Shown here in pieces: positions 1 through 64,000 of a stretch of DNA of 64,000 nt (positions are counted from its first letter, which is position 1; each line of letters starts with the position of its first letter). Position numbers and translations under genes: made by a program. The stretch covers positions 186,001-250,000 of the forward strand of contig NZ_QETA01000002.1 of NCBI RefSeq assembly GCF_003123725.1, written 5' to 3'. The notes below the pieces were generated by a model. The model was given only the letters and a program-made list of their open reading frames with translations. It ran no database searches and was not told the origin of the DNA. This stretch comes from Corticimicrobacter populi (GTDB lineage: Bacteria; Pseudomonadota; Gammaproteobacteria; Burkholderiales; Burkholderiaceae_B).

Positions 1-154
1 ATTGCGCGTCCGCCACCCGGCTGGACGTCGCATGTTCCAAATACTATATCAGCTATGCAGGCCTGACCGGCGGGGAGGCGCGTCCCTTGCACTACAATCC
101 GGCCATCGAGACAGTTACACGGCCCGCACTGGGGCCGAGCAGGAGGGCGCAGGC

Positions 155-1843
155 ATGGAGAGGAATACCCTGTTCGAGGGGCGCATTGCAGCACCGCTGA
201 CGGTCGTGGCAACAGCACACGGTCGTCGGCGTCCTGTCTGGCAGTCCGGGCGTCGACTGGCTGGCCTGGTGGCTGCCGGCATACTGGCGCTGGGGCTGGA
301 TGCAGCGGAGCCGGTCCGGGCCGCCGATGCGCCCAATGAGCTGCGCGTGATCGCCCACTCGAACATCACCATGCTGGATCCGATCTGGACTACCGCCTAC
401 CTGACCCGCAATTTCGGCTACATGGTCTACGACACGCTGTTCGGCACCGATGCCGAAGGGCGCATCCAGCCGCAGATGGTGCAGGACTGGACCGTGTCCG
501 ATGACGGGCTGACCTGGACGTTCACTCTGCGCGAAGGGCTGAAGTTTCATGATGGCGAACCCGTCACCAGTGCCGATGTGATCATGTCGCTGCGTCGCTG
601 GGCCAGCCGCGATACGCTGGGCGGGCTGCTGGAGCAGTCGCTGGATCATTACGACCTTCTTGATGATCGCACCTTCCAGCTGGTACTGGCGCAGCCTTTC
701 GGCATGGTGCTGGAGGCGCTGGGCAAGCCTTCCTCCAACGTGCCGTTCATCATGCCCGAGCGCGTGGCGCGCACGCCGGGGGATCAGCAGATCCGGGAGG
801 CCATCGGCTCCGGCCCCTATCGATTTGTCGAAAGCGAGTTCCGCCCAGGCGAAAGCGTGCTGTTCGTCCGCAACGAAGATTATGTGCCGCGCGATGAGCC
901 GCCTTCGGGCACGGCCGGCGGCAAGCAGGTCTATGTGGATCAGGTCAAGTGGCTGATCATCCGCGATCCGCAGACACAGCTCAATGCCTTGCTCAATGGC
1001 GAGGCGGATATCCTCGAACAGCCGGCTTTCGAGCAGTACCCCGTCCTGGCGGCAGATCCCGATATCGAGATCGTCAATGCGCAACCGGCCGGACTGCAGT
1101 ATTCGATGCGGTTCAATTTCAAGCATCCGCCTTTCGACAATCCGGAGATCCGGCGAGCCGCCATGCTGTCGTTGGGCCAGGAGCAGTTTCTCAAGACCCA
1201 GGTCGGGATTGCCGATTACTACCGATTCTGCACCAGCATGTTCCCCTGCGGTACGCCATTTGCCAGTGAGCAGACCGGTGGCTACACGGGACGTGCCGAT
1301 CCGGCTGCAGCGCGGGCTCTGCTGGAGAAGGCTGGCTATCAGGGGGAACCGGTCGTCCTGCTGCAACCGACGGATCTTTCGCATATCAACAAATTGCCGC
1401 TGGTTGCGCGCCAGCAACTGGAGCGGGCCGGTTTCAAGGTCGATCTGCAGTCGATGGACTGGCAGACCCTGGTGTCGCGCCGGGCTCGCCAGGACGCGCC
1501 TGCCCAGGGAGGCTGGAACCTGTTCCTGACGGCCTGGGTGGCCGAGGATATTCTCAATCCCCTGACCATGGCGATGATGAATGCCCGGGGCGACCAGGGC
1601 TGGTTCGGCTGGCAGGATGATCCTGAGCTTGAGCGTATCAAACGGGAGTTTGCCCGCGCCACGACTGACGCAGACAAGAAGCAATGGGCCGAGCGTGCCC
1701 AGTTGCGGGCGTTCGAGACAGCCAGCCATGTGCCGCTGGGCCAGTACATCGTGCCGCCTGCCGTGCGCAAGGGGGTGACGGGCATCGTGCCTGCGGGAGC
1801 CCAGGTGTACTGGAATATCCGCAAGGACCCACAGGGCGAATGA
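155..1843 (+). CDS. Peptide-type ABC transporter substrate-binding protein (SBP family 5)
   Basis: Periplasmic binding protein of a DppA/OppA-like importer. The frame is open further upstream, but ATG 155 is preceded by AGGAGG at 141-146 with 8 nt spacing, which fixes this start and gives 562 residues, usual for the family. The N-terminus has a long basic n-region followed by a hydrophobic stretch ending VRA/AD around residue 57, a probable Sec signal. The mature part carries family-5 features: an early segment that places the ligand lobe (LDPIWTT) and the common phrase VTSADVIMSLRRW. Two permeases and a double ATPase follow in the same operon. The substrate (peptide, opine, glutathione or other) cannot be read from the sequence. 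Confident of family, not of ligand. Confidence 0.9.
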   Translation: MERNTLFEGRIAAPLTVVATAHGRRRPVWQSGRRLAGLVAAGILALGLDAAEPVRAADAPNELRVIAHSNITMLDPIWTTAYLTRNFGYMVYDTLFGTDAEGRIQPQMVQDWTVSDDGLTWTFTLREGLKFHDGEPVTSADVIMSLRRWASRDTLGGLLEQSLDHYDLLDDRTFQLVLAQPFGMVLEALGKPSSNVPFIMPERVARTPGDQQIREAIGSGPYRFVESEFRPGESVLFVRNEDYVPRDEPPSGTAGGKQVYVDQVKWLIIRDPQTQLNALLNGEADILEQPAFEQYPVLAADPDIEIVNAQPAGLQYSMRFNFKHPPFDNPEIRRAAMLSLGQEQFLKTQVGIADYYRFCTSMFPCGTPFASEQTGGYTGRADPAAARALLEKAGYQGEPVVLLQPTDLSHINKLPLVARQQLERAGFKVDLQSMDWQTLVSRRARQDAPAQGGWNLFLTAWVAEDILNPLTMAMMNARGDQGWFGWQDDPELERIKREFARATTDADKKQWAERAQLRAFETASHVPLGQYIVPPAVRKGVTGIVPAGAQVYWNIRKDPQGE

Positions 1844-1865
1844 GCATGCCGGTGGAGTGGTTCCG

Positions 1866-2828
1866 ATGAGGCAGGATGGATGGGCGGGTGCGCTCGTATT
1901 CCTGGCCAAGCGTGTGCTGGCCATGCTGCCGGTGCTGCTGGTGGTGGCCGTGGCCGTGTTCATGATCGTGCGTCTGGCACCGGGCGATCCGGCGGCTGTC
2001 ATCGGCGGCAATGGGGCCACGGCAGAGGATCTGGCGCGCATCCGTGAAAGGCTGGGCCTGGATCTGCCGATCCTGGTTCAGTTTCTGCAATGGGGCGGTG
2101 CCGTACTGGGGGGCGACCTGGGCCATTCGTTTTTCATGAACAGGCCTGTGTCGGCATTGATCCTGCAGCGGCTGGAACCGACCCTGGCGCTGACGGTCGG
2201 CACGCTGCTGCTGAGCGTGCTGGTGGCAGTGCCGCTGGGGGCATTGGCCGCCTGGCGTGGGGGCTGGCTGGATCGAGGCCTGATGGCGTTTTCGGTGACT
2301 GGATTCTCAATACCCGTATTCGTGCTGGGCTATGTCCTGATTTATCTGCTGGCTTTGCAACTGCACTGGCTGCCTGCGCTGGGCTACCGGCGTCTGGAAG
2401 GGGGCGGCGGTGCCTGGCTACGTCACCTGGTCCTGCCGTGCCTGACACTATCCGTGGCGTATGTGGCGCTGCTGGCACGGGTGACGCGGGTGGCGGTCTG
2501 CGAGGCATTGGCCGAGGATTTCGTGCGCACGGCGCGCGCCAAGGGGGCATCGGCCATGCGGGTGCTCTGTGTACATGCCTTGCGCAATGCCGCCGTGCCC
2601 ATCCTGACCGTCATCGGCGTAAGCGCGGCGATGTTGCTGGGGGGCGTGGTGGTGACCGAGACGATCTTCGCCATTCCCGGTCTGGGGCTGTTGACGGTCG
2701 ATGCCGTGCTCAACCGCGATTTTCCGGTCTTGCAGGGGCTGGTGTTGTGCTTTGCGGCCGGTTACGTCCTGCTCAACCTGTTGGTGGATATCGGCTACAT
2801 GTTGCTGGATCCGCGCATTCGCTATTGA
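1866..2828 (+). CDS. ABC transporter permease, DppB/OppB type
   Basis: Inner-membrane permease of the peptide-type importer, 320 residues. A first transmembrane segment near the N-terminus (VLAMLPVLLVVAVAVF) is followed by a periplasmic loop and about five more helices. The cytoplasmic coupling (EAA-like) loop reads EALAEDFVRTARAKGAS, typical of DppB. GTG 1857 is an in-frame alternative start, but ATG 1866 has GGTGGAG at 1851-1857 as a better-spaced ribosome site. It lies 22 nt after the binding-protein gene and just before the second permease, so it is surely in one operon. Confidence 0.92.
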   Translation: MRQDGWAGALVFLAKRVLAMLPVLLVVAVAVFMIVRLAPGDPAAVIGGNGATAEDLARIRERLGLDLPILVQFLQWGGAVLGGDLGHSFFMNRPVSALILQRLEPTLALTVGTLLLSVLVAVPLGALAAWRGGWLDRGLMAFSVTGFSIPVFVLGYVLIYLLALQLHWLPALGYRRLEGGGGAWLRHLVLPCLTLSVAYVALLARVTRVAVCEALAEDFVRTARAKGASAMRVLCVHALRNAAVPILTVIGVSAAMLLGGVVVTETIFAIPGLGLLTVDAVLNRDFPVLQGLVLCFAAGYVLLNLLVDIGYMLLDPRIRY

Positions 2829-2847
2829 AACCATGGCTGGAGAATAC

Positions 2848-3741
2848 ATGTCTGGCATGCCGCTGCTGCGCACCATCTGGCGTGAGGGCTCTGCCCGCGT
2901 CGGGCTGGTGCTGCTGTTGATGTTGCTGCTGATTGCGCTGGCTGCGCCGTGGCTGGGCACCATCGATCCTGCAACCATGGACGCCAACTACATTTCGGTG
3001 GCTGCCGGTACAACGGGACGGGTGCAGCTGCCGGATGGCCGCGAGGTGATGCATACCTTCCTGATGGGCAGTGATACCTGGGGACGGGATATCTGGAGCC
3101 GGACTGTGTACGGGACCCGCGTGTCGCTGCTGGTTGGAGCCGGGGTGGCCGTGCTGGCCCTGGTGCTGGGCGGCGTGCTGGGCATGGTCGCGGGCTACGT
3201 GCGGCGGCTGGATGGCCTGCTGATGCGGCTCATGGATGGCCTGATGGCGATTCCGCCTGTGCTGTTCGCGATTGCCTTGGTGGCTGCCCTGGGAGCCAGC
3301 CTGAGTACCGTGGTCGTGGCCATTGCCGTGCCCGAGATTCCACGCGTGGCGCGACTGACGCGGGCGCTGACGCTGCGCCTGCGGGGCGAACCCTACGTCG
3401 AGGCGGCGCAGGTGCTGGGCACGCCGGCACATCTGATCCTGAGCCGGCATATTCTGCCCAATGCGTGGGCCACCCTGCTGGTGCAGGGCACTTTCGTTGC
3501 GGCTTCTGCTGTGATGACCGAGGCGATCCTGGGCTTCCTGGGGCTGGGTCTGCCTGCCGACATCCCGACATGGGGCAGCATCATGGCCGATGGCCGGGTG
3601 GTCTTCATGCAGCATCCCGGCAACGTGCTCTTTCCCGCCTTGTTCCTGGTACCTGCGGTGCTGGGCATCAATCTGCTGGGGGATGGCCTGCGCGATGCGC
3701 TGGATCCACAGGCAGGTGTCCGCAGTCTGGAACGGTCATGA
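2848..3741 (+). CDS. ABC transporter permease, DppC/OppC type
   Basis: Second inner-membrane permease of the importer, 297 residues from ATG 2848, which has GGAG five bases upstream. ATG 2833 is an alternative that adds five residues. It has the DppC pattern: one N-terminal helix (VGLVLLLMLLLIALAAP), a periplasmic segment with HTFLMGSDTWGRDIWSR, then the permease core. The coupling loop is GEPYVEAAQVLGTP. The C-terminus overlaps the ATPase gene by an ATGA, indicating translational coupling. It should form a heterodimer with the preceding permease. Confidence 0.92.
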   Translation: MSGMPLLRTIWREGSARVGLVLLLMLLLIALAAPWLGTIDPATMDANYISVAAGTTGRVQLPDGREVMHTFLMGSDTWGRDIWSRTVYGTRVSLLVGAGVAVLALVLGGVLGMVAGYVRRLDGLLMRLMDGLMAIPPVLFAIALVAALGASLSTVVVAIAVPEIPRVARLTRALTLRLRGEPYVEAAQVLGTPAHLILSRHILPNAWATLLVQGTFVAASAVMTEAILGFLGLGLPADIPTWGSIMADGRVVFMQHPGNVLFPALFLVPAVLGINLLGDGLRDALDPQAGVRSLERS

Positions 3742-5369
3742 GTCTGGCCCTGAAAATCGATCACCTGAGCCTGCGCCTGCCGCTGCAGGGTGACAGGCCT
3801 TATGCCATCGAGGGGCTGAGTCTGTCGATCCCGGTTGGCGGCACATTGTGCGTGGCAGGCGAGTCCGGATCGGGCAAGTCGGCCCTCGCCCTGGCTATCA
3901 TGGGGTTGCTGCCGCCGGGTATCCGTCCCGAACAGGGAACGATCGACGTCGCGGGCCATACCGTGCTGGCCGATGGACGCTATATCGCCGAGCGACAATT
4001 GCGCCAGTGGCGTGGCGCACGCATGACCATGGTATTCCAGGAGCCGATGACGGCCCTCAATCCCCTGATGACCTGCGGGCGTCAGGTCGATGAAGCACTG
4101 CGGCTGCATGGCCGATTGTCGCGCGCGGTCCGTCGGGCCCGTATCCTGGAGATGTTCGCTGCCGTGCAGCTTGATGCGCCCGAGCGGATTTTCCGTAGCT
4201 ATCCCCATCAGTTGTCGGGCGGGCAGCGCCAGCGCGTGGTGCTGTCCATGGCCATGATCCTGCGGCCGGCCCTGTTGATTTGTGACGAGCCGACGACGGC
4301 ACTGGACGTGACGACACAGGCCGAGATCCTGGCGCTGATTACCCGGCTGCAGCAGGAGCAGGGGACGACCGTACTGCTCATTACCCATGACCTGGGCGTA
4401 GCCGCCAGGATGGGGGGCGACCTGCTGGTCATGCATGAAGGGCAGGTTATCGAACAGGGCGCGGTGGCCGATGTGTTGGTGCGACCCGAGCATCCCTATA
4501 CCCGGCGGCTGCTGGCTGCCGTACCCTCCATGGTGCCACCGGACAGCCGGCCCGAACCCGAGACGCCGGTGATGCTGGCAGGACGCGGCGTGCGCAAGCG
4601 CTATCGGCATGGCAGTCTCTGGCGACAGACCGAGCAGGAGGTGCTGCGCAGCGTCGATCTGTCCGTGCGTGCAGGCGAGATCGTAGGCGTGGTCGGCGAG
4701 TCCGGTTCCGGCAAATCCACCCTGGCTCGTTGCCTGGTGCGTTTGGAGATGCCGAATGCCGGCAAGATCGAATGGCAGGGCTGGCCCGTCGAAGGCTTGC
4801 CGGAGCAACAATTGCGGGATGCCCGGCATCTGGTACAGATCATTTCCCAGGATCCCGGCCGCAGCCTCAATCCGCGCCGCCGGATTGGCGATACCCTGGC
4901 CGAGGGCGCGCTCAACCGTGGCATGCCTGCGGCCGAGGCGCAACGTCTGGCAAGGGGGCTGCTGGAGCAGGTGCAGTTGCCGCCCGATGCCCTGAATCGC
5001 TACCCGCATCAGTTTTCGGGCGGGCAGCGGCAACGCCTCGCGATTGCACGGGCCCTGGCCTGCCGGCCCAGGGTGCTGATTGCCGACGAGGCCGTATCGG
5101 CACTGGATGTCACGACACAGGCGCATATCGTGGCCCTGCTGCGTGACTTACAATCGCGGCTCGATCTGGGGATCGTGTTCATCACGCATGATCTGCGTGT
5201 GGCGGCCCAGCTTTGCGATCGCGTCCTGGTGCTGCGGCGTGGCCGGGTGGTCGAGCAGGGACGTACGGCCGCAGTATTCGGCCAGCCCCGGCATGAATAT
5301 ACCCGTAGCCTGTTGGCGGCAGCACCTGTGTTGCCGATGCCGGCACTCGATCCTGAATTGCAAACCTGA
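3738..5369 (+). CDS. Fused double ATPase of peptide-type ABC importer (DppD-DppF in one chain)
   Basis: Energises the importer by ATP hydrolysis. The 543-residue chain contains two complete nucleotide-binding domains, like YejF or GsiA. In domain 1, Walker A GESGSGKS is at residues 41-48, with signature LSGGQRQR and Walker [10 protein letters not shown]. In domain 2, Walker A GESGSGKS is at 320-327, with signature FSGGQRQR and Walker [10 protein letters not shown], where DEAVS replaces the usual DEPTS. The start overlaps the permease stop (ATGA). One fused protein replaces the two separate ATPases of classical Dpp/Opp systems. The operon ends here; the next gene starts 14 nt later but is unrelated. 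Confidence 0.93.
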
Positions 5370-5383
5370 GCCGGACTGTCGAC

Positions 5384-5956
5384 GTGGAAGCCTATCTCTC
5401 GAATCTCATCAATGACGTACTGGCGTTCCTGTCGTTGCCGGAAATCGGGCTGAGCGCGATCTTTACCGTCAGCCTGGTGTCGGCGACCCTGTTGCCGCTG
5501 GGATCGGAGCCCGCCGTGTTCGGCTACCTGAAACTGGCACCGGATATGTTCTGGCCGGCCGTGGTGGTTGCCACGGCGGGAAATACGATCGGCGGTGCCA
5601 TCAGCTATGCGATGGGACTCTGGGCACGCCTGGCCGTGCTGCGCTGGAAACGTCGACGGCAGCAGCAGATGCTGGCCGAACGGGCCGGCGATGCCGGTGA
5701 TCTCACGGTTGATGCCCGTCCCACGCGGCGCTTGCGTGGCAAGTGGGAACAGCGGGCCCGCCAGTGGCTGCGGCGCATGGGGCCGCCGGCACTGTTGTTG
5801 TCATGGCTGCCGGGCGTGGGCGATCCGCTGTGCGCGGTGGCCGGCTGGCTGCGGTTGTCGTTCTGGCCCTGCGTCATGTATATGGCCATTGGCAAATTTG
5901 CCCGCTATGTGATCATGACGGCCGTTCTGCTGTGGGTCTGGCCCAACGGGGTTTGA
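5384..5956 (+). CDS. YqaA/DedA-like inner-membrane protein with a cytoplasmic insertion
   Basis: A 190-residue membrane protein read from GTG 5384. The N-terminal part (SATLLPLGSEPAVFGYL, then VVVATAGNTIGGAISYAMG) and the C-terminal part (PPALLLSWLPGVGDPLCAVAG) match the YqaA/SNARE-associated family of unknown or transport-related function. Between them is a strongly basic stretch of about 50 residues (RWKRRRQQQ, RRLRGKWEQRARQW) absent from the roughly 140-residue short YqaA proteins, so this copy has an enlarged cytoplasmic loop. It follows the ABC operon by 14 nt and could be read through from it, though a functional link is not evident. Confidence 0.75.
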   Translation: MEAYLSNLINDVLAFLSLPEIGLSAIFTVSLVSATLLPLGSEPAVFGYLKLAPDMFWPAVVVATAGNTIGGAISYAMGLWARLAVLRWKRRRQQQMLAERAGDAGDLTVDARPTRRLRGKWEQRARQWLRRMGPPALLLSWLPGVGDPLCAVAGWLRLSFWPCVMYMAIGKFARYVIMTAVLLWVWPNGV

Positions 5957-5973
5957 TCCGGACGTATGCAGCG

Positions 5974-6351
5974 ATGAAAAATGGCTTCCGCTTTGATGCG
6001 CTTGCGAACAAGACGTTCTTCACGGAACCGGGCAAGAGCGATGTTTTCTTCGGGCTGCAGGCACGGATCAAAAATAGCGCAAGCGTGACCCCGATTTCAA
6101 CCCTTCAGGAGTTGACTGCGGCCTTGCGCCATGAACGCTATTACATTGCCCACAATATGGTGATGCACAAGGGCAAGACGGCTGTTTTCATGGGCGAAAT
6201 GGTGGAGGTCGCCAGCGCGGATCTTGTCGAGTTTTTGCAAGGCTCTATGGAAGGGGGTGACCTGAGGGATTTTCTTGTGGCACCCGCAGACAGCGGCTAC
6301 CCTGATCATGTGATCACTGTAGGAGAAGACGGAAGCTATCTGTACAGGTGA
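5974..6351 (+). CDS. Unrecognised small protein, 125 aa
   Basis: I do not recognise this protein. It starts at ATG 5974, 17 nt after the YqaA-like gene, and has no membrane segment or signal. The sequence opens MKNGFRFDALANKTFF and ends EDGSYLYR; it is a compact acidic/basic mix consistent with a soluble alpha/beta protein. Codon use looks less GC-biased than in flanking genes. It converges on the next gene (6413-7084) with a 61-nt gap. The neighbourhood of small soluble orphans with a SMI1/KNR4-like protein suggests an immunity-type role, but that is inference. Confidence 0.55.
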   Translation: MKNGFRFDALANKTFFTEPGKSDVFFGLQARIKNSASVTPISTLQELTAALRHERYYIAHNMVMHKGKTAVFMGEMVEVASADLVEFLQGSMEGGDLRDFLVAPADSGYPDHVITVGEDGSYLYR

Positions 6352-6412
6352 TGGTGCAGCCAGGCCATGACGTGCTTTTCGTGCTTCCGGATGAATGGGT
6401 TTTCTGCGGTGC

Positions 6413-7084
6413 CTAATCCTGTGCGATCAGATACTCGAAGAAAATTTCAGCTTCTTTTTTGTGCCGAGTGACGTTCAGGATTTCCGCTTGTTTTTCCAGA
6501 AGCTGGTGCATGCTCGCACTATTTTTTTTCAAAACAACCAGTGCGGGATACTGGGTGTTTGCAATGATGGATGATTCGCTGGCTGCCCCTGGGAACCAGC
6601 CCAATGCATATGTGACGCTTTGGGCAAGTTGTTCCCGCCAATTGCTGATGTCGTCGATATGGTCGAATGCACACAGCCAGATCGAGAATCTGTTCCTGAA
6701 GCTTGCCAGTGATTCATGTTCTTCCTTGAAAATCCGCCAGTCGGTCAGACCTTGAATAGTGTGGTTGCTGAGCCGGGTCTTGATGGCGCTTTTGATATCC
6801 TTTTCGCGCCAGTTAGGCGGGTAAATGTAGCGCTCATCCCGTAGCGTCAGTTCCAGTACGCGGTTTACGGCTGTCATGAGCGTTTTGCTCAATAGGTTCA
6901 GACGCAGACTGAAGGAAAAATGCCCTTTCTGCCGTGAGATTGAGATTTCGTATTGAAAAGTATGACCGTGAAGATCGTTTGATTCGAAGTGATAGGGGGC
7001 TTTCAGCCTGAAATCATGGTCTTTGAAAAGTTGGTGTATGGATTCTGTGGCTGTTTGTGCGATCAGCTTCGGATCGGTGGACAT
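6413..7084 (-). CDS. Unrecognised soluble protein, 223 aa, low GC
   Basis: A hypothetical protein (begins MSTDPKLIAQTATES) that I cannot place in a named family. It is predicted soluble, with alternating beta segments (TFQYEISISRQKGHFSF) and a central amphipathic helix. Base composition is clearly lower in GC than the flanking phoR or ABC genes, a sign of separate origin. It is divergent from the SMI1/KNR4-like gene, with 29 nt between the start codons, so the two share a very short promoter region. The C-terminal segment HKKEAEIFFEYLIAQD has no catalytic motif I can name. Confidence 0.6.
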   Translation of the reverse strand: MSTDPKLIAQTATESIHQLFKDHDFRLKAPYHFESNDLHGHTFQYEISISRQKGHFSFSLRLNLLSKTLMTAVNRVLELTLRDERYIYPPNWREKDIKSAIKTRLSNHTIQGLTDWRIFKEEHESLASFRNRFSIWLCAFDHIDDISNWREQLAQSVTYALGWFPGAASESSIIANTQYPALVVLKKNSASMHQLLEKQAEILNVTRHKKEAEIFFEYLIAQD

Positions 7085-7113
7085 TGTTTTGGTGATTCTT
7101 TTGGGGAGCGGAG

Positions 7114-7473
7114 ATGACGCTGAGTGTTCTGCAGCATGTGGCTGATCTTGAAACTGAAATTCACGCCAAACTGCCTGAAAATTATAGAAGGTTCCTGGTC
7201 GAGGACGTCGGAGAAGCGGACGCTTGCGATGTCCGGATAGGCGCAGATGAGTTCGCCAGTTTTTATGGCGCGCATGTCCTGGGCGAAAGGAACCAGACCT
7301 ATGACGTCCAGAGCGCGAGTCCCGGCTTTCTGATGATAGGCCAGGATGGTGACCTGGGCTATTTCATCCATACGGAACGCGGGAGTGACGTGATCTACAG
7401 CCAGGATCTCGGTGCGCTGGGTATCCTGGAAATGGATGTGGTGGCTGCGGATATCTACGACTTGGCGGGGTGA
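7114..7473 (+). CDS. SMI1/KNR4 (SUKH)-family protein, 119 aa
   Basis: Small soluble protein with the start typical of SMI1/KNR4 domains: an N-terminal helix followed by LPENYRRFL, a GADEF segment and the later phrase IGQDGDLGYFIHT, the usual glycine-rich strand. SUKH proteins in bacteria are commonly immunity proteins for secreted polymorphic toxins (family knowledge). GGGGAG sits just upstream of ATG 7114. The 3' end overlaps the convergent phoR gene by 19 nt. No toxin gene is visible in the window, so this may be an orphan immunity gene. Confidence 0.72.
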   Translation: MTLSVLQHVADLETEIHAKLPENYRRFLVEDVGEADACDVRIGADEFASFYGAHVLGERNQTYDVQSASPGFLMIGQDGDLGYFIHTERGSDVIYSQDLGALGILEMDVVAADIYDLAG

Positions 7474-8771
7474 GGATTTTTCTCGCCGACGCGTTCTGGC
7501 GGAAATACCAGGGCAAAGGTGCTGCCCTGGCCTAGCACGCTGGTGATTTCCAGTTCTGCATCATGGCGCATGGCAATGTGCTTGGTGATGGCCAGTCCCA
7601 GGCCGGTACCGCCGGCCGCACGTGAACGGCTGCGGTCGACGCGGTAGAAGCGCTCTGTCAGGCGATCGATGTGGTGTGCGGCGATGCCGATGCCGGTGTC
7701 AGTGACGACGTAGCGTGCGCCACCGTCTGGCGTGGCCTCGAAGGTGACACTGATGGTGCCGCCTTCGGGGGTGTAGCGGACGGCATTGGTGAGCAGGTTC
7801 GAGACCGCCGAAGCCAGCTCGGTTTCACTGCCGCGAATCTGCAGATCAGGATCAATATGCCAGGAAAAGACATGCTTGCCGGCCGACAGGCTTTCAACCT
7901 GTTGGCGTGGCGTGGCCAGCAGGCTGTCGCAGCGGATCGCTTGACCTTCCTGGCTGGGTGCCGATTCGAGTGTGGACAGCGTCAGCAGGTCGGCGACCAG
8001 TGCCTGCATGACCTGCCCCTGGTCGTACATGAGCGTCATGTAGTGCGTTCGCTGTTCCGCACTCAATGCATCGGCCGGCATGTCGCGCAGGGTTTCCAGA
8101 AAACCGACCAGAACGGTGAGCGGGGTGCGCAGCTCGTGCGAGACATTGGCAACGAAGTCGCGGCGGGTGGTTTCGAGCCGTTCGAGTTGGGTTACGTCGC
8201 GGGTGATCAGCAGGCGCTGGTCACGTCCGAACGTCGCCAGTTGCATCAGCAGTCGACGTTCCCGGTCGCGTAGATGGACACGCACCACCACAGGTTCGGG
8301 CCAGCGATCCTGGGCTGCGTATTCGATGAAACCGGGTGAGCGCAGCAGATTGCGCAGGTCTGCGCTTTGATCCATGGGCATGCGCAGACCCAGGTGGCGC
8401 TGCGCCGTGCGGTTGCACCAGTCGATATGAAAACCCCGATCCAGGGTGACGACGCCATCGGGCAGGGCCTGTGCCGCTGCCAGCATGCTTTGCATGGTGT
8501 CCTGGGCGGTTTCGTTTTCCAGCCGGCGTGCTTTGAGATAGCGGTAGAGCGGGGCGGTCAGGGCATCCCAGTCACCCAGCGCCGGTGGTGTGGCTTCGGG
8601 TGTGAATGTCCATTGCTGCAATTGCGCCAGTATGCGTGCCTGTCGGATCAGCAGCAGGGCGGGGATCAGCAGCGCCGTGGCAGCGGCGACCCAGGGAGTC
8701 AGCAGCCAGCCCAGAGCCGTCGCAAGGATGGCGGTGAACAATATCCAGGACAGCGTACGGGCGAGGGTCAT
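7455..8771 (-). CDS. phoR: Phosphate-regulon sensor histidine kinase PhoR
   Basis: Membrane sensor kinase for phosphate starvation that phosphorylates PhoB. The 438 residues comprise two N-terminal hydrophobic segments (SWILFTAILATALGWLL and WVAAATALLIPALLLI), a PAS domain (around 90-180, with VVTLDRGFHIDWCNRTAQ), a HisKA domain with HELRTPL near residue 210, and a HATPase domain with N box (SNLLTNAVRYTPEGG), DTGIGI and GTGLGL. This is the normal PhoR architecture. It lies 21 nt downstream of phoB, so the two form one operon. The 3' end overlaps the SMI1-like gene. Confidence 0.92.
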   Translation of the reverse strand: MTLARTLSWILFTAILATALGWLLTPWVAAATALLIPALLLIRQARILAQLQQWTFTPEATPPALGDWDALTAPLYRYLKARRLENETAQDTMQSMLAAAQALPDGVVTLDRGFHIDWCNRTAQRHLGLRMPMDQSADLRNLLRSPGFIEYAAQDRWPEPVVVRVHLRDRERRLLMQLATFGRDQRLLITRDVTQLERLETTRRDFVANVSHELRTPLTVLVGFLETLRDMPADALSAEQRTHYMTLMYDQGQVMQALVADLLTLSTLESAPSQEGQAIRCDSLLATPRQQVESLSAGKHVFSWHIDPDLQIRGSETELASAVSNLLTNAVRYTPEGGTISVTFEATPDGGARYVVTDTGIGIAAHHIDRLTERFYRVDRSRSRAAGGTGLGLAITKHIAMRHDAELEITSVLGQGSTFALVFPPERVGEKNPHPAKS

Positions 8772-8792
8772 GAGGGGCGTGCGAAACGGGAG

Positions 8793-9491
8793 TCAGCGGG
8801 CGCTGGGGCGAGCGGTGAAACGATACCCGCTGCCGCGCACGGTTTCAATCAGCACATCATGGCCGCTGGGTTCGAGCGCCCTGCGCAGGCGACGAATGTG
8901 CACGTCGACGGTGCGTTCCTCCACGAATACGTGATCGCCCCAGACCTGATCCAGCAACTGTGCCCGCGAGAAGACACGCTCGGGGTGGGTCATGAAGAAA
9001 TGCAGCAGCTTGAATTCGGTCGGCCCGATGCTGAGAGGCTGATCGTGACCATTCAGACGGTGCGTCACCGGGTCCAGGCGCAGACCGCCGACGTCGATCA
9101 CGTCATCGGTCAGTTGTGGTGCGCGCCGGCGCAGCACGGCCTTGATGCGGGCGATCAGTTCCTTGGGCGAGAACGGCTTGGTGATGTAGTCGTCGGCTCC
9201 GGCTTCCAGGCCGTCGACTTTGTCCTGTTCCGCGCCCTTGGCCGTCAGCATGATGACGGGCACGTCGCGTGTCCGTTCGTCGCTGCGCAGGCGACGTGCC
9301 AGGGTCAGGCCCGAGGCTCCCGGCAACATCCAGTCGAGCAGGATCAGGTCGGGCAGTTCGGCATTGATGAGCGTGGCGGCCTGGTCGGCATCATAGGCCC
9401 GCAGCACTTTGTGGCCCGCAAAGGACAGATTGACGGCAATCAGCTCCTGGATGGCGGGTTCGTCTTCGACGACAAGAATGGTACTGGACAT
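8793..9491 (-). CDS. phoB: Phosphate-regulon response regulator PhoB
   Basis: OmpR-family response regulator, 232 residues. The receiver domain has the acidic pair in VVEDEPAIQ, the phospho-acceptor aspartate in [10 protein letters not shown] (about residue 53), TAKG and the conserved lysine in [11 protein letters not shown]. The C-terminal winged helix contains [21 protein letters not shown] and [10 protein letters not shown]. Sequence and partner kinase fit PhoB. It is divergent from ubiE; the 129-nt gap holds a Pho-box-like element (9541-9558). Confidence 0.93.
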
Positions 9492-9540
9492 GGCAAAGGA
9501 TCCGGAAATTGACCAATGGCATGCATAGTATGGCCGGAAT

Positions 9541-9558
9541 ATTGCGAGTATGTGACAG
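9541..9558 (-). promoter_or_regulatory. Candidate Pho box upstream of phoB
   Basis: Read on the minus strand this is CTGTCACATACTCGCAAT. The first CTGTCA matches the PhoB half-site exactly; the second (CTCGCA) matches four of six bases at about the right spacing. It lies about 50 nt before the phoB start, where autoregulation would be expected. It is a moderate match only. Confidence 0.4.
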
Positions 9559-9620
9559 CGCGCAAATTAGACCCTGCCAGACCACGCCGGGAAGACGTGG
9601 ATACGGTACGATATAGCCCT

Positions 9621-10397
9621 ATGAACGAACAATTTTCCCGGCAGGATCGGGCTGCCACAGAAACCCCGACCACCCACTTCGGTTTCCAGACTGTCTCCGA
9701 GTCGGAGAAGGCCGGCAAGGTGGCGGGTGTGTTCCACTCCGTGGCTTCCCGCTACGACATCATGAACGACCTGATGTCGGGGGGGCTGCACCGTATCTGG
9801 AAAGCCTTCACCATCACGCGTGCCGCCATCCGGCCCGGCATGAAGGTGCTGGATATCGCCGGGGGTACGGGCGACCTGGCCAGCGCCTTCGCCAAGCGGG
9901 CGGGGCCGCAGGGCGAGGTCTGGCTGACCGACATCAACTCCTCCATGCTGGGCGTCGGGCGTGACCGTCTGCTCGACAAGGGTCAGGTGCTGCCGGTGGC
10001 CGTGTGCGATGCCGAGCACCTGCCGTTTCCCGATCAGTATTTCGACCGGGTGAGCGTGGCTTTCGGCCTGCGCAACATGACCCACAAGGATGCGGCACTG
10101 GCCGAGATGCGGCGTGTGCTCAAGCCGGGCGGCAAGCTGCTGGTGCTGGAGTTCTCGCGCATCGCCAAGCCATTGGCGCCTGCCTACGACTGGTATTCCT
10201 TCAATATCCTGCCGTGGCTGGGTCAGAAGGTCGCGGGCGATGCGGAAAGCTATCGCTATCTGGCCGAGTCCATCCGCATGCATCCCGATCAGGATACCCT
10301 GGCCGAGATGCTGCGTACCGCCGGCCTGGAGCGGGTGCAGTATTTCAATCTCACGGCCGGGCTGGTGGCCCTGCACGAAGGCGTGCGTCTGGACTGA
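9621..10397 (+). CDS. ubiE: Ubiquinone/menaquinone C-methyltransferase UbiE
   Basis: SAM-dependent methyltransferase for the C-methylation step of ubiquinone (and, where present, menaquinone) synthesis. The 258 residues from ATG 9621 include the UbiE signature around [19 protein letters not shown] motif [13 protein letters not shown] (about 75-86) and [10 protein letters not shown] (typical UbiE motif). The frame is open further upstream, but family length and the start of homology support ATG 9621. A strong intrinsic terminator follows, so ubiE is probably transcribed alone although ubiJ and ubiB lie just beyond. Confidence 0.95.
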
Positions 10398-10402
10398 TGT
10401 CG

Positions 10403-10454
10403 AAAAAGCTGCCCCCCTGCAATCCTGTGCGGTTGCAGGGGGGCAGCTTTTTTT
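10403..10454 (+). terminator. Rho-independent terminator of ubiE
   Basis: A perfect hairpin starts 6 nt after the ubiE stop: AAAAAGCTGCCCCCCTGCAA pairs with its reverse complement across a 10-nt loop, and the 3' arm runs straight into a T tract. The A tract on the 5' side makes it potentially bidirectional. Confidence 0.92.
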
Positions 10455-10547
10455 ACTGTTGTATTCCTGTCGGGCTTGCCGCAGGCATGATAATTCCGTT
10501 AAGCTTGTGTTCAGCTTAATGTCAGAATTGTCTTGCAGGAGTGTGCC

Positions 10548-11585
10548 TTGAAGATTTCCTACCGTTTTTCCCGCATGCTGGCCGTGGCCGTGCTCGCGTT
10601 CAGCGGCACCGCCATGCTGTCGGTGTCCTTCGATGCCGAAGCACAGCGCATGGGGCGCGGCGGCAGCGCCGGACGCCAGTCTTCCAACGTCATGCAGCAA
10701 CGCCAGGCGACCACCCCGCCGGCAGCCAACACCCAGCGCCAGGCTGGCCAGCAGCCTGCTGCTGCCAATAGCGCTGCAGGTGCAGCCAGCCAGCAGGCGG
10801 CGCGCAGCGGCGCATCGCGCTGGCTGGGGCCGCTGGCCGGCATTGCCGCTGGCCTGGGGTTGGCAGCGCTGTTCTCCAGCCTGGGGCTGGGGGGCGCGCT
10901 GGCCGAGTTTCTGTCCAGTGCCTTGCTGATCGCATTGATCGCCTTTGCCGGCCTGTTCATCTGGCGTCGCCTGCGTGGCGCGTCGGCTCAGCGCCCTGCG
11001 GCGCAGGGAGCGGCAGCCGGTGCCGGTGCATCCGGTGGCGCGTTCGGCCAGGGGCAGTTCCAGCAGCAGGGCATGTGGCGTGATGCACAGCCTGCCATGC
11101 CGGCAGCGCAGCCGTCAGCACCGGCTGCCTCGACATCCTCATCTCCAGCTTTCATGAGCACGGCGGCCGAACCTGCCGTCGGTCAGGGGCAGGATGACTG
11201 GTATATCCCTGCCGACTTCGATGTGCCGCAGTTCCTGCAGCATGCCAAGTCGCATTTCGTGCAGATCCAGGCACTGTGGGATCGTGGCGATATCGAACAG
11301 CTTGGCGATTACATGACCGAGGATCTGCTGGCCGAAATGCGCCACCAGCTTGAACAGCGCGAAGGTGGCAACCATACCGAAGTGGTGCTGCTCAATGCCG
11401 AGCTGCTGGGTATCGAGAATGTGCCCGACGGCTACCTGGCCAGCGTGCGCTATTCCGGCATGCTGCGTGATGCACCGGGTGCCGAGGCTTTCCGATTCGA
11501 GGAAGTCTGGAACCTTTACAAGGGTGACGATACGGGCTGGCTGCTGGCAGGTATCCAGCAACTGGACGGCGAACAGTCCAACTGA
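10548..11585 (+). CDS. Tim44-like domain membrane protein
   Basis: A 345-residue protein with an N-terminal signal or anchor (MLAVAVLAFSGTAML), a low-complexity Gln/Ala/Gly linker (about 35-90), a hydrophobic glycine-rich segment (GLGLAALFSSLGLGGALAEF with SSALLIALIAFAGLFIW), a second Gln/Ala-rich linker, and a C-terminal Tim44-like domain (about 205-345; FDVPQFLQHAKSHFVQIQALWDRGD and LLNAELLGIENV). Bacterial Tim44-like proteins are poorly characterised. TTG 10548 is chosen because AGGAG (10537-10541) is 6 nt upstream. It sits between ubiE and ubiJ but is separated from ubiE by a terminator. Confidence 0.82.
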   Translation: MKISYRFSRMLAVAVLAFSGTAMLSVSFDAEAQRMGRGGSAGRQSSNVMQQRQATTPPAANTQRQAGQQPAAANSAAGAASQQAARSGASRWLGPLAGIAAGLGLAALFSSLGLGGALAEFLSSALLIALIAFAGLFIWRRLRGASAQRPAAQGAAAGAGASGGAFGQGQFQQQGMWRDAQPAMPAAQPSAPAASTSSSPAFMSTAAEPAVGQGQDDWYIPADFDVPQFLQHAKSHFVQIQALWDRGDIEQLGDYMTEDLLAEMRHQLEQREGGNHTEVVLLNAELLGIENVPDGYLASVRYSGMLRDAPGAEAFRFEEVWNLYKGDDTGWLLAGIQQLDGEQSN

Positions 11586-11768
11586 TCGTGCTGTTGCCGG
11601 ATGCCGCCCCTGGGGTGGCTCCGGAAAAAAATTTGTCGTATCGCAAGGGCGGGCCGCATGGTTCGCCCTTTTACTTGATGGTGAGCGCCCTGGTATCCCG
11701 TAGTCCGGTAAACTTGCGGTCTGATCCCCCGATTGACTAGACAATCAGACACATAGGCTGGTGCCGTC

Positions 11769-12374
11769 ATGCTTTCCCACCTTGTTCCTCCTCCTCCTTC
11801 CGCCCTGATCGTCAGGACGCTCAATGCCCTGCTGGCTCGCGAGGCCTGGGCGGCGCAGCGGCTGGCTCCGCACCACGGCAAGACGGTGCAGGTCGAGGTC
11901 GGCCGTATCGTACTGGCCCTGTCCATCGAGGCGGGCGGAACGCTGGTTCGCGCCGAGACACAGGACAGCGCCGATGTCCGGCTGCAGATCACCCCTGCCA
12001 AGATCGATGTCCGCAAGGCCGGCGAGCCGGAGGCGGCTCTGATGGAGGCCATGCGCATCGAGGGCGAAGCTGCGCTGGCGCAGGTCGTGGCCGAACTGGC
12101 GCGTCATCTGCGCTGGGATGTCGAGGAAGAACTGGCCCGCCGCTTTGGTGATGCTGCGGGTGCGCAGATCTATCGCACTGCGCGCGGTGCGGCGCAGGGC
12201 CTGCGCACCTTGTTCGGACGCCTGGCCGGTAACGTGGTCGAGTATGTCAGCGAGGAGCAACCCATGGTGACGGGACGAGCCATACAGGCACGCTTCGAAC
12301 AGGATATCCGGCTGCTGGGTGAGGATCTGCGCCGCATGCAGGCGCGGGTCGCCCGGCTGGAGCGGCAGGCATGA
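11769..12374 (+). CDS. ubiJ: Ubiquinone biosynthesis accessory factor UbiJ (SCP2 domain)
   Basis: A 201-residue lipid-binding accessory protein of the ubiquinone complex. The N-terminal half matches the SCP2-like sterol-carrier fold of UbiJ ([15 protein letters not shown]-like start, then [13 protein letters not shown]). The C-terminal half is helical and ends with a coiled-coil-like segment ([27 protein letters not shown]). Its stop overlaps the ubiB start by ATGA, the standard ubiJ-ubiB coupling. The long C-terminal extension is usual for the family. Confidence 0.85.
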
Positions 12375-13930
12375 GGATATTCAGCAGCCTGGGTCGCCTG
12401 TTCAAGATTGTCCTGGTCGTATTCCGCTATCAGCTTGATGAGTTGGTTCTCTCCGGTATCCGCAGTCCGCTGGCGACCCGGTTGCTGCGGCTGGTGCGGT
12501 TCGGCCGCCAGCCCAAGTTGTCGCGCGGTGTGCGTCTGCGCAAGGCGCTGGAGGAGCTGGGGCCGGTGTTCGTCAAGTTCGGCCAGGTGCTCTCGACCCG
12601 GCCGGATATCGTGCCGCATGACATTGCCCATGAACTGGCCTTGCTGCAGGATCGCGTGCCGCCGTTTCCTTCCGAACAGGCGGCGGCTTTCATCGAGGCT
12701 TCTTTCGGGCAGCCTCCCGAGGTGTTGTTTGCCCATTTCGAGCGCGAGCCTGTGGCATCGGCCTCCGTGGCCCAGGTGCACTTTGCCGTGCTGCATGATG
12801 GCCGCGAGGTGGCCGTCAAAATATTGCGTCCGCGCATGCTGGACGTGATCGAAAACGACCTGCGGCTGATGGAGATCATGGCCCGGTTGGTCGAGCGGAT
12901 TCCCGATGGCAAGCGCCTGCGTCCGCGTGAGGTGGTCGATGAGTTCGACAAATACCTGCATGACGAGCTGGATCTGCAGAAAGAGGCTGCCAACTGCAGT
13001 CAGTTACGGCGCAATTTCGAGCCGGGCTCGGCGCGCGGCGAACTGCTCATGGTGCCGGAAGTCGTGTGGGAGTTCACCTCGCGCAATGTATTCACGATGC
13101 AGCGCATGCGCGGCATCCAGGTCAGTCAGATCGACAGGCTGCGTGCCGCCGGTGTGGATATCCCCCGCCTGGCGCAGACCGGCGTCGAGATTTTCTTTAC
13201 CCAGGTGTTCAGCGACGGCTTTTTCCATGCCGACATGCATCCGGGCAATATCTATGTGTCGGACGAACCGGCGACGCTGGGGCGCTATATCGCCCTGGAC
13301 TTCGGCATCGTCGGTTCGCTGTCCGAGTTCGACAAGAACTATCTGGCGCAGAACTTCTTGGCGTTCTTCCAGCGCGATTACCGGCGGGTGGCCCAGTTGC
13401 ACATCGAGTCGGGCTGGGTGCCTGCCGATACCCGCGAAGAAGAGCTCGAAGGTGCGGTGCGTGCAGTGTGCGAACCGTATTTCGACCGGCCTCTGTCCGA
13501 GATTTCGCTGGGTCAGGTGCTGCTGCGGTTGTTCCAGACTTCGCGGCGCTTCAATGTCGAGATCCAGCCGCAATTGGTGTTGCTGCAGAAAACGCTGCTC
13601 AATGTCGAAGGCATGGGGCGTGAGCTCGACCCCGATCTGGACCTGTGGCGCACGGCCAAGCCGTTCCTGGAAAAGTGGATGCATCAGCGCATGGGACTGG
13701 CGGGCCTGCGCAGCAAGCTCAAGCAGGAGGCTTCGCAATGGGCCCAGTTCCTGCCCGAACTGCCTCGTCTGGCGCATGAGCGCCTCAAGCGGCCTGACTA
13801 TGGTCCCGAGCTGATGGATGAACTGCGCCGGTTGCGGCAGGCCCAGGAGCAGGGCAACCGCTGGACCGCCACCCTGGCGGGTGTGCTGGCGCTGGGGCTG
13901 GCCGTGCTGCTGTGGGCGCTGATGCGCTGA
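12371..13930 (+). CDS. ubiB: Ubiquinone biosynthesis regulatory kinase-like protein UbiB
   Basis: ABC1/AarF-family atypical kinase/ATPase needed for aerobic ubiquinone synthesis, 519 residues. Visible landmarks are the KxGQ motif ([13 protein letters not shown], near residue 70), an Ala-rich nucleotide loop ([13 protein letters not shown]), the catalytic-type lysine in [16 protein letters not shown] and LDFGIVG. Two hydrophobic segments at the extreme C-terminus ([19 protein letters not shown]) form the membrane anchor. It is translationally coupled to ubiJ. Confidence 0.95.
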
Positions 13931-13954
13931 CCGACGCAGCCGGTGTGGCGGGTA

Positions 13955-14716
13955 CTATTCGATAGCACCCGCCAGTGCCGGCAGCATGCCCAGCATGGCC
14001 ATGCAATATCCGACCAGGGCATAGCCCCGCCCTCTGAAACTACGAATCTGTGGTTTGCCGGCATGGCGTCCGTTCGGCAGGCCAAGCTTGCGCCGCAGAT
14101 TGCTCATGTGCGTGTCCAGGCTGCGATCCTTGGGCGCGGCATCGCCTGCCAGTGATCCGGCCCGTAATTGCTCACGACTGACCAGATTGCCGGACTGGCG
14201 CATCAGCATGCCCAGCAGATTCATTTCGGCGGCAGTCAGGTAGGCAGTGCGATTTTCCAGGGTGGCCACCGAGGCGTCCATGTCCAGCCGCAGGTCGCCA
14301 CATTCCAGCATGCCAGCAATCTGGCGTCTGCCATGCAGGTCGGGTTCGAGAATCTGGATGATCTGCAGCCCGAGATAATGGGCATCGATCGGCGCAGGTA
14401 CTGCGCGCAACTGTGCAGTGCGCAGATAGCGCCCATAGTGCCGTGCCGCATCGGCCGAGGCATGCGGCGTGCCCAGCAACATGATTGGACAGCGTGGCGA
14501 GGCCTGTGACAGCACGCGCAGCAATTGCCCGACGGCATCAGCGGAAAAAGATGTATCGATAAGGGCCAGTCCTGGCTGGATTGTCGTGCTCTTGTTCAGT
14601 GCGGAGTCGATGCCGGTGGCCAGGTGAAGGGTGGTGATGCCGGCCGCGGCAATCGCGGGCGTGACTTCGCCCAGCAGATCCTTATGGGCAACAGCGAGAA
14701 CTTCGATCGATTTCAT
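13955..14716 (-). CDS. OmpR-type DNA-binding regulator with a degenerate receiver domain
   Basis: A 253-residue transcription regulator. The C-terminal half is a clear winged helix (LTAAEMNLLGMLMRQSGNLVSREQL, DTHMSNLRRKLGL, IRSFRGRGYALVG). The N-terminal half has the length and strand pattern of a receiver and keeps an aspartate in LALIDTS, but it lacks the acidic pair at the end of strand 1 (VAHKD) and the conserved lysine (VPAPID instead of a KP motif). Phosphorylation is therefore doubtful. The last residues (YCMAMLGMLPALAGAIE) are hydrophobic and unusual. It is divergent from the TonB receptor gene, a plausible target. No partner kinase is adjacent. Confidence 0.82.
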   Translation of the reverse strand: MKSIEVLAVAHKDLLGEVTPAIAAAGITTLHLATGIDSALNKSTTIQPGLALIDTSFSADAVGQLLRVLSQASPRCPIMLLGTPHASADAARHYGRYLRTAQLRAVPAPIDAHYLGLQIIQILEPDLHGRRQIAGMLECGDLRLDMDASVATLENRTAYLTAAEMNLLGMLMRQSGNLVSREQLRAGSLAGDAAPKDRSLDTHMSNLRRKLGLPNGRHAGKPQIRSFRGRGYALVGYCMAMLGMLPALAGAIE

Positions 14717-14927
14717 GATGCTTCAGGTTGCCTTGCAGCAGGCCGGTACGAAATGGAATGCGGAATGACGTTGCATGGATGCAATCGGCAAATCTTAAGA
14801 AACCTTAATAAAACTGTATTTTCCTATTGTTTGTCAATAGCAATACTAACAATTTTCATTTGCTGGATAGGATGCCTCTGGACCTAGCGCCGCAGGACTG
14901 ATGCGGCGCGCTTATTCTGGAGTGCAT

Positions 14928-17084
14928 ATGCATCAACCTACCCGACTGGCGCTGGCATTGTCCGGTGCCTTTGCGATTGGCAGCCTGCCTGCGCAGGCAC
15001 AGACGCAGACACGAACCGCTGTAGACAGCCTCGACACCATCGTGGTTTCGGCCGCAGGCTTCGAACAGGACATCAAGCAGGCTCCGGCCAGCATTTCCGT
15101 GATTACGCACGAGGAACTGGCCAGCAAGGATTTCTCCAGCATTGCCGAGGCCATCGGTGATATCGAAGGCGTGGATATCGGCGATTCGGCTGGCAAGACG
15201 GGCGGTCTCAATATCAGTATTCGCGGCATGCCTTCCGACTACACGCTGATCATGATCGATGGGCGTCGCCAGAATGTAGCGGGCAATGTCACGCCGAACG
15301 GCTTTGGCGAAACCTCGACCAGCTTCATCCCGCCGCTTTCTGCCATCGAGCGGATCGAAGTGATCCGCGGGCCGATGTCTACGCTGTACGGCTCGGACGC
15401 CATGGGTGGCGTGGTCAACATTATCACCAAGAAAGTGTCGCCCGAGTGGGGCGGCTCCCTGACACTGGGCAGCACCCTGCAGACCGACAACCGCTTTGGT
15501 CACAACCAGGATGCCAATGTCTACGTCAGTGGTCCCATCAAACAGGACGTGCTGGGCGTGGCGCTGCGCGGCAGCATTTTTCATCGTGGCGCTTCGAACA
15601 TCAGCTATCCGGTGGCGACGGGTGCCGATGCGGTTCCGGTCATGGGGGCCAACCCGGTCAAATATACCAATACCAGCGTGGGGGCCAAGTTTTCGCTGAC
15701 GCCCAATGCGGATCACGACATCGTGCTGGATATCGACTCCCAGCGCCAGAAATACGATAACAGCGACAGCGCGCGTTATGTCGGCACCGTCGACAATCCA
15801 GCGCTGGGCACCTATGGCGGCTATGCCGATACACAGCGCTTCAACCGGCACCAGTACAGCCTGTCTCATACCGGCCGGCTGGGTTTCGGCACGATCGAGT
15901 CGGTCCTGAGCCGCAACGAAACGGAAACGCTGGGACGGACCATTCCCCGAGGCGTGCCGGGCAAGGAGCCCGGTTCCGACCGCACACTGGAGATCAAGAC
16001 CACCATTCTCGACAGCAAGCTGATCCTGCCGATCGATACCTCGTGGGGCGAGCATCTGCTGACCGTGGGTGGACAGTGGCAGGACGGCAAGATGACCGAC
16101 GCCGTGGCGACCAATGATTTCAAGTACGAGCAGTGGGCGCTGTTCGTGGAAAACGAATACCGGCCGATCCATGACCTGGCCCTGACTGCCGGGGTGCGCT
16201 ACGACCACCACGATGCCTTTGGCGGCCATACCAGCCCGCGTGGCTATATCGTCTGGACCAGTACGCCGAACTGGACGTTCAAGGGCGGGGTCAGCGCTGG
16301 CTACAAGACGCCGCGTCTTGATCAACTGGCCGACGGCATCATCGGCTTTGGCGGCCAGGGGCGTTTCCCGCTGATCGGTACGCCCACGCTCAAGCCCGAG
16401 AAGAGCCTCAGTACCGAGGTCGGCGTGCTCTATGACAGTCTGGATGGCTTCACCTCCACGCTGACGCTGTTCAACAATGATTTCAAGGACAAGATCGCTT
16501 CCGGTCCCGGGGTGCCCAATTGCTCTTTCGCCGGGGATCCGAATCGTCCTGGCTGCGTGGACTTCGGCTATTTCCCGTCGCAGGACACCTACGGACAGAG
16601 TATCAATGTGGACAAGGCCGTGACCCGCGGTGTCGAGTTCAGCACGCGCTGGCAAATGAATGATGCCTGGGCCGTGTCAGGCAATTACACGTATACCAGC
16701 AGCAAGCAGAAAAGCGGTGCCAACGAAGGCGCGCCGCTGACCAACACGCCGCGCCACATGTTCAATGCCAAGCTGGACTGGGTGCCGAACGACACCTGGA
16801 GCGCCTGGATGCGTACCGAGATCCGCAGTTCGCGTTATCGCTCCGACGATACCGTTCGTGATCAACTGGGCAATTACAAGAGCTATGCCCTGTTCCATGT
16901 GGGTGGGGCCTATCGTGTCAACAAGGACGTGACGCTCAATGCCGGCATCTACAACCTGTTCGACAAGGATTTCATCGACTACCAGCCTTATCGCACGGCC
17001 TCTGGCGGCACCGGCTACAGCAACCGCTATATCAACAACCAGGAAGGTCGCCGTTTCTGGTTGTCGGCAACGATCCAGTTCTGA
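14928..17084 (+). CDS. TonB-dependent outer-membrane receptor
   Basis: Outer-membrane active transporter of 718 residues, probably for a siderophore or another iron chelate. A signal peptide ending AQAQ is followed by a TonB-box-like stretch (DTIVVSAAG), the plug domain (APASISVITHEEL ... IRGMPSDYTLIMIDGRR ... RIEVIRGPMSTLYGSDAMGGVVNIITKK) and a 22-strand-type barrel ending in aromatic F. A CxC-like loop (NCSFAGDPNRPGC) is similar to those of FepA/CirA-type receptors. ATG 14928 has CTGGAG 5 nt upstream; an in-frame ATG at 14901 adds nine residues and spoils the signal. The divergent regulator gene lies 211 nt away. Confidence 0.9.
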   Translation: MHQPTRLALALSGAFAIGSLPAQAQTQTRTAVDSLDTIVVSAAGFEQDIKQAPASISVITHEELASKDFSSIAEAIGDIEGVDIGDSAGKTGGLNISIRGMPSDYTLIMIDGRRQNVAGNVTPNGFGETSTSFIPPLSAIERIEVIRGPMSTLYGSDAMGGVVNIITKKVSPEWGGSLTLGSTLQTDNRFGHNQDANVYVSGPIKQDVLGVALRGSIFHRGASNISYPVATGADAVPVMGANPVKYTNTSVGAKFSLTPNADHDIVLDIDSQRQKYDNSDSARYVGTVDNPALGTYGGYADTQRFNRHQYSLSHTGRLGFGTIESVLSRNETETLGRTIPRGVPGKEPGSDRTLEIKTTILDSKLILPIDTSWGEHLLTVGGQWQDGKMTDAVATNDFKYEQWALFVENEYRPIHDLALTAGVRYDHHDAFGGHTSPRGYIVWTSTPNWTFKGGVSAGYKTPRLDQLADGIIGFGGQGRFPLIGTPTLKPEKSLSTEVGVLYDSLDGFTSTLTLFNNDFKDKIASGPGVPNCSFAGDPNRPGCVDFGYFPSQDTYGQSINVDKAVTRGVEFSTRWQMNDAWAVSGNYTYTSSKQKSGANEGAPLTNTPRHMFNAKLDWVPNDTWSAWMRTEIRSSRYRSDDTVRDQLGNYKSYALFHVGGAYRVNKDVTLNAGIYNLFDKDFIDYQPYRTASGGTGYSNRYINNQEGRRFWLSATIQF

Positions 17085-17108
17085 TCGGCAGCATGTTCGT
17101 GTCCGTAC

Positions 17109-17127
17109 CGGCGTCTATATGACGCCG
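17109..17127 (+). terminator. Short hairpin after the TonB receptor gene
   Basis: CGGCGTC and GACGCCG form a 7-bp perfect stem with a TATAT loop, 24 nt after the receptor stop. There is no T tract, so it may only stabilise the 3' end. Low confidence as a terminator. Confidence 0.35.
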
Positions 17128-17254
17128 CGTGCGGGCCTCATGAACTGGACTCCTTAACGCCAGAATCCATAAGCAATGCAGAAATGGGTATTGGCATGTG
17201 TGCGGGGCCGGTTGCTAGGATGGTTCTCTTCATCCATGACGAAAGAGCCTCCGC

Positions 17255-18229
17255 ATGTCCCGCACATTTCATCCCGGTCGCAGGAAATCCATAAAACTGA
17301 TCAGCGCGCTGGCCGCCTGGGGCGGTACGGCGGCCACCGCCTCCCTGGCCTGGGCGCAGCAGACTCAGGCCAGGGAGTTTCGCGTCGGCTGGCAGAAAGG
17401 CTCCAACCTGGCCATCCTCAAGGCACGTGGCAATCTGGACGAACGGCTCGCCAGGGAAGGTGTGACCGTGCGCTGGATCGAGTTCACCGCCGGGCCTCAG
17501 ATGCTGGAGGGGCTGAATGTAGGCAGCATCGATTTTGCCTGCGTGGGTGAGACGCCGCCCGTGTTTGCCCAGGCTGCGGGTGCCGACCTGGTGTATGTGG
17601 CCAACGAGCCACCCGCACCCAGGGCGGAGAAAGTCCTGGTGCAGAAGGATTCTCCCATTCGCGCTTTCTCCGAGCTCAAGGGCAGGCGCATTGCGCTCAA
17701 CCGGGGCTCGAACGTGCATTATCTGCTGCTGCGCCTGCTGGAGCGAGAAGGCCTGCAGTACAGCGATGTGAATGTGGTCTACCTGCCGCCCGCCGATGCG
17801 CGGGCAGCCTTCGAGAATGGTTCGATCGATGCCTGGATCATCTGGGATCCGTTTGCCCAGGCCGCCATCGGACAGGTCGATGCCCGCGTGCTGGAAAGTG
17901 GCGAGGGGCTGGTGCACAACTACAACTTCTATCTGTCGACCGGCAAATATGCCAATGCCCATCCCGAAGTGCTCAAGTGGGCCATCGAGGAGGTCAAGGC
18001 ATCCGATGACTGGACGCTGGCGCATTTCGATGAGGCGGCCGAGATCCTGGCACCGCAGATTGGTCTCAGCAAGGACATCACGCGCACGGCCCTGCAGAAC
18101 TATGGCTACGGCGTGCAGTACCTGGATGATGCCGTGATCCGGAACCAGCAGGCCATTGCCGATGCCTTCTCCGGGCAGAAGCTGATCCCCCGTCCGCTGG
18201 ATGTCGCCAGCGTGGTTTGGCGGCCCTGA
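17255..18229 (+). CDS. ssuA: Aliphatic sulfonate ABC transporter binding protein (SsuA-like)
   Basis: Periplasmic binding protein of a sulfonate/nitrate/taurine-type importer, 324 residues. The N-terminus carries a twin-arginine-like motif (GRRKSIKL) before a hydrophobic core ending AWA/QQ, so export may be by Tat or Sec. The mature part contains the SsuA hallmarks FRVGWQKGSN, FTAGPQMLEGL and DFACVGETPPVFAQAAG, and the lobe-2 phrase WIIWDPF. It precedes a permease and an ATPase of the same class, completing the transporter. No ssuD or ssuE monooxygenase or reductase gene is present nearby. Confidence 0.88.
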   Translation: MSRTFHPGRRKSIKLISALAAWGGTAATASLAWAQQTQAREFRVGWQKGSNLAILKARGNLDERLAREGVTVRWIEFTAGPQMLEGLNVGSIDFACVGETPPVFAQAAGADLVYVANEPPAPRAEKVLVQKDSPIRAFSELKGRRIALNRGSNVHYLLLRLLEREGLQYSDVNVVYLPPADARAAFENGSIDAWIIWDPFAQAAIGQVDARVLESGEGLVHNYNFYLSTGKYANAHPEVLKWAIEEVKASDDWTLAHFDEAAEILAPQIGLSKDITRTALQNYGYGVQYLDDAVIRNQQAIADAFSGQKLIPRPLDVASVVWRP

Positions 18230-18245
18230 GTGTCAGGAAGCCGTC

Positions 18246-19115
18246 ATGTCCAATGAGCAAAGCCTGACTGCCGTGCCGGGGCACGGTGATTCAGTTATCG
18301 CCGGTGCCGGTCGCGGCCCTGCCGCGTGGCAGCGTGCTGCGGCCGTCCTGCGACGGGCGGCAGGGACGCTGCTGCCCTGGCTGGTGCCCATCATCCTGTT
18401 GCTGCTGTGGCAGATCGCAGCCTCGGCGGGCTGGCTGTCCACCCGTGTGGCACCCTCCCCGGCGGCCGTGCTGGAAGCCGGCTGGACGCTGGTGCAGACC
18501 GGCGAACTGTTCCAGCACCTGTGGGCCAGTTTCGTCCGTGCGCTGACCGGGTTCCTGATCGGCGGCATTATCGGACTGGCTTTTGGCCTGCTCAACGGCG
18601 GCTTTGGTATTTTTGAACGGCTTTTCGATACCTCGATCCAGATGATCCGCAATGTGCCACACCTGGCGATGATTCCCCTGGTGATCCTCTGGTTCGGCAT
18701 CGACGAGGGCGGCAAGCTGTTCCTGGTGGCGCTGGGCACGCTGTTCCCGATCTACCTGAATACTTTTCACGGCATTCGCTCGGTGGATGCGGGCCTGGTC
18801 GAGATGGGGCGTTCCTACGGGCTGTCGAACTGGCAATTGTTCCGGCAGGTGATCCTGCCCGGGGCCATGCCGAGCATCCTGGTGGGGGTGCGCTATGCAC
18901 TGGGTTTCATGTGGTTGACGCTCATTGTGGCAGAGACCATTTCGGCGACCAGCGGCATTGGCTACATGGCGATGACGGCGCGCGAGTTCATGCAGACCGA
19001 CATCGTGGTGCTGGCGATTCTGCTCTATGCCGTGCTGGGCAAGTTGGCCGACACCGCCGCCCGCTGGCTGGAGCGCCGCCTGTTGCGCTGGAATACCGGA
19101 TTCCTGCCTGCCTGA
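18246..19115 (+). CDS. ssuC: Aliphatic sulfonate ABC transporter permease (SsuC-like)
   Basis: Inner-membrane permease of 289 residues with a cytoplasmic N-terminal tail, then six helices beginning [18 protein letters not shown]. The coupling loop reads [24 protein letters not shown], typical of the SsuC/TauC family. ATG 18246 has an AGGAAG-type site upstream and begins 16 nt after ssuA. It pairs with the SsuB ATPase that follows. Confidence 0.9.
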
Positions 19116-19134
19116 CCTGATAGGGATGAACATC

Positions 19135-20010
19135 ATGGCACGATCCAATGAGCACGTGGCCCAGCGGCAGACCGCCGCCGTGCCGTTGCATGGCGATACG
19201 GCATCGATTTCTGACGGCCTGGCAGTGAGTGTGCGGGGTGTGTCGCGGCGTTTTGGCGAGCGCCTGGTGCTGCATGGCATCGACCTGGACATTGCGCCGG
19301 GGCAGTTCGTGGCGATCGTAGGGCGCAGTGGTTGCGGCAAGAGTACGCTGCTGCGGCTTCTGTCCGGCTTGGATCAGGCCAGCGGCGGTCGAATTGCGCT
19401 GGATGATCATGCTCCGGCACTGGCAGCACCTGATGTGCGCATCATGTATCAGGATGCGCGCCTGCTGCCCTGGCAGAAAGTCATCGACAATGTGGCGCTT
19501 GGGTTGCCCGGCTCTCGGACACAGCGACGCGAGCAGGCGCGCGAGGCGCTGGCGCAGGTGGGGCTGGCAGATCGGGCCGACGAATGGCCGCGCGTGCTGT
19601 CAGGCGGTCAGCGTCAGCGCGTGGCCCTGGCACGGGCGCTGGCGCATCGGCCACGCTTGCTGCTGTTGGATGAGCCCCTGGGGGCGCTGGATGCGCTGAC
19701 GCGTATCGAGATGCAGCAACTGATCGAGAATCTGTGGCACGAACACCGCTTTACGGCGGTGCTTGTGACCCACGATGTTGCTGAGGCCGTGGCGCTGGCC
19801 GACCGGATCGTGCTCATCGAGCAGGGTGCGCTTGCGCTTGACCTGGCCGTCGGCCTGGCGCGTCCGCGTGGTCGCGGCGATCCGGCCTGTGCCGGCCTGG
19901 AAGGGCAGGTGCTGGAGCGTCTGCTGGTGCACAAGGTGACATCGACTGTCGGTGAGCGGGCAACGGTGGCCGGGCCGGACGCAGTGGGTAATGCTGCGGG
20001 ATATGCCTGA
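19135..20010 (+). CDS. ssuB: Aliphatic sulfonate ABC transporter ATPase (SsuB-like)
   Basis: ATP-hydrolysing subunit of the sulfonate importer, 291 residues. It shows Walker [10 protein letters not shown], a Q-loop in [10 protein letters not shown], signature LSGGQRQRV, Walker [14 protein letters not shown] and the switch histidine in [12 protein letters not shown] 19135 is preferred over ATG 19126 because AGGGA at 19122-19126 is then well spaced. The extra C-terminal tail after the ATPase core is somewhat longer than in E. coli SsuB. Confidence 0.9.
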
Positions 20011-20051
20011 GCGCACCCGGTGTTCTGCTGATGGTTGCCTGCACGTTGCCG

Positions 20052-20834
20052 CTACAGATCGATGGCGCGCATGGAGTTGCTCAGGGATCGGGCACAGGCT
20101 ACCAACGCGGGGGCCAGTTTGGATTCTGCTTGTTCCAGAGTCCAGCGACTGGTCGGAGCCACAATGTGTACGGCTGCGATAGGCTGCCTGCGATTACCGT
20201 ACACCGGTGCTCCCAGTGTCATGTCTCCCAGGAACAGTTCTTCCTGATTGATTGCGTAGCCATGTTGGCGTGCCTGTTGGAGTAGCTCCAGCAGATCAGG
20301 CAGTGCAGTGCGGGTATGCATGGTGTGCGCAGTCCGGTCGCTAGCCTGCAGCAGTTCAATTGCCTGAGGCTCAGGTAATCCACTCAGATACGCGCGTCCC
20401 GAAGCTGTGCAGTACAGAGGGATCCGACTGCCTATGGGCATATGGACCGGTACGAATTGCGAGCTGACGAAGCGTGCTACATAGACCATTTCCAGCCCAT
20501 CGGGCTCGGTCAGGCAGGTTGTCTCTGCTGTCAGGTTGGTCAGTTCGGACAGGAACGGATTGGCCATATCGACCAATGTGTTTGCGCCCAGGTAATTAAA
20601 GCCTACACGCATGGCACGTACCGTCAACATATAGCGCCGTGTGCGGGGATGTTTGCGCAGGTAGCCCAATTGTTCCAGGGTAAATACCATGCGCTGCGTC
20701 GAACTCTTGTTGATGCCGACGTGGGCTGCGATTTCGGCAATGGTCATGGTGCGTCGCTCGGCACTGAACGCACACAGTACGGCAAGGCCTTTTTCCAGCG
20801 ATTGATTGAACAGCGGGTTGGTGTCGATCGGCAT
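20052..20834 (-). CDS. IclR-family transcriptional regulator
   Basis: A 260-residue regulator. The winged helix at residues 10-75 (SLEKGLAVLCAFSAERRTMTIAEIAAHVGINKSSTQRMVFTL contains the recognition helix) is followed by the IclR effector domain with FVPVHMPIGSRIPLYCTASGRA and HGYAINQEEL. It is divergent from the amino-acid/amine ABC transporter operon and is its likely regulator, probably acting at the palindrome between them. The ligand is unknown. Confidence 0.88.
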   Translation of the reverse strand: MPIDTNPLFNQSLEKGLAVLCAFSAERRTMTIAEIAAHVGINKSSTQRMVFTLEQLGYLRKHPRTRRYMLTVRAMRVGFNYLGANTLVDMANPFLSELTNLTAETTCLTEPDGLEMVYVARFVSSQFVPVHMPIGSRIPLYCTASGRAYLSGLPEPQAIELLQASDRTAHTMHTRTALPDLLELLQQARQHGYAINQEELFLGDMTLGAPVYGNRRQPIAAVHIVAPTSRWTLEQAESKLAPALVACARSLSNSMRAIDL

Positions 20835-20917
20835 GGGGTGCCCGCAAGGTAATAGGTTGTCGGAATTATAGATACGCTTTGATGCGTCATGTTATGGGAC
20901 TTTGGTAGATTCTAACA

Positions 20918-20940
20918 AATCGAATATCGATTCTTATAAT
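20918..20940 (+). promoter_or_regulatory. Palindrome and -10 element between IclR regulator and ABC operon
   Basis: AATCGA-ATA-TCGATT (20918-20932) is a perfect inverted repeat, followed immediately by TATAAT (20935-20940), a consensus -10 hexamer reading toward the transporter. IclR-family proteins bind short AT-rich palindromes of about 15 bp. No good -35 hexamer is seen 17 nt upstream of the TATAAT. That fits control by a regulator at this site, but it is inference. Confidence 0.42.
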
Positions 20941-21069
20941 TCGATTAATGGTTTTTACCTATTCTTTTTCAATTGTTTGAAATCGATAATGAATTCACGC
21001 GGCCCGTGGTGTTCATGCGGGGTGTGTTGGCATCATCCGATCACCAAAACAGTGAAGGAGTTAACTATC

Positions 21070-21834
21070 ATGCGTCTCGCTTCCCAACCGTTCCAACGCA
21101 TACTGGCCTGCCTGGGGCTTGCAGCATGCCTGGCAATCACTGCGCCAGCACAGGCAGAAACATTGCGCGTGGGCGCAACGGCAACAGGTATCCCGTTCAC
21201 GTTCCTGGATGTGAAGAGCAATACGATCCAGGGCATGATGGTTGATACTGCACAGGCCGTAGGCAAGGCAGCAGGTTTTGATACCACCATTCAGCAGACA
21301 GGGTTCGCAGCGTTGATTCCCTCTCTGACATCGAACAAGATCGATTTTGTCTCGGCAGCCATGCTCAAGACGCCGGCGCGCGAGGAAGTGGTGGCTTTTT
21401 CCGAACCCGTGTACTCATATGGCGAGGGTTTGATCGTGGCAGCCAATGATGATGCTGCTTATACGACCTTGGATGCGCTGGCCGGTGAGGTGGTGGGCGC
21501 GCAGGTAGGTACGGTATTCCTGGATCGTCTCAAGCAGATGGGTATTTTCAAGGAAGTACGCAGCTATGACTCGGTGGCCGATATGACGCGCGATATCGCA
21601 CTTGGCCGCATCAAGGCCGGCGTCGGGGATCAGCCCATTATTGCGTATCAGATTGCGCAAAATACGTTCACAGGGGTGAAACTGGCACCTGATTTCGAAC
21701 CGGCCAATGTCGGCGATGTGTGCCTCGTCGTACGCAAGGAGGATACCGCATTGCTGGAACGCCTGAACCAGGCTATTGCCCAGATCAAGGCGGATGGCAC
21801 GCTGGATGCCATTGTGCTCAAGTGGGGCATCTGA
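21070..21834 (+). CDS. Amino-acid/amine ABC transporter binding protein (SBP family 3)
   Basis: Periplasmic binding protein of 254 residues. ATG 21070 lies 9 nt after AAGGAG; a signal peptide ends AQA/ET. The mature sequence has the family-3 core: LRVGATATGIPFTF, GMMVDTAQAVGKAAG, KIDFVSAAMLKTPAREEVVAFSEP (typical first-lobe motif), LAGEVVGAQVGT and IKADGTLDAIVLKWG. The product two genes downstream, a PuuB-like oxidase, suggests an amine or amine-derived amino acid as ligand, though that is inference. Confidence 0.88.
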   Translation: MRLASQPFQRILACLGLAACLAITAPAQAETLRVGATATGIPFTFLDVKSNTIQGMMVDTAQAVGKAAGFDTTIQQTGFAALIPSLTSNKIDFVSAAMLKTPAREEVVAFSEPVYSYGEGLIVAANDDAAYTTLDALAGEVVGAQVGTVFLDRLKQMGIFKEVRSYDSVADMTRDIALGRIKAGVGDQPIIAYQIAQNTFTGVKLAPDFEPANVGDVCLVVRKEDTALLERLNQAIAQIKADGTLDAIVLKWGI

Positions 21835-21851
21835 GTCATCGGAATCACGAG

Positions 21852-22514
21852 ATGGAAAATCTTCTGCAAAACGTCCGTGACTTTCTACCCATCCTGCTGG
21901 AAGGGGCAGTCGTCACGGTTCAGGTGACGGTACTGTCGTTTTTGCTCAGCAGTGTGCTCGGGCTCGGACTGGCCTTGATGAAGCTGTCGCGCGTGCGGAT
22001 GCTGCGCCTGATGGCTTCCGGCATCATCGATGTGATTCGTGGACTGCCGATTATTGTCCAATTGTTTTACATCTACTTTGTCCTACCTGAGTTTGGCGTG
22101 CATCTCAGTGCATTCCAGGCGGGGGTCATCGGTCTCGGGATTGCCTATTCGGCGTATCAGGCCGAGAACTTCCGCGCGGGGATCGAGGCGGTGGATTCAG
22201 GTCAGCGCGAGGCGGCCATGGCATTGGGCATGCGCAGCCCTTTGCTGATGCGTCGCGTCATCCTGCCACAAGCTTTTCGCATTGCACTACCGCCCTACGG
22301 CAATACGCTGGTCATGATGCTGAAGGACTCGTCTCTGGTGTCCACCATTACTGTGGCCGAGATGACGCGGGCAGGACAATTGATTGCCGCGTCTACATTC
22401 CAGAATATGACGGTCTATACACTGGTTGCATTGCTGTATCTGTTGATGAGTCTGCCGCTGGTCTGGAGTTTGCGCAGGCTGGAGCATCATTTCGGAGCGG
22501 GTAGAAAAGCATGA
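21852..22514 (+). CDS. Amino-acid ABC transporter permease (HisM/GlnP type)
   Basis: A 220-residue inner-membrane permease starting at ATG 21852. The HisMQ motif is intact: GTP-type entry helix ([17 protein letters not shown]), [13 protein letters not shown], and coupling loop [31 protein letters not shown] single permease gene is present, so the transporter is probably a homodimer. It overlaps the ATPase gene by ATGA. Confidence 0.92.
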
Positions 22515-23266
22515 TTGAAATCCGTAATCTCAGAAAATCGTTCGGTGATCATGAAGTGTTGCAAGGCGTGTCGCTGACTGTGGAACGAGGCCAGGTGGTC
22601 TGCTTGATCGGGCCATCCGGATCGGGAAAATCCACGGTACTGCGTTGCATTAATGGCCTGGAAAATTATCAAGGGGGAGATATTCTGGCCTTTGGTGAGC
22701 GTGTGGATGCCGAGAGTGATGGCATCCATCATTTGCGCAGTCGCATGGGCATGGTCTTTCAACGCTTTAACCTGTTCGGGCATCGTACGGTACTGGAAAA
22801 CGTGATGGAAGGTCCTGTATACGTTAACCGTACACCGCGGGCGCAGGCACGGCAGGTCGCCATGAGCCTGCTGGAAAAAGTAGGCTTGGCCACACGTGCG
22901 CAGGCTTATCCGGCCCAACTGTCCGGAGGTCAGCAACAGCGTGTCGCCATCGCCCGGGCGCTGGCCATGCAACCAGAGGCAATGCTCTTCGACGAACCAA
23001 CCTCGGCGCTGGATCCGGAATTGGTTGGCGATGTGCTGGATGTCATGCGCGACTTGGCCAACGAGGGCATGACCATGATCGTGGTTACCCATGAAATGGG
23101 CTTTGCTAGGGAGGTGGCTGATCGCGTCTGCTTTCTGCATGGCGGCAGTATCGTCGAGGAAGGCGCAGCCGATCAGGTATTGGGGCATCCCTGCCACGCC
23201 CGGACACAGGATTTTTTACGCCGGGTGCTGCATCAGCCAGTGCAACGGGTGCAGGAGCCGGTATGA
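22511..23266 (+). CDS. Amino-acid ABC transporter ATPase (GlnQ/HisP type)
   Basis: A 251-residue ATPase with Walker [10 protein letters not shown], a Q-loop in MVFQRFNLF (Q, not the more usual MVFQHFNLF histidine), signature [15 protein letters not shown], Walker [16 protein letters not shown] and [18 protein letters not shown], the last being a standard GlnQ phrase. It is coupled by ATGA overlaps to both the permease upstream and the oxidase downstream, so all four genes form one tight operon. Confidence 0.93.
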
Positions 23267-24573
23267 CGACTGTGCGATCTATCCTGTTGCATCCTGCTGC
23301 CGATTCCCTGTGGGCTCATACTGCGCCTGCAGCAATGCCTGTGCCGCACCTGGAGGGGGCCAGCAAGACAGACGTGGTGATTGTGGGGGCAGGTTATACC
23401 GGCCTGTCTGTAGCGCTGCATCTGGCTCAATTGGGTGCACGTGTCTGCGTGCTGGATGCGCACGCGCCCGGTTGGGGGGCATCCGGGCGCAATGGCGGCC
23501 AGGTGAACCCCACGTTGAAATTCGATCCTGAGGATTTGTATCGCATGTTCGGTGCGCGTGCCGAGGCACTGATCGAGGCGGTGTCTGGTTCGGCTGACAT
23601 GGTATTTGGGCTGATCGAGCGGTATGGCATGGATTGTCACCCCGTGCGCGCGGGCTGGTTGCAGGTTGGCTACAGCGATAAGGCCGTGGCGGGGCTGCAT
23701 CGCCGTGCTGAGCAGTGGCGCAAGCTAGGTGTGCCGGTAGCGTGTCTGGATCGCGATGCAGTGTGCCAGCGCACTGGTACCACGGAGTTTGCGGGTGGCT
23801 GGCTGGATGGGCGTGCTGGTGGTCTGCAGCCACTGGCTTATGCGTATGGCCTGGCCAGGGCGGCGTGCCAGCATGGCGTGCAGATCTATGGTGATAGCCC
23901 GGTTGCAGGTTTGGAACGCCATGGAGAGGGCTGGCGTGTACGCACGGCGACGGGCGCGTCGGTTGATGCACCGCAGGTTGTCCTCGCTACCAATGGCTAT
24001 ACAGACCCGTTGTGGCCCGGGTTGGCGCGTACGGTGCTGGCCGCCAACAGCTTCATTGTCGCTACGCCTCCTTTGGGCGAGCGTGGCATGGGCATTTTGG
24101 ACGGGGGCGAGACAGTGTCCACTGCCCAACGGTTGTTGCTGTATTTTCGAAAAGACCATGCGGGCCGATTGTTGATGGGGGGGCGCGGGCATTTTCAGGA
24201 TCCGTCGGGTCCGCTTGATTTTGCACATCTGGAGCGTTCGTTGAAACTGTTGTATCCGCAGCTTGAGTCGGTCTCGTTCCCTTATCGCTGGGCTGGCCGC
24301 ATTGCGGTGACACGGGATTTTTTGCCGCATGTCCATCAGCCCGCCCCCGGCTTGACCATGGCACTGGGTTGCAATGGTCGAGGTATTGCCCTGGCAACAA
24401 GTATGGGCAAGCACTTGGCAGATTTGCTCAGTGGTGGAAATCCGTCTGCGTTTCCATATCCATTGTCTGAGATGCGATCAATTCCGCTGCACGGTTTACA
24501 ACGCTTTTACATCGCCGCTGGCGTAGCCTGGTATAGCTTGCTCGACCGACTGGAGACGCGCCGAGCGCATTGA
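23263..24573 (+). CDS. FAD-dependent oxidoreductase, PuuB-like (DAO family)
   Basis: A 436-residue flavoprotein of the D-amino-acid-oxidase superfamily. The dinucleotide fold is [21 protein letters not shown] with the acidic residue ending strand 2 (VCVLDA), followed by [14 protein letters not shown], the phrase typical of gamma-glutamylputrescine oxidase and related amine oxidases. The C-terminal part includes a second FAD contact ([17 protein letters not shown]). It is encoded in the same operon as an amino-acid-type importer, so it probably oxidises the imported amine or N-methyl amino acid. Substrate unproven. Confidence 0.85.
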
Positions 24574-24659
24574 GGCGTGACAGAGAGTCAGGTGATGGTA
24601 CGCTGCCTTGGCTGTCGCTCGCGCGCTGCTGCTTGTTGCTGCAGCGCTCTCTGTCGCCG

Positions 24660-25373
24660 TCAGCGCAACAGATGCGCCACCAGTGGTGCGGCCAGCACAT
24701 TCAGCACACCCACTAGCACCATGACCAGGCCTGCAACCGCACCTTCGGTTGAGCCGATCTGGTGGGCGCGGGCCGTGCCCGCGCCATGCGCGCCAACACC
24801 AAACAGCGCGCCGCGCGCCAGCGAAGAAATGATGGGGACGCGTGCCAGGATCAGGTCCCCCAGTACTGCGCCAGCGATGCCGGTCATGACCACGAACACG
24901 GCTGTCAGGTCAGGAATGCCGCCGATATCGCCGGATACTTCCATGGCAAAGGGCGTGCTGATTGAGCGCGGTAGCAGGCTCAGTTGCAGGGTGTCGTCGA
25001 GTCCGACCCAGGCCGCCAGCGCCCAGCTGGAAGCGATGGAGGCGATGCTGCCGGCCACCATCCCGACCAGCAGGATGGGCCAGTGGCGTCGGATCAGCGC
25101 GCGTTGCTCGTAGATCGGAATGGCAAAGGCGACGGTGGCAGGGCCCAACAGCAGAACCAGCCATTTCGTGCCCCGAATGTATTCGCGATAGTCGGCGTGC
25201 ACCAGCAGGACCACCGAGGCGATCAGGATCGGCGTAATCGCCAGCGGCATCAGCCACCAGCGCGGCCAGCGCTGGTAGATGCGCTTGGCGATCCAGTAGA
25301 AACCGATGGTGACGACCGACCAGAGCAGCGCGTGCAGGGCGGGTTCAAGCAGGATCGTGCTCGGCGCGGACAT
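24660..25373 (-). CDS. lrgB: LrgB/CidB-family membrane protein
   Basis: Polytopic membrane protein of 237 residues, partner of LrgA/CidA; the pair is linked to holin-like or small-acid transport functions. It has LrgB hallmarks: the first helix (LWSVVTIGFYWIAKR), PATVAFAIPIYEQR, SLLPRSISTPFAMEVSGDIGG (most conserved motif) and GAHGAGTARAHQIGSTEGAVAGL. Start at 25373 has GGAG nine bases upstream, whereas an in-frame ATG at 25400 has none. It overlaps the end of lrgA by 29 nt, showing coupling. Confidence 0.88.
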   Translation of the reverse strand: MSAPSTILLEPALHALLWSVVTIGFYWIAKRIYQRWPRWWLMPLAITPILIASVVLLVHADYREYIRGTKWLVLLLGPATVAFAIPIYEQRALIRRHWPILLVGMVAGSIASIASSWALAAWVGLDDTLQLSLLPRSISTPFAMEVSGDIGGIPDLTAVFVVMTGIAGAVLGDLILARVPIISSLARGALFGVGAHGAGTARAHQIGSTEGAVAGLVMVLVGVLNVLAAPLVAHLLR

Positions 25374-25752
25374 GGCGCAGGCTCCAGCGGTAGCAGGCAT
25401 CGACAGCCAGGGCAGTGACGGTCATGACGATGATCGTGCTGCAGAGGATCACGAACAGGATCTTGAGGCCGATGAGACCGAACAGCTCGCGGTGGTCGAG
25501 GACCGCCAGAACGGCAGGGACGAAAAACAGCAGCATGTCGGCCAGCAGCCATTCGGCACCACGCCGCATGCTGATGACACTCAGCCGGCGCGTGACCAGC
25601 AACAGGAGCAGCAGTGCCAGTCCGATGATGCCGCCGGGCAGGGGCAGTCCGGCCAGTCGCACCAGGCCTTCGCTCGCCAGCCAGAACAGCAGCACGATGC
25701 CAAGCTGTAGCGGGGCGCTGCGATGGATGAGGCGGAACGAATGGCGAAGCAT
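25345..25752 (-). CDS. lrgA: LrgA/CidA-family membrane protein
   Basis: A 135-residue holin-like membrane protein with four hydrophobic segments and the family phrase LPLPGGIIGLALLLLLL, followed by GAEWLLADMLLFFVPAVLAVLD. Charged tails are at both ends. It is first in the lrgAB operon and divergent from a LysR regulator of the CidR type. Confidence 0.88.
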   Translation of the reverse strand: MLRHSFRLIHRSAPLQLGIVLLFWLASEGLVRLAGLPLPGGIIGLALLLLLLVTRRLSVISMRRGAEWLLADMLLFFVPAVLAVLDHRELFGLIGLKILFVILCSTIIVMTVTALAVDACYRWSLRHVRAEHDPA

Positions 25753-25795
25753 GGTGTGTGGCGACAGGCGGGAAACAGGCGATCATGATAGGTCG

Positions 25796-25814
25796 CTTTG
25801 AAGTATGATCAAAG
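25796..25814 (+). promoter_or_regulatory. LysR-type operator candidate between lrgAB and its regulator
   Basis: CTTTGA-N7-TCAAAG is a perfect inverted repeat containing a T-N11-A core, the consensus of LysR-family sites. It sits midway in the 107-nt divergent gap, 46 nt before the regulator start, as expected for autoregulation and control of lrgAB. Confidence 0.5.
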
Positions 25815-25859
25815 TGAATTGATTGACTAGTTGCTATTCTTTATTGGACTGAATCGTTC

Positions 25860-26744
25860 ATGGAATTGAGAACCTTGCGTGCGTTTGTTGAAGTGGTCCG
25901 GCAGGGCGGCTTTTCGCAGGCGGCCCAGGTCGTATTTGCCACCCAGTCCACGGTCAGCAAGGCGGTACGGCAGCTGGAGGACGAGATCGGCCTGCCGCTG
26001 CTGGAGCGCACCAGCCGACGCCAGTCACTGACGGCGGCCGGCGAGGTGGTGTACCGGCGCGGCGTCAGGTTGCTGGCCGATTGCGATGACCTGCAGGCGG
26101 AACTGGACGAAGTGCGGCAGCTGCGACGCGGCGTGCTGCGGCTGGGCCTGCCGCCGGTAGGCAGCAGTACCCTGTTCGCGCCGCTCTTTGGCGTGTACCG
26201 GCAACGCTATCCGGGCATCGATGTACGCCTGGTCGAGCATGGCAGTGATGAACTGGAGACCAGCCTGCGCGCCGGAGAAATCGATTTTGCCGGTCTGCTG
26301 CAGGCTGCCGGTTCGGAATTCGAGTGGACGCCGGTACGTCGTGAGCCGCTGGCGGCCCTGCTGGCCCCGGCGCATCCGCTGGCCGGCCGGCGTAGCGTAC
26401 GGCTGGCCGATCTGCAAGATACTCCTTTCATCCTGTTCGAAAGTGGTTTTACCTTGCACCGCATGATCCTGGATGGCTGCCGGCAGGCCGGTTTCGAGCC
26501 GGACGTGGTGGCGCGCAGCAGCCAGATCGATTTCATGCTCGAATTGGTGGGGGCAGGCCTGGGCGTGGCATTCCTGCCGCGAGGCATGGCGCTGCGTCGT
26601 CGCAGCGCGGCCATTCGCCAGCCGCTGCTGGCCGATGCCGGTACCGAGTGGTGCATGGGGATGGCCTGGCGGCGTGGTGGCTACCTGTCGGGGGCAGCGC
26701 AGGCCTGGCTGGAGCTGGTGCGCGAGACATACGGGAACACATGA
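25860..26744 (+). CDS. LysR-family transcriptional regulator (CidR-like position)
   Basis: A 294-residue LysR-type regulator. The N-terminal helix-turn-helix reads LRAFVEVVRQGGFSQAAQVVFATQSTVSKAVRQLEDEIGLPLLER across residues 5-50, followed by a linker helix and the two-lobe effector domain (LRLGLPPVGSSTLFAPLF, GAGLGVAFLPRGMAL). It is divergent from lrgAB, as in known cidR-cidAB arrangements. Its stop codon overlaps the start of an unrecognised gene (ATGATG), so that orphan is translationally coupled to a regulator, which is odd. Confidence 0.9.
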   Translation: MELRTLRAFVEVVRQGGFSQAAQVVFATQSTVSKAVRQLEDEIGLPLLERTSRRQSLTAAGEVVYRRGVRLLADCDDLQAELDEVRQLRRGVLRLGLPPVGSSTLFAPLFGVYRQRYPGIDVRLVEHGSDELETSLRAGEIDFAGLLQAAGSEFEWTPVRREPLAALLAPAHPLAGRRSVRLADLQDTPFILFESGFTLHRMILDGCRQAGFEPDVVARSSQIDFMLELVGAGLGVAFLPRGMALRRRSAAIRQPLLADAGTEWCMGMAWRRGGYLSGAAQAWLELVRETYGNT

Positions 26745-27799
26745 TGGTGGCGGATGCTTTTTTCTACAAGGTCAGACATTTCACCAACCCAAGGTGCCGG
26801 CAAGCGTCCTTTTTTCCCTATGTCTACCGGGAAGATGAAAAGGATCTTTTTCAGCTCTCGGTGGCGAAGGATCGAGGTGGTTTTCAGCCCCTGGCGAGAT
26901 GGTTCGAGCTGTTCCCGCAAGGTATGGCGGATCGGACGATCCGCAGGCTTGGCCTGAGCGAGTCGGACAGCTATGCGGCCAGATTGATGCTGTCCCGTTT
27001 TGGCCATCTGTTCCAGATCGATAACCGGCAACGGCTGGACAAGGATATCCATATCTTTTTCTATGTGTTCCAGTTGATGTTCCTCAAAAACGGGGGGATC
27101 GATCGCAGCGAGCTTCATATCAACCATTTTTTCAGGATGCTGTGCTTTGAACTGGGCATGGATGACGAGGCATATGAAAAATTCCAAGTGTCCGGCAATC
27201 GGTTGATGTTCCTGACCGAAGGGCGGGGCTACATTGACTTTCGTGACTTCGTCCAGGAGTTTCATGAAGCGGCACAGACCGGGCGCGAGTGTCGGGCCCG
27301 GCATGATGCGTGTCTGTTCCAGTTGGCCGTGATGGATTTCCTGTTCGAGAATGGCGATGCATTCGATGGCTTCGAGGTGGATGACACCTATTGCCACCTG
27401 ATGTCGCCAGTTGTTTTCGTGCGGGCATACCGACAATCGCGAAACTCGGTGTTCGATGCCCTGGCGGGTTGTTTCGACGGTCATCAGTCGGGGGCCAACC
27501 TGCTGGTTTCAAACATGATTCTGATGAATTATGCTCACTACATCTTGAGCCGTAATGGCAGAAGCATTTTGGCGCTTGAACGGTATCTGGCAGATGATGC
27601 GCTTTTCTCGTCCATCCTGTCTGCGCTGGCCTACAGGGGCGTCGGGGTGGACAAGGGCTTCTTCGATCGTATGGGGCTTGCAGATCGACTGATCGTGCCG
27701 GAGCGCGAGAAGATCATGCTGTACAACCTGATTTATTCGATGGACCCCTCAGGGGCAGTGCCGGAGCGCAGCGACAAGCGTGGGGTTTTTTTTAGATGA
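26741..27799 (+). CDS. Unrecognised protein, 352 aa, coupled to the LysR gene
   Basis: I do not recognise this family. It starts at ATG 26741 overlapping the LysR stop; a second in-frame ATG follows at once. No signal peptide or membrane helix is evident. The protein is rich in aromatic residues and helices (DIHIFFYVFQLMFLKNGGID, HINHFFRMLCFELGMDDEAYEKFQ). One stretch (DDEAYEKFQVSGNRLMFL ... YIDFRDFVQEFHE) is faintly EF-hand-like but lacks a proper calcium loop. It overlaps the next gene by four bases, so the two are co-translated. Its GC is somewhat below that of the LysR gene. A toxin-immunity or effector-related role is possible but unproven. Confidence 0.6.
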   Translation: MMVADAFFYKVRHFTNPRCRQASFFPYVYREDEKDLFQLSVAKDRGGFQPLARWFELFPQGMADRTIRRLGLSESDSYAARLMLSRFGHLFQIDNRQRLDKDIHIFFYVFQLMFLKNGGIDRSELHINHFFRMLCFELGMDDEAYEKFQVSGNRLMFLTEGRGYIDFRDFVQEFHEAAQTGRECRARHDACLFQLAVMDFLFENGDAFDGFEVDDTYCHLMSPVVFVRAYRQSRNSVFDALAGCFDGHQSGANLLVSNMILMNYAHYILSRNGRSILALERYLADDALFSSILSALAYRGVGVDKGFFDRMGLADRLIVPEREKIMLYNLIYSMDPSGAVPERSDKRGVFFR

Positions 27800-28269
27800 T
27801 TGATACCAGTGCAGAAATACTGAGCGGGCAATCCATGGGGAATCTGTACATGGGCAGGAATATCGCTGACTATCCTGTTTTCAGAGATCCGCAATGGGTG
27901 CGCTCCCACTCCGTCTCCGATCCGCAAATGACGGGCAGGGTGCTCCACTATTATTCCCTGGGAGACAGTTTGTATGTCACGACAGAGGAAGATGGCGTCA
28001 TCTGTGCGATAGGATGCAACGAGCGCTACAGGGGGCGCTATCGGGGTGTTTTGTACCCCGGCATCAGTATGGGTGAGCTGGTGAAGCTGACCAGCAGTCA
28101 GCGTATCCTGAATTGCACGCTGATCGTGAACGAGGATTATGGCCTGTCTTTTACCTTGCCCTTTCCGTATGATGAAATCGCGGATGAGCTGAAAGATATC
28201 CCTCTGGATACGCGACTGAATGAAATTTATGTCGAGGACTATTCTTTCTGGGCACCCAAAAAGAAGTGA
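27796..28269 (+). CDS. Unrecognised small protein, 157 aa, immunity-like
   Basis: Unknown soluble protein that starts inside the stop of the previous gene (ATGA). It begins with a short polar segment, then a beta-rich region (GRVLHYYSLGDSLYVTTEEDGVICAIGC) and a glycine turn YPGISMGELVKL. The size, acidity, beta-rich character and tight coupling resemble contact-dependent or polymorphic-toxin immunity proteins, which is inference only. It ends with a lysine-rich tail (APKKK). Confidence 0.6.
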   Translation: MIDTSAEILSGQSMGNLYMGRNIADYPVFRDPQWVRSHSVSDPQMTGRVLHYYSLGDSLYVTTEEDGVICAIGCNERYRGRYRGVLYPGISMGELVKLTSSQRILNCTLIVNEDYGLSFTLPFPYDEIADELKDIPLDTRLNEIYVEDYSFWAPKKK

Positions 28270-28341
28270 ACTGGCGAGCCGTTGCACGCACTCTGCTTGG
28301 CCTCGTCAGGGCCGCTGGCCGATCCTGGGGGCAGATGGCAA

Positions 28342-28758
28342 CTACATGTCGTTGAGGATGTCATCCAGCCAATCGCTGTTGGGACGATCACAACTGACAT
28401 GGCCCGCGAAGTGAAGCATACCGTTGCTCACGACCTTGCCTGAGTAGTCGAAATCCGGCAGGGCAAACAGGTAGCTGATCCTGTCGATGCCTTCGTCCTC
28501 CAGCAAGCGGGCGACGCGGGTGGTCAGAAAATCAAAACCGGCTTCCAGATGGCTGTTTTGATCCCGGTGCAGGGCACCTGGTTCGCCAGACGGGTCGCCA
28601 TACCAGATGGCGATGGCATGGTCGTAATCGACGAACCTGTTTCCCAGGTGAAAATCCGTTTCGAACCGGCAGGTGCCGTCGCGCATAATGAAATGTTCGG
28701 CGAGGTCCTGGTGGCGGGTCGTGGTTGCATACCAGACGGCGTATTTTTCCTGGCTCAT
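28342..28758 (-). CDS. Imm22-like small acidic protein
   Basis: A 138-residue soluble protein read from ATG 28758. An upstream in-frame GTG at 28845 would force translation through the lactate-dehydrogenase terminator-like hairpin, so the shorter start is preferred. The order VWYATTT ... HFIMRDGTCRFETDFHLGNRFVDYDHAIAIWYG resembles immunity protein 22 (short W-containing strand, FxxDFx, then DYDH). The resemblance is by eye, so treat the family as tentative. No toxin gene is adjacent. Confidence 0.5.
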   Translation of the reverse strand: MSQEKYAVWYATTTRHQDLAEHFIMRDGTCRFETDFHLGNRFVDYDHAIAIWYGDPSGEPGALHRDQNSHLEAGFDFLTTRVARLLEDEGIDRISYLFALPDFDYSGKVVSNGMLHFAGHVSCDRPNSDWLDDILNDM

Positions 28759-28816
28759 GGGGGCGATGTCATGCTGTCGATATACCCTAGTATGCCAGTA
28801 TTCCGAGATGGTGCGC

Positions 28817-28842
28817 CTCGGCCAGGTATTCGCCTGGCCGAG
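28817..28842 (-). terminator. Hairpin ending the dehydrogenase operon
   Basis: CTCGGCCAGG and CCTGGCCGAG form a perfect 10-bp stem with a 6-nt loop, starting 10 nt past the stop of the 2-hydroxyacid dehydrogenase gene. No T tract follows in either direction. It probably marks the 3' end of the transporter-dehydrogenase transcript. Confidence 0.5.
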
Positions 28843-28851
28843 CACATTGGC

Positions 28852-29793
28852 TCAGGAAGCCAGGCTGGCGGCAATGGCCTGCTGCATGATGCGGGCACTG
28901 CCCTGCAGGGCTGCACGCTCGTCCGCATCAAGTTCGGGCAGGATGGGGCGCGAAGCACCATTTCGACCGAGGACGTGTGGCAGGGAAATGCAGGTCCGTT
29001 CCACGTCCAGCACATTATCGAGATAGGTTGACACACTGAATACGACCTGCTCGTCGGCCATGATTGCTCGCGCCAGCCGGGCGATGCAGCCCCCGATGCC
29101 GAAGTTCGATACGCCCTTGCCTTCCTTGATGCGATAGGCGGCGGTGCGGACTTCGCGGGTGATTGTGTCGCGTATCTCGGCATCGACCGGGCGACCGATC
29201 GACCGCGCGAAATGCAGTAGCGGGATGTCGGCGACGTGTACGGCACTCCAGTGCAGCACTTCGGAGTCGCCATGTTCACCCAGCACATAGGCGCTGACAG
29301 ATGGCGCGGCCACGTTGAGGTAGCGCGCCAGCCGTTCACGAAAGCGTGCGCTGTCGAGTGCGCAGCCGGTGCCGATGACGCGCCCGACGGGCAGGCCGAA
29401 TCGCTCGACCAGCACTGCGGGCATGACATCCACAGGGTTGGTCGCCAGCAGGAGCAGCGTGTCCGGTGCGTAGCGCAGTATCTGTTCAGTGATCGATGTG
29501 ACGATGTGTGTATTGGACCGTGCCAGATCCAGGCGTGTCTGGCCCGGCTTGAGGCTGACGCCCGCCGTGATGACGACGAGATCTGCCCCGGCAAGATCCT
29601 CGAAGGTGCCGGCCCGGATATGCCAGCCGATGCCGAAGGCGGCAGCATGGGCGATATCCTGGGCTTCGGCCTGGGCACGCTCCTGGTCGATGTCGACCAG
29701 GATCACATCGCCGCCGCCCGGCAGCAGTGTCAACAGGTAGGCTGCAGCCGAGCCGACCAGCCCGGAACCGATAATGCCGATGGAGTGGTTCAT
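28852..29793 (-). CDS. L-lactate/2-hydroxyacid dehydrogenase (LDH/MDH family) with atypical specificity loop
   Basis: NAD-dependent L-2-hydroxyacid dehydrogenase, 313 residues. It has the Rossmann motif IGSGLVGSAAAYLL, acidic strand-2 end (ILVDID), the substrate arginine in KPGQTRLDL (R109 of LDH numbering), ATNPVD, the aspartate and arginine of LDSARFR (D168/R171) and the catalytic histidine of GEHGD (H195). At the position of specificity residue 102 it has Leu (VSLKPGQTR), whereas LDH has Gln and MDH has Arg. The true substrate may therefore be a bulkier hydroxyacid. ATG 29793 is chosen; ATG 29820 would overlap the transporter end. It is co-transcribed with the DASS transporter and its sigma-54 promoter. 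Confidence 0.85.
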   Translation of the reverse strand: MNHSIGIIGSGLVGSAAAYLLTLLPGGGDVILVDIDQERAQAEAQDIAHAAAFGIGWHIRAGTFEDLAGADLVVITAGVSLKPGQTRLDLARSNTHIVTSITEQILRYAPDTLLLLATNPVDVMPAVLVERFGLPVGRVIGTGCALDSARFRERLARYLNVAAPSVSAYVLGEHGDSEVLHWSAVHVADIPLLHFARSIGRPVDAEIRDTITREVRTAAYRIKEGKGVSNFGIGGCIARLARAIMADEQVVFSVSTYLDNVLDVERTCISLPHVLGRNGASRPILPELDADERAALQGSARIMQQAIAASLAS

Positions 29794-29795
29794 GA

Positions 29796-31277
29796 TCAAA
29801 GTATCCCGATGAGTGGCCAATAGGTAAGAGACAGAAGCGTAACGAGCAGCAGGCCGATGGTGGTGATGGCCAGGCCGATTTTTGCGAATTGTGCCGTGCT
29901 GAATGCGCCGGTGGCGATGCAGAGCATGTTCTGCGGTGCATTGGGCGGCAGGATGAACCCGAAGGAGACTACCATGCTCTGGATGAAGACAATCCCGAAC
30001 AGGATGGGCGTTTCATAGGGCAGGGTCTGCGCAAAGGCGATGACGATCGGGATCAGGGTGCTGGCCAGACCGGTGGCCGAGGCAAAGCCCAGATGCAGTA
30101 CGGCGCTGAAGATCGACAGCAGCAGGATGATGCTCCAGATCGGCTTATCGGCCAGCCCCAGTTGGCCGAGGCTGACGCTGGCAAGCCAGTCGGCAGCACC
30201 GCTGCGCGAGAGCAGCAGGCCCAGTGAAATACCGGCAGCGAACAGCACGACCGTGCCCCAGGGGACGAGTTTTTCGGCCTGGGCCCAGTTCATGACCCCG
30301 ATCTTGGGCATCAGCAACAGCGCGATACCGAACTGCGTGGCGGTCGCCGTGTCCAGCGGATGCAGCCAGCCTTCGGTCGACCACAGGATGAGCAGGCCGA
30401 CGGCGGTCATGATGAGGCGGGTCTCTGCGGCCGACAGCGGTCCCAGTTCAGCCAGTTGCTCGCGGATGCGGATGCGGGCGGCTTCGGGGTCGGGGACTTC
30501 GGGGCGCAGGATGACCAGCGTCAGCACGAACAGCACCGCGCTCATGATCAGCGTGAATGGCAGTGCAAAGATGAACCATTCGCCCCATGACAGCGAATGG
30601 CCGAACGCCTGCTGCATGAAATCCAGGCTGATCAGGTTTTGCGCTGCTGCTGTCTTGATCCCCATGTTGAAGACTGAGCAGATCTGCGCCGTGACGATCA
30701 GCAGCGCAGCCCCCAGCCGGCTGTTGATCGGCATGCCGAGTGCGGTGACGATGCCGATCATGATCGGAATGACGGCACCGACGCGGGCGGTCGCCGACGG
30801 GATGAACAGGGCCAGCACGAACCCGACCAGGATGGCTCCCAGCAGCAGACGGGCGGGCGAGACGCCGACTGCATTCATGATGACCAGGGCGATGCGTCGG
30901 TCCAGGCCGGTATGCTTGAGCGCCACGGCCAGGAACAGCGCCATCGCTACCAGGATGACGGCCGATGACGAGAAGCCCGACAGCATCAGGTTGAGCGCCT
31001 TGGCTGAGGACAGGGGTGTGTCAGCACCAGGCATGGTGGTGCCGATCAGCCCGAACACCGCCGTGCCCGTGAGAATGACGGCGCTGGCAGCGGGTGAGAC
31101 ACACTCGCTGACCCAGATGACGACAACCAGGGCCAGTACGGCCAGCGCCGTCTGGCCGGAGCCCGAGAGGCCCGCAGGCGTGGGGAGCATCATGATGATG
31201 CCGAAGATGAGGAAAGAAAAGAGCAGCATTGCGAACTTCTTGTTGGATGCCGGCTCGGCTGGGGATAAGAATTGCAT
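29796..31277 (-). CDS. DASS-family (SLC13/CitT-like) anion transporter
   Basis: A 493-residue inner-membrane symporter or antiporter of the divalent-anion:sodium symporter family. About 12 helices are visible; hallmark phrases are LNLMLSGFSSSAVILVAMALFLAVALKHTGLDRRIAL, IPSATARVGAVIPIMIGI (conserved SNT-like loop replaced by SAT) and FGFILPPNAPQNMLCIATGAFS near the C-terminus, the second binding motif. Likely substrates are di- or hydroxy-carboxylates (malate, tartrate, citrate or lactate-like). It is first in an operon with the dehydrogenase and has a sigma-54 promoter and DctBD-type regulators directly upstream. Confidence 0.9.
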   Translation of the reverse strand: MQFLSPAEPASNKKFAMLLFSFLIFGIIMMLPTPAGLSGSGQTALAVLALVVVIWVSECVSPAASAVILTGTAVFGLIGTTMPGADTPLSSAKALNLMLSGFSSSAVILVAMALFLAVALKHTGLDRRIALVIMNAVGVSPARLLLGAILVGFVLALFIPSATARVGAVIPIMIGIVTALGMPINSRLGAALLIVTAQICSVFNMGIKTAAAQNLISLDFMQQAFGHSLSWGEWFIFALPFTLIMSAVLFVLTLVILRPEVPDPEAARIRIREQLAELGPLSAAETRLIMTAVGLLILWSTEGWLHPLDTATATQFGIALLLMPKIGVMNWAQAEKLVPWGTVVLFAAGISLGLLLSRSGAADWLASVSLGQLGLADKPIWSIILLLSIFSAVLHLGFASATGLASTLIPIVIAFAQTLPYETPILFGIVFIQSMVVSFGFILPPNAPQNMLCIATGAFSTAQFAKIGLAITTIGLLLVTLLSLTYWPLIGIL

Positions 31278-31309
31278 GTGAATCTCCTTTTGGATCCCAC
31301 CCTGTATCC

Positions 31310-31325
31310 AGCAAATAGCGTGCCA
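31310..31325 (-). promoter_or_regulatory. Sigma-54 promoter of the transporter-dehydrogenase operon
   Basis: On the minus strand the sequence is TGGCACG-CTAT-TTGCT, a near-perfect match to the -24/-12 consensus with the required GG and GC 10 nt apart. It ends 32 nt before the transporter ATG, leaving a short leader with AAAGGAGA as the ribosome site. The adjacent NtrC-family activator gene makes its use very likely. Confidence 0.92.
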
Positions 31326-31374
31326 GAAAGATTGTTGGGATCGAAAAAAACAAAAGGAAATTCAATGGGTTATG

Positions 31375-31394
31375 GATTTGATCTGGATCAAATC
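31375..31394 (-). promoter_or_regulatory. FNR/ANR-type box (palindrome) upstream of the sigma-54 promoter
   Basis: GATTTGATCTGGATCAAATC is a palindrome with 9-bp arms containing TTGAT-N4-ATCAA (31378-31391), the exact FNR/ANR/CRP-FNR consensus. It lies about 60 nt upstream of the -24 element. It could add oxygen control to the operon or mediate a regulator of the same type acting on the divergent side; no FNR gene is in the window. Confidence 0.62.
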
Positions 31395-31410
31395 GCAGGG
31401 GGTGGGCGGG

Positions 31411-31482
31411 TTCTTGCCTAGGCGGTTTTTTTCATCGGCAAGAAGTTGCCGCCTGGCTGAGTCGGGCAGGACCAAGCGGCAA
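31411..31482 (-). promoter_or_regulatory. Cluster of TTGCC/GGCAA repeats: candidate activator (DctD-like) enhancer
   Basis: Four half-sites are present: TTGCC at 31414, GGCAA at 31437, TTGCC at 31446 and GGCAA at 31478. The centre GGCAAGAAGTTGCC (31437-31450) is a 14-bp palindrome, and TTCTTGCC/GGCAAGAA and TTGCCGC/GCGGCAA are larger inverted pairs. They lie about 100-170 nt upstream of the sigma-54 promoter, right where an NtrC-family enhancer should be, next to the regulator gene. Confidence 0.55.
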
Positions 31483-31539
31483 ACGGCGTGTACATGCCCT
31501 CGCGTTAAATGGGGTAGAGCCCAATGGAGGAACGGGTTT

Positions 31540-32883
31540 TCAGCCTGGATCGCGCTCGATGCCGAGACGGCGCATTTTCTCGTTCAGGGTGCGGCGCGGC
31601 ACGTCGAGGATGTCGAGTGCCTGGGCTACCGAACCGTCGCTCTGGCGCAAGGCGGCCATGATGAGGTTGCGCTCGTAGTCTTCCAGCATGGCGTCCAGGC
31701 TGCGCCGTTCGGGCAGGCCGGTGGCATCTTCCGGCTGGATCTGCAGGCCCAGCCCCAGACCGAAGCGTTCGGCCACGCTCTTGAGTTCGCGCACGTTGCC
31801 CAGCCAGGTATGGTCCAGCAACGCTGCCACGAGCGCAGGCGTGAGTTCCGGCGGGCGGCGGCCGACCCGTTCCGCGCAGGCCGAGGCGAACTGCGTGAAC
31901 AGCAGCACGATATCGTCGCTGCGCTGGCGCAGCGGTGGGATGCAGATCTCATAGCCTGCCAGGCGATAGTAGAGATCTTCCCGAAAGCGACCCTGTTCCA
32001 CAGCGGTTTTCAGGCTGAGCTTGGTGGCGCTGATGATGCGCATGTCGACGGCGACCACGCGATTGGAGCCGATACGCTCGACAGCACGTTCCTGCAGGAC
32101 GCGCAGTACCTTGGCCTGCGCGTCGAGCGGCATGCTTTCGACCTCATCCAGGAATACCGTGCCGCCGTCGGCGAACTCGAACTTGCCGATGCGCTTCATG
32201 CGTGCGCCGGTGAAGGCACCCGCCTCATGACCGAACAGTTCGCTTTCGAATATCTCATGGGGGATGGCGGCACAGTTGATCGCCACGAAAGGCTTGTCGC
32301 GGCGCGCACTGCATTCGTGCAGGGTGCGGGCGACGACCTCCTTGCCGGTGCCTGTCTCGCCGCGTATCAGGATATCGAGTGGCGCATCCAGCACGGCACG
32401 TATTTCGTCGTGCAGCTTGAGCATGGGCGGAGAACGGCCGGGAATGCGGGTGGCAACGCAGTCGAGCCCGGCGAGACGGGCCTCGGCCGTGTGCAGTCGC
32501 CGTGTCAGGGCATGTTGCGTGCAGGCGTTGCGCAGCGTGGCGCTCAGGCGCTCGGGGTCGTGCGGCTTGGTCAGAAAGTCAAAGGCCCCGAGTTTGAGCG
32601 CCTCGACGGCCAGCGGCACGTCGCCATGTCCGGTCAGCAGGACGACCGGCAGGTCGGGCAGGGTATCGCGCAACGTCCGCAGCAAGTCGATACCTGACTG
32701 GCCGGGCATGCGCACGTCGGTCAGCACAGCATCGATGGCCTGTGTGTGCAGCAGGTCCGGTACGGCCTCCGCGTTCGATGCCGTCAGGGTGCGAAAGCCC
32801 GACAGGCCCAACCATTGCGACAGGGCGCGCAACAGGGTCTGATCGTCGTCGACGATAAGGACGGTGCCGATGGGTTCGTTCAT
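31540..32883 (-). CDS. dctD: NtrC-family sigma-54 response regulator, DctD-like
   Basis: A 447-residue activator. The receiver domain has VDDDQ, phospho-aspartate in AVLTDVRMPG and the conserved lysine in FLTKPHDPERL. The central AAA+ domain has Walker A GETGTGKE, the sigma-54 contact loop GAFTGA, Walker B VFLDEVESM and arginine-finger RFREDLYYRL. A Fis-type helix-turn-helix ends the chain (AQALDILDVPRRTLNEKMRRLGI). The start overlaps the kinase stop (ATGA). It probably activates the neighbouring sigma-54 promoter. The dct name is by family; the physiological signal may not be C4-dicarboxylates. Confidence 0.9.
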   Translation of the reverse strand: MNEPIGTVLIVDDDQTLLRALSQWLGLSGFRTLTASNAEAVPDLLHTQAIDAVLTDVRMPGQSGIDLLRTLRDTLPDLPVVLLTGHGDVPLAVEALKLGAFDFLTKPHDPERLSATLRNACTQHALTRRLHTAEARLAGLDCVATRIPGRSPPMLKLHDEIRAVLDAPLDILIRGETGTGKEVVARTLHECSARRDKPFVAINCAAIPHEIFESELFGHEAGAFTGARMKRIGKFEFADGGTVFLDEVESMPLDAQAKVLRVLQERAVERIGSNRVVAVDMRIISATKLSLKTAVEQGRFREDLYYRLAGYEICIPPLRQRSDDIVLLFTQFASACAERVGRRPPELTPALVAALLDHTWLGNVRELKSVAERFGLGLGLQIQPEDATGLPERRSLDAMLEDYERNLIMAALRQSDGSVAQALDILDVPRRTLNEKMRRLGIERDPG

Positions 32884-34697
32884 GCGTGCTGCTCCTGCTG
32901 TCCGGTGGCGGGCCTGGCGGGCAGGACCAGGTGAAACCAGGTCTGGCCGGCAGGCGTGCGTTCGTAGCGCAGTACACCTCCATGATCGCGGGCAATGGCA
33001 TAGCTGATCGCCAGGCCGAGTCCCAGTCCCTTGCCGACGCCCTTGGTCGTGAAAAACGGTTCGAACAGCCGCCCGCGTGCGGACTCGGGAACGCCGGGGC
33101 CGCAATCGCCGACGCTCAGGCATGCCATGCCGTTCTGCAGGCTGGCTTGCACCATGATGTCCTTGCATGTCGCGTCGGCGGCAACGTCTACTGCGTTTTT
33201 CAGGAGGTTGAGGATGATCTGTTCGATGTGAGCCTGGTCGGCGACGACTTGTACGTCGTCGTCGAGGGTTTCGCGCACACTGGCACCTGCGTCGCGGATA
33301 CGAAACCGCATCAGGCCGATGACCCGCTGTGCCGTCGCGGCGAGATCGACTTCGACCAGGCGGTTGTCGCTGCGTCGTGACAGGTGTTTGAGGTCGCCCG
33401 AAAGCTGGACCAGGCGCTCGACGGTTTCGTCCATGATGCCGAGGTTGGCGGCGGCGCTGTCGGTGTCGCCGCGTGCGATCAGCAGCTTGGTGCTGGACAG
33501 GTAGGTTTTCAGGGCGGCCAGCGGCTGGTTGATCTCGTGGGCCAGGCCTGCAAATGCCTGTCCCATCGATGCCAGCTTGCCTGCCTGGATCAGCTCGTCA
33601 CGGGCCTTGGAGAGTTCGGCTTCGGACTGGCGGCGCTCGACCATCTCGGCCTCCAGGCGCGACATGGCCTCGACCAGTTCGGCGGCGCGTTCTTCGACAC
33701 GACGTTCGAGATCCTGCTTGATACGCTGGTCGGCAGTGCGCCGGGCGCGCTGCTGGCTGATCGTCAAGGCCACCAGGGTGGCAAGCAGGCCGGCCAGCAG
33801 CACGGCCAGCGCGGCCGCCAGGGGTTGCCATTGTCGGTCGCCACGTGGCAGTACGGCCGTGATCTGCCAGGCGGTGCCCGGCACTTCGCGCGTGGCGATG
33901 GCACCTTCGGGCAGGTCGCGCAGCAGGTCGATCACGACGCCGGGGGCATGCCTGGCATAGCGCTGTTCGACATTCAGGGTGTCCAGCGTGGCGTGTGAAA
34001 GGTGTTTGAGGGGGCGGTAGCGGAACTGCGGGTCCGCACTCAGGAACACCACATCGTCGGCATCGCTGACCAGGACATGCTCGCCGCCTTCGGCCCAGCT
34101 CGATTCCAGACGTGAAAACTCGGTCTTGGCCACGGCCACACCGAAATCCTCGGGGCCGGGGCCGAACGCAATGCGCGAGGCCAGGAAATAGCCGGGCCGG
34201 CCGGTGGTGACGCCCACGCCGTAATACGAGACAACGGGTTGTTCGTTCTTGCGGGCGATCTGGAAATAAGGTCTGAAACTGTAATCCTTGCCGACAAAGC
34301 TGCCGGTCTCGCCGAAATTGCTGGATGCCTGGGTGACGCCCTGGGCATCGAGAATGAAGAGATCGTCCAGATCGTTGGCCCGTGCTGTCCGGGCCAGGAG
34401 ATCATTGGTGGCGTTGCGGATGTTTTCGTCGTCAGGGTGCTGCAGCAGGGACTGAACCATCCCGGTGGCACCGACCAGGGGCGGGATGCCGGCGATCCGC
34501 TTGATGGCAGCATTGAGGGTATCGGCCACCAGCGAGAGCCGCAACTGGGCATCACGGGCCAGTTGCGCCTCGGCATGTCGTGACATGCCGATATAGGCAC
34601 CCCCTGCCGCGACCAGCAGCAAAAGGGTGCAGAACAGGGCGGGCAGCCGCCTGCGCAGGACAGCTCGAAGGCCATGGCGGGGCGAGACCTGCGTCAT
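32880..34697 (-). CDS. dctB: Sensor histidine kinase, DctB-like
   Basis: A 605-residue membrane kinase. One helix near residues 18-36 (LFCTLLLLVAAGGAYIG) and a second near 290-315 flank a large periplasmic PDC/dCache sensor domain. A coiled-coil linker (IKQDLERRVEERAAELVEAMSRLEAEMVERRQSEAELS stretch) precedes HisKA with HEINQPLAALKTYL, then HATPase (NLLKNAVDVAADAT, GDCGPGVP, GLGLGLAIS). This is the DctB plan. It is coupled to the response regulator and should sense an external carboxylate. Confidence 0.9.
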   Translation of the reverse strand: MTQVSPRHGLRAVLRRRLPALFCTLLLLVAAGGAYIGMSRHAEAQLARDAQLRLSLVADTLNAAIKRIAGIPPLVGATGMVQSLLQHPDDENIRNATNDLLARTARANDLDDLFILDAQGVTQASSNFGETGSFVGKDYSFRPYFQIARKNEQPVVSYYGVGVTTGRPGYFLASRIAFGPGPEDFGVAVAKTEFSRLESSWAEGGEHVLVSDADDVVFLSADPQFRYRPLKHLSHATLDTLNVEQRYARHAPGVVIDLLRDLPEGAIATREVPGTAWQITAVLPRGDRQWQPLAAALAVLLAGLLATLVALTISQQRARRTADQRIKQDLERRVEERAAELVEAMSRLEAEMVERRQSEAELSKARDELIQAGKLASMGQAFAGLAHEINQPLAALKTYLSSTKLLIARGDTDSAAANLGIMDETVERLVQLSGDLKHLSRRSDNRLVEVDLAATAQRVIGLMRFRIRDAGASVRETLDDDVQVVADQAHIEQIILNLLKNAVDVAADATCKDIMVQASLQNGMACLSVGDCGPGVPESARGRLFEPFFTTKGVGKGLGLGLAISYAIARDHGGVLRYERTPAGQTWFHLVLPARPATGQQEQHA

Positions 34698-34715
34698 GGG
34701 CTGCCCTGGCGGGCC

Positions 34716-36002
34716 TTAACCGGCCCGGACCGTCTCGAACACGTCTTCGGCTGCATCCAGCGTGTGCTGGATGACGCCATCGTCGTGTGTTGCCGACACG
34801 AAGCCGGCCTCGAATGCCGAGGGCGCGAAGTGCACGCCGTGATCCAGCATGCCGTGGAAGAACCGGTTGAACGCCTGGGTATCGCACTGGGATACTTCGG
34901 CGTAGCGAGTCGGGATGCTGTCTCGGAAGTACAGGCCGAACATGCCGCCCACGGCGTCGGCGCAGAAGGGCACGCCGGCGGCCTGGGCACGCGCCTGCAG
35001 GCCGTCGGTCAGCTTGCGGGTCTGGATTGCGAGCTGTTCGTAGAAACCGGGGGCTTCCAGCAGGCGCAGCGTGGTCAGGCCAGCAGCCACGGCGACCGGA
35101 TTGCCTGACAGCGTGCCGGCCTGGTAGACGTCGCCTACAGGGGCGATGCGGGCCATGATGTCGGCACGGCCGCCGAAGGCACCGACCGGCATGCCGCCGC
35201 CGATGATTTTGGCCAGCGTGGTCAGGTCGGGCGTGACGCCGGTCAGGCCCTGTACGCCTTGCGGGCCGACGCGCAGGCCGGTCATCACTTCGTCGAAGAC
35301 CAGGACGGCACCATGGCGGGTGCACAGCTCGCGCAGCCCCTCCAGGAAGCCCGGCGCAGCCTTGACCAGGTTCATGTTGCCGGCAAAAGGTTCGACGATG
35401 ATGCAGGCGATTTCGTTGCCGTGCTGTTCGAAGGCCTGGGCGACGGCATCGAGGTTGTTGTATTCAAGGACCAGAGTATGGGCCACGAACTCGGGTGGCA
35501 CGCCGGCCGAGGTGGGGTTGCCGAAGGTCAGCAGCCCGGAGCCGGCCTTGACCAGCAGGCTGTCGGCATGGCCGTGGTAGCAGCCTTCGAACTTGACGAT
35601 TTTGGAGCGACCGGTAAAGCCACGCGCCAGGCGAATGGCGCTCATGGTGGCCTCGGTGCCTGAACTGACCAGGCGCACCTGCTCGATCGACGGGATGCGG
35701 CGGATCAGCGCCTCGGCGATATCGATCTCGGCCTCGGTCGGCGCGCCGAACGACAGGCCGTTGACGGCCGCTTCCTGGACGGCGCGAATCACTTCGGGGT
35801 GCGCATGACCCAGGATGGCCGGGCCCCACGAGCCGATATAGTCGATGTAGCGCGTGCCTTCGGCATCATGGATGTACGGCCCCTGGGCACGGGCGATGAA
35901 GCGGGGCGTGCCGCCTACCGAACCGAAGGCGCGCACTGGCGAGTTGACGCCGCCGGGAATGCTGCGGGCGGCGCGTTCGAAAAGCTCCTGATTGCTGGGC
36001 AT
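34716..36002 (-). CDS. hemL: Glutamate-1-semialdehyde 2,1-aminomutase HemL
   Basis: PLP-dependent aminomutase making 5-aminolevulinate from glutamate-1-semialdehyde, the C5 route to haem. The 428 residues include the N-terminal [10 protein letters not shown] typical of HemL, the glycine-rich [26 protein letters not shown] and the PLP lysine in [17 protein letters not shown]. Length is standard. It is transcribed alone or with the following thi genes. Confidence 0.95.
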
Positions 36003-36087
36003 GGTGTAGATCTCTGCAAATGTGTGGCAGACAGGGAGCCGATATGGCCGCTAAAACCCGCCTGCTGAAAGGGTTAAAAGTATCACA

Positions 36088-36750
36088 TCAGAACAGGCGA
36101 CTGCAGGTACGTGCCGCCTGTTCGATATCCGGGGCATCGAACAGGCCGCTGATCAGGGCCAGGCTGTCGGCTCCGGCCTGCACCACGGGGGCGGCATTGG
36201 CCGGGGTGATGCCGCCGATGGCGACGATGGCCGGACGCGGTGCCGGCAGTACGGTGATCAGCGTGCGTGCCGCGTCCAGGCACTCAGGGCCGGCGGCCAC
36301 GGCCTGAGGTTTGGTAGAGGACGGGTACATGGCTCCGAAGGCGATGTAATCCACGTCGGCCTCCAGCAGCATGCGGGCGCGCTCGGGTTCGTTGTAGCAG
36401 GAGACGCCCAGCAGCAGCCGGCCTGCTGCGCGACGCACCTCGAAAGGATCGGCATCGTCGCGGCCCAGGTGGGCACCATCGGCACCGATGTCCAGCGCCA
36501 GTCGCCAGTCGTCGTTGATCAGGAAGGCCACGCCATGCGCCCGGCACAGCGGGGCCAGGGCCAGGGCCTGTTCGTGACGCAGGGCATCGGACGCGGTCTT
36601 CCGGCGCAATTGCAGGGCAGTCATGCCGCCTTTGATCGCAGCGGCGACGGCTTCGTACAGGCGGGCCGTATCGTCCCATTCGGGCGTGACACCATAGAGA
36701 CCACGCGGAAAGCGCAAGGCAGAAGGAGAAGAAGCGAGTCGGTCAGGCAT
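36088..36750 (-). CDS. thiE: Thiamine-phosphate synthase ThiE
   Basis: Joins HMP-PP and thiazole phosphate to give thiamine phosphate. It is 220 residues long and TIM-barrel-like. Motifs are GMTALQLRRKTASD (usual QLREK region with RRK here), FLINDDWRLALDIGADGAHLGRDDAD (HxGQxD-like region, reading HLGRDD) and IVAIGGITPANAAPVVQAGADSLALIS. It lies downstream of the ThiD-like gene on the same strand with a 62-nt gap. Confidence 0.92.
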   Translation of the reverse strand: MPDRLASSPSALRFPRGLYGVTPEWDDTARLYEAVAAAIKGGMTALQLRRKTASDALRHEQALALAPLCRAHGVAFLINDDWRLALDIGADGAHLGRDDADPFEVRRAAGRLLLGVSCYNEPERARMLLEADVDYIAFGAMYPSSTKPQAVAAGPECLDAARTLITVLPAPRPAIVAIGGITPANAAPVVQAGADSLALISGLFDAPDIEQAARTCSRLF

Positions 36751-36812
36751 GGCGCAGGAGTCAGGATTTGGGGTGGGGGCTGCACCTTGGCAGAGGTGCT
36801 GCCGCGACGGAG

Positions 36813-37634
36813 TCAGACCTCGGCGGCAAAGCGACGCGGCATGCGCAAGCCCATGCCCGGCTGGAAGCTGTGCTCCAGCGCCTGGCGCGCATAGCGCAGC
36901 GCCTGCTCGGTGGCATCACGCATGTCGTTGCCGCGTGCCACATAGGCGGCCAGGGCCGTGGCAGTCAGGCCGGCTGTGTCGTGCGTGCGTGGCTGGGCGG
37001 GCATGCAGGGCCAACTGGCCGTCTGGCGCGAAGGACCGAGCAGCAGATTGATCAGGCCACCCTGGGGGGCGGGCTGGCCGAGTGTCAGTACCCATTGCGC
37101 ACCATTGTCGATCAGGATCTGGGCTGGATCATCGGCATCGCTGTCGCCGCGAGGCAGCAGGCCTTCGTCGAGCCAACGGGTCAGCAGATGATGCTCGACC
37201 ACGGTGATGTGCGCCTGTGGCAGCAACAGTTCGAGGATGGCCTCGTGCAGCGCCTCGTCGGCATCGGCCTCGGCCGCATCCTCGGTGGGCAACAGGCCGG
37301 CCCCCAGGTGCAGCACAAGTGGGGTTTCACTGTAGTCGGCGGCGATCTGGGCGATCACGCTGGCGGCCTCGGGCGTGTACACGGCCCCGGCTTTGAAGGC
37401 CTGCACGGGCATGTCTTCGAGGAGGCTGCGTGCCTGGTCGTCGATCAGTTCGGGTGACAGCGCCTGGGCGGATTCGGGGCCGGTGGAGTCCTGTACCAGG
37501 ATGCCGCTGAGCACGGACAGGCCGTGGCAACCCAGTGCGCCGCAGGTGACTGCGTCGGCGGGCAGGCCGTCAGCCCCGCTGGGATCAAAGGGGCCGAAAG
37601 CGAGTACGATGGAAGGAGATGCTGCAAGAGTCAC
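36813..37634 (-). CDS. ThiD-like (PfkB-family) kinase lacking the ThiD cysteine motif
   Basis: Homologue of hydroxymethylpyrimidine (phosphate) kinase, 273 residues from GTG 37634, which has GGTGAG 6 nt upstream. An ATG at 37667 is in frame but has no ribosome site and leaves only 33 nt to the divergent rubredoxin gene. The N-terminus keeps the substrate loop (GPFDPSGADGLPADAVTCGALG), but the C-terminal catalytic segment reads THDTAGLTATALAAY, without the GTGC found in the canonical ThiD encoded at 44523-45335. Next to thiE, it probably has a thiamine-related but altered role. Confidence 0.8.
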   Translation of the reverse strand: MTLAASPSIVLAFGPFDPSGADGLPADAVTCGALGCHGLSVLSGILVQDSTGPESAQALSPELIDDQARSLLEDMPVQAFKAGAVYTPEAASVIAQIAADYSETPLVLHLGAGLLPTEDAAEADADEALHEAILELLLPQAHITVVEHHLLTRWLDEGLLPRGDSDADDPAQILIDNGAQWVLTLGQPAPQGGLINLLLGPSRQTASWPCMPAQPRTHDTAGLTATALAAYVARGNDMRDATEQALRYARQALEHSFQPGMGLRMPRRFAAEV

Positions 37635-37700
37635 GGAGCGCTCACCGATGCCGGTAAAATACCCCATTCTAATCCGAACAGCATAGAGGCGAACCGATCA

Positions 37701-37865
37701 ATGAAAACCTGGATGTGTCTGATCTGCGGCTGGATCTACGATGAAGAGGCCGGCCTGCCCGAAGAGGGCATCGCACCCGGTACGCGTTGGGAAGATGTCC
37801 CGCCGAACTGGGTCTGTCCCGAATGTGGCGCCCGCAAGGAAGATTTCGAATTGATGGAGATCTGA
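37701..37865 (+). CDS. rubA: Rubredoxin
   Basis: A 54-residue iron-binding electron carrier. The two CxxC motifs (MCLICGW and VCPECGA) coordinate one Fe, and the linker DEEAGLPEEGIAPGTRWEDVPPNW is the standard rubredoxin core. It is divergent from the ThiD-like gene. Its partner reductase or alkane hydroxylase is not in the window. Confidence 0.95.
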   Translation: MKTWMCLICGWIYDEEAGLPEEGIAPGTRWEDVPPNWVCPECGARKEDFELMEI

Positions 37866-37929
37866 CCGTTTCTGTCGGCCGTGCCTGCCCCAGGCAGGCC
37901 ATGTGCCAGCCATTTCATAGGAGCGTGCC

Positions 37930-38544
37930 ATGACCGACGATAGCCGTGATACCCGTGCCGAGAGCGTGCCGGAGGCGTCCGCCCCTGCATTTGCCGGCTT
38001 CGCCAACCAGTTCCTTCTGGCCATGCCCGAGCAGGTCGGGGGCAGCCTGGCGGGCAGTGTCATCTATGTCTGCGAACACAGCGAGCGCGGTGCGCTGGGT
38101 CTGGTGATCAACCGGCCGACCGACCTGACGCTGGGTACGCTGCTGGAGCGGATCGACATGGCACTCGAAATCCATGTGCCGCAGCAGGATGCGCCGGTTT
38201 TTTTCGGTGGCCCGGTACAGACCGACCGGGGTTTCGTGCTGCACATGCCGACGGGGGATTTTTCCTCCAGCCTGCATCTGGGCGAACTGATGCTGACCAC
38301 GTCCCGCGATATCCTGCAGGCCACGGCATCGGGACATGGTCCTGAACGCATGCTCGTCACGCTCGGTTATGCCGGCTGGGGGGCAGGCCAGCTCGAAACG
38401 GAAATGGCGCAGAATGCCTGGCTCAATGTAGAGGCAGATATCCGCATCATTTTCGACGTGCCACCCGAAGATCGCTACGGGGCGGCGCTGGCGTTGCTGG
38501 GCATTGATCCCGGCGCACTCACCGGGGCGGCTGGCCATGCCTGA
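37930..38544 (+). CDS. yqgE: YqgE/AlgH family protein
   Basis: A 204-residue DUF179 protein. FANQFLLAMPEQVGGSLAGSVIYVCEHSERGALGLVINRP is the N-terminal family signature, and VFFGGPVQTDRGFVLH and YAGWGAGQLETEMAQNAWL follow. The biochemical role is unclear; the gene is nearly always next to ruvX, which it overlaps here by 8 nt. An in-frame ATG with a good site sits just after CATAGGAGCG. Confidence 0.92.
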   Translation: MTDDSRDTRAESVPEASAPAFAGFANQFLLAMPEQVGGSLAGSVIYVCEHSERGALGLVINRPTDLTLGTLLERIDMALEIHVPQQDAPVFFGGPVQTDRGFVLHMPTGDFSSSLHLGELMLTTSRDILQATASGHGPERMLVTLGYAGWGAGQLETEMAQNAWLNVEADIRIIFDVPPEDRYGAALALLGIDPGALTGAAGHA

Positions 38545-38986
38545 TACCCTGACTGGCGCGGTATCGCAGCCCGAGACCGTGCTGGCCTTCGATTTCGGCA
38601 CGCGGCGGATCGGCGTGGCCATTGGCAACAGCCTGACGGCGGCCGCCCGCCCGCTCTGCATCATCGAGGAAACCACACGGGCCGGCCGGTTTGCCAGGAT
38701 CGAGGCTTTGCTGACCGAATGGCAGCCCGACCTGTGCGTCGTGGGGCTGCCGCTCACGCTCGATGGCGAAGAACAACTGGCGTCGGTCCACAGCCGCCGT
38801 TTCGCCAATCAATTGCATGGCCGCTACGGCATGCGCGTCGTGCTGGTCGATGAGCGCAACAGCAGCCTAGAGGCGCAGTCGCTGCAAGGGCACCATGCGC
38901 CGGATGATGCGCTGGCGGCTGCCGTGATCCTGCAGCGTCATTTCGATGCTGCGTCGTCTGGCTTTTTACTGAATCTGTCTGCCTGA
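38537..38986 (+). CDS. ruvX: Putative pre-16S rRNA nuclease / Holliday resolvase RuvX (YqgF)
   Basis: A 149-residue RNase H-fold nuclease. The catalytic aspartate is in LAFDFGTRRIGVAIGN, and the second acidic set is in VVLVDERNSS and DDALAAAVILQRHF. ATG 38537 overlaps yqgE. The C-terminal glycine-serine motif is slightly altered, but length is normal. Confidence 0.93.
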   Translation: MPDTLTGAVSQPETVLAFDFGTRRIGVAIGNSLTAAARPLCIIEETTRAGRFARIEALLTEWQPDLCVVGLPLTLDGEEQLASVHSRRFANQLHGRYGMRVVLVDERNSSLEAQSLQGHHAPDDALAAAVILQRHFDAASSGFLLNLSA

Positions 38987-38992
38987 AATTCC

Positions 38993-39853
38993 ATGTCCGT
39001 CCCTGTTTCTTCCGCGCCCGAATCTTCGGCCACCACTTCCCCTGTTCTTCATACCCTGCGTTTCCTGGCCCGTACCTGCATGTTGCTACCCTGGCTGGCC
39101 TGGGGCTTGCTGGCCGTGACCTTCGTGTTGCCCTGCATCAGGCTGTCGGTGCGTCAGCGCATGATCCGTTTCTGGTCGGCGGGGCTGGTTCGCATCTGTG
39201 GTATGCGGGTGCATGTGCATGGCACGCCCTGTCGCAGCGGGGCCGTCATGTGGGTGGCCAACCATGTGTCGTGGATCGATATCTTCGTGCTCAACCAACT
39301 GCGTCCTGCGGCCTTCGTTGCCAAGAGCGAGATTCGTCGCTGGCCGGTGATTGGCTGGCTGGTCGCCGGTGCCGGTACGCTGTTCATCGACCGGCAGCAG
39401 CGCCAGGCCGTGCAGAAGGTGGGGCAGGATATTGCGGTCCGTTTTGCGCGTGGCGAGGCCGTGGGGCTATTTCCCGAGGGCACCACGACCCTGGGCTGGG
39501 ATGTGTTGCCGCTGCATGCCAGCCTGCTCGAACCGGCCCGCCAGTATGGCGTGATCGTGCAGCCGGTGGCCTTCTGTTTCAAGCACCGTGGCGTGCGCAG
39601 CAGCTATGCGGCTTTCGTAGGCGAAGAGTCTCTGGTAGGCAATCTCTGGCGCATCATGGGTACGACCGGGCTGGCCGTGGATGTGCACTATCTCAAGCCG
39701 ATGGGGCACCTGACGCGCAGCGGGCGCTCCGCGACCCGTCAGGAACTTGGACAGGATATTCGCCTGGCGTTGCAGCAGGCGGTGTGTGTACCGCCTGCTG
39801 TCAGCCCGGAAAGTCAGCCGGATTCTGGCACTGCAGGCACGGTATCTGGATAA
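38993..39853 (+). CDS. plsC: 1-acyl-sn-glycerol-3-phosphate acyltransferase (PlsC family)
   Basis: Membrane acyltransferase for phosphatidic acid synthesis, or a paralogue acting on another lysolipid. The 286 residues have an N-terminal membrane segment ([20 protein letters not shown]), the NHxxxxD catalytic motif (NHVSWID) and FPEGTTT. A C-terminal tail extends past the core and its last 53 nt overlap the convergent apaH gene. Seven nt separate it from ruvX. Confidence 0.9.
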
Positions 39854-40643
39854 TCCGGCGATCCTGCAATCGCATGGCGGTCAATTGGCCGCCCCAGACG
39901 CAGCCGGTGTCCAGGCAGATGGCATCCGGTCGTACCATCAAACCCAGCGTGGACCAGTGGCCGAAGACCACGGTCACGTCGCGCGTGGCGCGTCCGGGTA
40001 CGTCGAACCAGGGCACCAGTGTGCCGTTGCGCTGACCACGCGGCGATGCCTTTGAGTTCAGGTCGATCTCGCCCTTGATGGTGCACATGCGCATCCGGGT
40101 CAGGGCGTTGATGATGATGCGGATGCGTTTGCTGCCGGTCAGGTCGTCGCGCCATTGCACGGGCTCATTGCCATACATTTTCTGCAGGCCTTTCTGCCAG
40201 TTCTTGCCGCGTAGCACGCTTTCGACCTCGGCGGCCAGGGCCAGGGTTTTCTGTGCCGTCCATTTGTGGAGTACTCCTGCATGGATCATCAGGTGACCCG
40301 CTTCGAAGTGTGCCAGCGGGCGGTTGCGCAGCCAGTCGATCAGTTCCTGGGCATCGGGGGCGTCGAGGATTTCCTGGATTGTGTCGTTTTTCGAGGGTGC
40401 GCGAATACCAGCCGAAACGGCCAGCAGGTGCAGATCGTGATTGCCCAGAATCGAAATGGCCCGGTCACCCAGGGCCTTGATACGACGCAGCGATGCCAGT
40501 GACTGGGGGCCGCGATTGACCAGATCGCCGGCAAACCAGAAACGGCTACCGGGCTGGTCGACCTCGGGGTGCTTGAGCAGGGCATCCAGCGGTGTGCCGC
40601 ATCCCTGGATATCTCCAATCATCCAGATGGGGTTGTCGATCAT
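39801..40643 (-). CDS. apaH: Bis(5'-nucleosyl)-tetraphosphatase, symmetrical (ApaH)
   Basis: Hydrolyses Ap4A to ADP. The calcineurin-type phosphoesterase motifs are [16 protein letters not shown] and [10 protein letters not shown], at the usual positions of the 280-residue protein read from ATG 40643, where lptG ends (ATGA overlap). H in VLHKWTA and the C-terminal GHWSTLG fit the family. It is co-transcribed with lptG. Confidence 0.93.
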
Positions 40644-41824
40644 GCGGGACTTTTCCTCCAGGGCCAACGGTGTTGCATGATGCGGGACACCGCATGGCGG
40701 TATTCCATGTAGAGCAGGGTGCCGAGTGCCAGTACCAGAGCACCCAGGCTGGGCATCAGGGCCGTGACCCAGGCCGGCCAGCGCCCCAGCATGCCGACGT
40801 TCAGGGCAAGCTGGTTGAGCATGAAAAAGCCCACACCCAGCAGAATGCCGATGAACACCTTGGCGGCCACCCCGCCACGACGAGTTTGCATGAAGCCGAT
40901 CGGCGCGGCAATGGTCATCATGACAAGAAGCGTAAAGGGATAGGCCAGCTTGCGCCACATGGCCACGATCTGGCGATCCGCCTGAATCTGGTTGTCATTG
41001 AGATAGTCGATATAGTCCAGCAGTGTGGTCAGTGACATGCGTTCGGGGGTCAGCACGCGAGCCAGCAGACGGGCCGGCGTGAGCGTCGTGTCGAGTGTAC
41101 GTTCGGGCTGACGCTCGACCTGCATGAGTGGTTCGGCCGGATGGCGCGCCTCGGGATCGGCCAGCATGCCCAGCGCCTGCGGCTTGAGCCGGTTGGTCGT
41201 GACATTGTCGAGCACCAGTGTTTCGTCCCGGAAGTGCCCTTCCGGTGCCGTGGACATGGCGATCAGTTCCTGACCGTCGTCGAATTCGTACAGCGTCACG
41301 TCGCTCACGCTGCCGCCGCTCTGCAGGCTGTTGATGTTGAGAATGCGGGTGCCCCCGTTGGGCGTGGGTTCCTTGAACCAGTAGCCGCTGCTCATGCGGG
41401 CACCGCCGCTCTTGCCGCGCAGGGTCAGGTTGGCCTCGCCCGACTTGATCTCGGAGAGTGGCGTCAGCCATTCGGACAGCACCAGGGCACCCGCCATGAT
41501 GGGCACCACGATCAGCCACAGCGTAGCCAGCAACCGCATGCCGCTGACGCCCGAGACGCGCAGGATGGTCAGTTCATTGCGCTGGGCCAGGCTGGCCAAT
41601 GCCAGGATGGAGCCGATCAGCAGGCCGATGGGCAGCAGATCGTAGAGTCGGGTGGGAATAGCCAGTACCTCAAGGTACAGCAGCGCGCCCAGGCCGAAGG
41701 TATCGCTGACCTTGTCGAGGTCATCGATCAGCGCGAAAAAGGCGAACAGGCCCAGCAGTGCAGTCGTGACCATGGCACTGGACTGGTAGATTTCGCGACC
41801 CAGGTAGTTGCGGGCGATGCGCAT
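40640..41824 (-). CDS. lptG: LPS export ABC transporter permease LptG
   Basis: Inner-membrane component of the LptB2FG exporter, 394 residues. Six hydrophobic segments and a large periplasmic beta-jellyroll domain (about 100-310) are seen. [22 protein letters not shown] and [23 protein letters not shown] are typical of LptG/LptF C-terminal parts. The start [17 protein letters not shown] is as expected. lptF is normally beside lptG but is not adjacent here. The gene is divergent from rfaE2 with 106 nt between. Confidence 0.9.
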
Positions 41825-41930
41825 GTGGCGATAACCGGAAAACAGGGAAAGGGGCGATTTTAACCGCTGTTGTCGCGAACGTTTCGCGTCCGGATGTATC
41901 CGGTTCGGGCGGGCACGGTAGAATCCGGCC

Positions 41931-42431
41931 ATGAGCGCACGATTCGAAACCAAGATTCTTTCCAGAACACAATGCCGGCAGGCTGTCACGCAGGGTGACT
42001 GGCCGCGTCCCCTGGTCTTTACCAACGGTGTGTTCGATATCCTGCATCGCGGGCACGTCACCTATCTGGATGCGGCTGCGCAACTGGGCGGCACGCTGGT
42101 GGTAGCCGTCAATACCGATGCCTCGGCGCGGCGCCTGGGCAAGGGGCCCGACCGGCCGCTCAATGGCGAGGCTGATCGTGCAGCACTGCTGGCGGCGCTG
42201 GAGAGTGTGGCCATCGTGACCTGGTTTGACGAGGAGACGCCCGAAGCCCTGATTGCCGAGTTGCGGCCCGACATCATCGTCAAGGGCGGCGATTACGACA
42301 TGGAAACCCTGCCCGAAACCGCGCTGGTGCGCAGCTGGGGTGGGCGTGCGGTGGCTATTCCGTTTGATTTCCAGCGCTCGACGACGGCGCTGGTGAAGAA
42401 GATTCGGGCGGACGTGCCAGCAGCGCGTTGA
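41931..42431 (+). CDS. rfaE2: D-glycero-beta-D-manno-heptose 1-phosphate adenylyltransferase RfaE2
   Basis: Cytidylyltransferase-fold enzyme making ADP-heptose for LPS core. The 166 residues contain TNGVFDILHRGHVTYLDAAAQLG (HxGH-type nucleotide motif), VAVNTDASARRLGKGP and KGGDYDMETLPET. The separate HldC-type gene (no kinase domain) is normal for this lineage. The 3' 77 nt overlap the convergent tolC-like gene. Confidence 0.92.
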   Translation: MSARFETKILSRTQCRQAVTQGDWPRPLVFTNGVFDILHRGHVTYLDAAAQLGGTLVVAVNTDASARRLGKGPDRPLNGEADRAALLAALESVAIVTWFDEETPEALIAELRPDIIVKGGDYDMETLPETALVRSWGGRAVAIPFDFQRSTTALVKKIRADVPAAR

Positions 42432-43728
42432 TCTCTTCCAGATCGATTTCCGAGAGGGTGCTGCCGGCCGCCTTCAGGCGCAGGCCGGCCATCAGCGTGT
42501 CGTAGCGCACCTGGGCCAGCGTGCTTTGCGTCGCGTAGAGCTGCTGCTGTGAGGCCAGCACATCAAGATTGATGCGCACACCGATTTCATAGCCGATCAG
42601 GTTGGCCTCGACGGCTGCCCGGCTGGAGGCTTCGCCGGCCTCCAGTGCCTCGATGCGTCCCAGCCCGCTGTGCAGGGTCTGGAACTGTGCCCGTACGGTC
42701 TGGATGGCCTGGCGTCGTGCCGCTTCCTGCTCGAAGCGGGCTTTCTGCTGCAACTGGACCTGCTCCTCGACCTGGGCGGAGACGCCGCCGCCACTATAGA
42801 GTGGAATGCTCAGTTGCAGCCCGACCGTGTTTTCGATGGGACGTCCGCGACGTGCCTCGTCGAATCTTTGCGTGGTCGACTGGCTGCTACCGGCTTGCAG
42901 GCTCAGGGTAGGATAGTGGCCGCTGCGGGCGATCTCGATGCTTTGCTGGGCGATCTCTGACTGCAACTGCGCACGCAGCACGGCCAGATTGGCGCTCTGG
43001 GCCTGCTCCGACCAGGGTTCGATGCGGTTGGGCTCGGGGGCCGGCAAGGCCAGACCGGCAGGCAGGCGGGAAAGCGTATCGGGATAGCGGCCTGTCATCT
43101 GAGCCAGTTGGTCGCGCCGGATATCCAGGTCATTGAGCAGTTGCAGTTCCTGGGCGGCCAGCAGATCCAGGCGTGCACGCGCCTCATGGATATCGGTGAC
43201 GGTGGCGGCACCCAGTTCGAAACGACGCTGCGCGGAGTGCAATTGGTCGGCGGTGGCGCGCTGTTCGGCCTGCAGGGCGGTCAGGGTATCCTGCGCCGCG
43301 AGGATGTCGAAATAGGCTTGCGCCACACGCAGCATCAGGTCCTGGCGGGCCTGTTCGAGTGCCAGTTCGGCCTCTGTCTGGACGAGGCGGGACTGTGCCA
43401 TCTGTTTCCAGGCGGCGCGGTCATAGACTGGCTGGGTCAGGCGCAGCGCCCAGTCGGCTTGTTGTCGATTGCCGGCGCGCTCGAAATTATGGGTACTGCG
43501 GTCCTGGCGATGTTCGACGCCACCTGCGGCGTCGAGGCGCGGCAGCAGGCGCGCACGCGCCTGGGGGACTTTTTGTTGCGATGCCCGAAACTGGGCCTGG
43601 GCGGCGGCATAGCCCGGGTCGTGCGCCTGGGCTGCCTGCCAGGTCTGCCAGAGATCATCGGCAAGTACGACCTGTGACCAGCCTGCCGCGCCGGTCAGGC
43701 AGAGAAGCGCAAGCAGCCGACGCGCCAT
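42355..43728 (-). CDS. tolC: TolC-family outer-membrane protein
   Basis: Outer-membrane channel for type I secretion and efflux, 457 residues. A signal peptide (ALLCLTGAAGWSQVVLA) precedes two OEP repeat halves with coiled-coil helices: QAYFDILAAQDTLTALQAEQRATADQLHSAQRRF in the first half and YEIGVRINLDVLASQQQLYATQSTLAQVRYDTLMAGLRLKAA in the second, both standard TolC phrases. A proline/serine-rich tail ends the protein and its coding sequence lies antisense to the rfaE2 3' end. The pcm gene is 6 nt upstream, so the two are one operon. Confidence 0.92.
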   Translation of the reverse strand: MARRLLALLCLTGAAGWSQVVLADDLWQTWQAAQAHDPGYAAAQAQFRASQQKVPQARARLLPRLDAAGGVEHRQDRSTHNFERAGNRQQADWALRLTQPVYDRAAWKQMAQSRLVQTEAELALEQARQDLMLRVAQAYFDILAAQDTLTALQAEQRATADQLHSAQRRFELGAATVTDIHEARARLDLLAAQELQLLNDLDIRRDQLAQMTGRYPDTLSRLPAGLALPAPEPNRIEPWSEQAQSANLAVLRAQLQSEIAQQSIEIARSGHYPTLSLQAGSSQSTTQRFDEARRGRPIENTVGLQLSIPLYSGGGVSAQVEEQVQLQQKARFEQEAARRQAIQTVRAQFQTLHSGLGRIEALEAGEASSRAAVEANLIGYEIGVRINLDVLASQQQLYATQSTLAQVRYDTLMAGLRLKAAGSTLSEIDLEEINALLARPPESSSPAPSSSAGNQTE

Positions 43729-43734
43729 GCGCGA

Positions 43735-44415
43735 TCAGAACTTGAAGCGCGATACGGTGATGCCCCGCAACGGCTTGATCAGCGTGTCGAACAGCGGCTC
43801 GACGTCAAAGCCTGCTGCACTGGTGCGGGTGATGCGATAGGCCGTCATGACAGGAGCCTGGCCAACAACCACCACCAGTCGGCCGCCGATGCGCAACTGA
43901 TACTTGAACGGATCGGGGACTGCCGGCGTGGAACCGGTCAGCAGGATGGCATCGTACTCGGTGCTGCCCCAGCCGTTACGGGCGTCGCCCGTTTCGACCT
44001 GCACGTTGGTGACGTGGTTGCGCTCGAGGTTGGCTTTGCCGAAGGCGGCCAGTTCGGGATCGATTTCCACCGAAGTGACCTGACGCGACAGGTGTGCCAG
44101 CAGGGCGGCCTGGTAGCCCGAGCCGGTGCCAATCTCGAGCACGCAGTCCTTGGCGGTGAGTTGCAGTTCCTGGGCCAGGCGTGCCTCGACCTTGGGCGAG
44201 AGCATGGCGGCACAGGAAGTGCCCTTGGTGGATTCGAGCGGAATCTCGATATCGGCGAATGCCAGGGCGCGCATCGAGGTGGGCACGTAGAGTTCACGAC
44301 GCACGGACGAGAGGGCTTCCAGCACGTTTTCGTCCAGCACATTCCAGGGTCGGATCTGCTGTTCGACCATGTTGAAGCGGGCTTGTTCGATATCGGGCAG
44401 GGTGTTGGCGTTCAT
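43735..44415 (-). CDS. pcm: Protein-L-isoaspartate O-methyltransferase-like (Pcm)
   Basis: SAM-dependent repair methyltransferase, 226 residues. The SAM motif I is VLEIGTGSGYQAALLAHLS, preceded by SPKVEARLAQEL. The N-terminal substrate loop reads PLESTKGTSCAAMLSP rather than the more usual EGQTISQP, so activity toward isoaspartyl residues is uncertain. It lies directly upstream of tolC, an order common in Bordetella-like genomes. Confidence 0.88.
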   Translation of the reverse strand: MNANTLPDIEQARFNMVEQQIRPWNVLDENVLEALSSVRRELYVPTSMRALAFADIEIPLESTKGTSCAAMLSPKVEARLAQELQLTAKDCVLEIGTGSGYQAALLAHLSRQVTSVEIDPELAAFGKANLERNHVTNVQVETGDARNGWGSTEYDAILLTGSTPAVPDPFKYQLRIGGRLVVVVGQAPVMTAYRITRTSAAGFDVEPLFDTLIKPLRGITVSRFKF

Positions 44416-44522
44416 GGCAGCTCGGAGTTGAAGACAGTCCAGCTTTCCATTCTACCTCAGTGGGGCTGGACGGACGGATGTTGTGGGCTGATGCAGTGGT
44501 TGCATCAACTTCTTGAAAATGG

Positions 44523-45335
44523 CTATTTCCACCAGTGATAAAAATGATGCACTGGACCGTGGCCGTGGCCGACCTGCAGTTCGTCTGCATGGGCAATGGC
44601 CTGACTGATATAGTCCTTGGCACGGCGGGCGGCAGCCGGTACGTCGGGTGCCTGCGGCAGGCAGGCGGCCAGCGCGGCCGACAGCGTGCAGCCAGTGCCG
44701 TGGGTGTTGCGGGTATCGATGCGGCGTGCCGGCAGTTCGATCATGCGATCGCCGTCATGCAGCAGGTCGATGGCGTCGTCGGCCGGCAGGTGACCCCCCT
44801 TGACCAGTACCCAGCGCTCGCCCGAGTGATTCATTTTTTCACGCAGCTTTTCGGCAACCCGGCGCATGTCGCGCAGGTTCTCGACCGGTGCCTGCTCAAG
44901 TAGCACGCCGGCTTCGGGCAGGTTGGGCGTCAGCAGGGTGGTCTGCGGCAGCAGCATTTCACGCAGGGCGGTGACGGCGTCGCGTTCCAGCAGCGCAGCA
45001 CCGCTCTTGGCGATCATGACCGGATCGAGCACGATGTGCACAGGCTTCCAGTGGGCGAGCCGTTCGGCAACCACTTCGGTGACCTGGGTCTGACCCAGCA
45101 TGCCGATCTTGACGGCGTCGATGCGGACATCGGCAAACAGCGTGTCGATCTGGCTGCGCACGAATTCGGGGGGGACCGGGCAGATGTCGGTCACGCCCTG
45201 GGTGTTCTGGGCGGTCAGCGCGGCGATGACCGCGCAACCATAGGCACCCAGCGCGCTCATGGCCTTGATGTCGGCCAGTACGCCGGCACCGCCGGAAGGG
45301 TCAACGCCGGCAATGCTCAATGCATGGGGAATCAT
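44523..45335 (-). CDS. thiD: Hydroxymethylpyrimidine/phosphomethylpyrimidine kinase ThiD
   Basis: Phosphorylates HMP and HMP-P for thiamine synthesis, 270 residues. SIAGVDPSGGAGVLADIKAMSALGAYGCAVI is the substrate-binding region, and RIDTRNTHGTGCTLSAALAA carries the catalytic GTGC motif. It sits downstream of thiG on the same strand. A divergent paralogue without this motif lies at 36813-37634. Confidence 0.94.
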   Translation of the reverse strand: MIPHALSIAGVDPSGGAGVLADIKAMSALGAYGCAVIAALTAQNTQGVTDICPVPPEFVRSQIDTLFADVRIDAVKIGMLGQTQVTEVVAERLAHWKPVHIVLDPVMIAKSGAALLERDAVTALREMLLPQTTLLTPNLPEAGVLLEQAPVENLRDMRRVAEKLREKMNHSGERWVLVKGGHLPADDAIDLLHDGDRMIELPARRIDTRNTHGTGCTLSAALAACLPQAPDVPAAARRAKDYISQAIAHADELQVGHGHGPVHHFYHWWK

Positions 45336-45367
45336 GTCGCGAAGCGTCCTCGGTTCTGTGAAGTCAG

Positions 45368-45388
45368 TGGCCGGCGCTGGGCCGGCCA
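45368..45388 (-). terminator. Hairpin between thiG and thiD
   Basis: TGGCCGGC and GCCGGCCA form a perfect 8-bp stem with a 5-nt loop, between the two thiamine genes. No T tract follows, so it may be an attenuator or mRNA stabiliser rather than a full stop. Confidence 0.35.
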
Positions 45389-45394
45389 GGTCAA

Positions 45395-46186
45395 TCAGCT
45401 CTGGATCAGGCCGGTCGTGGGCGAACTCGGGCTGCCGCTGTACAGCTTGCGGGGAATGCGGCCGGCCAGAAAGGCTTCACGACCTGCCTCGACGGCCTTT
45501 TTCATGGCGCTGGCCATGAGGATAGGATTCTGCGCGCCGGCGATGGCGGTATTCATCAGCACCCCGTCGCAGCCCAGTTCCATCGCGACGGCGGCATCGG
45601 AGGCCGTGCCGACACCGGCATCGACCAGCACGGGCACCTTGGACTGCTCGATGATCAGGCGCAGGTTCCAGGGATTGAGGATGCCCATGCCGGAGCCGAT
45701 CAGCGATGCCAGCGGCATGACGGCCACGCAGCCGATATCCTCGAGCATGCGGCACTGGATCGGATCGTCGGTGCAGTACACCATCACCTTGAAGCCGTCG
45801 GCCACCAGCGTGCGGGCGGCTTCGAGCGTCGCCGGCATGTTGGGAAACAGCGTGTGCGGATCGCCCAGCACCTCAAGCTTGACCAGGTCGTGGCCGTCGA
45901 GCAGTTCGCGCGCCAGGCGCAGCGTGCGTACGGCGTCATCGGCGCTGTAGCAGCCTGCCGTATTGGGCAGCAGCGTGAAGCGCGACGGCGGGACATGGTC
46001 GAGCAGGCTGGGCTGGTCGGCATGCTGGCCGATATTGGTGCGGCGGATGGCGACGGTGACGATCTCGGCACCACTGGCGTCGAGTGCGGCCCGCGTCTGT
46101 TCGAAGTCGGCATACTTGCCGGTGCCAACCAGCAGACGGGAGTGATAGTGCTTGCCGGCAATGCAAAGGGTGTCCTGGGCGCTCAT
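45395..46186 (-). CDS. thiG: Thiazole synthase ThiG
   Basis: Forms the thiazole ring of thiamine from DXP, glycine-derived imine and ThiS thiocarboxylate. The 263 residues include [60 protein letters not shown] and [34 protein letters not shown], all ThiG signatures. thiS is not next to it in this window. Confidence 0.95.
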
Positions 46187-46349
46187 GGTATAGACAGTGA
46201 AACGAAGGCAAAAGAGAATCGTACCATCGTGTATCGATTGTCAAAAATGATCAATGCCGATCTTCGCGTGGCAGGTGATGGTGTACAACTGTCACGGGTC
46301 GCAACGATTGCGGAACAATCCGCTTTTTCCAAGAAACGAGGAGAGTGCC

Positions 46350-46988
46350 ATGCAAAGCAGAACAATGAATCGGATCGCCATCCTGAGTGCCGCCTTGTTG
46401 ATTGCCGGCTGCGCGACAGACCAGCAGAATCGCACCGCCATGGGTACAGGGGCGGGGGCTGCCATTGGTGCCGGCCTGGGTGCGCTGATCGGTGACAGCA
46501 GCAAGGCTGCGCTGATCGGTGCCGGTATCGGCGCAGTGGCCGGTGGTGTGGTGGGGTACAACTGGAAGGGCATCAAAAAGGATGTGGAACAGTCCGGCCA
46601 TGGCCTGGGCGTCGATGTGGTCGAGATGCCTGACGGTACACTCAAGGTCAACATTCCCAGCAGCGCAGGCTTTGCCTCCAGCAGCTATGCGATCAAGCCC
46701 GAACTGGCACCGCTGCTCAACAGCGTGGCGCGGGCGCTGGAGCAGCACCCGCAGATCCGCGCCAAGGTGATCGGCCACACCGACAGTACTGGTCAACTGG
46801 CCTACAACGAGACGCTGTCGCTCAATCGCGCGCGCAGTGTCACGACCTATCTTGAAAACAATGGCGTGGCGGCGTCGAGGCTGACTGCCGAGGGCCGGGG
46901 GCCTAGTGATCCGGTGGCCAGCAATGACACCGTGGAAGGTCGTGCGGCCAACCGGCGGGTGGAGATTTATCTGTACGCTGTGCAGTAG
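46350..46988 (+). CDS. OmpA-family lipoprotein (YiaD-like)
   Basis: Outer-membrane lipoprotein, 212 residues from ATG 46350, which has AGGAG just upstream. The lipobox is LIAGC with Cys at residue 21. Next comes a glycine-zipper membrane hairpin (residues 30-75, GTGAGAAIGAGLGALIG and IGAGIGAVAGGVVGY), then a C-terminal OmpA peptidoglycan-binding domain with IGHTDSTG and NRRVEIYL. It is followed by a strong terminator and then the defence island, so this is the last core gene on the left. Confidence 0.92.
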   Translation: MQSRTMNRIAILSAALLIAGCATDQQNRTAMGTGAGAAIGAGLGALIGDSSKAALIGAGIGAVAGGVVGYNWKGIKKDVEQSGHGLGVDVVEMPDGTLKVNIPSSAGFASSSYAIKPELAPLLNSVARALEQHPQIRAKVIGHTDSTGQLAYNETLSLNRARSVTTYLENNGVAASRLTAEGRGPSDPVASNDTVEGRAANRRVEIYLYAVQ

Positions 46989-47005
46989 GGCAGGCTTATG
47001 GGGTG

Positions 47006-47041
47006 AAAAAGGCACCGGGATGTGGAACCGGTGCCTTTTTT
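47006..47041 (+). terminator. Rho-independent terminator after the OmpA-like lipoprotein
   Basis: AAAAAGGCACCGG and CCGGTGCCTTTTT pair around a 10-nt loop, giving a near-ideal bidirectional terminator 18 nt past the stop codon. The island begins immediately after it. Confidence 0.92.
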
Positions 47042-47042
47042 G

Positions 47043-47067
47043 GGAGGGGGCGACGGCTGAATTGGCA
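47043..47067 (+). repeat. Left copy of an imperfect inverted repeat flanking the island
   Basis: GGAGGGGGCG (47043-47052), 2 nt, then GGCTGAATTGGCA (47055-47067). On the opposite strand at 54791-54824 the same two blocks recur with 11 nt between them and one mismatch in the second. This pairing of distant edge sequences suggests ends of a mobile segment or a target-site rearrangement. Confidence 0.5.
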
Positions 47068-47354
47068 TAAGGTAATAAAATGATACGATGACTGCTTACG
47101 GCCAATAGTAGACCTAGCCAAAAGCAGTCATCCAGGTTTCCAAGCAGTGGCACCGAAGACAACTAGCCTCACCAAGTGGAGGGTTCTACCGGCCAGAGAT
47201 GAATACCCGGAGGACTCTGGATTTCCCAGTTTGGTTTGCAGCCATGCTAGCCGGATGGAACCAACCCTCAACTATTTCGTCTTGCCAGTCCTTGCTGTGT
47301 CAAAAGCGCTTTCAGGCTATAAACTAAGGCCTCAGTCAGCCTGACGCCCCCCAA

Positions 47355-50300
47355 ATGCACACACTATTTCATGTAGATACAGCGGACATAAAAGCCCTGA
47401 ACGACGAGCAAGCGCGCGCACTGATCGCAAGATTGTGTCGGGCTGAGATTCGCAAGCACGGGGGCTCCGAGTCGGTCGTCACCTGGGGTGGCGATCAAAG
47501 AGCAAAAGATGGGGGGGGTGGACGTCAGGGTAGAGATAAATCCGCCACTGGGGATATCTGGCTATCTACCCAATGACAACACAGCCTTTCAGGTAAAGGC
47601 CGAGGTGTTCCCCCCCAGCAAGATACCTGGGGAAATGGTGCCCAAGGGAGTGCTAAGACAAGCAATACGCGACCTCGCTACGACCAAAGGAAGTTACGTT
47701 ATCGCTGCGACGCGAGACAATACCTCCGAGTCCGCTCTCGATCTACGACTCAATGCGATGAGAGATTGCTTGTCGGCCAACGGCCTCGGCTCCTCGCCAC
47801 ATGTTGGCTTTTATGATGCAAGAAAGATTGCAGACTGGGTCGAGCAACACCCAGCAATCGTAGCTTGGGTCAAACACCAGCTAGGAAAGCCACTTGTGGG
47901 TTGGCGCCCATACTCGGGCTGGGCCTACCAGGAGACGACCGTCGACTCAGAATATCTGCTCGATGATCGAGTCAAAGTGTTCACGCCTGACGCAGAGAAG
48001 GGCCTTAATGTCTCGGACACCATTGATCGCCTGCGCATCGACCTGTCGAAGGGGGCAAGCGTACGTATTGTCGGCTTATCTGGCGTCGGCAAAACTAGAT
48101 TAGTACAGGCACTCTTCGATCCGAGTGTAAAGGCGAATCAGGCTGCGCTGAGTACTGATGACGTGCTGTACACGGACCTTTCAGATGGACCTTCACCTCA
48201 ACCTTCAGCGATGCTCGAAGCGCTGATTGAAGACGGAAGTCAGTGTGTTCTCGTCGTGGACAATTGCGGAGCTGACACTCATCAGAAGCTCACCGAGCTG
48301 CTTAAGACGTCTGGCAACAAGATTGGCCTGGTTACTGTTGAGTACGACGTTCGAGATGACTTGCCAGACGCCACGAGGTGCTACCGTCTCGAAGGCTCCT
48401 CCGATGACGTAATCAGGCAGCTTCTTCAGCGGCGCTATTCGGTCCTATCAATCAGTGATGTTGATACCATCACGGCATTCTCAGACGGTAACGCTCGCAT
48501 TGCGTTTGCGTTGGCAGCGACGGTAACGACGACTGGTGAACTTGCACGGTTGCGAGACTCCGAGCTGTTCAAGCGCCTGTTTCATCAGAAGAATGTCGAG
48601 AATGAAGATCTCCTCAGATGCGCGGAAGCGGCTAGTATCCTGTACTCGTTCGACGGCGAGGACGATGGCCCTGGGTCAGAGTTCAACAAAATTGCCGCTG
48701 TTGCTGACGTTTCATTGATCACCCTACAGAGGAAAGTGATTGATCTACAGCGAAGAGGTCTCGTACAGGTGCGTGGCAAATGGCGTGCTGTTTTGCCACA
48801 CGCGATTGCCAATCGACTCGCGGCCCAGGCACTAGAAGCGATACCCAAATCGCAAATCGTGAATATCTTTGTCGACACCGCTACCGACCGTGTTGTCCGG
48901 TCGTTCTCGCGACGACTTGGTTACCTACATGAAAGCGCAAAAGCCGCCGAGCTTATACGGGACTGGCTCTCGCCATCCGGGCGTTTTGGAGACCTAACGG
49001 CTCTCAATGACATTGGCCATGAAATATTTCACAACATTGCACCTATATCTCCGAAGGTCGCCCTAGCGGCGATTGGACGGGCTGCCAATATCCCTAGCTT
49101 TCTTTCGGACGAGAACAGCAAGCGTGCTCAGTATGCGCATACGTTGAAAGCCATCGCGTTCGAAGAAGAACATTTCGATACCGCCGCCGATATTCTTGTC
49201 CGGTTCGCTTTGGCAGATCCCCAGGAAAATGGGGGGCGCGAATCTATTGTCGAGATTCTGAAATCTCTGTTTTTCTGCATGCTATCCGGGACGAATGCCT
49301 CTCCCAATCAAAGGTCAGATTTTGTCAGAAAATTGCTTGAATCCGGCGATGCCGAGAGAGAGCAGTTGGGGCTGTTGGCGCTCGACGCGGCGCTTGAGAC
49401 ATGGCATTTTACCTCCGTGAGTAGATTCGATTTCGGAGCTCGAAAGCGGAGCGAGGGATGGGCTCCGCTATCCCGCTCAGACGTTGACGCGTGGTTTATG
49501 CCATTCATCCGGATGGCACTCGGTATTGGTAAGCAGAAGTCCGACCTTGCTGAAAGTTGCAGATCTATTTTGGGTCGCCGTTTAAGAAGACTTTGGGTTG
49601 ACACGAATCTGAGGCCAGAAGTGTGTGCAGCCGTAAAAGAACTGGCTTCAGTCGTGAGCTGGCCTCAAGGTTGGTTTGGAGTCAAAAGCATCCTTCGCTT
49701 TGACTTGGATAAATGCGATGAGTCAATTCAGAACGAGCTGCGCGAGCTGGAGAATCTTCTCAAACCGAAGGCTATACCCGACATGATTCGAACTCGACTT
49801 CTAGAATCGAGTCAATTCGACCTAGATCTTGATGATGATGCAGATCTGCGCGCTGAAACGACTGGTGAGCGCATCTGCAGATCAAACAAGGCCGTGGAGG
49901 AGCTTGGGGAGGCTGCTGCCACCATTGAAGGTCTTCTCTTGGAGTTACTCCCGCAATTGATCTCAACCAAGTCAGTAGCCAGTGCATTTTATTTGGGGGT
50001 TGGGGTTGGAAAGCAGATTGCGGACCCGGGCTGGATTTTGGATGCAGCAAAGGAACATATCGCCACTGCCACGCCCGGAACAGTCGGTGTCTTGTTCCTT
50101 CGCGGCTTGCTCAACGGCTGGCATCACGCGTCTCCCGCTTCTGCCGAGGAGTTCCTCGACAGCGCGGTGAGTGATGCAATTTGGGTCAGGTGGATCATGG
50201 ACCTGCATTGCAGCATACCAATGAACCAAGCGGCTTACGCTCGAATCCACCAATCAATCAAGGCTGGAAATACTCCTGCTTGGCAATACTTCTATCTCGG

Positions 50301-51234
50301 GATGGGCAGACAAACCGACTCATTCTCTGTTGAAGAGATTGGTGAGTTGCTTTCTGCGATAACACTGCTGCCTGATGGCGGTGTCGTGTTTCTCGAAGTC
50401 CTTGCCATGGTCGTCCACTGCGCATCAGATCACGATGATGCGTATAAGGAGTCACTGGCGGAAACCTGCCTAAATCTTCTCGGCTCAGCCGAATGGGGAA
50501 AGGTTCTTGGGGATAGTGCCAATAGCGGTTACCGCCTTGAGAGCATATTGGAGTTTTCGCTGAAGCGATTAGCTTCTTCCGAAGCAGCGCTGGAGGTATT
50601 GAACGGTCTAGTTGCCTTTGCGCGCACGAAGGAATGTAGTTATTCCAATAGGGATGTAATCAAAGACGCCATCTCGCCGTTCCTCAGGCACATGCCGCGA
50701 CGAGCGCTTGACACGATCTATGTTCCCGGTGAAGAAGCTTACTGCCGTCAGATGTCGCCGGTGATTGGGCACCCTTACAGTGATCGGAAAGAGACAGCAC
50801 TCAGCGTAGTCCCAGTGGACGTATTGATCGATTGGTGTAATGCCTCGCCGTCTGATCGTTACGTGTTTGCGGCACGGAGCTGTAAGTTATTCGATACCCG
50901 AAGTCGAGCGAGTGAAAAGCATGTCAATATCGACTCTGTGGACGATTCTGAGTTGGTTATTTCGGAGGCCGCGCTCGCTGTGCTCGCTAATGCTCCTGAT
51001 AAGAGGGCTGTAATCGAGTGCTATTTAATGCGATTTACGCCTTCAGGCTGGTCCGGGTCTTTGGCCGAAATCCTGAGGAAACGGATTCCGCTTCTTGATG
51101 CTCTGAATCTCGGCAACGAGGAAGAACTGAAGCCAGTATTGGCGACAGCTAGAGCGAGCCTCGAACGAAGAATCGCAGCGGAAGAGCTTCGAGAGGACGA
51201 AGATGAGCGCGAGCGTACTGGGAGCTTCGAATAG
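47355..51234 (+). CDS. Frameshifted Avs-like nuclease-NTPase defence gene (1292 aa if repaired)
   Basis: Large antiphage-type gene broken into two frames at the G tract 47511-47518. Frame 1 from ATG 47355 encodes the natural N-terminus (LNDEQARALIARLCRAEIRKHGG ... VTWGGDQRAKDGG); with one G removed it continues as VDVRVEINPP, the established order of this family. The N-terminal domain looks like a PD-(D/E)xK nuclease (D of GGVDV, then FQVK). A STAND-type P-loop domain follows with Walker A GLSGVGKT (about residue 240 of the repaired protein) and Walker B CVLVVDNCG (about 300), then about 900 residues of helical-repeat sequence, plausibly the sensor. Without repair the frame starting at 47488 (GTG) or ATG 47509 gives an N-terminally shortened but otherwise intact product. 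It is low-GC and convergent with the next gene. Confidence 0.75.
47511..47518 (+). repeat. Poly-G tract (8 G) at the frame break
   Basis: Eight G follow GAT. Seven would keep the upstream and downstream reading frames joined (GAT GGG GGG GTG GAC). Homopolymers of this length are slippage-prone. The tract lies just before the candidate catalytic Asp of the nuclease domain. Confidence 0.8.
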
Positions 51235-51250
51235 GCTACCCCGACGCTTC

Positions 51251-51299
51251 CATTGGCCGGAAGCTGACACGAGCGGCGGGCAGTTACGGCCAGAAGCAG
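51251..51299. repeat. Short dispersed repeat, copy 1
   Basis: Shares CATNGNCGGAAG, AGCGGCGG and CGGCCAGAAGCAG in the same order with 52871-52919. It lies between two defence genes. Related CTGCTT/GGCC motifs occur in the left-edge inverted repeat. It may be integron or island-associated repeat DNA. Confidence 0.5.
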
Positions 51300-51340
51300 T
51301 CGGTCACCAAAATGAAAGCCGACGCCCAGCGCCCAGGGCT

Positions 51341-51383
51341 CCAACACTGGCCATAGAAATGCCGAAGACATGGCCAGTGTTGG
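51341..51383. repeat. 14-bp inverted repeat between convergent defence genes
   Basis: CCAACACTGGCCAT and ATGGCCAGTGTTGG pair perfectly around 15 nt. It lies 107 nt past the large gene and 64 nt before the end of the convergent one. It could be a bidirectional terminator stem without T tract or the inner stem of a degenerate attC; a core-like GTTAGAC is at 51403-51409. Confidence 0.55.
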
Positions 51384-51446
51384 CGTCCCCGTTGAATCAA
51401 CAGTTAGACGGTGCCTGCCCGAGTGATAGCGTCGCCAAATATATTG

Positions 51447-52562
51447 CTATTTTTCGCACTCTTTGATCCATTCTTTTAACTTAAGATAGTTGATAAGGCT
51501 CAACTGATGTTTGATTTGGTTGGAAAATTTTATAGCGTCTGGTGAAAAGTACGATGAGGTTACCATTATTCCTGCCGTGACTCTGTCGGTCAGTACCGTG
51601 CCCGCTAGTTCTCGAACCAGATTGACGCCAACCGGATTAGTGGGGGAGTGTTTCTTGCATTCGACATAAAATATGAAATCTCCAATGTCAGAATGATTTG
51701 CTATTATTAAATCCTTCCCCCCGTCGCGTGTTGCTTTGGTAAGGTCTACTTTGTACCCTCTCTTCTCCATGAGTTCAGCAACGAACTCCTCAAATTGACG
51801 AGGAGTTAATGTATGAATTGCGTTATGATCTCTTTGAATGGCCTCAAGCAGCCTTCCGTTTACTACTCTAATATCGCTTACGACTTGAATTATTTTTTGA
51901 GAATTCTTGTCTTGCTTGAACTCATGAAAAATGGACTTGTATTTTAGGTCTTCTGTTAGCGAGGTCAGGACGCTTTCGATAGTTGCGCCACGTCTGTTGA
52001 GACGGGTTGCAACTAATTTCATCAGATAGGGAATGCCTTTTGTGAAGTCTGCAACCTTTGCGATTTCAAAATCTGAGAGCATTGAATCAAACGCCGCCAG
52101 CAGGAACTGTTGCGATCCGGAATGAGGCAGCGCTTCAAGCCTGATGTGTGTGTTGGGTGAGAATTTTTCTATGAAATTTGCGAATGCGCTAACAAGGATG
52201 AATTGCTTGTCTGCATGATTTTGCAATAGCGAAGAAATGTACCCTGATCGCTCATAAGTAAAATCGTAGCTGAGATCCTCGATGACAACTAATTTTGTCG
52301 TGCTACCCACACTTGGGATAGCATGTGATGGTCGGCGTAGCGAAATTACCTCGGTATGCTCCGCAAGGGCGATGCCTTTTGTCTTTAAAAAGTGCATCCA
52401 TAGCAATGTTTTTCCAGTGCCATTAGGGCCAGTGATCGCTACTACTTTGCTACGATTTTGTAGTATTGAAGAGCTTAGTTTTTCGGATTCGGTCTCGCGC
52501 CCAATTTGAAATGGGTGATGCGAATGATCTTCTGCTGCACTAAAGACGAAATTGCTTTTCAT
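51447..52562 (-). CDS. P-loop ATPase fused to Mrr-type endonuclease
   Basis: A compact 371-residue defence-type protein with visibly low GC. The N-terminal part (about 20-250) is a P-loop/STAND-like ATPase: Walker A GPNGTGKT at 45-52, Walker B LVVIEDLS near 90, and helical segments after it. The C-terminal 110 residues are an Mrr-type restriction endonuclease (LTPRQFEEFVAELMEKRGYKV, then D of GGKD at about 282 and FYVECKK near 300, i.e. D and ExK). It is expected to cut DNA on an ATP-controlled trigger. The GTTAGAG core before the start (52572-52578, minus strand) hints at cassette origin. Confidence 0.8.
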   Translation of the reverse strand: MKSNFVFSAAEDHSHHPFQIGRETESEKLSSSILQNRSKVVAITGPNGTGKTLLWMHFLKTKGIALAEHTEVISLRRPSHAIPSVGSTTKLVVIEDLSYDFTYERSGYISSLLQNHADKQFILVSAFANFIEKFSPNTHIRLEALPHSGSQQFLLAAFDSMLSDFEIAKVADFTKGIPYLMKLVATRLNRRGATIESVLTSLTEDLKYKSIFHEFKQDKNSQKIIQVVSDIRVVNGRLLEAIQRDHNAIHTLTPRQFEEFVAELMEKRGYKVDLTKATRDGGKDLIIANHSDIGDFIFYVECKKHSPTNPVGVNLVRELAGTVLTDRVTAGIMVTSSYFSPDAIKFSNQIKHQLSLINYLKLKEWIKECEK

Positions 52563-52965
52563 TTTTTATTTCTCTAACAACTGGGCTATGAATACGCCGT
52601 CTGACGTGGTGCAGACCGAAAATCTGTCGAATAACCTGGGCAATGGGAGATATTTCGGACACTGAATCCCCTCGGAACGGACTTACATCTAAGCTTGCCA
52701 GCAAGAGCCTTTTCTAACGTCAAAGTATAAGAATTCCGCGAGATCCGGCAGCATAAAGTCGGCAACCGTTGGCGTAGACCGTACTTGAGAGCGCCGACTG
52801 TTCGCTTAGGAGCGATCAGCCTATATTAAGTCAATGGCCGCTTTTTTGGGGGGGGGCAGCACTGGCGGCTCATGGTCGGAAGGCACCTATCACCAGCGGC
52901 GGCTCGCGGCCAGAAGCAGGCGGTGGTGGTTACTAGAAGCGGACGCTCAACGCTGGATCGAAAGG
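52563..52965. other. Gene-free stretch between two cassette-like defence genes
   Basis: There is no convincing gene. It holds a 9-G run (52848-52856), the second dispersed repeat (52871-52919), core-like CTCTAAC (52572-52578) and TTCTAAC (52712-52718) motifs, and GTTAGTC (52965-52971), which overlaps the stop of the next gene. No single attC of normal length can be drawn across it; it may be a decayed or composite site. Confidence 0.5.
52871..52919. repeat. Short dispersed repeat, copy 2
   Basis: Second copy of the element at 51251-51299: same three conserved blocks, slightly different spacing. Both copies lie in the same orientation, downstream of minus-strand defence genes. Confidence 0.5.
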
Positions 52966-53631
52966 TTAGTCATCACGTTTGCTATCGCCTGCAGAAAGTT
53001 TGACGGCTTCTTGCAAAGAGCTGTCCCAGGACGCGAGATCTTCAGTGATCTTCCTCGAGTGAACTGCGATGCGAGTGGCATCGTTCAGGTCATGAGCGAA
53101 CCCCGAAAGTGCGATCGCAGGCAGATGAGGTGCCTGCCGCGCCAGAAACGAAGTATGAATGCCGAAGAGAGATATTTGCCGCGTTAGAACGTCAAACTTA
53201 TAGGTAAATATCAGTTTTCCTCGTTTTGCATCAACGACAGCAGCTTCGCTCTCCCAATAACCATGCTCCTTCAAGTTGATGTCGAATGACCTACCCGTAA
53301 TGACCAATCCATCGAGGTCCTGTGAGAAGTGCTCGACCATATAGCGCCTTTCGCCAGAGTGTCCATCGAACCAGCCGACCCATGTGCCATGAACAAAATG
53401 TGGGCCCAAAACCAGCTTGGCCGCAGTAGTAGATCGCTCCATCACCCAGCGAACGCCGATCGTAAGAAGTCGATAGACACCGGCCGAAAGGACCAGCCCG
53501 CTTGCCGAAAGTGCTATTGGATTGTCCGCACCGAGGGCCGCTAGTCGCGGCGAGGCCCACGCCACCAATAAGAACATGAGCGACACAGTGAGACCGCACA
53601 GTAGTGCGTTGAACTTAGCTGCAGGTGACAT
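52966..53631 (-). CDS. Two-TM plus beta-rich protein, Cap15-like plan
   Basis: A 221-residue membrane protein. Two hydrophobic segments (ALLCGLTVSLMFLLVAWAS and NPIALSASGLVLSAGVYRLLTIG) are followed by a cytoplasmic beta-rich domain starting HGTWVGWFDG and including ITGRSFDINLKEHGYWESEAAVVDAKRGKLIFTYKFD (quoted as separate strands: ITGRSFDI, GYWESEAAVV, KLIFTYKFD). This is the layout of the S-2TM-beta (Cap15) effectors of CBASS, but no CD-NTase gene is present. The TAA stop overlaps a core-like GACTAAC, as in integron cassettes. Family assignment is tentative. Confidence 0.6.
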   Translation of the reverse strand: MSPAAKFNALLCGLTVSLMFLLVAWASPRLAALGADNPIALSASGLVLSAGVYRLLTIGVRWVMERSTTAAKLVLGPHFVHGTWVGWFDGHSGERRYMVEHFSQDLDGLVITGRSFDINLKEHGYWESEAAVVDAKRGKLIFTYKFDVLTRQISLFGIHTSFLARQAPHLPAIALSGFAHDLNDATRIAVHSRKITEDLASWDSSLQEAVKLSAGDSKRDD

Positions 53632-53646
53632 AGGTGGTCTTGTGAT

Positions 53647-53757
53647 GTCTAACGTTTGAGTTGAGCGGCAGACTCCGGTGGGACGCGCTTAGCCCAGAAT
53701 GAAATGAAGGCCAGGCGTGGCGGTGCCGGCACCTGCCGCTCGTACGATGGGTTAGGC
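53647..53757 (-). other. attC-like integron recombination site (111 bp)
   Basis: On the minus strand it runs from GCCTAAC to GTTAGAC. The inner arms GAGCGGCAG pair perfectly and lie 9 nt in from both cores, the R/L box arrangement of attC. The plus-strand end GTCTAACGTTTGAGTTGAGC closely resembles the aadA-type 59-base element as I remember it. It lies just after the TIR gene. Core complementarity with the upstream GTTAGGC at 54663-54669 defines a complete cassette carrying the TIR gene. Confidence 0.75.
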
Positions 53758-53763
53758 CTCACC

Positions 53764-54633
53764 TCACGGGCGTTGGTTCTTCGGCTTCCCGAGGACCTCA
53801 GTCATGTGTTGATATGTCTCAGCGATGACGTTTCCCGTGTTCACGAGGATGTCCCGACCGTTGTCCTCACCGATTCGGCGCACGCCAATCCGGACTTCAT
53901 AGGCCTCATCCCTTCCCGCCCCCTTCATCTCGAACTTATAGATCTTCTCTCGTTCATCAGCTAGGCGCGGCAGCAAGCCGCCTGCCTTATTGACTTTGTC
54001 GAGTAGGAGCTTAACGACGTGTAGTTTGGCCACCTCAACGCCTTCGGCCTCCTTGGTGCTCTCGAATGCGCGCGTAGCGGCGGGTGTTGCGAGAATCGCG
54101 ATATTCGTAAGGCAGGTGTGTGGTTCCTTGTTTGGGACTTGCACGTAGTTCAGGATGATCGTGACTCGGCCGTTCACATTGCCCCAGTCTATTGACCAGT
54201 CGGTGTGATATGTTGCCTCCTTGGTTCGGCCAAGCGAAGCACTAGTTACCTTTGCGATGCCCTCTGTAATTAATCTGAATCCGGCATCAAAGTCGGTGCG
54301 AAAGTCAGCAAACATCTTCCCGCGTGCGAATACCGGTACTGTGCACTCTTCGAGCATGACAGGCATGACTACAACCCGTTTCTCTTCTAGCTCTCGAAGC
54401 AACCCAGCCGAGAGCTCCTTCTTACACCACTCAGACTCGACAGATGCTTTCGACAATATGACAAGTAAAGCACTTGCGCCGTCTACTGCTTCTTGGACCT
54501 TATCCACAATCGAGTCACCGACTGACAATTCCCATCGGTCAAGCCAAACGTGGACATTGGTGCGGACGAGTTGCATCGCTAGGCGATCTACAAAATCTTT
54601 GTCTTTGTGCGAATAGCTGATGAATATTGGCAT
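53764..54633 (-). CDS. TIR-domain protein with uncharacterised C-terminal domain
   Basis: A 289-residue protein. Residues 1-130 form a TIR domain: FISYSHKDKDFVDRLA, HVWLDRWELSVGDSI, ALLVILSKASVESEWCKKEL. E73 in SEWCKKE is in the position of the catalytic glutamate of NAD-cleaving TIR proteins. The C-terminal 150 residues (WSIDWGNVNGRVTIILNYVQVP onward, ending in a long helix) are beta-rich and unrecognised, plausibly the sensor. It sits in an integron-type cassette, so it may be a stand-alone NAD-depleting abortive-infection gene. Confidence 0.82.
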   Translation of the reverse strand: MPIFISYSHKDKDFVDRLAMQLVRTNVHVWLDRWELSVGDSIVDKVQEAVDGASALLVILSKASVESEWCKKELSAGLLRELEEKRVVVMPVMLEECTVPVFARGKMFADFRTDFDAGFRLITEGIAKVTSASLGRTKEATYHTDWSIDWGNVNGRVTIILNYVQVPNKEPHTCLTNIAILATPAATRAFESTKEAEGVEVAKLHVVKLLLDKVNKAGGLLPRLADEREKIYKFEMKGAGRDEAYEVRIGVRRIGEDNGRDILVNTGNVIAETYQHMTEVLGKPKNQRP

Positions 54634-54662
54634 ACAACGCTGGTGTGGGTGGTGTTGGTGAG

Positions 54663-54669
54663 GCCTAAC
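54663..54669 (-). other. Core site (GTTAGGC) before the TIR gene; cassette boundary
   Basis: Read on the minus strand it is GTTAGGC, complementary to the GCCTAAC that opens the attC after the same gene. In a circularised cassette these ends would form the R' and R'' boxes. No opposing half-site is found to the right, so it could be the last attC remnant or an attI-like site. Confidence 0.5.
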
Positions 54670-54790
54670 GCAACATAGACCACACCGGGCCGCAGGCTAT
54701 ATCTGGCCCTTGCGGTCTAAATTGGTACGAAGAGAACGCGAAAGGGTCTTGCTGCCTAGCTTCACGGCGCGTTTTCTGTGCAGAATACAG

Positions 54791-54824
54791 TGCTAATTCA
54801 GCCATAAAACCCGCCGCCCCCTCC
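54791..54824 (-). repeat. Right copy of the imperfect inverted repeat flanking the island
   Basis: Reading the minus strand: GGAGGGGGCG, 11 nt, then GGCTGAATTAGCA. It differs from the left copy by a 9-nt longer spacer and one base. Together they bracket about 7.7 kb containing all four defence genes. Confidence 0.5.
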
Positions 54825-55258
54825 TGTGTTGCTCGCTACACGGTAGCTCGATCAGGTTTGTGAGTGAATTTGTTACAACTATTATAGTTTACACACCGAG
54901 CAGGCCTATGTGCAATGGGTGCGCTTGTTTGTGAAATGGCATGGTTTGCCGCATCCGTGCGACATGGCACAGCAGGCGGACGAGCGGCGGGTGGCCTTGC
55001 ACTTACAGTCAGACTGAATGGCGGTTTTGGAGCTTCTAGCTGGATGGCGGCTCTGGGTCGAAAGCCGACATCCATCGCCTTGTCAGCACCCTGCAGTCTT
55101 CGTTCTATAAGATGAGAGGGAGCGGGCTATGATGACCACAAACAAGCCCGCCAACCCTTTGAAATCGACTCTGTGATCGTGAGCCCAGTTTGCTTTCTCC
55201 AGGTTTGTGCGTGATCCTAGCCTACAACGTCGCGCCCTTTCTCTCCGTACAACACCCC

Positions 55259-56791
55259 TCAAAACGACACCATATCCGCCGGATTCACCAGACTCTTCAG
55301 ACTCAGGGCTCCCTTGACCAGCGGTATGGCGACGGGGCCGAGATAGTCGCTCATGGGAATGGGGGCATGCTCGAAACGCGTCAGCATCGCGAAATCATGG
55401 TTGCGACCCGTGAAGTCGTCGCTGATGGCCTTGCCGATCCGTACGGTCTGGGCCACGCCGTGGCCGCTCCAGCCATGGGCCATGTAGACAGGCACGGCAG
55501 CATCGCTCTTGCGGCAGTCGGTGACTCCGCTCAGGGTGATGTCGCTGATGCCGCCCCATGAGTATTCCAGTTCGGGCGATTCCAGTTGCGGGAAGACGGT
55601 TCTGATCCGTTCCAGCAGGTAATTGTTCACATCGCGTGACGACCATGAGTTGCCGGTGCCCTGGCCGCCAAACAACAGCCGGTTGCCGCGCACGGCCCGG
55701 TAATAGTCGATCTGCAGTTGTGTGTCATAGACTGGCAGGTCGGCGGGCAGCAGTTCGGCGGCCGGCACAGGCAAGGGCGGGGTGACGGCCACGTAGGTGT
55801 AGAAAGGCACCGTGGTAGAGCTGCCGGGCAGGAACTGGCCGGTGGCACTGTGAACGCCCAGCACGACCGCCTTGCGGGCATGGAGCACGCCACCGGGGGT
55901 CACGACCCGAGTGCCTGCAGAATCTGTCTCGATTTTTTCAACGGGCGTGCCGTCGTGTACGGTTCCGCCCTGCGCCGTGAAGGCATGGATCAGGCCGCGC
56001 AGCAGTGCCAGCGGATGAACCTGGCCGCCCGAGCTGTCGAGCGCCGCGCCGTGGTAGATATCCGAGCGGACATATTCCTGCAGCTCGTGCGGCCCGATGA
56101 TGCGAACGGCCCGATCGCCCAGGCGGCGTCGGGCGTCGGCATTCTGGACCAGGGCACCCATGTGGCCGGCATGCACGGCGGCCGTGATGTGGCCGTGTTT
56201 GCGGTCGCATTCAAAACCGTGGCGGGCCGAGAGTGCGTCCAGCAGCTCCATGGCTTCCACCGAGGCGAAGCGCCAGAGTTTTTGTGCATCTTCCGCAGAG
56301 AGGTTGTCGAGCATGGTCTCGGCTTCCCAGCGCGCCAGGCCCGGTGTGAGCTGCCCGCCGTTGCGGCCGGAGGCCCCCGAGCCGATATGATCCTTCTCGA
56401 CCAGGATGACGTCGAGCCCGGCTTCGGCCATGTGCAGCGCCGTCGATGCGCCGAGCAGGCCGCCGCCGACGATGACCACGTCGCAGGTGCGGTCGCCTGC
56501 CAACGGGCCGAAATCAGGCCAGGCTGCTAGCGATGCCTCGTAATAGTTGGCCGGTGCCGGGTCGGCAGGCGAGGTGTCGCGATGCCAGTTCCAGATACGG
56601 GGATCCAGCCCCAGTCGGGACGCTGTCTGGTGGGCATCCGGCAGCAGCACGGGGGCGGGGGCGGCCTGACCGGCCGGGCCGGTGAGGTCCGCGATCCGCG
56701 CCAGCAGCGGGGCGGGCAGCAGGGCGGCGCAGGCACTCGCACCGGACAGGGCGGCACTCTTGAGCATGAAATTGCGTCGATTGAGGGTCAT
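55259..56791 (-). CDS. Tat-type FAD-dependent oxidoreductase, PuuB-like
   Basis: A 510-residue DAO-superfamily flavoprotein with an N-terminal twin-arginine signal (LNRRNFMLKSAALSGASACAALL). The FAD site is VVIVGGGLLGASTALHMAEAGLDVILVEKD, and the following phrase [15 protein letters not shown] is typical of gamma-glutamylputrescine oxidase relatives. The C-terminal VYMAHGWSGHGVAQTVRIGKAISD closes the FAD site. It is predicted to be exported folded with cofactor, thus periplasmic. The cluster with an aldehyde dehydrogenase suggests amine oxidation to an aldehyde. Confidence 0.85.
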   Translation of the reverse strand: MTLNRRNFMLKSAALSGASACAALLPAPLLARIADLTGPAGQAAPAPVLLPDAHQTASRLGLDPRIWNWHRDTSPADPAPANYYEASLAAWPDFGPLAGDRTCDVVIVGGGLLGASTALHMAEAGLDVILVEKDHIGSGASGRNGGQLTPGLARWEAETMLDNLSAEDAQKLWRFASVEAMELLDALSARHGFECDRKHGHITAAVHAGHMGALVQNADARRRLGDRAVRIIGPHELQEYVRSDIYHGAALDSSGGQVHPLALLRGLIHAFTAQGGTVHDGTPVEKIETDSAGTRVVTPGGVLHARKAVVLGVHSATGQFLPGSSTTVPFYTYVAVTPPLPVPAAELLPADLPVYDTQLQIDYYRAVRGNRLLFGGQGTGNSWSSRDVNNYLLERIRTVFPQLESPELEYSWGGISDITLSGVTDCRKSDAAVPVYMAHGWSGHGVAQTVRIGKAISDDFTGRNHDFAMLTRFEHAPIPMSDYLGPVAIPLVKGALSLKSLVNPADMVSF

Positions 56792-56812
56792 GATAGGGCT
56801 CCTGGTGTGGTG

Positions 56813-57181
56813 TCAATGAGGCTGCGTGGCGGCTTGAAGGTGGCCATGCGTGGCCGAGCCGCCTTTCGGCAGGGCCAGTCCGAAGACGAAGAGCAGGCCG
56901 ATAGGCGGCAGGAGGCAGAGCAGCAGCCACCAGCCGCTGTGGCCGGTGTCGTGCAGGCGGCGGGTAGCCAGGGCCAGACCGGGCAGTAGTGTCAGCAGCA
57001 GATACAGCGCGGTGAGCCAGCCCATACCGATTTCCGGGTTGGCCAGGGCAAAGGTCCGCTCCAGAAAGGAAATGAGCGCAATTGCGCAGAGCTGGACCAG
57101 CAGGAAGCCGATATATTCCCGGCGGCTGGCCGTGCCCCTGAAGGTGGCGTAATGCCTGAGGGCGTGCAGATACCATTTCAT
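56813..57181 (-). CDS. DUF805 membrane protein
   Basis: A 122-residue small membrane protein. The start MKWYLHALRHYATFRGTASRREYI and the core ATRRLHDTGHSGWWLLLCLLPPIGLL are hallmarks of DUF805 (unknown function). About four helices. It lies between the oxidase and the Cache protein on the same strand and may be part of the operon. Confidence 0.88.
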   Translation of the reverse strand: MKWYLHALRHYATFRGTASRREYIGFLLVQLCAIALISFLERTFALANPEIGMGWLTALYLLLTLLPGLALATRRLHDTGHSGWWLLLCLLPPIGLLFVFGLALPKGGSATHGHLQAATQPH

Positions 57182-57291
57182 GTGATGTTCTCCATCAAAG
57201 GTAAAAAATCAGGGCGCAGGCCGGCCTGCCCGGTCCGGGCGGACAGGGTGCTGCGTCTTGTCGGGGTGGTGCTGCGGCGGGAGCGGGGGCG

Positions 57292-58032
57292 TCAGCGGGG
57301 GCCGCTGGGCGGCAGGCCGGGCGCGTCGTCCAGAACGACCAGTTGCAGGGGGATGCCCGGTTTGCTGGGGCATGCGGGCAGCCGGTCCGTCTTCCAGAGG
57401 TCGCCGGTACGGATGTCGGGTGAGGTCGAGATAATGACGCGGCGGTCGCTGTTGAGGACGAGCGCTGGCTGCGAGATGGTCGTCAGCGCCGGCAGGGCGA
57501 GTGTTTCAAGTGTCGAGACCAGCACATCGACCGCCGTGACACCGGCAAAGGCGTCGCCGATCATGACCGGGTGGGCCGCCGTCATGGTGTAGGCACCGTT
57601 GCAGACATAATCCACGTAGGGGCCGTCGACAAAGGGCTGGTGGCGGCGTGCCGGCTGTTCGAACCAGTCGAAGGTACGGAAATCCAGGCGTTGCCGGATT
57701 TCCTGGCTCTGGTCGAGATGCGCCTGGCGGGCATTGCCGGCTTCGCGCAGCCACCATTCGAGGGTCCAGTAGCCATTGTCGGTGGCCGTGGGCGACGCAT
57801 AGCTGGCAAAGCCTGCACCGTGGCACCAGGCATGGCGTTCGAGGGCCACCTGGATGTGTGCCTGCAGTGCCTGGCGCTGGCTGTCCGACAGCCGTGTGCC
57901 CTGGGTGCCGGGCTGGGGCGAAGGGACGATGTCGGCGGCCATGCGGGCCAGTGCGGCGGCGCTGTGCTGCATGTCGCCGATGATGCGTTCCAGCGTGTCC
58001 TGGGCGTGTTCTATCTGGGATTGAATGCGCAT
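57292..58032 (-). CDS. Cache (PDC)-domain protein without a membrane segment
   Basis: A 246-residue protein. The N-terminus is helical (ERIIGDMQHSAAALARMAADIV). The ligand-binding Cache part includes FVDGPYVDYVCNGAYTMTAAHPVMIGDAFAGVTAVDVLVSTLE and a second strand pair (PALVLNSDRRVIISTS). No hydrophobic anchor or signal is seen, so it is probably a soluble cytoplasmic binding protein, perhaps a co-sensor for the adjacent GntR regulator. ATG 58032 follows the GntR gene by 25 nt. Confidence 0.72.
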   Translation of the reverse strand: MRIQSQIEHAQDTLERIIGDMQHSAAALARMAADIVPSPQPGTQGTRLSDSQRQALQAHIQVALERHAWCHGAGFASYASPTATDNGYWTLEWWLREAGNARQAHLDQSQEIRQRLDFRTFDWFEQPARRHQPFVDGPYVDYVCNGAYTMTAAHPVMIGDAFAGVTAVDVLVSTLETLALPALTTISQPALVLNSDRRVIISTSPDIRTGDLWKTDRLPACPSKPGIPLQLVVLDDAPGLPPSGPR

Positions 58033-58057
58033 TTTCTGCTCCTGTCCTGATGATGCA

Positions 58058-58810
58058 TCAGGCTGCTGCAGTGGGGGGCGATGATGTCGGATCGCGCAGG
58101 CGCAACTTGAGGTCGAGCATCTGTGCGGTGAGCGCGGCCAGCATGCCTTGCGCGGCATCGCGTGCGGCCATGCCGTCGTCGGCTGCCAGGGCGGCCAGGA
58201 TCCGGCCGTAGGCCTGGACCGTGACGGCGTGAGCCTGGCTGTCGTGGTAGAGCGCCGCAGCCAGTGGTGCCCATTCTGCCTGGATGGCCAGCGCCTGGTT
58301 GGCAAGCCGGGCCGACTGCGCCTGCGTTGCCAGTGTCAGCAGGCAACGCATGTCGGCCTGGGCACGGGCTTCGGGCTGACTGGCTTGGGCGAAATCCGCA
58401 ATCAGCGAGGCCAGTCGCTCCTGATCCCTGGCCGTGCTGCGTTGTCCGGCCAGCAGGGCGCTGTGGCCGATGATGGCAGCGTGCAGTTCGCCCAGGTCGG
58501 CGATGCCGTCGCTGCTGGCCAGGCGCAGGGGGTGATGCTCCTGGCGAGCTCGCTCGGGCAGGCGGCAGACGAAACTGCCGCCGTTGCGGCCGCGCCGGGT
58601 GTCGATCAGGCCGCGCGCGCGCAGCGTGTTGAGGGCTTCGCGTATCGTGACCGGCGAAACCCCCATGAGCCGTGACAGCTCTGCCTCGTTGGGCAGTTGC
58701 TCCTCGGTTTCGAGCAGGCCGGCCACGATGGCGTTGCTGAGCCGTTCGGCAATCTGCTCGGCGCGGGAGCTCTGGCCGATGGGAGAGTAGACGACAGTAT
58801 GCGCAGTCAT
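58058..58810 (-). CDS. GntR-family (FadR-type) transcriptional regulator
   Basis: A 250-residue repressor or activator. The winged helix (AEQIAERLSNAIVAGLLETEEQLPNEAELSRLMGVSPVTIREALNTLRARGLI, residues 17-70) is followed by a helical FCD-type ligand domain. It stands between the SnoaL-type and Cache genes, all on the same strand, and probably controls the amine-oxidation cluster. Confidence 0.88.
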   Translation of the reverse strand: MTAHTVVYSPIGQSSRAEQIAERLSNAIVAGLLETEEQLPNEAELSRLMGVSPVTIREALNTLRARGLIDTRRGRNGGSFVCRLPERARQEHHPLRLASSDGIADLGELHAAIIGHSALLAGQRSTARDQERLASLIADFAQASQPEARAQADMRCLLTLATQAQSARLANQALAIQAEWAPLAAALYHDSQAHAVTVQAYGRILAALAADDGMAARDAAQGMLAALTAQMLDLKLRLRDPTSSPPTAAA

Positions 58811-58840
58811 GACATCAATGCAGTGGTGGAAAATCGAAAG

Positions 58841-59614
58841 TCAGAATATGCCATGTCCGTGCAGTGCCTGGGCATCTTCCGGCACGGGCATGATGGCATC
58901 CCACAGTTCGATGATCCTGCCGTCCTGGACGCGCCACAGTTCGAAATAGGCATGGCGTGCCCCGGCGATGGCACCTTCCGAGTGGGTCAGCACGAACTGG
59001 CCATCGGCAACGGTATGGTGGATGCGGGCATAGTCCAGGGCCTGTCTCTCGTCACGCAGCTTTTCGAGAAAGGCGATGACCGGCTCGACGCCATCGGCGA
59101 TGTCCGGGCTGTGCTGCAGGAAAGTCTTGCCGTCCGTGTAGCGCCGAAAGCCTTCGTAGTCACCTGCGATCAGCGTCTCCGTGAAGAAGCGCGTCACCCG
59201 TGCACGGTTCTGTTCCGGGTCGTGCCCCGTGCCGGGATCGGTGGGGCCATCGAGCTGACTGCGGCCGCTGGCGTTGGGGGCCGCCTCTGGCACCAGCCCG
59301 TCCCAGTGCTCGACGATCAGGCCATCGGCGATCCGGTACAGATCAAAACCGATCAGTGGCTGCTTTTCCAGTCCGGTATAGCGGCCGTGGATGGCAACCA
59401 GATCGCCATCCTGAAGCACACGATGAGCCTCATGGTGCAGGTCCGGATGCGCCGCCACCAGCGTGCGCAGACCTTCTAGCCCATCGGCAACCAGGGGCGA
59501 GTGCTCGATGAAATCGGGTGAGAAGTAGCGCTCCAGCGCGCCGGTGTCGCGCTCTGTGAAAAGTTCGCGGTGTGCGCGGGCGACACGCTCGCGCAGGCTT
59601 TCGATTGCTGTCAT
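58841..59614 (-). CDS. Tandem SnoaL/NTF2-like protein
   Basis: A 257-residue protein made of two SnoaL-like halves: residues 8-110 (ALERYFSPDFIEHSPLVADGLEGL ... LYRIADGLIVEHWD) and 135-250 (RFFTETLIAGDYEGFRRYTDGKTFLQHSPDIADGVEPVIAF ... LWRVQDGRIIELWDAIMPVPE). Each has the HSP-containing entry and the EHWD/ELWD exit motif. Function unknown, likely ligand-binding or a small isomerase/hydrolase. Confidence 0.8.
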   Translation of the reverse strand: MTAIESLRERVARAHRELFTERDTGALERYFSPDFIEHSPLVADGLEGLRTLVAAHPDLHHEAHRVLQDGDLVAIHGRYTGLEKQPLIGFDLYRIADGLIVEHWDGLVPEAAPNASGRSQLDGPTDPGTGHDPEQNRARVTRFFTETLIAGDYEGFRRYTDGKTFLQHSPDIADGVEPVIAFLEKLRDERQALDYARIHHTVADGQFVLTHSEGAIAGARHAYFELWRVQDGRIIELWDAIMPVPEDAQALHGHGIF

Positions 59615-59631
59615 GGTGTTCTCCCGTGTGC

Positions 59632-61062
59632 TCAGTCGTGTGCGCTCATCACATGCTTGATGCGGGTGTATTCCTCGAAACCGTAGCCCGAGAGATCCTT
59701 GCCGTAGCCCGAGCGCTTGAAGCCGCCGTGCGGCATTTCCCCGGTCAGCGGGATGTGCGTATTGATCCAGACCGTGCCGAAGTCGAGCGCGCCCGACAGC
59801 CGCGTGGCACGGCCGTGGTCGCGGGTCCAGACACTGGAGGCCAGGCCGTATTCGACATCGTTGGCCTTGTCGAGGGCATCGGCTTCGTCCCGGAAGGACT
59901 GCACGGTAATGACCGGCCCGAAAATCTCGGTCTGGATGGCTTCGTCATGCTGCTGCAGCCCGGTGATGACGGTGGGCTCGAAGTAGAAACCCGGGCGGTC
60001 TGCCTGCTTGCCACCCGTTTCGATGCGCGCATGGGCCGGCAGGCGCTCGATGAAACCCTGGACCCGCTCCAGTTGGCTGGCATTGTTGAGCGGTCCGTAG
60101 AGCGCATCTTCGTCGTCAGGGTCGCCAAAGCGGGTGGCCCTGGCCGCTTCGACCAGGCGGGCCACGAAATCGTCGTGGACGGATTCTGCCACCAGCACCC
60201 GCGCGGCTGCGGTGCAGTCCTGGCCGGCATTGAAATAGCCTGTGGTGGCAATGGTGGTGGCCGCCTTGTCGAGATCGGCGTCCTCGAAGATCACGACGGG
60301 TGCCTTGCCGCCCAGTTCGAGATGGGCGCGGGTTAGGTTGGAGGCGGCTGCAGCGGCGACCTGCAGGCCGGCCCTGACGGAGCCGGTAATGGAGACAAGT
60401 GCCGGGGTCTTGTGCGAGACAATTCGGGCACCGGCATCGGCCTTGCCCAGCAAGACATTGATGGTGCCGACCGGAAAGAACGGGACGGCCAGTTCGGCCA
60501 GCAGCAGGGTGCTTTCCGGCGTGGTGTCGCTGGGCTTGAGCACGGTGGTGTTGCCGGCGGCCAGGGCCGGTGCCAATTTCCAGACGGCCATCATCAACGG
60601 GTAGTTCCAGGGGGTGACCTGACCGACCACGCCCAGTGGTTCGCGGCGGATCGAGGAGGTCAGGCCCGGCATGTATTCGGCGCTGGCCTTGCCTTCGAGG
60701 CAGCGTGCCATGCCGGCGAAGAAGCGGATCTGGTCGGCAGAGGTCGCGACTTCCTCGGACGCAATCAGGTATTTGAGCTGTCCGGTGTTGCGGCTTTGGG
60801 CCTCGATCAGACGGTCGGCATTTTGTTCGACGGCATCGGCCAGTGCCAGCAGGGCTTTCTGGCGTTGCGAGGGTGTGCTGCGACCCCATGTGCGAAACGC
60901 CTCCCTGGCCGCATCGTAGGCGCGGTCGATATCGGCCTGGGTGGCATTGGGCGAGCGAGCGTAGACCTGCCCGGTGACCGGGCTGACCAGGTCGAAGTAT
61001 TCGCTGTCTGCGGCGGCTGCGTATTCGCCGTTGATGAAGTGTTTGAGTGTCGTGTGCGACAT
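59632..61062 (-). CDS. Aldehyde dehydrogenase, aminobutyraldehyde/betaine-aldehyde type
   Basis: NAD(P)-dependent dehydrogenase of 476 residues. The ALDH core is complete: PWNYPLMMAVWKLAPALAAGNTTVLKPSDTTP, catalytic Glu in LELGGKAPV, catalytic Cys in NAGQDCTAAARV, and the C-terminal SGYGKDLSGYGFEEYTRIKHVM. The NAGQDC phrase and overall length fit gamma-aminobutyraldehyde or similar omega-amino aldehyde dehydrogenases (PatD/YdcW). It probably oxidises the product of the Tat-exported oxidase, or its cytoplasmic equivalent. Confidence 0.92.
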   Translation of the reverse strand: MSHTTLKHFINGEYAAAADSEYFDLVSPVTGQVYARSPNATQADIDRAYDAAREAFRTWGRSTPSQRQKALLALADAVEQNADRLIEAQSRNTGQLKYLIASEEVATSADQIRFFAGMARCLEGKASAEYMPGLTSSIRREPLGVVGQVTPWNYPLMMAVWKLAPALAAGNTTVLKPSDTTPESTLLLAELAVPFFPVGTINVLLGKADAGARIVSHKTPALVSITGSVRAGLQVAAAAASNLTRAHLELGGKAPVVIFEDADLDKAATTIATTGYFNAGQDCTAAARVLVAESVHDDFVARLVEAARATRFGDPDDEDALYGPLNNASQLERVQGFIERLPAHARIETGGKQADRPGFYFEPTVITGLQQHDEAIQTEIFGPVITVQSFRDEADALDKANDVEYGLASSVWTRDHGRATRLSGALDFGTVWINTHIPLTGEMPHGGFKRSGYGKDLSGYGFEEYTRIKHVMSAHD

Positions 61063-61244
61063 GTTTGTCTCCTGTTATGGTGGGTTCTTATCAAATATCA
61101 TATGAAGTAATATGTATTGTGCAAACCTAGGAAAACCCTAGGCCGATGCGAGACGCATTCCGGGTGAACAGGCACGCTTGCGTGGCGTCGCCGCAGCAGC
61201 AAATAGGCGATAATGCGTCTGTTCCCCTGATATCTGCCCGCACC

Positions 61245-64000
61245 ATGAAATTCCTCTCTTCCCTGGCCCGCCCGTTGCGTGCCGTGAGCGGTGGCGTATG
61301 CCGCCTGCTGGCCGCCTGCTGGGTATTCCTGTTCGGACGGGTGCAGTGGCAGGCTCCCGCCTGGCTGGCTGCCCTGGGCAGTGGCTTTGCATGGCTGGGA
61401 AATGGCATGCGGCGTCGGCCGCGGGTTGCAGGTGCGGCACTGGCCGGTTTGGCGCTGGTGGCCGCAGGGGCCTGGTATGGCTGGCAGTGGTATGAATCCA
61501 GGCCGCAGCCGCACACTGTGCAGTACCGCATCGTGGCACCGGAGCTGACCCGCTACGACGAGAACGGCCGCCATGTGCAGCCGCTGCGCGTAGCCTTTGC
61601 CGAGCCGGTGGCACCGCTGGAGGCGGTGGGGCAGGTGCTGACGCAAGGTGTGTCCGTGTCGCCGGCCATCGACGGGCAATGGCGCTGGAGCAGCAGTCGC
61701 CTGCTGGTGTTCGAGCCGGCAGGCGATTGGCCGGTCGGGCAAAAATATGATGTGACGATGCAGCCTGAGCGGTTGCTGGCACCGGGCGTGTTGCTGTCGT
61801 CGGCGCAGGGTACGTTCGAGACGCAGGCCTTCAATGGCTGGATTGAGGCCTTGACGTTCTACCAGGATCCGCAGGACGAGCAGATCAAGCGGGCGGCGGC
61901 CACGGTTGCCTTCACCCATCCGGTCGATGAGGAAAGCGTGCGTCGGCGGGTCGCCTTCAACCTGGGCAAGGGCCTGCAATATCAGGCCGGGCAGGCCGCA
62001 GAGCCGGCCATCCGCTTTGATGAACAGGGGCTCAAGGCCTATATCCTGTCGGCTGCGCTGGCGGTGCCGTTGGAGTCCGTGCAGGCCGAACTGCGGCTGG
62101 ACAAAGGTATCAAGGCACGCAGCGGTGGCCCGGCACTGGACAGGGACATGCATCGCGCCCTGACCGTGCCCGGACGCTATCAGCTGGAATTCGAAAGCGG
62201 CGGCATCATCTTTGCCGACAATGACCAGGGCGAGCCGGAACCGGTTTTGATGCTGCACAGTACCCGCCCCATGACGGACGACACCATTGCGGCCGGCGTG
62301 CAGGCCTGGGTGTTGCCCGTGCGTGCGCGGGATCAGGGCTATTGGGATACGATGGACGTGACCGATGCCGTGCTGGCGCGGTCGTCGCGGATTGCGCTGA
62401 CGCACGTGCCCAGCATCGAGCCGCTCAATACGCAGCATGCCTTCCGTTTCGATGCGCCGCCGGGACGCCAGATATTCGTGCGGGTCCAGGCGGGGCTGGA
62501 AGCCATCGGGGGTTACCTGGCGCGCAATCCGCATCTTGAGGTGCAGACCATGCCGGATTACCCGCGGGTGCTGCGCTTCATGTCCGATGGCGCGCTGCTG
62601 GGCCTGTCGGGCGAGCGCCGGCTGGGCTTCATGGCGCGTGGCGTACCGGGCGCGCAGGTGGAAATCGCCCGCATGCTGCCCAATCAACTGCATCATCTGG
62701 TGGACCAGGGCAGCGGGACCTTTGCCCGGCCATCCCTGCCGGAATCGTCGTTTGACCGCATGGTCGAGCGCGAGCGGCTGGATATCATGTTGCCGCCCGG
62801 TGATCCGGCCAAGACGCGCTACAGCAGTGTGGACCTGGGCGATTACCTGACGGCCCAGGGCGGGCGTCGGGGCGTGTTCGTGGTGCGGATTGCCGCCACC
62901 GACGACGAAGATGACCGTACGTTTGTACAGGGCTACGAGGCCCGCGATACGCGTTTCATCGTGGTCACCGACCTGGGCATCATTGCCAAGCGCGCCAGCG
63001 ATGGCAGCCAGGATGTGTTTGTGCAGTCCATCGGCACCGGCGAGCCGGTGGCGCAGGCGCAGGTCGAACTGGTCGGTCGCAACGGCCTGCCGGTGGCCCG
63101 CCAGTTCACCGATGCACAGGGGCGTGCGCACTTTGCCCAACTGGGCGACCTGCGGCGCGAACGTGCACCCCTGATGATCGTGGTCTCTGCCGGTACCGAC
63201 ATGTCGTTCCTGCCGCTGGCCAAGCGCTCGCATTATCTGGATTATTCGCGCTTTGACGTGGGCGGTGCCTACGAGAGTGGCCAGCCCGACCGGCTGCAGG
63301 GTTACCTGTTCACCGATCGAGGACTGTACCGCCCGGGCGAAACGGCACACCTGGGCCTGATCGTGCGGCGCGCCGACTGGCAGGGTGACCTGGCCGGCAT
63401 GCCGCTGGAGTTCCGTGTATTCGATCCACGCGGCATGATGGTGCTGCGCCAGCGCTACAGCCTGTCGGCGGGCGGGTTTGACGAAATGGAGTACACCAGC
63501 AGCGAAACCGCTGCGGCGGGGGATTACCAGGCGTCGTTGCACCTGATGGGACCGGATGGCGAAGAAACCGAAATCGGCAGCACGACATTCCGCGTGCGTG
63601 ATTTCGAGCCGGACCGGATGAAAGTCGGTCTGGATCTGACGGCGCAGCCGGTTGTCGGCTGGGTGCGCCCGGATCAGGTGCAGGCGCGGGTCGAGGCCAT
63701 GCATCTGTTCGGTGCCCCGGCTTCGGACCGGCGCGTATCGGCCGAGATGCGCCTGGCCCCCGCTTTTGCCGGTTTCGAGCGCTATCGCGACTATCGCTTC
63801 CGGGCCTATAACCCGCGCAGCGAAGTCAGCATCGAGAACCTGCCGGACCAGCAGACCGACGAAAACGGCCAGGCCACATTCGACCTGGGTCTGGACCGGT
63901 TTGCCGAGGGGACCTACGGCCTGCAATTGCTGACGCGGGTCTATGAGGCAGAAGGCGGACGCAATGTGGCGGCCCAGTCGCGCGTGCTGGTATCGAGCGC
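61245..64000 (+). CDS. Alpha-2-macroglobulin-family protein (partial, runs off the right edge)
   Basis: The first 918 residues of a large bacterial alpha-2-macroglobulin (YfhM-like). A hydrophobic anchor (about residues 60-78, GAALAGLALVAAGAWYGW) follows a short cytoplasmic N-terminus, so it is anchored rather than a lipoprotein. Macroglobulin beta domains follow, with the typical GYLFTDRGLYRPGETAHLGLIVR (bait/MG motif) near residue 688. The thioester and C-terminal region lie outside the window, so its presence cannot be judged. The start is ATG 61245; the frame is open through the edge. Confidence 0.9.
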   Translation, partial: MKFLSSLARPLRAVSGGVCRLLAACWVFLFGRVQWQAPAWLAALGSGFAWLGNGMRRRPRVAGAALAGLALVAAGAWYGWQWYESRPQPHTVQYRIVAPELTRYDENGRHVQPLRVAFAEPVAPLEAVGQVLTQGVSVSPAIDGQWRWSSSRLLVFEPAGDWPVGQKYDVTMQPERLLAPGVLLSSAQGTFETQAFNGWIEALTFYQDPQDEQIKRAAATVAFTHPVDEESVRRRVAFNLGKGLQYQAGQAAEPAIRFDEQGLKAYILSAALAVPLESVQAELRLDKGIKARSGGPALDRDMHRALTVPGRYQLEFESGGIIFADNDQGEPEPVLMLHSTRPMTDDTIAAGVQAWVLPVRARDQGYWDTMDVTDAVLARSSRIALTHVPSIEPLNTQHAFRFDAPPGRQIFVRVQAGLEAIGGYLARNPHLEVQTMPDYPRVLRFMSDGALLGLSGERRLGFMARGVPGAQVEIARMLPNQLHHLVDQGSGTFARPSLPESSFDRMVERERLDIMLPPGDPAKTRYSSVDLGDYLTAQGGRRGVFVVRIAATDDEDDRTFVQGYEARDTRFIVVTDLGIIAKRASDGSQDVFVQSIGTGEPVAQAQVELVGRNGLPVARQFTDAQGRAHFAQLGDLRRERAPLMIVVSAGTDMSFLPLAKRSHYLDYSRFDVGGAYESGQPDRLQGYLFTDRGLYRPGETAHLGLIVRRADWQGDLAGMPLEFRVFDPRGMMVLRQRYSLSAGGFDEMEYTSSETAAAGDYQASLHLMGPDGEETEIGSTTFRVRDFEPDRMKVGLDLTAQPVVGWVRPDQVQARVEAMHLFGAPASDRRVSAEMRLAPAFAGFERYRDYRFRAYNPRSEVSIENLPDQQTDENGQATFDLGLDRFAEGTYGLQLLTRVYEAEGGRNVAAQSRVLVSS

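What the first reader, a model, noticed from the sequence alone, without database searches (positions are those of the whole stretch)
47355..51234. Antiphage-type nuclease-NTPase broken or switched by an 8-G tract
The upstream frame (ATG 47355) and the main frame match one continuous protein if one of the eight G at 47511-47518 is removed; the join falls directly before the candidate catalytic Asp of the N-terminal nuclease domain. Options are a phase-variable switch (G tracts act so in Bordetella-type genomes), a decayed gene, programmed frameshifting, or a sequencing error. Internal starts at 47488 and 47509 could still yield an enzyme missing about 45-50 residues, so the tract might choose between two products. 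A phase-variable Avs-like system would be notable.
Basis: partly seen in the sequence, partly recalled or inferred. Interest (0 to 1): 0.85.

Follow-up and report, generated by a model that had tools for sequence, protein, structure and literature searches.

The report
Recently frame-broken phage-defence gene
A gene that helps bacteria resist viruses carries a run of eight G's that splits it into two reading frames; relatives elsewhere read straight through and lack the run, so this is most likely an ordinary recent break rather than a built-in switch.

Summary
In detail: an 8-G run at 47511-47518 puts an upstream frame (ATG 47355) and a main frame (up to 1248 aa, to 51234) out of register, and together they match one protein. 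The gene matches the PD-lambda-4_A family (PADLOC, E 3.7e-242), not Avs. In 24 of 24 relatives that align across the junction the two halves are in one frame, with at most five G's in a row there; the four closest (Pseudomonas, 86-92% identity) read GGAGGGG, one base shorter and A-interrupted. The uninterrupted run is private to this genome among the copies seen, so it is not a conserved switch. The rest of the gene has no stop and the same dN/dS (about 0.25) as the four intact relatives, so the break is recent or not real. This genome holds 45 G/C tracts of eight or more; 28 of the other 44 lie in frame inside Pfam-recognised genes (one purL-like gene has 11). Best reading: recent slippage inactivation of a horizontally acquired defence gene (0.62). 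Assembly error (0.2) and a lineage-specific phase switch (0.12) stay open; only reads or further isolates decide. Internal starts would give a protein lacking the conserved N-terminus.

The parts
47355..47576 (+). upstream frame: encodes the conserved first 52 residues of the family (by inference the first helix and strand of a nuclease-like domain), then runs on out of register after the tract to a stop
47511..47518 (+). 8-G tract where the frames part; the four closest relatives read GGAGGGG here
47488..51234 (+). main frame of the PD-lambda-4_A-type protein: GGVDV...FQVK motif, P-loop GLSGVGKT, long C-terminal part ending in SFE
47610..47616 (+). 7-C tract in the same gene, in frame; also seven C in relatives L003 and L004
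47117..51269 (+). about 4.15 kb single-gene unit shared with four Pseudomonas loci; similarity stops sharply at both ends
51447..52562 (-). neighbour: NTPase-like part plus Mrr-type restriction endonuclease domain
53764..54633 (-). neighbour: TIR-domain protein in the same low-GC stretch

Best explanation
The locus is a PD-lambda-4_A-type anti-phage gene acquired horizontally as a single-gene unit. In this lineage a silent A-to-G change joined two G runs into one, and a slippage event then lengthened the run and put the first 52 codons out of frame. The gene is thus a recent, probably inactive, frameshift allele. Shown: the tract, the two frames, relatives that read through, absence of the tract in them, absence of other stops, a dN/dS like that of intact relatives. 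Inferred: the order of the two changes, that the extra base is real in the organism, and loss of function.
For: The four closest relatives all read GGAGGGG and are single ORFs. 24 of 24 relatives aligning across the junction are in one frame there; the longest G run there is five, in L075. dN/dS of the window copy against the four relatives is 0.247-0.262, among the relatives 0.183-0.267; private codon changes 31 silent / 20 replacing, within the spread of the others; one single-codon gap. Copies broken elsewhere exist: L068 is in two frames further downstream and G031 is a partial copy in three frames, so loss of this gene is not unusual. Of the other 44 G/C>=8 tracts in this genome, 28 lie in frame within or between Pfam domains of one ORF, three at gene boundaries, and none was shown to break a gene.
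Against: No read data and no second isolate: the genus holds only this genome in the collection. A gene with no other lesion is also what an assembly error or a switch caught OFF would show. The tract control has limits: 13 of the 44 tracts stayed undetermined, and most ORFs scanned were chosen because they were open across the tract. Loss of function is inferred, not measured.
Confidence: 0.62

Rival explanations
1. Sequencing or assembly error: the true tract keeps the frame and the gene is intact, like its close relatives.
For: The gene looks under normal constraint with no other stop; homopolymers are where such errors fall (general knowledge); the genome is a 17-contig draft.
Against: 28 of 44 other tracts of 8 to 11 G/C in this assembly lie in frame in Pfam-recognised genes, and none was shown to break one; 13 remain undetermined. 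The A-to-G change must be real in any case unless two errors fell together.
Confidence: 0.2
2. Lineage-specific phase-variable switch: slippage in the G tract turns the defence gene off and on.
For: An 8-G coding tract can slip, and phase-variable restriction-modification genes are known (recalled; a listing shows PMC6789123 using 'phase variation' and 'poly-g', text not read). The absence of other lesions fits a gene that is often ON.
Against: No relative seen has the tract; 45 such tracts exist in the genome, at least 28 in conserved genes, so this one is not special; no length variants could be sought.
Confidence: 0.12
3. An internal start (47488 or 47509) makes a functional shortened enzyme, the tract choosing between two products.
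For: The main frame is open from GTG 47488 and keeps the conserved Asp, QxK and P-loop. ATG 47509 follows a purine-rich stretch, and the family start at 47355 has no better ribosome-binding site by eye, so the start context does not exclude it.
Against: All 24 aligned relatives keep an N-terminus of about 50 residues, with nearly invariant L15, L23, L27, A30, G46, A50 and D52 in the 18-row alignment; the lost part would hold the first helix and strand of the nuclease-like core (inferred from the motif pattern).
Confidence: 0.03
4. Programmed ribosomal or transcriptional frameshifting on the G run makes the full protein.
For: A slippery G run lies at the join.
Against: No aligned relative needs a shift (24 of 24 in one frame); the tract is not conserved.
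Confidence: 0.03

Closest known systems
PD-lambda-4 anti-phage system (PADLOC PD-Lambda-4_A; PD- systems of Vassallo et al. 2022, PMC9519451, passages seen)
   Same: Main frame matches profile PDLC03991 over 52-1280 of 1283, E 3.7e-242; a P-loop is present, as a review table lists for PD-lambda-4 (passage of PMC10952713).
   Different: Here the first 52 codons are out of frame. The review table does not list PD-lambda-4 in its PD(D/E)XK row, whereas alignment A2 shows a conserved D...QxK pattern at the N-terminus.
Avs (AVAST) STAND NTPases
   Same: Recalled architecture: N-terminal effector such as a nuclease, central NTPase, long C-terminal sensor; similar in outline. A weak match to the plant NLR Roq1 at the NTPase (E 0.027) would fit a STAND-type NTPase.
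   Different: No AVAST model hit up to E 1; no chain named Avs among the 11 PDB matches up to E 1.
Phase-variable restriction-modification genes with homopolymer tracts (recalled)
   Same: A G tract inside the coding region of a defence gene.
   Different: There the tracts vary between strains (recalled); here no relative seen carries the tract and no length variants are known.

Membership tests
PD-lambda-4_A | near full-length match to the family profile | tested here: met
   (52-1280/1283 by the main frame alone); intact relatives L004 and L005 from position 3
PD-lambda-4_A | P-loop NTPase motif | tested here: met
   GLSGVGKT; nearly invariant G240, S242, G243, G245, K246 in A2
PD-lambda-4_A | one intact open reading frame | tested here: not met
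   frames part at 47511-47518; so a broken member as assembled
PD-lambda-4_A | partner gene, if the system needs one | tested here: inconclusive
   the shared unit in five loci holds one gene; five neighbours of plasmid relatives gave no PD-Lambda-4 hit; whether a partner is required was not seen in the passages read
PD-lambda-4_A | anti-phage activity | not testable with these tools
   needs an experiment
Avs (AVAST) | match to AVAST models | tested here: not met
   PADLOC scan of the main frame up to E 1 shows only PD-Lambda-4_A strongly; that the library holds AVAST models is recalled
Avs (AVAST) | STAND NTPase domain | tested here: inconclusive
   AAA_16 in 10 of 18 rows (best E 1.6e-4) and nSTAND6 in 1 of 18 (E 0.006); weak PDB match to the NLR Roq1, E 0.027
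Avs (AVAST) | fold of nuclease, STAND and sensor repeats | tested here: inconclusive
   model of L004 residues 1-600 too poor, mean pLDDT 35.9; no fold search made
phase-variable contingency locus | repeat tract kept in relatives | tested here: not met
   0 of 24 have six or more G at the junction
phase-variable contingency locus | tract unusual for the genome | tested here: not met
   45 distinct tracts of eight or more, at least 28 of the other 44 in frame in Pfam-recognised genes
phase-variable contingency locus | length variants between cells or isolates | not testable with these tools
   no reads; single genome in the genus

The most novel reading that the evidence does not exclude
A silent change in this lineage has just created a contingency tract in an NTPase-nuclease-like defence gene of the PD-lambda-4 family, so that cells switch this defence off and on by slippage: the birth of a phase-variable defence system.
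Probability: 0.12. Interest if true: 0.6.

Novelty: new member of a known kind. Interest (0 to 1): 0.22.

Why it matters
It shows how a homopolymer can suggest a switch that comparison does not bear out: relatives read straight through with no tract, and the genome holds dozens of equal tracts, many in conserved genes. If reads nevertheless showed mixed tract lengths, it would be a case of an NTPase-nuclease-like defence gene becoming phase-variable. The alignment also points to a conserved nuclease-like N-terminus (D...QxK) in the PD-lambda-4 family, which could be tested by mutation.

Tried and rejected
Avs membership: PADLOC and a PDB profile search with 18 rows (11 matches up to E 1, best 0.013: septins, the plant NLR Roq1, a Clp subunit, a phosphoprotein) gave no Avs; rejected on sequence, while a STAND-type NTPase stays possible. 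Pfam gave no nuclease domain for any of 18 rows up to E 0.01 (two of the 18 are the window's own pieces), so the nuclease reading rests on the D...QxK pattern alone. Viral contigs, phages and plasmid DNA gave no match; plasmids by protein gave 43 records, all under 60% identity, of which nine were fetched.

Tract control: of 45 tracts one is the tract in question. Of the other 44, 28 have in one frame a Pfam match across the tract or matches on both sides (21, one of them, L057, only marginally; 7: L043, L050, both of L058, L062, one of L048, L032). Three lie at gene boundaries: L052 (end of an FtsW gene whose domain is complete, start of a glycosyltransferase 28 gene), L053 and L065. Thirteen are undetermined: one-sided match L048 (second tract), L051, L054, L059, L060, L061, L067; two stretches of which one not shown L018, L046; no match or not scanned L023, L038, L041, L063. 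A first version of this count covered only ORFs picked as open across the tract; some searches were added to cover the rest, but the pick still favours open frames. L052 was first taken for a second G-tract break. Codon scoring of tract flanks was too weak to use.

Literature: the searches were seen as listings (searches showed 20 of 27, 110 and 23 papers); passages were seen of PMC10952713, PMC9519451, PMC13190303 and PMC13236601. No title listed was on a phase-variable PD-lambda-4; that is not proof of absence from print.

Full report
Observation. The window has eight G at 47511-47518. The frame from ATG 47355 encodes 52 residues up to the tract (MHTLFHVDT...GGDQRAKD), then leaves register and ends at TGA 47574-47576 (read). 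The main frame starts at GTG 47488 at the earliest and runs to 51234. Given as separate rows, both fall end to end on intact relatives in alignment A2.

What it is. PADLOC gives PD-Lambda-4_A at E 3.7e-242 for the main frame, profile positions 52-1280 of 1283; intact relatives L004 and L005 start at position 3, so the missing start is the upstream frame. No AVAST hit appears up to E 1. A PDB profile search gives 11 weak matches (best E 0.013: septins, the plant NLR Roq1 at E 0.027, a Clp subunit, a phosphoprotein) and none named Avs; the Roq1 match would fit a STAND-type NTPase but is too weak to count on. Alignment A2 (18 rows, two of them the window's own pieces) shows nearly invariant D56, Q79 and K81 (GGVDV...FQVK) near the N-terminus and a P-loop (GLSGVGKT). 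The nuclease reading rests on this motif pattern, since Pfam names no nuclease domain in any of the 18 rows and the fold failed.

Comparison. The closest relatives are in four Pseudomonas genomes, 86-92% identical. All four read GATGGAGGGGTGGAC or GATGGAGGGGTGGAT where the window reads GATGGGGGGGGTGGAC, and each is one ORF. I examined 27 other copies: all hits (4), the five other genomes (200 genomes of the family), the four (369 of the class, only matches to E 1e-100), the five (38 genomes, to E 1e-100), and nine of 43 plasmid records. Of these, 24 align across the junction and all 24 are in one frame there; the longest G run at the junction is five, in L075. L011 and L073 do not align there, and the G031 copy lacks the N-terminus and lies in three frames. 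Two of the 24 are distant: L009 (21% identity) and L010 (a 218-aa ORF). L068 reads through the junction but changes frame further on, not at a G tract.

Age and constraint. Against the four relatives the main frame has dN/dS 0.247-0.262; among the relatives it is 0.183-0.267. Private codon changes in the window copy are 31 silent and 20 replacing (others: 21/18, 35/15, 37/28, 44/31). There is one single-codon gap, and the main frame has no stop. So the gene was under normal constraint until recently, or still is.

Is the tract special here? A search of the window's own genome gave 59 hits to eight G, 45 distinct tracts after merging. Of the 44 other tracts, 28 lie in one frame within a Pfam domain or between Pfam domains of one ORF, among them DnaG, DNA ligase, IF-2, an FGAR-amidotransferase (purL-like, 11 C), a PheT-type synthetase, chorismate synthase, serine hydroxymethyltransferase and signal peptidase II (named after their Pfam matches). 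Three are at gene boundaries and 13 are undetermined; none was shown to break a gene. The control favours open frames, as most ORFs were picked for spanning the tract. It still shows that runs of this length are common in coding sequence here, are often correctly assembled, and do not by themselves mark a switch.

Origin. DNA similarity to the four Pseudomonas loci covers about 47117-51269 and stops sharply at both ends. The gene has 52.9% GC and the stretch 47100-54700 51.8%, against 62.2% to the left and 65.3% to the right. A motif GGCCANAAGCAGTC (up to two mismatches) lies near both ends in the window and near the upstream end in L002 and L003, but not near the ends in L004 and L005. A longer form of it has its only exact match in the window's genome beside this gene; matches with two or three mismatches elsewhere are no more frequent than the reversed control (10 against 36), so no claim is made on how the unit moves. 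The gene came in horizontally, in a stretch that also holds an Mrr-NTPase and a TIR gene.

Verdict. The most economical account is a silent A-to-G change that fused two G runs, followed by a slip: a recent frameshift allele, probably inactive. An assembly error cannot be excluded without reads, nor can a young switch; the genus has a single genome in the collection. Internal starts would drop an N-terminus kept in all 24 aligned relatives and are unlikely to give a working nuclease-like domain, though the start context alone does not exclude them.

Noticed in passing
L034 (G000:C3:15706-15716): An 11-C/G tract lies in frame inside a purL-like gene (Pfam FGAR-AT domains on both sides), longer than the one in question.
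   Followed up: partly
L054 (G000:C12:201227-201237): An 11-G tract near the 5' end of, or just upstream of, a solute-binding-protein gene; perhaps a better candidate for slippage effects than the finding.
   Followed up: partly
window 47117-51269; L002-L005 about 4613-8764: Single-gene unit of about 4.15 kb with sharp ends in five loci; how it moves is unknown.
   Followed up: partly
window 51341-51383: Inverted repeat CCAACACTGGCCAT...ATGGCCAGTGTTGG downstream of the gene.
   Followed up: no
window 51447-54633: Three minus-strand genes: NTPase-like with Mrr domain, an unknown 221-aa protein without Pfam or PADLOC match, and a TIR-domain protein; candidate defence genes.
   Followed up: partly
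L068 (Ensifer adhaerens plasmid p-2) and G031 (L008, L012, L013): Other copies of this gene that are in more than one frame, away from G tracts.
   Followed up: partly
own genome: Hits to eight G are unequal between strands as assembled, 41 forward to 18 reverse, and grouped by contig.
   Followed up: no
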